This document shows positions 1-19,866 of a stretch of 19,866 nucleotides of DNA, in pieces. The stretch covers positions 1 through 19,866 of the forward strand of contig MHER01000154.1 of NCBI GenBank assembly GCA_001805205.1. The letters run 5' to 3'. The notes beneath the pieces were generated by a model. That model was not told the origin of the DNA, did not search any database, and saw nothing but the letters and a program-made list of their open reading frames with translations. A program made the position numbers and the translations under genes. Origin of the DNA: Nitrospirae bacterium RIFCSPLOW2_12_42_9 (GTDB lineage Bacteria; Nitrospirota; 9FT-COMBO-42-15; HDB-SIOI813). How positions within the stretch are numbered: the first letter of the stretch is position 1; every line of letters starts with the position of its first letter.

Positions 1-1225
1 AAGGACGTCCAGCGATGATTCGAGCTGAAAGAACAGGACCGATTCCATTGATAGACATAAGTTCTTCTTTGCTAGCGGTATTTAGGTCAAGTAAGCTTTG
101 TGGAGATTCGGTTTTTTCCAACTTTAAGGGGACGATATCATTGGAAACAGTGTCATTGTTTTTAAAACGGAAGGGTTCAGTGGAAAAATACGCAAAAATC
201 GGCAGGTGATCCGAATACCCATTGCCTATGTGCCTGCCCCTGCCTCTTTCAGTCATTTGCCAGCGATAAACGGTTCCCCCTTTGAACAGGTAGTCCGGAT
301 GGAACTTATCAAACGAATTATCGCTATAGGAAATTCCCTTATCATCATAAAGACCTCTGGATACGATAATATTATCCGGGCTCTCCTTCTTCCTGGAAAA
401 AATGTAAGACCAGCGGCTTGTTTCACTGATTTCAAGCCATAAATTATACAGATAATCATTCTTAGCCTGTTCTTTCAGTATTTTTTCATTGACCATATCA
501 TAATCTTTGATAGTCCTTAAGATATGATTGATTCCCGTGATATCTCCGGTATTGTTCAATCTGTAGGAATCTCGAAAGGTTTTGTATTCATTGTAGTTCT
601 CATTAAAATCACCTATTAGTATAAAGTCAGCATCTTTTTTTAGATTGTCAATCTCTTTCTTAAGTGTTTTGGCATAAGCTATTCTCATACTTTCAGGACC
701 GTTTTTCGATTTCCAGTGATTAATAAACAGGATGATACGATTACCATCGATATCAAGGGTTATCTTAAGAATATTTCTGGCAACTTCATTATCAACCTGT
801 ATTTCTTCTTTCCCAACAATTGGAAACTTAGACAGAACAGCGCACTTCACCGATGTGGCCTTGGAGTCCGCAATTTCAAGATAAGGGTAATCTACACCGA
901 AGTCTTTCAACCTGTCACGTAAAGTAATAAGGGCTTTTTCCGACTCGACTTCCTGCAAAGCGACAACATCACCTCCCAGGTCCTTTATCACTCTGGCAAT
1001 ATTGGCGTACTTAATATTTGCAATATCCTTAGTCCAGCCATAGCCGGTATTAGGAATATACTCCTGGTATTCCGTTCCAGAAATGGTAAGATCAAAAAGG
1101 TTTTCCACGTTATAGCTTGCGACTTTGAAAGTTTTGGCTTCTATTGATGTAATAGAGCACAGAAAAATAAACAAAGTTGATAGAATTATTGTTTTTATCA
1201 GCCATTTAAACTTCCACTTATTCAT
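1..1225 (-). CDS. Secreted endonuclease/exonuclease/phosphatase (EEP) family protein with C-terminal helix-hairpin-helix, 3' end outside window
   Basis: An open frame of 408 residues starts at ATG 1225-1223 and runs off the left edge without a stop. AGAGGA lies about 5 bases before the start. Residues 1-30 form a signal peptide (basic start, hydrophobic core, ending near SIEA), so the protein is probably exported. The EEP metal-dependent hydrolase motifs are intact: SYNVENLF (N39), LQEVE (E92), FINHW (H170), IGDFN (D206, N208) and YSDHLP (D339, H340). Residues 380-408 contain LNTASKEEL and INGIGP, a ComEA-type helix-hairpin-helix that normally binds DNA. This suggests an extracellular or periplasmic DNase, although EEP proteins can also cleave RNA or phosphoesters. 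The start lies 27 bases after attC-like site 1, so it may be an integron cassette gene. The family call is firm; substrate and cassette status are inferred. Confidence 0.85.
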   Translation of the reverse strand, partial: MNKWKFKWLIKTIILSTLFIFLCSITSIEAKTFKVASYNVENLFDLTISGTEYQEYIPNTGYGWTKDIANIKYANIARVIKDLGGDVVALQEVESEKALITLRDRLKDFGVDYPYLEIADSKATSVKCAVLSKFPIVGKEEIQVDNEVARNILKITLDIDGNRIILFINHWKSKNGPESMRIAYAKTLKKEIDNLKKDADFILIGDFNENYNEYKTFRDSYRLNNTGDITGINHILRTIKDYDMVNEKILKEQAKNDYLYNLWLEISETSRWSYIFSRKKESPDNIIVSRGLYDDKGISYSDNSFDKFHPDYLFKGGTVYRWQMTERGRGRHIGNGYSDHLPIFAYFSTEPFRFKNNDTVSNDIVPLKLEKTESPQSLLDLNTASKEELMSINGIGPVLSARIIAGRP

Positions 1226-1251
1226 GCCATCCTCTTGTTGTGCCTTTAATC

Positions 1252-1309
1252 GCCTAATGTCCCCAATCAGCAGCGGCTGTAAGCCGTCCGCTGGATTTTA
1301 TTGTTATGT
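1252..1309 (-). other. attC-like integron recombination site 1 (3' of hicA)
   Basis: Read on the minus strand, this 58-bp imperfect palindrome starts with ACATAAC (R'' type, core AAC) and ends with ATTAGGC (R' type, GTTAGGC with one change). Inside, the left arm ATCCAGCGG faces the right arm CCGCTG(CTG)ATT around GGC-TTACA-GCC. The left arm has one extra C compared with the pairing arm, matching the extrahelical base of attC sites and giving the same orientation as site 2. The right arm carries an extra CTG triplet. The hicA stop codon lies within R'', as is usual for cassette genes. The R' base change may reduce activity. It could instead be only a hairpin, but the position and boxes favour attC. 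Confidence 0.68.
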
Positions 1310-1477
1310 CAATTCTTTTATTATATGTCTTGCAAGATTTTCGTCTATTTCATCATGCCTTGGGACTGGCTGCTTTTTCCCTGTGGTAGGATTTTTGTAT
1401 AAGTCGTGGCGGCTCCCATGTCTAACAAGAATACATCCTGAATTAGTCAACCTTTTGATAAGGTCTTTTCTTTTCAT
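1304..1477 (-). CDS. hicA: HicA-type mRNA interferase toxin
   Basis: This 57-residue protein starts at ATG 1477 and ends with TAA inside the attC-like R'' box. HicA toxins are small double-stranded-RNA-binding-fold RNases that cleave mRNA and are held inactive by HicB. It has the family layout: an N-terminal KRKDLIKRL helix, VRHGSRHDLY with the likely catalytic His at residue 24, then NPTTGKKQPVPRH and a closing helix LARHIIKEL. The start overlaps the hicB stop by four bases (ATGA), so the two are translationally coupled with the antitoxin first. Length is normal for the family. No truncation or missing key residue is seen. Confidence 0.9.
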   Translation of the reverse strand: MKRKDLIKRLTNSGCILVRHGSRHDLYKNPTTGKKQPVPRHDEIDENLARHIIKELT

Positions 1478-1671
1478 ACGGGGATGGTAAGTTCTTTAAC
1501 TTTATGTTTCTCCGGAACGTCCTCCATCGTCATAAGCATATATGCATCTTTCATGTTTTCCTCAAGTTCTTCTAATGTCTCACCTTGAGTCATTATTTCG
1601 GGATGTTCAATGAGCTTTCCTACCCAGAATCTTTCACCTTTCCAATAAATCATTTTTAATTTTGTTTTCAT
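1474..1671 (-). CDS. hicB: HicB-type antitoxin, short form
   Basis: This 65-residue protein has the HicB partial RNase-H-like fold: the MIYWKGERFWVGKLIEHP strand region followed by the hallmark GETLEELEENMKDAY helix. It would bind and neutralise HicA. It lacks the C-terminal DNA-binding domain of longer HicB proteins, so autoregulation would need another route. GAGGTGA lies four bases before the ATG, a good ribosome-binding site. An extended -10 motif overlaps the upstream attC-like site, suggesting the pair has its own promoter. The order is hicB-hicA, with a four-base overlap. Family assignment is firm. Confidence 0.88.
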   Translation of the reverse strand: MKTKLKMIYWKGERFWVGKLIEHPEIMTQGETLEELEENMKDAYMLMTMEDVPEKHKVKELTIPV

Positions 1672-1701
1672 CTTTTCACCTCACACAGCGGTTTCATTAA
1701 A

Positions 1702-1710
1702 ATTATAACA
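1702..1710 (-). promoter_or_regulatory. Extended -10 promoter for hicBA, inside the attC-like R' box
   Basis: On the minus strand the bases read TGTTATAAT, a perfect TGnTATAAT extended -10. The last bases of the attC-like site (GTTATAA) form part of it. No good -35 is seen 17 bases upstream, as is common for extended -10 promoters. A start point about 7 bases downstream would leave a leader of roughly 25 bases before hicB. Confidence 0.55.
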
Positions 1711-1758
1711 CAGAGTTCACCGGGAGCGTAAGCGATCCGGTGGAACGACTCGTTAGGC
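1703..1758 (-). other. attC-like integron recombination site 2 (5' of hicBA)
   Basis: On the minus strand the site begins with GCCTAAC, a perfect RYYYAAC R'' box, and ends with GTTATAA (R' core GTT). The inner arms are TTCCACCGG and CCGGTGAA, separated by a GC-rich segment with GCTTACGC at the centre. The left arm carries one extra C, the classic extrahelical position of attC. The total length of 56 bp is within the short attC range. The upstream open frame ends with TAA inside the R'' box. This is the stronger of the two attC-like sites. Confidence 0.75.
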
Positions 1759-1827
1759 CTCCATTCTTTTTCGGTATTCAGGTCTTTGCTGTGCCAATTC
1801 CAATATCTCTATCAACTTCGAGTATGA
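1753..1827 (-). pseudogene. Possible truncated cassette gene (24-residue C-terminal tail)
   Basis: Between the aroC stop and attC-like site 2, one minus-strand frame stays open for 24 codons and ends with TAA inside the R'' box. It encodes SYSKLIEILELAQQRPEY followed by RKRMEA, which looks like a charged amphipathic helix. Cassette genes usually end at exactly this position. The frame has no plausible start and is closed upstream by TGA, 10 bases after the aroC stop. I read it as the remnant of a cassette gene cut off where the cluster joins the aroC operon. It is short, so chance cannot be excluded. Confidence 0.4.
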
Positions 1828-1839
1828 TCAGAGATTATC

Positions 1840-3003
1840 TTATATTCTTTTCATATAATCAATATACCCTTCATAATTCCTCTTTATCTCATCTATTGAA
1901 TCTCCACCGAACTTCTCTGAAAACCCGTTTGCAATTTCAATTGCAATCATAGCCTCACCTACAACACTGGCAGCAGGAACTGCACAGATGTCTGAACGTT
2001 CAATAGAGGCCTTAAAAGGTTTTTTAGTAACAATGTCTACTGAATCCAGGGGGGAATACAAGGTGGCAATAGGCTTCATTGCAGCACGTATCACTATATT
2101 TTCTCCATTCGTTATACCACCTTCAATCCCACCTGCCCTGTTTGTCTTTCTGTAAAAACTTCTGCTCTTTCTATTATAATAGATGCCGTCATGAACCTCT
2201 GAGCCAAATTTCCCCGCACATTCAAAACCAATGCCGATCTCAACGCCTTTTATAGCCTGAATACTCATGACTGCATATGCGAGCCGGGCATTCATCCTTT
2301 TATCCCACTGGGAATAACTACCTAAACCAACAGGTACATTAATTACAATAACCTCAAAAATACCACCAACTGAATCCCCTTTTTTTCTGGCTTCATCTAT
2401 TTTGTTCTTCATCATGGATTCTGCCTTTTTATCTCCGCATCTAAGCTCAGACTTTTCTGCGAGATCTATAAGATTATCAAGAGTAATTTTCCTCACCCTT
2501 GACTTAACTCCCCCAATCTCAATGACATGACTCAATATCTGAATACCGAAGACCCCGATGAATTTCTTTGCTACTGCACCAAGCGCAACCCTCATTGCTG
2601 TCTCACGTGCACTGGCCCTCTCAAGCACACTTCTTGTATCATTGTGGGAATATTTTATTATTCCTGTGAGGTCTGCATGACCTGGTCTTGGTTTCGTCTC
2701 AGGTAAAATACAATCTGCATGGGAAGGATCAGGAGACATCTTTTCAGACCAGTTTACCCAGTCTTTATTCTTTATTAAAAGCCCTATAGGACTGCCGAGT
2801 GTTTTGCCCCATCTGACCCCGCAGGTGATTTCCACAGAATCCTTTTCAATCTTCATCCTGTTGCCGCGGCCATAGCCAATTTGTCTGCGGGCTAATTCAT
2901 GATTTATATCATCACTGGAAAGTTCTAAACCGGCTGGTATACCTTCGATAATCCCGATGAGGGTCTGTCCATGGGATTCTCCGGCAGTAAGAAAACGAAG
3001 CAT
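1840..3003 (-). CDS. aroC: Chorismate synthase
   Basis: This 387-residue enzyme converts 5-enolpyruvylshikimate-3-phosphate to chorismate using reduced FMN, the last shared step of aromatic amino acid, folate and quinone synthesis. GESHG at residues 8-12 (His11) and RPGHAD at 106-111 (His110) carry the catalytic histidines. RSVLERASARET from residue 124 and EGGITNG near residue 300 are further signatures. Length matches the longer form found in Gram-positives and many non-proteobacterial lineages. It starts seven bases after pilQ, so it is probably the last gene of the pil operon. Just downstream the sequence changes to the cassette region. The reading frame is complete. Confidence 0.97.
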   Translation of the reverse strand: MLRFLTAGESHGQTLIGIIEGIPAGLELSSDDINHELARRQIGYGRGNRMKIEKDSVEITCGVRWGKTLGSPIGLLIKNKDWVNWSEKMSPDPSHADCILPETKPRPGHADLTGIIKYSHNDTRSVLERASARETAMRVALGAVAKKFIGVFGIQILSHVIEIGGVKSRVRKITLDNLIDLAEKSELRCGDKKAESMMKNKIDEARKKGDSVGGIFEVIVINVPVGLGSYSQWDKRMNARLAYAVMSIQAIKGVEIGIGFECAGKFGSEVHDGIYYNRKSRSFYRKTNRAGGIEGGITNGENIVIRAAMKPIATLYSPLDSVDIVTKKPFKASIERSDICAVPAASVVGEAMIAIEIANGFSEKFGGDSIDEIKRNYEGYIDYMKRI

Positions 3004-3010
3004 TCTGCCC

Positions 3011-5698
3011 TCAGGTCGAAACAGGGATAATTTTAGGTGTGATAAATATCAAAAGCTCACTCTTTGCATTTGATTTCTGAGTGTTCTTGAATAACCACCC
3101 GAATACAGGGATCTTATAAAACCATGGGACACCACTGACATCGTCTTTTTCTTCAAGTTCATATATACCCCCAATAACCGTAGTCTCACCATCTTTTACC
3201 AACACCTCTGTTGTAGCCTCTTTCTTATTAACACTGGGGGTACCTTCAACCACCATAGAGCCTGGCCGATTCTTAGATATCCTGATATTCATGGAAATAT
3301 GGCCATCCGGAGTAACCTTTGGTGTTACTTTGAGTGTGAGGGTAGCATCAATAAACTCTGTCTTTGTCCCCTCCTGGGAATAGGTTTTATACGGAATAGA
3401 CTCACCCTGCTGGATCATTGCCTCCCTGTTATCAAGAGTGGCAATCTTGGGGGCTGATAAAACCTTTGTTAATCCCTTTGTCTCGCCGGCAGATAGTCTT
3501 AAGTCAAGGGTAATATCATCTCCGATGGTTTTCCCGATTGTAAAACCTAAACTCCCTTTAGTTCCGGCCCTGCCTGCTGCCGGAAGACTAACAACAAACC
3601 CCGGAGTCGGACCACCTACTGTACCTGTCGGGCCTCCAACAATACCCAGGCTATAATCACCGGAGGTCGTGCTATGGCTTCCTCCCCACTGGATGCCAAG
3701 ATCTCTCGCAAAATTTGAATCAGCCTGAACAATCCTTGCCTCTATCAATACCTGTGGGGTAGGTTTATCAAGGGTTTCGAGTAGTCTGTTGATCTCTGTA
3801 TGTTTATCTTTGATATCTTTGATAATCATTGTGTTTGTACGGTCATCTACTGTTATATCACCCCTCGTACTGAGGGTCTTCTTTATAGAATCGGAAATAT
3901 CCTTAGCCCTTGCATAACTTACCGGATATATCCTTGTTACCAGGTCTTCTGCCTTTACCATTGCCTCTTTTGCCTTTGCCTCTTCCTCCTGTTGCTGTGC
4001 TATATTTGAAAGTGTATCTACCCTTAGAACATTGTCCTCAAAAACCTTACCAAGTCCTTTTATCTTTAATATAACATCGAGTGCATGATCCCATGGCACA
4101 TCTAACATCTTAATTGTTACCTTCCCCTTTACACCTTCACCAATAATCATATTTAATTTACTAACTTCGGCAAGGAGTCTCAGCACATTTATTATATCTG
4201 CATCCTGAAAGTCGAGGGAGACCTTCTTCCCCGTATACTTGGGAATACGTACAATCGAAGGACCGGTTATATCCTCAGAAGATGAGTTTGCTTTTTTATT
4301 CTTTACAGTTTTTTGTACCACCTTTTCCGGAGCGGCTGGTGGTGCAGGTACTGGCAAGGCCGCTGGCGCTGGTACCACTGCCTTTGCAGGCGCTGGAGAA
4401 GCTGCTGTTACTTCTACTTGAGCAGGCGCTGTGGAAACAGCAGGTACAGCTTCCTGTGCTGGTGCTGGTGTTATTGATTGAGCTGGAGCTTCTTGCTCCC
4501 TTGATACAATAACAGTTTCTTTTGGAAGAGGCGCCGTTGTTTCATTAGATGGAATAGGAGCTGAAACCGGAATAGGGGCCGGAATCGGACTTGAGGTAAC
4601 AGCAGGCGGCTGAGACGGCACTGCTAACGGCTCCTGAGCTTGTTGAGATGTTTGGTTTGAGGGTACATCCTCTTCAGATTCCGGAACTGGTTCTGAAATG
4701 ACTTTATCTGCAGGTTTAGAATTACTTTTCCCAAGAATACTTAAAGTGAATACATTCTCCTCTTTATTTGTTTCATAGGTTATTTTCTCTTTAAGGTCAC
4801 CAACAATCCTCACTTTATTCACAGGGGCCAGGTGCCGTCCAATCCTGACCTTTGATAATAAATTGTTGTTATCAACAGGAACCTCACTTACATTAGGAAT
4901 ATAAACAGCATTTTTAACATCAATAACAACCTTATTCCCCTCAACCAGGAATGTCTCTGCATTTATTTCTTTATCAGCATTTACAACAATAATAGTTTTG
5001 TTGTCAATCTTCTCAATCTTTATTTCCTTTATGTATGTAAACTCTTCCTTTTTTGGAACTGCCTCATTCTCTGTTTTTGTCTCTGTCTTTACCTCCGGCA
5101 CAGTCCCGGTCTCTGTTTTAACATCAGTCTGAGCCATAACTTCATTAACAATCATACCACCTGTGATAGCTTCATCCCCTTTTGTTATTTCATCTGTATC
5201 TGTACTTATAGAAACCGGAACTGAGCCAGATGTGTCTTGTTCACTTATCTCCTCCGCCTTTTTGGGAATCTCTATAACAACAGAATTTTCCTTCCTGTAA
5301 ATTTGAGATTCTATTGAATCATCAACAAGTCTTATATCTAATCTTGCAGCCTTAGCCGGTGAATCAGTTTCTATAGGATAGATACCTACTATAGACCCTT
5401 TGTTTACCTCAATTGGTTCACTGAATTCTCCAACCGAGATATCAGACATATCTATAACTAATCTCGGTGGTTCATTGAGTGTGTAGGATGTATATTGTAT
5501 TGTCTCATCTGCTTCTAAAATAATCTGTGTGCTATTTGTCAGATCAAGCACCTCTATTTTTGATAGTTTAAGTCCGGATGGTGGATCTGAAACTTCCGTG
5601 GTTTTTATCTGCTGTATCCTGGGGGAGCATGACGCAATAAATAACGCCACAATAATAAACATTAGATACTTTAATCCACTATAATTCAATATATTCAT
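3011..5698 (-). CDS. pilQ: Type IV pilus secretin PilQ
   Basis: This 895-residue outer-membrane secretin forms the ring through which type IV pili pass. The N-terminus has a membrane segment and lipobox IASC (Cys24), so it is likely lipidated. Two AMIN domains (about 45-145 and 225-325) should bind peptidoglycan. A long Pro/Ala/Val-rich linker spans about 345-470. Then come an STN-like domain (about 490-565, SLDFQDADIINVLRLLAEV), an N1/NolW-type domain (about 590-655, YPVSYARAKDISDSI) and the secretin core (about 670-895, with VLIEARIVQ and the final LLIFITPKII). The start codon overlaps the pilP stop (ATGA) and is preceded by GGAGGG. The linker is longer than usual for PilQ; otherwise the gene is complete. 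Confidence 0.96.
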   Translation of the reverse strand: MNILNYSGLKYLMFIIVALFIASCSPRIQQIKTTEVSDPPSGLKLSKIEVLDLTNSTQIILEADETIQYTSYTLNEPPRLVIDMSDISVGEFSEPIEVNKGSIVGIYPIETDSPAKAARLDIRLVDDSIESQIYRKENSVVIEIPKKAEEISEQDTSGSVPVSISTDTDEITKGDEAITGGMIVNEVMAQTDVKTETGTVPEVKTETKTENEAVPKKEEFTYIKEIKIEKIDNKTIIVVNADKEINAETFLVEGNKVVIDVKNAVYIPNVSEVPVDNNNLLSKVRIGRHLAPVNKVRIVGDLKEKITYETNKEENVFTLSILGKSNSKPADKVISEPVPESEEDVPSNQTSQQAQEPLAVPSQPPAVTSSPIPAPIPVSAPIPSNETTAPLPKETVIVSREQEAPAQSITPAPAQEAVPAVSTAPAQVEVTAASPAPAKAVVPAPAALPVPAPPAAPEKVVQKTVKNKKANSSSEDITGPSIVRIPKYTGKKVSLDFQDADIINVLRLLAEVSKLNMIIGEGVKGKVTIKMLDVPWDHALDVILKIKGLGKVFEDNVLRVDTLSNIAQQQEEEAKAKEAMVKAEDLVTRIYPVSYARAKDISDSIKKTLSTRGDITVDDRTNTMIIKDIKDKHTEINRLLETLDKPTPQVLIEARIVQADSNFARDLGIQWGGSHSTTSGDYSLGIVGGPTGTVGGPTPGFVVSLPAAGRAGTKGSLGFTIGKTIGDDITLDLRLSAGETKGLTKVLSAPKIATLDNREAMIQQGESIPYKTYSQEGTKTEFIDATLTLKVTPKVTPDGHISMNIRISKNRPGSMVVEGTPSVNKKEATTEVLVKDGETTVIGGIYELEEKDDVSGVPWFYKIPVFGWLFKNTQKSNAKSELLIFITPKIIPVST

Positions 5699-6276
5699 CC
5701 ACCACCCTCCTCTTTTCCACGAAGTCTCAATACAGTAGTCTTGGCAACCTTTTTACTATAAAAATCTGTATGCACCTCTTCTATAATTACAGAGTCTTCT
5801 GTCACCTTTTTAACAACCCCGCCTTCCGGTCCCACCAGGGTCCCCTCTTTAACTACATATCCCTTTCCATCAGGGGTCTCAATCATCGCCATGTAAGTCT
5901 TTGGACCCCATACGATACCTATTACCCTTAACTCTCCCAAGCTCCTCTGCTGAAGAGGTGTAAGACCTGCTGTCCTTTTCTCTTTTATACCAAGGAGAAG
6001 TGATTTAAAAGGGTCCCTCCTACCTTCTTTATGATATACATAAGTATCATCTCCATCCAGGCCTTTTGTATCCACTTTAGAAGATTGCTGAGGGGACTCT
6101 TTTGTAACCTCTTTGGTTTTTGAAGTAAAAGGCATTTTAAGCTGTTCTGTTGTATTCTCTCCGCAACCATTAGACAGAAGGAGTATCATAGCAAATAATA
6201 TTACTGCCAGTTTGGTATCTTTAAAGAACCTGCCAGCAGTCTGAAAGAACCTTTGGTGTATACAAATTATCCTCAT
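5695..6276 (-). CDS. pilP: Type IV pilus assembly protein PilP
   Basis: This 193-residue protein links the PilMNO inner-membrane complex to the PilQ secretin. A hydrophobic N-terminus (about 22-36) ends at Cys38 in LLSNGC. The lipobox is imperfect, since Ser rather than Leu sits at -3, so lipidation is likely but not certain. The RRDPFKSLL motif near residue 90 and the C-terminal beta-domain (LGELRVIGIVWG onward, ending near KTTVLRLRG) are typical of PilP. The order pilM-N-O-P-Q with two bases after pilO and a four-base overlap with pilQ supports the name. The first 20 residues are longer than usual, so the true start may be further in. Confidence 0.92.
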   Translation of the reverse strand: MRIICIHQRFFQTAGRFFKDTKLAVILFAMILLLSNGCGENTTEQLKMPFTSKTKEVTKESPQQSSKVDTKGLDGDDTYVYHKEGRRDPFKSLLLGIKEKRTAGLTPLQQRSLGELRVIGIVWGPKTYMAMIETPDGKGYVVKEGTLVGPEGGVVKKVTEDSVIIEEVHTDFYSKKVAKTTVLRLRGKEEGGG

Positions 6277-6278
6277 CT

Positions 6279-6932
6279 TTACTGAGCCTCCATGGACTCT
6301 TTCGCTTTCTCTTTATCTTTATCTTTCTTATTAACCTTTTTGGAGTCTGGCAGCTCTTCTGTTCCTTCAATTACTGCTGAAAATGTTGTTGCTACAAATT
6401 TGTTCTGGATAGATATTCCGCCACCACTAACTTTAGCACCATCCATGTTTAGATTCGTGATATTGACTATCCTCGGCAACTTACTAATACGGTCGAAAAA
6501 TGACGCAAGTGAATGATATCCTCCGGAGACCTCAACGTCAACTGGAATTTCCAGATACATACCGGAAGAATCTTTTTTTCTTGCCCCTGGTTTCCACAGC
6601 TTGACTTCCAGACCTGATTCTATACTCAGGTCTGAAACCTGCTTAAGCAATGAAGAGACCTCCTGTTCCATCGGGAGCTGAGCCTGCAGCATTGCCAGTT
6701 GTGATTGAAGCTGCATATTCTCAACCTTAAGCTCTTCAAGCCTTCTTAATTTTACTTCATTGGTATTAATCTTTTGATTGAGTTCGTTGACACCGGTCTT
6801 TAATGCATCAAACTCAGCTTTTCCGGGTAAAAATATAAAATAAACAAATCCACCTATTAATACAATAAAAATTAATGCCAGTAGAATTATCTTTTGTGAG
6901 CGGGGTAAATTTCCAAGATCTTTAAGATTCAT
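6279..6932 (-). CDS. pilO: Type IV pilus inner-membrane protein PilO
   Basis: This 217-residue bitopic protein has a short cytoplasmic N-terminus and one membrane helix at about 16-35 (IILLALIFIVLIGGFVYFIF). A coiled coil follows (about 40-85, ELNQKINTNEVKLRRLEELK), then a periplasmic ferredoxin-like domain containing GGYHSLASFFDRISKLPRI, the conserved PilO signature. It dimerises with PilN to align the pilus machine. The C-terminus ends in a Lys/Asp/Glu-rich tail. It sits two bases after pilN and two before pilP, within a tightly packed operon. Confidence 0.94.
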   Translation of the reverse strand: MNLKDLGNLPRSQKIILLALIFIVLIGGFVYFIFLPGKAEFDALKTGVNELNQKINTNEVKLRRLEELKVENMQLQSQLAMLQAQLPMEQEVSSLLKQVSDLSIESGLEVKLWKPGARKKDSSGMYLEIPVDVEVSGGYHSLASFFDRISKLPRIVNITNLNMDGAKVSGGGISIQNKFVATTFSAVIEGTEELPDSKKVNKKDKDKEKAKESMEAQ

Positions 6933-6934
6933 AT

Positions 6935-7495
6935 CTATACCGTATCAAGATTAACAGTAAAGGTTAAACTAAAACTGTAAATTGGGACACCTGAATCGAT
7001 TACCTGTCTCGATTCTACTAACTGTACGTTTTTAAAGATATTTGTTGCCTTAAGATTATTAACGTACTTTACAATGTCATCATTTGTCATTCCTGAGCCA
7101 ATAATGTTGATATTCCCCCCTGTCTCTTTAATAGATACCAGCCATACCCTTTCCGGTAATCTGTGACTGATCTCATCAAGCATATGAACAGGGCCCTCCT
7201 GATTCTTCTTTAAGTTTTGTATTATTTCTATCTTATCCTCATAGATCTTTTTGTCTTTTTCGAAATTCTCAACTTCTGTAACCTTCCCTGTCAGTTCTTT
7301 AAGTTTTACACTAAGGGTCTGTTTTTCCTGTGTCAGAGAGGAAATACTGCTATTAAGCCAATACCATGTGAAGCCTTCAAATAATACTACTACAACAATA
7401 ATAATAATGAAGATCATCACGTTGGATTTAAAACCAACCTCAATAGTAAAAGTCTTTCTCGCCTTTTTTGTTGGCAGAAGGTTTATCTTTATCAT
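6935..7495 (-). CDS. pilN: Type IV pilus inner-membrane protein PilN
   Basis: This 186-residue protein begins MIKINLLPTK, the conserved PilN cytoplasmic peptide (INLLP) that docks into PilM. A membrane helix (about 27-48) and a periplasmic coiled coil (about 53-95) follow. The C-terminal domain includes LDEISHRLPERVWLVSI, typical of PilN/GspL-C fold proteins. It pairs with PilO in the inner membrane. The start overlaps the pilM stop by four bases. Confidence 0.95.
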   Translation of the reverse strand: MIKINLLPTKKARKTFTIEVGFKSNVMIFIIIIVVVVLFEGFTWYWLNSSISSLTQEKQTLSVKLKELTGKVTEVENFEKDKKIYEDKIEIIQNLKKNQEGPVHMLDEISHRLPERVWLVSIKETGGNINIIGSGMTNDDIVKYVNNLKATNIFKNVQLVESRQVIDSGVPIYSFSLTFTVNLDTV

Positions 7496-8553
7496 TTGTC
7501 ACTCAACCTTCGGGTTCCTAATCCAACTACGACCGTGGCCATTGATGCTGCATTATTAATATAGGCGCTGTCAAATTCAGGAGGGATTTGAACCTTTCTG
7601 AACGGATTCAACATCTCAACAGGCGTCTCAAGGCGTTCCTGCAGATAATTACCAAAGTTCTTTGTCTTTGATGCACCACCGCCAAGCATTATCTTGTCAA
7701 TCTTTTCATTACCGGATGCAGTCTTAAAATAACCAAATGACCGGGTAATTTCACTAACAATCTCATTTGAAACATTCTCAATCACAGGATCTAATGTAAA
7801 TGAATCAACCCCTTCAACATTTTCCCCCTTTTTTGCCTTTTCTGCATCATCATAGGATAAACCTAAATCTTTCTGAATTGTTTCTGTATATTTATTTCCA
7901 CCAATAGAAACATCCCTCGTAAAAGCAAACGTACCACCCTGTAAAATGTTAATATTCGTAAGACTTGCCCCAACATTTATCAATGCTATAGTTTCATCTT
8001 CCCTAACGTCATAATTAATGCAGTACATGTTTTCGAGGGCAAAGGCATCTATATCAACAATAACCGGTTTAAGACCTGCCTCTATAACAAGGGAAGTATA
8101 TTCGGTCATTTTATCTTTCTTCACTGCAGCCAGCAGGACATTCATCTGCGACTTTCCTTCAGCATCTGCAAAGGTATTTAATATCTGGAAGTCCATATTA
8201 ACATCGTTTATATCAAATGGAATGTATTGCTCTGCCTCCCACCTGATAGATTCAGCAAGTTCATCTTCTGTCATCTGCGGGAGAACAACCTTTTTTACAA
8301 TAACTGAATGTCCGGAAAGAGAAATAACAGCATCTTTCGACGTGATTGACTGGTCTTTGATAAGGTTTTGCAGTATTTCCACGCATCTCACAGAATCCAT
8401 GATGGTTCCATCCACTATCATCTCAGGGGCAAGTGAAACCATACCAAACCTGGTTAAGGTATAATTGCCTTCGATTTCCTTAAGTTGTACCACTTTAATA
8501 GAACTTGAACCTATATCAAGACCTATTAACTCACTCGCCCTGCGGAATAGCAT
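7492..8553 (-). CDS. pilM: Type IV pilus assembly ATPase-like protein PilM
   Basis: This 353-residue cytoplasmic, actin-like (FtsA/HSP70 fold) protein binds ATP and the PilN N-terminus. The nucleotide-binding motifs are visible: GLDIGSSSIKVV near residue 11 (phosphate 1), ALINVGAS near 190 (phosphate 2) and MLGGGASKTKNF near 290 (adenosine). The family signature EAEQYIPFDINDV is at about 106-118. It follows the small MerR-like gene by 13 bases and overlaps pilN by four. Full length for the family. Confidence 0.96.
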   Translation of the reverse strand: MLFRRASELIGLDIGSSSIKVVQLKEIEGNYTLTRFGMVSLAPEMIVDGTIMDSVRCVEILQNLIKDQSITSKDAVISLSGHSVIVKKVVLPQMTEDELAESIRWEAEQYIPFDINDVNMDFQILNTFADAEGKSQMNVLLAAVKKDKMTEYTSLVIEAGLKPVIVDIDAFALENMYCINYDVREDETIALINVGASLTNINILQGGTFAFTRDVSIGGNKYTETIQKDLGLSYDDAEKAKKGENVEGVDSFTLDPVIENVSNEIVSEITRSFGYFKTASGNEKIDKIMLGGGASKTKNFGNYLQERLETPVEMLNPFRKVQIPPEFDSAYINNAASMATVVVGLGTRRLSDK

Positions 8554-8566
8554 TTACTTTTATCCT

Positions 8567-8758
8567 TTATCTCTTCGACTTAGATTTAATTATCTGCTTT
8601 ATTTCCTCGATATTTTCATCACTATATAGTCTCCAGTTTCGCCAATCCCTTTTTATGTGAGATATGAGTCCTTCGCTCTCCCATTTGAAGAGTGTGGCCT
8701 TGGAGATATCAAAAATGATACATATATCTTTTGTATAATATTTCTTGTTTCCTTTCAT
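8567..8758 (-). CDS. Small MerR-like DNA-binding protein at the head of the pil operon
   Basis: This 63-residue protein has only a MerR-type winged helix-turn-helix. YYTKDICIIFDISKATLFKWE matches the first helix-turn-helix with its conserved Trp, and GLISHIKRDWRNWRLYSDENI matches the wing with its usual R-x-Y-s-x-e/d pattern. There is no effector domain or coiled-coil dimerisation helix, so it could not act as a standard sensor-activator. It may be an autoregulator, a structural DNA-binding protein or an excisionase-like factor. It is the first gene after a good promoter and lies 13 bases before pilM, so it is probably co-transcribed with the pilus genes. The fold call is good; the role in pilus regulation is inferred from position. 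Confidence 0.75.
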   Translation of the reverse strand: MKGNKKYYTKDICIIFDISKATLFKWESEGLISHIKRDWRNWRLYSDENIEEIKQIIKSKSKR

Positions 8759-8786
8759 GGGTTAAATAATTCTGATTAGCAGGGTA

Positions 8787-8815
8787 AATATACTTAATAT
8801 AGTAAATAGAGTCAA
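8787..8815 (-). promoter_or_regulatory. Sigma70-type promoter for the merR-like/pilMNOPQ-aroC operon
   Basis: On the minus strand TTGACT (8815-8810) and TATATT (8792-8787) are separated by exactly 17 bases, a near-consensus housekeeping promoter. The spacer holds an imperfect palindrome, TACT-N6-AGTA (8791-8804), which could be an operator. Transcription would begin about 20-25 bases before the MerR-like start codon. The -35 lies one base past the ubiX stop codon. Confidence 0.72.
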
Positions 8816-8816
8816 G

Positions 8817-9428
8817 CTATTTATTCCATCTTTTATAAAAATCGTTGTCTATATGTAGGCTGTCCAATATACGTCCCACAATAAAATCCACAATATCTGC
8901 TACAGTCTCAGGTCTGCCATAGAATGCCGGCATGGCCGGAATAACATGAACACCCATCTCCGACAGGGTAAGAAGGTTTCTAAGGTGTATACTGTTTAAA
9001 GGAGTCTCTCTCGGAACTATAATCAATCTTCTCTTCTCCTTTAAAGTTACATCGGCAGCACGTTCAACAAGATTAGATGCAAAACCACATGCAACTGATG
9101 CAACAACCTTCATTGAACAGGGGACCACAATCATCCCATCAATATGGACAGAACCACTCGCAATGGAAGCTGATAAGTTGTCCTCATTATAATAATGAAG
9201 GTTTTCAGTTGAAGTACCATAATATTTGCTAATAGCAGAAGCAATCTCTTTTTCGTTACCTTCCCAGGAGAATCCTGCCTCTTCATTCAGTATATACCAA
9301 CCCTCCCTGGTGACTGTGAGATGGATTACATGGCCATTTTTAACCATATACTCCAGGAGTCTGACACCGTATATTGCTCCGCTGGCACCAGTAATAGCAA
9401 TTATATATGAAGGCCTTTTTTGAGGCAT
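8817..9428 (-). CDS. ubiX: Flavin prenyltransferase UbiX
   Basis: This 203-residue enzyme makes prenylated FMN, the cofactor of UbiD-type decarboxylases. The conserved N-terminal flavin-binding loop ITGASGAIYG lies at residues 12-21. The central VVPCSMKVVASVACG, the RRLIIVPRETPL strand and the late PAMPAFYGRP motif are all present. I chose ATG 9428 (MPQKRP), which puts the Rossmann strand at the usual place and has GGAGAA upstream. A TTG at 9455 would add nine poorly conserved residues. It follows rapZ by 62 bases and is probably the last gene of the lptC-rpoN operon. No ubiD partner is in the window. Confidence 0.93.
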   Translation of the reverse strand: MPQKRPSYIIAITGASGAIYGVRLLEYMVKNGHVIHLTVTREGWYILNEEAGFSWEGNEKEIASAISKYYGTSTENLHYYNEDNLSASIASGSVHIDGMIVVPCSMKVVASVACGFASNLVERAADVTLKEKRRLIIVPRETPLNSIHLRNLLTLSEMGVHVIPAMPAFYGRPETVADIVDFIVGRILDSLHIDNDFYKRWNK

Positions 9429-9490
9429 ATGTTCATTTCTCCAGGAGAATTTCAAAGGAGTTCAAGGATTAACGGGCAAAGGGGAATATT

Positions 9491-10369
9491 TTAAAACTTT
9501 TCTCTTTCTATATCCCGGTGGCGCAGCGTAGTTTCAAAGCCCAGATCTCTAAAATGCCGCTCCATAGTCTCTGCGATAAAAACCGACCTGTGCCTTCCAC
9601 CGGTACATCCAATACCTATATTCAGATAGTATCTGCCTTCTTGCATATATTGAGACATCAGGAAGTCTACAAATTTAAAAAGTCTTTCCAGGAACTGAGA
9701 AGTCTGAGGGTTTGCCAACAGATAGTCTGCCACCTGATTAGATTGCCCTGTCAATGATTTCAGATGAGAAACAAAGTTGGGGTTTGGCAGAAACCTTATG
9801 TCAAATAACATATCAACATCATAGGGGACACCATATTTATACCCAAATGATACAATGTTGATTATTATCTTTTTATCCTTCTCCCTCTCCAGGAAATGCC
9901 TGTGTATCTCTTCTTTAAGCTGATGAATATTAAAATCTGAAGTGTCTATAATCAGAGATGCCTTATCCCGTAACCACCTTAAACGCTCACGCTCCACTTT
10001 GATCCCTTCTATGACCGGTCTGTCCTTTGCAAGTGGATGAGGTCTTCTTGTTTCACTAAAACGCCTTACAAGAACTTCATCTCGTGCATCAAGATACGTA
10101 ATCTCTATAGGATATTCATTTTTTATAAACTCACTTAATATACCTTCAAATTCTAGGAGAAACCCCCTCTCACGTATATCGATACCTAACGCAATCTTAT
10201 TTATCTCACTGCCGGACTGTGTACATAATTCAACTAATTTGGGAAAAAGCTGGGGCGGAAGATTATCAATACAGAAAAACCCGAGGTCTTCAAAACACCT
10301 CAAGGCATTGCTTTTACCTGCACCTGAGAGTCCGCTTATAACCACTAAGCGGAGATTTGGGAATCTCAT
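9491..10369 (-). CDS. rapZ: RNase adapter / nucleotide-binding protein RapZ (YvcJ family)
   Basis: This 292-residue P-loop protein has a Walker A motif GLSGAGKS at residues 13-20, the family sequence FCIDNLPPQL near 32 and the Walker B-like region LIIDTSDF near 140. The C-terminal domain carries GCTGGRHRS (254-262), which in RapZ binds small RNA and metabolites such as glucosamine-6-phosphate. In enterobacteria it directs RNase E to the GlmZ sRNA; in other phyla the role is less clear. The start codon overlaps the rpoN stop (ATGA), so the two are coupled. In many genomes hpf and ptsN sit between them; here they do not. Confidence 0.95.
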   Translation of the reverse strand: MRFPNLRLVVISGLSGAGKSNALRCFEDLGFFCIDNLPPQLFPKLVELCTQSGSEINKIALGIDIRERGFLLEFEGILSEFIKNEYPIEITYLDARDEVLVRRFSETRRPHPLAKDRPVIEGIKVERERLRWLRDKASLIIDTSDFNIHQLKEEIHRHFLEREKDKKIIINIVSFGYKYGVPYDVDMLFDIRFLPNPNFVSHLKSLTGQSNQVADYLLANPQTSQFLERLFKFVDFLMSQYMQEGRYYLNIGIGCTGGRHRSVFIAETMERHFRDLGFETTLRHRDIEREKF

Positions 10370-11820
10370 ATAACTAATTTTCTCCGCCTGCTTGCAGAAG
10401 GAATTTTTAATTCCTTTCTATACTTGGCAACAGTCCTTCTTGCAATCTCAATCTGATTTTCTTTTAAGAACTCCATTATCTGCTGATCACTAAATGGTTT
10501 TTTGGGATTCTCGTCCAGGATAAGTTTGGAGATCATGTCTCTTACACTCCTTGATGAACAACTTTCCCCATCTACTCTTGAAAGGCCACTGCTGAAAAAG
10601 TATTTTAATTCAAATATTCCCTGGGGGGTACATATGTACTTGTTATTTGTAACACGGCTCACTGTTGACTCGTGCATCAGGATATCATCTGCAACATCTC
10701 TTAGTGTCAGAGGCTTTAAATTGTTAACCCCTTTTTCAAAAAAATCGATCTGGGATTTCACTATACTCTGGGCTACTTTATATATAGTCCTGTTGCGTTG
10801 TTCAATACTCCTTATCATCCATATTGCAGAGCGGAATTTATCTTCGAGATATCCCCTCTCCTCATTTCCAAGACCACTGTTCCCCCTGAGCATCTTCTTG
10901 TATATCGGGTTTATTCTCAGTCTCGGTACACCCTCTTCATTTAAAAGAACTATATATTCACCTTCATGCTTTATAACAAATACATCAGGGACTATATATA
11001 CATTATCAAATGAATAAAAGGACCTTCCGGGCTTTGGTTCAAGTTTCTCTATTATCCTGATGGCATGAGCTAAATCTTCCAGGCTGATACCTAACTTACG
11101 GGCAATAACAGGAAAGCGTTTCTTCTCGAAATCATCAAGATATTCTGAAATGATTGTCTCGATAATCGTCCCTGTAAATCCTATCTGCCTGATTTGAAGA
11201 AGAAGACATTCCTTCAGATCCCTTGCTGCAACACCAGGTGGATCAAAACTCTGTATCAGGTTCAAAACTTCTAAAATCTTTTCTTCCGTAGCTTTGGACA
11301 TTAAAACTATCTCCTCTACAGAAGCCTGGAGATATCCATTTTCATCTATATTGCCTATTATAGTCTCACCTATTTCCCTAATCAGACTATCAGATGGTGA
11401 AAGATTAAGCTGCCAGATCAAATGTTCATAAAGGGTAGATGGCTTGGATAAGGTCTGATCAAATGTTGGCGTCTCTTCATCAATATCTTTAAAATAGCCT
11501 AATTCTCTGTTGTCGAGCCTGTCTTCATCCAGGTAATCTCCCCATTTTAATTCAAGACCATCAAGTGGTTTTACGCTTTCACCATTTTCCTGTCCTGAAA
11601 CGTTCTCACTTTCTGAAACCTGTGAAGATTTAAAAGAATCGTCTTCATCTGTATCTGCAGTCTCTGAAATAGTTTCTTCAAGGATTGGATTTTCTAAAAG
11701 CGCCTGGTTTATTATCTGCTGTAATTCAAGTTTGGAAAGTTGAAGGAGTTTTATGGCCTGCTGCAGTTGAGGGGTCATAATGAGCTTCTGGGAAAGCCTG
11801 ATATCTAATTTCGTGTCCAC
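10366..11820 (-). CDS. rpoN: RNA polymerase sigma-54 factor
   Basis: This 484-residue sigma factor recognises -24/-12 promoters and needs enhancer-binding ATPases. Region I is present at the N-terminus (LSQKLIMTPQLQQAIKLLQL). An acidic region II follows at about 50-110, then the core-binding domain (FDPPGVAARDLKECLLLQI near 200), the helix-turn-helix (LTLRDVADDILMHESTVSR near 375) and the RpoN box ARRTVAKYRK at 460-469. The start is GTG 11820, chosen because GAGGAG sits five bases upstream; it overlaps the lptB end by 16 bases. All domains are intact. Confidence 0.97.
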   Translation of the reverse strand: MDTKLDIRLSQKLIMTPQLQQAIKLLQLSKLELQQIINQALLENPILEETISETADTDEDDSFKSSQVSESENVSGQENGESVKPLDGLELKWGDYLDEDRLDNRELGYFKDIDEETPTFDQTLSKPSTLYEHLIWQLNLSPSDSLIREIGETIIGNIDENGYLQASVEEIVLMSKATEEKILEVLNLIQSFDPPGVAARDLKECLLLQIRQIGFTGTIIETIISEYLDDFEKKRFPVIARKLGISLEDLAHAIRIIEKLEPKPGRSFYSFDNVYIVPDVFVIKHEGEYIVLLNEEGVPRLRINPIYKKMLRGNSGLGNEERGYLEDKFRSAIWMIRSIEQRNRTIYKVAQSIVKSQIDFFEKGVNNLKPLTLRDVADDILMHESTVSRVTNNKYICTPQGIFELKYFFSSGLSRVDGESCSSRSVRDMISKLILDENPKKPFSDQQIMEFLKENQIEIARRTVAKYRKELKIPSASRRRKLVI

Positions 11821-12602
11821 TTTTTCTCCTCTATGCTGTCAGTCACAATGTCATCATATCCCAACCTGAATCTCTCGCCTAAATATGCAGATCTAACCTC
11901 GGCACTTTTTGCAACCTCTAATGGGGTTCCTGATTTGAGTATTACACCTTCATTAATAATATAAACCCTGTCACAGACTTCAAAAGTGTGTTGTACATTA
12001 TGGTCTGTAATTAATATTCCTATATTTTTTATTTTTAATTGAAGGATAATCTTCTGAAGATCTATGACTGAGATTGGGTCTATTCCTGCAAAAGGTTCGT
12101 CAAGGAGTATAAATGTGGGGGAAGAGGCAAGTGCCCTCGCTATCTCTACCCTCCTTCTCTCCCCCCCTGATAATGTGACTGCCGGCTGCCTGGCAAGATG
12201 TATCACATTCAGCTCTTTTAACAGGGATTTCAGTTTGTCCTTTTGCTCATAAGGTGAGATAGACTGAAACTCCAAAACCGCCAAAATATTTTCTTCCACT
12301 GTTAATTTCCTGAAGATAGACGGCTCCTGTGGCAAATAACACAGGCCAAGTCGTGCACGTCTGTAAGTGGGCAGATCAGTTATATCAGTGGAATCCAACA
12401 ATATCCTCCCTGAGGAAGGTTTGAAAATACCGGTAATAATCGAGAAGATTGTAGTCTTTCCAGCACCATTTGGGCCGAGGAGACCGACCACCTCACCTGG
12501 ATTCAACGACAGACTAACATTGTTTACTACCTTATGACCTTTATATATCTTCTCTAAATTTTCAACCATAAGTGTCATCATCACCGTATTAAATCCATCC
12601 AT
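11805..12602 (-). CDS. lptB: LPS export ABC transporter ATP-binding protein LptB
   Basis: This cytoplasmic ATPase powers LPS extraction from the inner membrane with LptF, LptG and LptC. In the 265-residue frame, Walker A is GPNGAGKT (43-50), the Q-loop is LPQEPS (Gln92), the ABC signature is LSGGE (144-148), Walker B is ILLDEP (165-170) and the switch His is 201 in ITDHN. The family core begins at VENLEKIYKG, so the true start may be one of the ATGs encoding Met8, Met9 or Met12. It lies downstream of lptC-lptA and overlaps rpoN. This lptCAB-rpoN order is widespread in Gram-negative bacteria. Confidence 0.96.
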   Translation of the reverse strand: MDGFNTVMMTLMVENLEKIYKGHKVVNNVSLSLNPGEVVGLLGPNGAGKTTIFSIITGIFKPSSGRILLDSTDITDLPTYRRARLGLCYLPQEPSIFRKLTVEENILAVLEFQSISPYEQKDKLKSLLKELNVIHLARQPAVTLSGGERRRVEIARALASSPTFILLDEPFAGIDPISVIDLQKIILQLKIKNIGILITDHNVQHTFEVCDRVYIINEGVILKSGTPLEVAKSAEVRSAYLGERFRLGYDDIVTDSIEEKKWTRN

Positions 12603-12618
12603 CTATACCCAATTATTC

Positions 12619-13185
12619 CTACCTCGGATGTATTATAGCCTCTCCTCCCTCTACCACAACCCTGTCTTCCTTTATATAAACAGTAATCTTCTTACCTTTG
12701 AGTTCATCCCTCCCCTCCCGGACATTGGGGGAACCTGTAAAAACCATCTTTTCATCATTTTTAAAATACACGACCTTATCAGATAAGATAGTCCTTTCTC
12801 CCTGTGTAAACTCAACATTTTCAGTTGCAGTAATAATTGAAAGGTCTCTCTTTTTCTCGATATTATCCATTTGTCCCTGCTCATCTTGTGTAATTGAATT
12901 AAAAACAACTTCCACCTTATTTGCCTTAAGCCTTATTGAGTCACGCTCGACAATCACATCCCCCTCAAAAAATATCGTATTCTCCTGGTTCTTAAGAGTC
13001 ATCTTTTTAGATGTAATAGATATTGCACCATCCTGATCCTTTGTAATGAAATGTGTGGCTGATATCTCCTCCCCTCTTGTAGTCGTGACAGCAAATAAAA
13101 GTATCGGTATGCAAGCTATAATTATTATTGAAAACTTATTTCCATAGGGTCGCCCGAATGTTCTTATTGATTTCATATCTCCCAC
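12619..13185 (-). CDS. lptA: Periplasmic LPS transport bridge protein LptA
   Basis: This 188-residue protein starts with a signal peptide (hydrophobic stretch about 18-32, ending near TTTRGEE). An OstA-type beta-jellyroll follows, with repeated strands such as ITSKKMTLKNQENTIFFEGDV and VEFTQGERTILSDKVVYF. LptA forms the filament bridging LptC to LptD. It overlaps the end of lptC by about 50 bases, which is more than usual. No later Met gives a proper signal peptide, so the long overlap is probably real, with Met4 (13176) as an alternative start. Confidence 0.9.
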   Translation of the reverse strand: MGDMKSIRTFGRPYGNKFSIIIIACIPILLFAVTTTRGEEISATHFITKDQDGAISITSKKMTLKNQENTIFFEGDVIVERDSIRLKANKVEVVFNSITQDEQGQMDNIEKKRDLSIITATENVEFTQGERTILSDKVVYFKNDEKMVFTGSPNVREGRDELKGKKITVYIKEDRVVVEGGEAIIHPR

Positions 13186-13696
13186 TATCTATGTTTGCAA
13201 CAAGTTCTTCCCCTTCAAGAACAAATTTCCTGCCTTTTAGATAAACCTTACCATGACTGTGAATCTCCCTTTTATCTTCCAGCCATTCAACATTTCCGGT
13301 TTTGATAAAAATGCCCTTACCAATTGATATATCTACATCCTTTTCCTGTTTCTCAACAAAAAATGTATTTTTATTTATATTGTATCTGCCTTTTTCACCG
13401 GTAAGTTTTACAGGAGCCCCCCCCTCAGGGTTATAAATTATTTCTATATCATTGACTGTTGCATCTTCTTCATCTTTATATATTATGGCATTCTTCGCCC
13501 TTATATCCCACTCTATATCTTCTCCTTTTAAACGTATAACCTGGAGATGATCTAAACGTTGAGAAAGGTTCCCAAGCGAAACAGTATCGAATGTTTCAAC
13601 CCTCTTTCCCTCTCTCCAACTTATAACTACCACAATAAGAACAAGGAAAAGAAACGGTATTATAAATACCCATTTAGATAACCTGTAAGTAGCCAT
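13136..13696 (-). CDS. lptC: LPS export system protein LptC
   Basis: This 186-residue bitopic inner-membrane protein has one N-terminal helix (about 8-27) and a periplasmic jellyroll with LptC-family strands (RLKGEDIEWDIRAKNAIIYK, then GRYNINKNTFFVE). It receives LPS from LptBFG and passes it to LptA. The family is poorly conserved, so the name rests on the topology and on lptA and lptB following directly. No clear ribosome-binding site precedes the ATG, and the predicted leader is short. Confidence 0.87.
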   Translation of the reverse strand: MATYRLSKWVFIIPFLFLVLIVVVISWREGKRVETFDTVSLGNLSQRLDHLQVIRLKGEDIEWDIRAKNAIIYKDEEDATVNDIEIIYNPEGGAPVKLTGEKGRYNINKNTFFVEKQEKDVDISIGKGIFIKTGNVEWLEDKREIHSHGKVYLKGRKFVLEGEELVANIDSGRYEINKNIRATLWK

Positions 13697-13719
13697 CTAT
13701 TTTAGAACTTTTGGAATGG

Positions 13720-13748
13720 ATTTTAGCACAAAGAATAAGACAAGTAAA
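13720..13748 (-). promoter_or_regulatory. Putative sigma70-type promoter for lptCAB-rpoN-rapZ-ubiX
   Basis: On the minus strand TTTACT (13748-13743) and TAAAAT (13725-13720) are 17 bases apart. Each differs from consensus at one or two positions. The predicted start would give a leader of about 17 bases before lptC. It is the only good candidate between lptC and the repeats upstream. Confidence 0.5.
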
Positions 13749-13785
13749 GGTTTATCAGCATGATTCTTGCATGCAACTAATTTAC

Positions 13786-13799
13786 CGTGAAAATTCACG
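13786..13799. repeat. Small perfect palindrome in the lptC-ftsB intergenic region
   Basis: CGTGAA and TTCACG face each other across two A bases. It may be an operator or part of the repeat element that starts six bases later. The 236-base lptC-ftsB gap (13697-13932) holds this palindrome, the lptC promoter and the doublet repeat. Only weak plus-strand promoter candidates for ftsB are seen at 13880-13930. Confidence 0.4.
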
Positions 13800-13804
13800 A
13801 GCTC

Positions 13805-13873
13805 GTAGGGACAAACCTTTAGGTTTGTCCACTTCTATGCCGGTTTTGGACAGACCTAAAGGTCTGTCCCTAC
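13805..13873. repeat. REP-like doublet: two hairpins in inverted arrangement
   Basis: The element begins GTAGGGACA and ends TGTCCCTAC. Its left half is a perfect hairpin, GGACAAACC-TTTA-GGTTTGTCC (13809-13830). Its right half is another, GGACAGACC-TAAA-GGTCTGTCC (13848-13869). A 17-base linker separates them, and the halves can also pair with each other. This is the form of a REPIN or BIME-type element, usually dispersed in many copies and sometimes mobilised by a RAYT transposase. No such transposase is in the window. Confidence 0.72.
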
Positions 13874-13932
13874 ATCCTTTTCATGAGCGTGGGTGACAAT
13901 TGATAATGTCATGAACGTTTAGGCAATATCAT

Positions 13933-14280
13933 ATGAGTGATAAATTTCTTACCTATTATAAACAGCATAAGAAGATGTTTTACATGGCAGGGGTTGGGAT
14001 AGTTTCTTCATATCTCCTTCTATCACTTGTATTCAGTGACCTTGGTCTCTTTAAATACTTCTCCATGAAAGGCGAATATAAACGTATAAATAAAGACATT
14101 TCCAGGCTTAAGACAGAGAATGAAGGATTGCGTGGAGAGGTAGAGTCACTAAAAAAAGACCCCGATTACATAGAAGCATTGGCAAGAAAGAGGCTTGGAC
14201 TGGTAAAGGATGGAGAGCTGATTTATAAATTCCCTGACAAGGAAGACAAGGAAGAAAGAGTAAACAAGGAAAAGGATTGA
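13933..14280 (+). CDS. ftsB: FtsB/DivIC-family septum formation initiator
   Basis: This 115-residue protein has a short cytoplasmic N-terminus, one membrane helix (about 15-34) and an extracytoplasmic coiled coil (about 48-76, YKRINKDISRLKTENEGLRGE). The family end motif follows: DPDYIEALARKRLGLVKDGELIY. FtsB-type proteins join FtsL and FtsQ/DivIB to control septal peptidoglycan synthesis. The Lys/Glu-rich tail after residue 98 is longer than in E. coli FtsB. It stands alone between repeat elements rather than next to eno or other usual neighbours. The ATG follows a weak AGG. Confidence 0.85.
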   Translation: MSDKFLTYYKQHKKMFYMAGVGIVSSYLLLSLVFSDLGLFKYFSMKGEYKRINKDISRLKTENEGLRGEVESLKKDPDYIEALARKRLGLVKDGELIYKFPDKEDKEERVNKEKD

Positions 14281-14311
14281 AGATCCCTGCAGCAAGCTGC
14301 AGGGAATCTTC
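14279..14311. repeat. GCAGC/GCTGC palindrome A, starting in the ftsB stop codon
   Basis: TCCCTGCAGC and GCTGCAGGGA pair perfectly around AA (14284-14305). The flanks GAAGA and TCTTC extend the stem with a one-base slip. There is no T-run after it, so it is not a standard intrinsic terminator. It shares its core with palindrome B 68 bases downstream and is probably a dispersed repeat. Confidence 0.6.
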
Positions 14312-14351
14312 GAAATGTAAGGTACTTATCATTTTAATATTCGCTTGCTAA

Positions 14352-14371
14352 CCCCGCAGCAAGCTGCGGGG
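14352..14371. repeat. GCAGC/GCTGC palindrome B, upstream of the GH57 gene
   Basis: CCCCGCAGC and GCTGCGGGG pair perfectly over nine bases around AA. The core GCAGCAAGCTGC is identical to palindrome A. It lies 38 bases before the GH57 start codon. It may fold in the mRNA leader but leaves the ribosome-binding site free. Confidence 0.6.
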
Positions 14372-14408
14372 ATTGCGCAAGCTATGCATTTTCAAAGGAA
14401 AAATAAAC

Positions 14409-16631
14409 ATGAGTGACCGGCCATTATACATAAATTTTCTCTGGCATATGCACCAGCCATACTACAGAGACCCTGTATCTGAGAAGTTCATTATGCCCTG
14501 GGTAAGGCTGCATGGTATAAAAGATTACTATGACATGGTGGCAAGATTAGAGAACTACCCCTTGATACATCAGACATTTAATATGGTGCCTTCCTTGATA
14601 GAGCAGATTCTTAAATACACAGATGAGGGAGGGACTGATGAATACATGGACCTGACCCTCAAACCTGCAACAGAGCTGACAGTTCAGGATAAGTTATTTA
14701 TCTTAAACAACTTCTTTTCACTACAATGGGACAACATGCTGTTTGTCTATCCACGATACAGAGACCTGCTGGAAAAGAGGGGATATGAACCAAACCCGCA
14801 GGCGCTTGAGAGGGCCTGCCGCAGGTTCAATCCACAGGATTTTCTTGACCTCCAGGTATGGTTTAATCTGGCATGGTTTGATCCAATGTTTAAGGATACT
14901 GACCCGCTTTTGAAGACCCTCATAGAACGGGGACGTGACTTTACTGAGGATGAGAAGATGGCGGTGATAAATAAACAGCTTGAAGTTATGAGGATGATCA
15001 TCCCTGAATACAGGAAGATGATTGAAAGGGGACAGATAGAGGTGTCCACATCACCATATTATCATCCTATACTGCCGCTATTGTGCGACACAGATATTGC
15101 AAAGACAGCCATTCCCGGGGTCATGTTGCCAAAGAAGAGGTTCAGACACCCGGAAGATGCAAAGGCCCAGATTGAGAAGGCTGTAGCTTTTCATAAAAGG
15201 ATATTCGGAACACCACCGAATGGAATGTGGCCATCAGAAGGTTCTGTGAGTGAAGATATACTCTCTTTTATCAGTGATGCAGGAATAAAGTGGATAGCAA
15301 CGGATGAAGAGATTTTAGCAAAATCGCTTGATATACATTTCCACCGCGGACTTGCGGATGATGACGGTGTCCCTGAGGCGCTGTATAAACCATATTATGC
15401 AGAGAAATTTGGATACAATGTCTCAATGGTATTCCGTGACCATCAGCTCTCTGATCTGATTGGTTTTGTATACTCTAAATGGGACAGCAAAAGGGCTGTG
15501 GATGATCTGATCGAGCGGCTTCACAGAATCAGGAAAAGTGTATCAAGGTATGATGAAGACCATCTTGTCTCTATAATCCTGGATGGAGAGAATGCATGGG
15601 AGCACTACAGAAACGATGGGCATGACTTTTTATCATACCTTTATGAGAGGTTAAGTACAGAGAGTGCGTTCAAGACTGTAACTGTAGGCGAGTACCTTAC
15701 AGAACATCCGGCTACAAAGAGGATCGACAGGCTTTTCCCTGGTTCCTGGATCAACCATAACTTCAAGATATGGATTGGAGATGAAGAGGACAATTCAGCA
15801 TGGGATCTGTTAAGCGAGACAAGAGATTTTCTTATGTCAAAACATCAGGAACTGAAGGCAGATAATAATAAAAAGAAGATGTTCGAAGAGGCACTTGAGA
15901 AGATATATATAGCTGAAGGGAGCGACTGGTGCTGGTGGTTTGGAGATGAACACAACTCAGGTATGGATGATCAGTTTGATCAGTTGTTCAGGTCCCAGTT
16001 GATGGGTGTTTATAAGATACTCGGGAAAGAGCCGCCTGAGCAATACCAGATACCGTTATTAAGAGAAGACAGGAGGAGCAAACTAACGAGGGAACTTGTT
16101 GCCTTTATAAAGCCGGAAATCGACGGGGTTGTTACAAGTTATTATGAATGGCTGCCGGCAGGGATATACGACCCGAGGGCTACAGGCGGCGTGATGCACC
16201 AGGTGGAAAGTATTGTTTCAGGGATATACTATGGGTTTGACCTGAAAAACCTCTTCATCCGCCTTGATACAGGGGTAAACCTCTCTTCACCTAATGTGTT
16301 TGGCCTCACCTTTAATCTCCATATATTGAAGCCCCATGTAAAGCGGATAGAGATAAAGATACAGAAGCAGGGAAATATATCTGCATCACTTTATGAGAAA
16401 AAGGACGGAGATAAGTGGAGTAAGGCGCAGGACATCAATAAGGTAGCAGCAAAAGATATTATAGAGATAGCAATACCCTTTAAATTAATGAAGGTATCTG
16501 CCAATGAAGAGGTCCAGTTTATTATCTCCGTTGCAAGGGGAGAAGAAGAGATCGAGCGATGGCCCGGTCGTGGTTACCTCTCCTTTGATGTTCCCACTGA
16601 AGAATTCGAGGCAATAAGGTGGTGCGTGTAA
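14409..16631 (+). CDS. Glycoside hydrolase family 57 enzyme (alpha-amylase/glucanotransferase-like)
   Basis: This 740-residue protein starts at ATG 14409, preceded by AAAGGA; a TTG further upstream would add 12 unconserved residues. GH57 motifs are in order: HMHQPYY (13-19, region 1), MWPSEGS (273-279), IKWIATDEEI (293-302, likely nucleophile Glu300 or Glu301) and ILDGENAWEH (390-399, likely acid/base Asp392). A helical segment with SDWCWWFGDEHNSG lies near 503-516. The C-terminal 150 residues form a probable beta-sandwich. GH57 enzymes retain configuration and act on alpha-1,4 or alpha-1,6 glucans such as glycogen. There is no signal peptide, so a cytoplasmic role in storage polysaccharide is likely. 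The exact substrate cannot be told from sequence alone. Confidence 0.93.
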   Translation: MSDRPLYINFLWHMHQPYYRDPVSEKFIMPWVRLHGIKDYYDMVARLENYPLIHQTFNMVPSLIEQILKYTDEGGTDEYMDLTLKPATELTVQDKLFILNNFFSLQWDNMLFVYPRYRDLLEKRGYEPNPQALERACRRFNPQDFLDLQVWFNLAWFDPMFKDTDPLLKTLIERGRDFTEDEKMAVINKQLEVMRMIIPEYRKMIERGQIEVSTSPYYHPILPLLCDTDIAKTAIPGVMLPKKRFRHPEDAKAQIEKAVAFHKRIFGTPPNGMWPSEGSVSEDILSFISDAGIKWIATDEEILAKSLDIHFHRGLADDDGVPEALYKPYYAEKFGYNVSMVFRDHQLSDLIGFVYSKWDSKRAVDDLIERLHRIRKSVSRYDEDHLVSIILDGENAWEHYRNDGHDFLSYLYERLSTESAFKTVTVGEYLTEHPATKRIDRLFPGSWINHNFKIWIGDEEDNSAWDLLSETRDFLMSKHQELKADNNKKKMFEEALEKIYIAEGSDWCWWFGDEHNSGMDDQFDQLFRSQLMGVYKILGKEPPEQYQIPLLREDRRSKLTRELVAFIKPEIDGVVTSYYEWLPAGIYDPRATGGVMHQVESIVSGIYYGFDLKNLFIRLDTGVNLSSPNVFGLTFNLHILKPHVKRIEIKIQKQGNISASLYEKKDGDKWSKAQDINKVAAKDIIEIAIPFKLMKVSANEEVQFIISVARGEEEIERWPGRGYLSFDVPTEEFEAIRWCV

Positions 16632-16697
16632 TTGTTTGAATAAATCTCAGATTAGAATACGCCAGGTTTTTCTCATAAAGTAACACTATTTTTGTCC

Positions 16698-16726
16698 TTG
16701 ACATACCAGATTAATTAGTCTAAATT
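16698..16726 (+). promoter_or_regulatory. Sigma70-type promoter giving a nearly leaderless mRNA
   Basis: TTGACA (perfect -35, 16698-16703) and TAAATT (16721-16726) are 17 bases apart. The -10 ends seven bases before the ATG at 16734, so transcription should begin at or within a few bases of the start codon. There is no ribosome-binding site before that ATG, which fits. The rest of the gap after the GH57 gene (16632-16697) shows nothing notable. Confidence 0.68.
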
Positions 16727-16733
16727 TGCATCC

Positions 16734-17477
16734 ATGAACGAGTTTGAAGATCTCCTTAAAAAACTCCAGGATGAACGCTTTGTCCACAGTATTTCTGAAC
16801 TTACCTATGATAAGCTATTTGCCCTCTGGCATCTTAGTCCTGCAGTAGAACATCAATTAAGTGAGATCATCTCAAAGGTGATTATTGGATTATTTTCTAT
16901 CAAATATTTATCACATATTAATGAAATGGTAATTTCAGAGGCTGATCTGGATGATAGGACTACATCCTATGACCTTTCTGATAACGAAAAGATAAGGCGG
17001 ATAACAGAGAAACTGAGCAGCTCTGAGAAATTTAAGACAATCCTTGAAGAGGATATCCTTCCTCAGTTAATTGATATTATTGAGAATACCAAATCAAAAG
17101 ACTTAACTGAACTTACCCGGGTTGCCCATTCGGGTGATTACCTCTTATCGGCACTGAATGATTTAAAGGTTTCAGAAGACCCTGAATATTCACTCTGGAT
17201 TGAATCAATACCTGAGTATTATGAAATGGACTTGAGCCATATGAGGCTTAAGAAAAGGGCCATGCCTATGAGAACAAGGAAAAGGTCCGCACTATTATTA
17301 GATAAATGGGTAACAAATCTGGATCAGCATACACCTTCTGACCATGCTGTAATTGAAGATGGCAAGGTCATATCCATTAAACCCTGGATAAAAGAGCGAC
17401 GCAGGCAGTTATTAGGTTTTAACCGAAGACCTAAGGAAAATATAAGACCAAATATCAGAATGGTTGAATCCAATTGA
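16734..17477 (+). CDS. Protein of unknown function, first gene of a three-gene operon
   Basis: This 247-residue protein is not recognised. It is soluble, with no signal peptide or membrane segment. Residues 1-150 look mostly helical and acidic (for example EKIRRITEKLSSSEKF and ILPQLIDIIENTKSKDLTEL). Residues 168-247 are strongly basic (LKKRAMPMRTRKR near 172-184 and WIKERRRQLLGFNRR near 219-233), which suggests binding to nucleic acid or to an acidic partner. The start is the first ATG after the promoter and is probably leaderless. The stop overlaps the TTG start of the next gene (TTGA). It might be an adapter or DNA-binding subunit for the nuclease-like third gene; that is inference from position only. 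Confidence 0.7.
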   Translation: MNEFEDLLKKLQDERFVHSISELTYDKLFALWHLSPAVEHQLSEIISKVIIGLFSIKYLSHINEMVISEADLDDRTTSYDLSDNEKIRRITEKLSSSEKFKTILEEDILPQLIDIIENTKSKDLTELTRVAHSGDYLLSALNDLKVSEDPEYSLWIESIPEYYEMDLSHMRLKKRAMPMRTRKRSALLLDKWVTNLDQHTPSDHAVIEDGKVISIKPWIKERRRQLLGFNRRPKENIRPNIRMVESN

Positions 17478-17950
17478 GTCCGCAGCAGAATCGTTACTTG
17501 GATATCATAGAAAAGATAAAGGATATTGACTGCTATCTGAAGAGTATTACAGCAAGCAGGCCTGCCATAATACCTGAAAATTCCATTAAAGAGGTAGAGA
17601 TAAAACGTGATGTATCTCATGAATTTGCTTTACCCGGCGATAAGAGTGATCATTTTTCAATCGAGGTGACCGATAGGATCACCTTCACACCTGATGAAGG
17701 ACCATTTCAGATTGAGGTTATAATAGGGGCATCAATAGTCCTTATTGAGGCCCTGTCTCCCGGAGATATTACAAACCTTATCAGTACAAAAAAGAATATT
17801 CTTTCACTTATCAATCAATGTTTACCGCATTCGTCAGCAATAATAGCACATATAACAGATAAGATGGGTTTTTCTCCAATGATATTTTCATCAAGGATTG
17901 CCTTAAGAGAATACGAGATCAATAATGAAAGTAGACTTTCCAATAGATGA
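17474..17950 (+). CDS. Protein of unknown function, possibly SecB-like, second gene of the operon
   Basis: This 158-residue protein begins at TTG 17474, overlapping the previous stop by four bases. After a helical start (1-25) come predicted strands (VEIKRDVSHEF, HFSIEVTDRITFTP, QIEVIIGASIVLIEAL) and then a helix-rich end containing LPHSSAIIAHITDKMGFSP (117-135). That strand-strand-strand-helix order, and the P-x3-x-I-x2-I-x4-G-F-x-P ending, resemble the SecB chaperone fold by eye. The resemblance is weak and untested, and I give no name. There is no signal peptide or membrane segment. The gene overlaps the next by 26 bases, so the three products are probably made together. Confidence 0.65.
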   Translation: MSPQQNRYLDIIEKIKDIDCYLKSITASRPAIIPENSIKEVEIKRDVSHEFALPGDKSDHFSIEVTDRITFTPDEGPFQIEVIIGASIVLIEALSPGDITNLISTKKNILSLINQCLPHSSAIIAHITDKMGFSPMIFSSRIALREYEINNESRLSNR

Positions 17951-18659
17951 GCGGAGTGAAAAATTTTTAAAAGACCTTGAGTCCGATGAAGATATAAGCG
18001 CAATAATATCCCTCCTCTTATCCAGGAAGGGAGAGGATTTCTCCAATTATGCGTCTATCATATGCTTCTGCTTCAGGGAGAAAGACCTTATTGACCTCGC
18101 TAATGTTAAGACCCTTCCTGAGAAGGTAAAGTCCTGGGCAAAGAAGAAGATGTTAGAGGGGGACCCTACCTTTATGGAATTTTTTAAACGCCTCTTTTCT
18201 CTTTATTCGAGCTTCTCACAGACAGAGGAGGGGCTTTCTATACTTGGAAAAAGAAGGAGCATCTTCCCTGAGATTTATGTTTTTCACAGGCTCAGAGATG
18301 TTTATGGGTACAGTCCAAAGAATGTTGTACGGAGAGATTGTTATGTCGTGATTGGAAACTGGGATACAAGACGTGACAGGACAAGGGAAGAGGGGCAAAA
18401 GATAGATATAGGCGCCTGGGACCCTGATAAAGAGAGCGGCCAGTGCTATGAATGTAAGGTGAAGTTTTATATTAAAGAAAAGGAGCACCAGCTCCACTTC
18501 TTAGAGGCGATTCGCGACCACTCAGAGGGGAAGATACATGTGTTTTTAGCAAGCTTTGCCCCAAAGAAGGTTGTTTTAAGGCAGCTTAATAGTTTTTTCC
18601 CCGGGAGAGATTTCAGTAAAATTAATATATTCGGTATAGATGAATTAAAAAATCTATAG
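17925..18659 (+). CDS. Putative PD-(D/E)XK nuclease-like protein, third gene of the operon
   Basis: This 244-residue protein has a helical N-terminal half (1-110) and a C-terminal half with the order of a PD-(D/E)XK nuclease core. A helix has Glu117 (FPEIYVFHRLRD), then Asp161 in KIDIGAWDP, then Glu176 and Lys178 in CYECKVKFY, then Gln189 in a following helix (HQLHFLEAIRD). The D-x14-ExK spacing fits the superfamily. I do not recognise the specific family. The start is ATG 17925, 26 bases before the end of the previous gene. The stop TAG lies in CTATAG, which also gives the TAG of the convergent dksA gene. It could be a DNase in a defence or repair role, or an inactive relative. Confidence 0.68.
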   Translation: MKVDFPIDERSEKFLKDLESDEDISAIISLLLSRKGEDFSNYASIICFCFREKDLIDLANVKTLPEKVKSWAKKKMLEGDPTFMEFFKRLFSLYSSFSQTEEGLSILGKRRSIFPEIYVFHRLRDVYGYSPKNVVRRDCYVVIGNWDTRRDRTREEGQKIDIGAWDPDKESGQCYECKVKFYIKEKEHQLHFLEAIRDHSEGKIHVFLASFAPKKVVLRQLNSFFPGRDFSKINIFGIDELKNL

Positions 18660-19085
18660 GGGCTCCTCTCCTATCTCATGCGGGCTTGGGACACCGAATC
18701 TTTCGCGTTCACGTTCAATCTGCTCGAGTTCCTCCTGTTTTTGTTTACACTCAATGCAGTATATGGCAAATGGTACCGCCTTTAATCTCTGATCACTTAT
18801 CTCAGTCCCGCAATCCTCGCATATGCCGTATGTACCCTGCTCGAGTTTTTCTAATGCATGGTCAATTTTCTCGAGGGTATCTTTTCTCAGGTCTATAAGA
18901 GAAAGTCCTGTCTCCTCTGCAAGATCAGTAAGTGCCTTGTCCCCCTCGTCAAGGGCAGTGTCGAGCTCACTTTTATAGTCCTTTCCGAGCTGTTGAAATA
19001 GCTTTTGCTTGACCTCATTCCATATCTCCCGTTTTTTTTCAATAAGCATCTTTTGCAGTGCCTCTTTCTTTTTCTTTGACATCAT
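18654..19085 (-). CDS. dksA: DksA/TraR-family zinc-finger transcription factor
   Basis: This 143-residue protein has a long N-terminal coiled coil whose tip carries D46-E-G-D49-K-A51, the DxxDxA motif by which DksA reaches the RNA polymerase secondary channel with ppGpp. The zinc finger has all four cysteines: C89, C92, C110 and C113. A Glu/Arg-rich C-terminal helix follows. A perfect AAGGAGG lies about 10 bases before the first ATG. It sits 39 bases after the S-adenosylmethionine synthetase gene on the same strand, so they may share a transcript. The end overlaps the convergent operon by six bases. The tip motif supports a true DksA-like role over a general TraR relative. Confidence 0.9.
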   Translation of the reverse strand: MMSKKKKEALQKMLIEKKREIWNEVKQKLFQQLGKDYKSELDTALDEGDKALTDLAEETGLSLIDLRKDTLEKIDHALEKLEQGTYGICEDCGTEISDQRLKAVPFAIYCIECKQKQEELEQIERERERFGVPSPHEIGEEPL

Positions 19086-19124
19086 AGTCTGTCTACCTCC
19101 TTCTGGAATGGTATTTTAAAAGGA

Positions 19125-19866
19125 CTAACATACAGGATATTTCCCTTGCAATAGTTCCTGGCAAAACTGTTCTATCTCGGAAAGTTCTTTATTTATTATA
19201 TCCTTAACCTTTTTAGAGACAGAGGAAAATGATATCCTCTGTTCGGGCAATACCTGTGCTGATACTATAACAGGAGTATTTATGGGTGTCCCGATCTGGC
19301 TTCCAAGCCATACATATACCTCTTTAACACCATCAACACCTTCATAAATATTATGAGCCATCTTGTGTGATAAGATATTGTAGATCTTGCCAACATGGCT
19401 GACAGCATTCTTGCCGGCAGCCGCTTCAGCCGCAGAGGGTCTGTTAAGGGCTATTATCCCGTTCACTCTGTTGCCCCTTCCTACTTCACCTGAATCAGCA
19501 TCCTCAGCAGAGGTTCCGAGTACACTAAGATATATTCCTCTCAGCCCCCGGCCTTTGCTATCCAGGGTATTAAAGTGTATCTTTAATTTATCAATACTGT
19601 TACATTTTGTTATGGCAAATTCTTCTATTTCCTTCTGCACTATCTCTTTTTTTTCAAAATATGACTGCTCATCTGATATATATCTGTCGATTAATGGCAT
19701 GGCTATGGTCAGTATGAGCTCCCTGTCCCTTCTGAAACCCATGATCTTTACATCCTCCCCTGTCTCAGGGAATCTTTCCTTAAACTCTTTTGAATTCAGG
19801 TATAACTCTACTTCCAGTACTATCCTCTCTGTCTCTGAAAGGGGTGCATAGCCAACTGCTGCAGAT
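19125..19866 (-). CDS. Archaeal-type S-adenosylmethionine synthetase (methionine adenosyltransferase), 5' end outside window
   Basis: An open frame of 246 residues enters from the right edge and ends at TAG 19125. It includes VGYAPLSETERIVLEVE at the edge, then KIMGFRRDRELILTIAMPLI, GRGNRVNGIIALNRPSAAEA and GKNAVSHVGKIYNILSHKMA. These match the COG1812/PF01941 archaeal-type enzyme rather than the usual bacterial MetK. The family is about 400 residues, so roughly the C-terminal 60 percent is here. The internal ATG at 19742 is not the start, because conserved sequence continues upstream of it. The enzyme makes S-adenosylmethionine from methionine and ATP. In bacteria this version is uncommon and suggests old transfer from archaea. 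Confidence 0.92.
   Translation of the reverse strand, partial: SAAVGYAPLSETERIVLEVELYLNSKEFKERFPETGEDVKIMGFRRDRELILTIAMPLIDRYISDEQSYFEKKEIVQKEIEEFAITKCNSIDKLKIHFNTLDSKGRGLRGIYLSVLGTSAEDADSGEVGRGNRVNGIIALNRPSAAEAAAGKNAVSHVGKIYNILSHKMAHNIYEGVDGVKEVYVWLGSQIGTPINTPVIVSAQVLPEQRISFSSVSKKVKDIINKELSEIEQFCQELLQGKYPVC

Follow-up and report, generated by a model that had tools for sequence, protein, structure and literature searches.

Organization of the Locus

The stretch of DNA analysed here, referred to in what follows as the window, is the whole of a 19,866-nt contig (C154) from a 2.05-Mb draft assembly that comprises 208 contigs and is 85% complete. Read along the minus strand, the features of interest follow one another as aroC, 81 bp, a palindromic site denoted site 2, hicB, hicA, a second such site denoted site 1 and a gene of the endonuclease/exonuclease/phosphatase type, Table 1. 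The host gene aroC, encoding chorismate synthase, forms one flank of the array, and the closest named match of its product is a protein from a Nitrospirae MAG (64% identity), on which the assignment to the phylum Nitrospirota rests. The endonuclease gene behind site 1 is present in 1 of 99 genomes, namely the source genome; it is accessory and probably the next cassette in the array. A 65-nt piece separates the aroC-side sequence from site 2; a search of the genome returned no longer copy of it, just matches of 16-27 nt, and it may conceivably be the stump of a preceding cassette, a reading weakened by the shortness of its open frame.

Of the two genes between the palindromes, hicA is recognized by its Pfam domain and hicB through the names of its homologues. 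The 65-residue HicB has no match in Pfam or NCBIfam, and against the PDB it gives a weak match to HicB (E 0.25). The pair shows the arrangement of a HicBA type II toxin-antitoxin system, a HicA domain beside HicB, with HicB assigned via homologue names only. For the HicA-HicB family, action as an mRNA interferase with its antitoxin is established (PMC4909258). A promoter scan (5 sites vs 1.8 expected) gave a promoter-like 9/12 match at the aroC end, positions 1862-1834 of the minus strand, that is directed into the array, and no match of at least 9/12 at site 2, where a TATAAT overlaps the R' box. Transcription of the array would probably start from the aro operon or from this promoter-like match.

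Table 1. Positions of the features discussed in the text (window coordinates unless a locus, L, is given)
Feature	Position	Strand	Remarks
Endonuclease/exonuclease/phosphatase gene, helix-hairpin-helix end	2..1225	-	Pfam PF19580, E 6e-24; 408 aa; leaves the contig and goes on in contig C11
Site 1, attC	1252..1309	-	R'' ACATAAC, R' ATTAGGC; model R1 18.3 bits, model R2 36.1 bits
hicBA cassette	1258..1708	-	451 bp core to core; match in genome G089 over cassette positions 2-444, 90%, without flanks
hicA, 57-aa HicA toxin	1304..1477	-	Pfam PF07927, E 4e-12, above cut-off; stop inside R'' of site 1
hicB, 65-aa short HicB-type antitoxin	1474..1671	-	homologues 88% identical carry the name HicB family antitoxin
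Site 2, attC	1703..1758	-	R'' GCCTAAC, R' GTTATAA; model R1 19.4 bits, model R2 23.7 bits
65-nt piece between aroC-side sequence and site 2	1759..1823	-	end of a 24-codon open frame, stop TAA inside R'' of site 2
aroC, chorismate synthase	1840..3003	-	Pfam PF01264, E 3e-122; TIGR00033 above cut-off
attI-like elements with complete 3' end	L125:6472-6717, L091:9080-9253, L126:2780-3022, L174:3147-3386, L173:3154-3406, L175:6876-6992, L134:8228-8332, L178:2491-2597, L135:5069-5116		other contigs of the source genome and of its family

Structure of the Two Sites

The preliminary description of this DNA had drawn attention to two imperfect palindromes of the same orientation around hicBA, and they are indeed found, both on the minus strand. 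At site 2 the R'' box is a perfect RYYYAAC and the R' box has a GTT core, with two bases that deviate from GTTRRRY; 9 of 9 stem positions pair once a single extra C of L'' is set aside, this being the one-base difference between the arms that had been claimed. Site 1 has the extra C in L'' as well (8.5 of 9 pairs), and its R'' box keeps the AAC core while containing the TAA stop of hicA, again as described. What the earlier account omitted is the change in the R' core of site 1, where ATT replaces GTT. Site 1 is probably poorly active owing to this ATT core, and the cassette would hence now be fixed. The core-to-core distance is the 451 bp originally given for the cassette. An attC of genome G001 (L139:5316-5373) has a left arm that is almost identical to the site 1 arm (AACAATAAAATCCAGCGGA).

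Covariance Models and Nulls

Candidate attC sites for model building were picked by structure, using scans that require an L stem, on contigs around integrases above the TIGR02249 cut-off and on a contig of genome G016 that carries a partial, sub-cut-off integrase; these scans took the place of a regular-expression scan for the R boxes alone, which returned too many false matches. The arms were aligned without the middles, and the model then served to realign the sites in full; MAFFT applied to full sites misplaced the right arm. Model R1 was made from 13 attC sites of other genomes of the phylum, and model R2 from 26 sites, none from the window, of which 21 lie on the contigs just described and 5 elsewhere in the source genome, outside C154.

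Both models, neither of which contains the two sites, match them. With R1 sites 2 and 1 rank first and second in the window, the next place scoring 11.4 bits, and R1 by itself is weak because several other places across 27 loci score almost as high (18.1, 18.0 and 17.3 bits). With R2 the next place in the window reaches 9.4 bits and is site 2 on the opposite strand, and 20 other contigs of the source genome (188,695 nt) give no match at E<=10. In a genome-wide search the match to site 1 is unambiguous (E 8.6e-5) and that to site 2, taken alone, marginal (E 0.078); chance would hardly account for two sites of one orientation on either side of a single gene pair. Sites of the quality of site 2 (perfect R'', GTT, 9-pair stem plus bulge) number one in the window, zero in 100 Markov-shuffled windows and zero in 188 kb of the other contigs of the source genome. 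Over 30 sites, in a model-fitted alignment that includes the two from the window, the stem shows covariation: 79 cells are changed on both sides vs 36.8 after shuffling and 4-28 in slid structures. An Rfam scan of the window gave no attC-type match, just sub-threshold chance matches. In summary, the two palindromes behave as attC sites.

No Integrase Found in the Draft Assembly

An integron integrase above the TIGR02249 cut-off is found in 9 of the 61 genomes searched. In the source genome, 85% complete, the best score is 83 bits vs a cut-off of 265, with no hit at E<=1e-28; at this completeness an integrase gene may just have escaped assembly. The earlier statement that no integrase is visible holds for the contig and for the assembly as it stands, and the label CALIN-like that had been given to the hicBA cassette fits a two-site CALIN, with two attC 451 bp apart and an integrase above cut-off neither nearby nor in the assembly.

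Position between aroC and aroK

Nine genomes of the same family were examined, and aroC was found in seven. In all seven the next gene is aroK, for shikimate kinase (checked against Pfam SKI for G002 and the source genome), and neither hicBA nor the endonuclease gene follows aroC in any of the seven. In the source genome aroK lies on another contig, C11, and, like its counterparts in the relatives, it has aroB-like and sensor-like genes behind it. The start of C11 continues the endonuclease gene that leaves C154 to its stop, with 165 of 167 overlapping bases identical. Because the array is linked to aroC on C154 and its far end to aroK on C11, it can be placed between these two genes, so that, judged from the two contigs, it interrupts the aroC-aroK junction. 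The cassette had been described as docked behind aroC. The array does adjoin aroC, and its location is more exactly given as between aroC and aroK, with at least one further accessory gene. Comparison with relatives, which had been suggested as a check, gives the aroC-hicBA order at none of the seven same-family loci and the cassette itself in G089, a genome of another family.

The two edges of the array are not equally legible. On the aroC side the common sequence ends at 1824; this left edge is not at a G/TT core (the slash marks the integrase cut point), and the 65 nt follow. Beyond the endonuclease stop C11 has a possible eroded site, then 18 N that mask the right edge, and then the last 41 aroC-side bases fused to aroK. 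The eroded site was considered as a third attC and rejected, as it scores 5.4 bits with R1 and R2 has no match there at E<=10. The stretch with the 18-N gap and the direct passage from the aroC end to aroK (L083:329-387, 41 bp of it common with C154) is either an allele without the array, belonging to another strain, or an overlap produced by the assembly. Among 26 contigs of the source genome compared at their ends, the overlap beyond that of C154 with C11 is just a repeat common to C31 and C154. An inverted repeat lies at 13805-13922 of the window and coincides with a sub-threshold Rfam microRNA match; contig C31 opens with a copy of it (98% identity over 116 bp).

hicBA as a Mobile Unit

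The G089 match extends over nearly the full length of the cassette and does not include its flanks: the 60 nt to the left are 37% identical and the 50 nt to the right 42%, in free-gap alignments for which random sequences give 32 +/- 20%. A second genome, G040, matches positions 3-422 of 451. Among the six relatives with cassette matches these two start at the left core and four fall short of it, while at the right end three matches extend into the attC and three end with hicA. A core-to-core unit in a different context is thus seen in G089 and is incomplete in the other five. G089 and G040 also have an extra common sequence upstream of hicBA that is missing from C154, which indicates that the C154 unit is cut exactly at the site 2 core.

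HicB has no match at E<=1e-10 in the nine same-family genomes, and copies 88-94% identical occur in five genomes of other families; this distribution is a sign of horizontal transfer. Searches of plasmids with the hicBA region gave no match, and searches of viral contigs with HicB no relative. When R2 is run on 12 hicB loci, matches at E<=1 are found at five. The G129 locus has an attC just ahead of hicB (31.6 bits), as part of a four-match array, and the G040 locus has one directly after hicA (28.8 bits); a hicA stop within a -CATAAC box is seen again among relatives.

Since the R' of each site in an array belongs to the next cassette, its outer bases are expected to pair better with the next R'' than with their own. 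For 21 pairs of adjacent attC sites outside C154, one of them (L069) based on a poorly placed match, pairing with the next R'' is better in 15, equal in 6 and worse in none. For the C154 pair it rises from 1 of 4 with its own R'' to 2 of 4 with the next.

Other Candidate Cassettes and attI-like Elements

The R2 search of the source genome yields eight matches, three on C31, one each on C208, C68 and C125 and the two in the window. Within the family, 9 of 10 genomes have attC matches at a threshold of E<=1, which admits weak ones, and an integrase above cut-off in 1 of 10. On C31 (L091:4546-8372) a BsuBI/PstI-type restriction-modification system is located between attC sites; it has 97% DNA identity to a contig of G007 (L127), from another genus, through the attC to about 12 nt past the core, and the left edge of this common block does not coincide with a core. 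C68 (L093:859-3494) carries NotI-type restriction-modification genes with an attC behind them, 94% identical over 645 nt to contig C6 of G001, a carrier of an integron integrase, with an edge that has no clear core. On C125 (L125:5793-6423) a gene for a BrnT toxin lies, together with one for a partner of 99 aa, between an attI-like element and an attC, which makes this pair a candidate for a second toxin-antitoxin cassette in the source genome.

The element just mentioned is conserved, up to 246 nt long, ends in TTTGCAGCTTACTTAATAG/TT and precedes first cassettes. Over 198 genomes we obtained 12 matches in 7 genomes; the 3' end is reached in 9 of the 12, which derive from six family genomes, the source genome contributing two, Table 1. 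Eight of the nine have G/TT at the 3' end, the copy on C123 of G006 having GTC, and five of the nine contigs show an attC (E<1e-3) further on. No intact integrase adjoins the element at any of the nine loci. In G004 the region upstream of it holds two fragments, not in the same frame, that correspond to positions 237-274 (E 3e-13) and 295-315 (E 2e-4) of the integron integrase profile, and a piece in G007 matches at 297-315 with just E 0.13. Several copies have a TTGACA/GATAAT pair, read by eye. From these sequence features the element may be read as an attI with its own promoter whose integrase gene has decayed. There is none at the C154 array.

One possible, if doubtful, picture is that the family integron fell apart. 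In most cases intI would be gone or survive as a 3' stump, each genome would keep attI-like docks with their own promoter at no more than two loci with a complete end, and an integrase working in trans would have moved toxin-antitoxin and restriction-modification cassettes between genera and spread them over the chromosome, the hicBA array being one product.

Probable Origin of the Array

We consider it highly probable that hicBA is an integron cassette with an attC site at either end, and that it belongs to a short CALIN, devoid of an integrase, by which the aroC-aroK junction is interrupted. In the mechanism that we propose, an integrase would have joined an hicBA circle to an existing attC having the ends GCCTAAC and TTAGGC, giving on the minus strand GCCTAAC...G/TTATAA-hicBA-ACATAAC.../TTAGGC; it would have acted in trans or been lost later. 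HicA-HicB, as a toxin-antitoxin pair, may help to keep the array.

How the array came to lie at this junction is a separate matter. Direct insertion of cassettes into the aroC-aroK junction via a genomic attG site is unlikely. Such insertions have been described, as cited in PMC12444791 and PMC12901181, and two paired host genes are indeed separated by the array; the readable edge, however, is no recombination core and is followed by the short frame that ends in site 2, so that direct insertion is not supported, while the right edge is hidden by the N's. Because of this aroC-side edge and the 65 nt with their frame, we prefer a longer array that would have been trimmed on the aroC side.

It is also unlikely that the position of the array is an assembly artefact, with an array from elsewhere or present in a second strain only. 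The exact 41 bp that C11 shares with C154 where its aroC end runs directly onto aroK look like an assembly fork, the 18-N gap precedes that aroC end, and the 2 differences in the 167 bases of gene overlap are as in a strain mixture. The two contigs nevertheless place the array independently, C154 by array and aroC and scaffold C11 by far end and aroK, and even in a strain mixture the insertion stays real.

Arrival of hicBA together with its attC by ordinary or illegitimate recombination, never as a cassette circle at the aroC locus, is very unlikely. In most of the relatives compared the common block does not have a core at each of its ends, two of six starting at the left core, and the upstream sequence common to G089 and G040 is missing from C154; yet the matches of these same two genomes start precisely at the G/TT of site 2 (positions 2 and 3). 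Chance or terminator palindromes beside an ordinary toxin-antitoxin pair are extremely unlikely, since for all that the folding energies of the sites alone are weak (z just -1.6 to -2.3) and short elements of this kind are common, independent covariance models match, the nulls are empty, a match of cassette length exists in another family and no terminator-like site was found at the palindromes.

With the hicBA cassette in its CALIN as the preferred reading, the array is a small and clean case of a cassette outside an integron, for which the uninterrupted gene order is known from relatives and perhaps from its own population. The family, with attC frequent and integrase rare, is a setting for studying the maintenance and dispersal of cassette arrays after the integrase has become scarce or disappeared.

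Relation to Known Systems

A CALIN is a cluster of attC sites without an integron integrase (IntegronFinder 2.0, PMC9024848), and this agrees with the two same-orientation attC around a gene pair in C154, with no integrase nearby. The same source reports 2 CALINs in Candidatus Nitrospira inopinata; the C154 array differs in that it is from another lineage of the phylum, splits aroC and aroK, is of minimal size and has one core changed. Apart from these CALINs and a paper on archaeal integrons, no paper found on Nitrospirae integrons, attI or reverse or orphan integrons seems, from title and abstract, to treat the family, which falls short of proving that no such account exists.

HicAB cassettes are described in Treponema integrons (PMC4909258), and there as here hicB-hicA forms one cassette with its own attC. 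The Treponema HicB gene is 405 bp long and lies within integrons, whereas HicB of C154 has 65 residues and no integrase is seen. In Xanthomonas, according to PMC12444791, CALINs occupy fixed chromosomal places, and the C154 array resembles them as an integrase-less array by host genes, away from intI. The Xanthomonas CALINs recur across strains, unlike the C154 array, which is found in one genome and is missing from all seven relatives with aroC. Like the attG insertions that PMC12444791 and PMC12901181 cite from Loot et al. 2024, it has a cassette outside an integron, between host genes, and it departs from them in its coreless readable edge. HicAB cassettes and Nitrospira CALINs are, by these sources, already published, and the C154 array is a further example of a described class.
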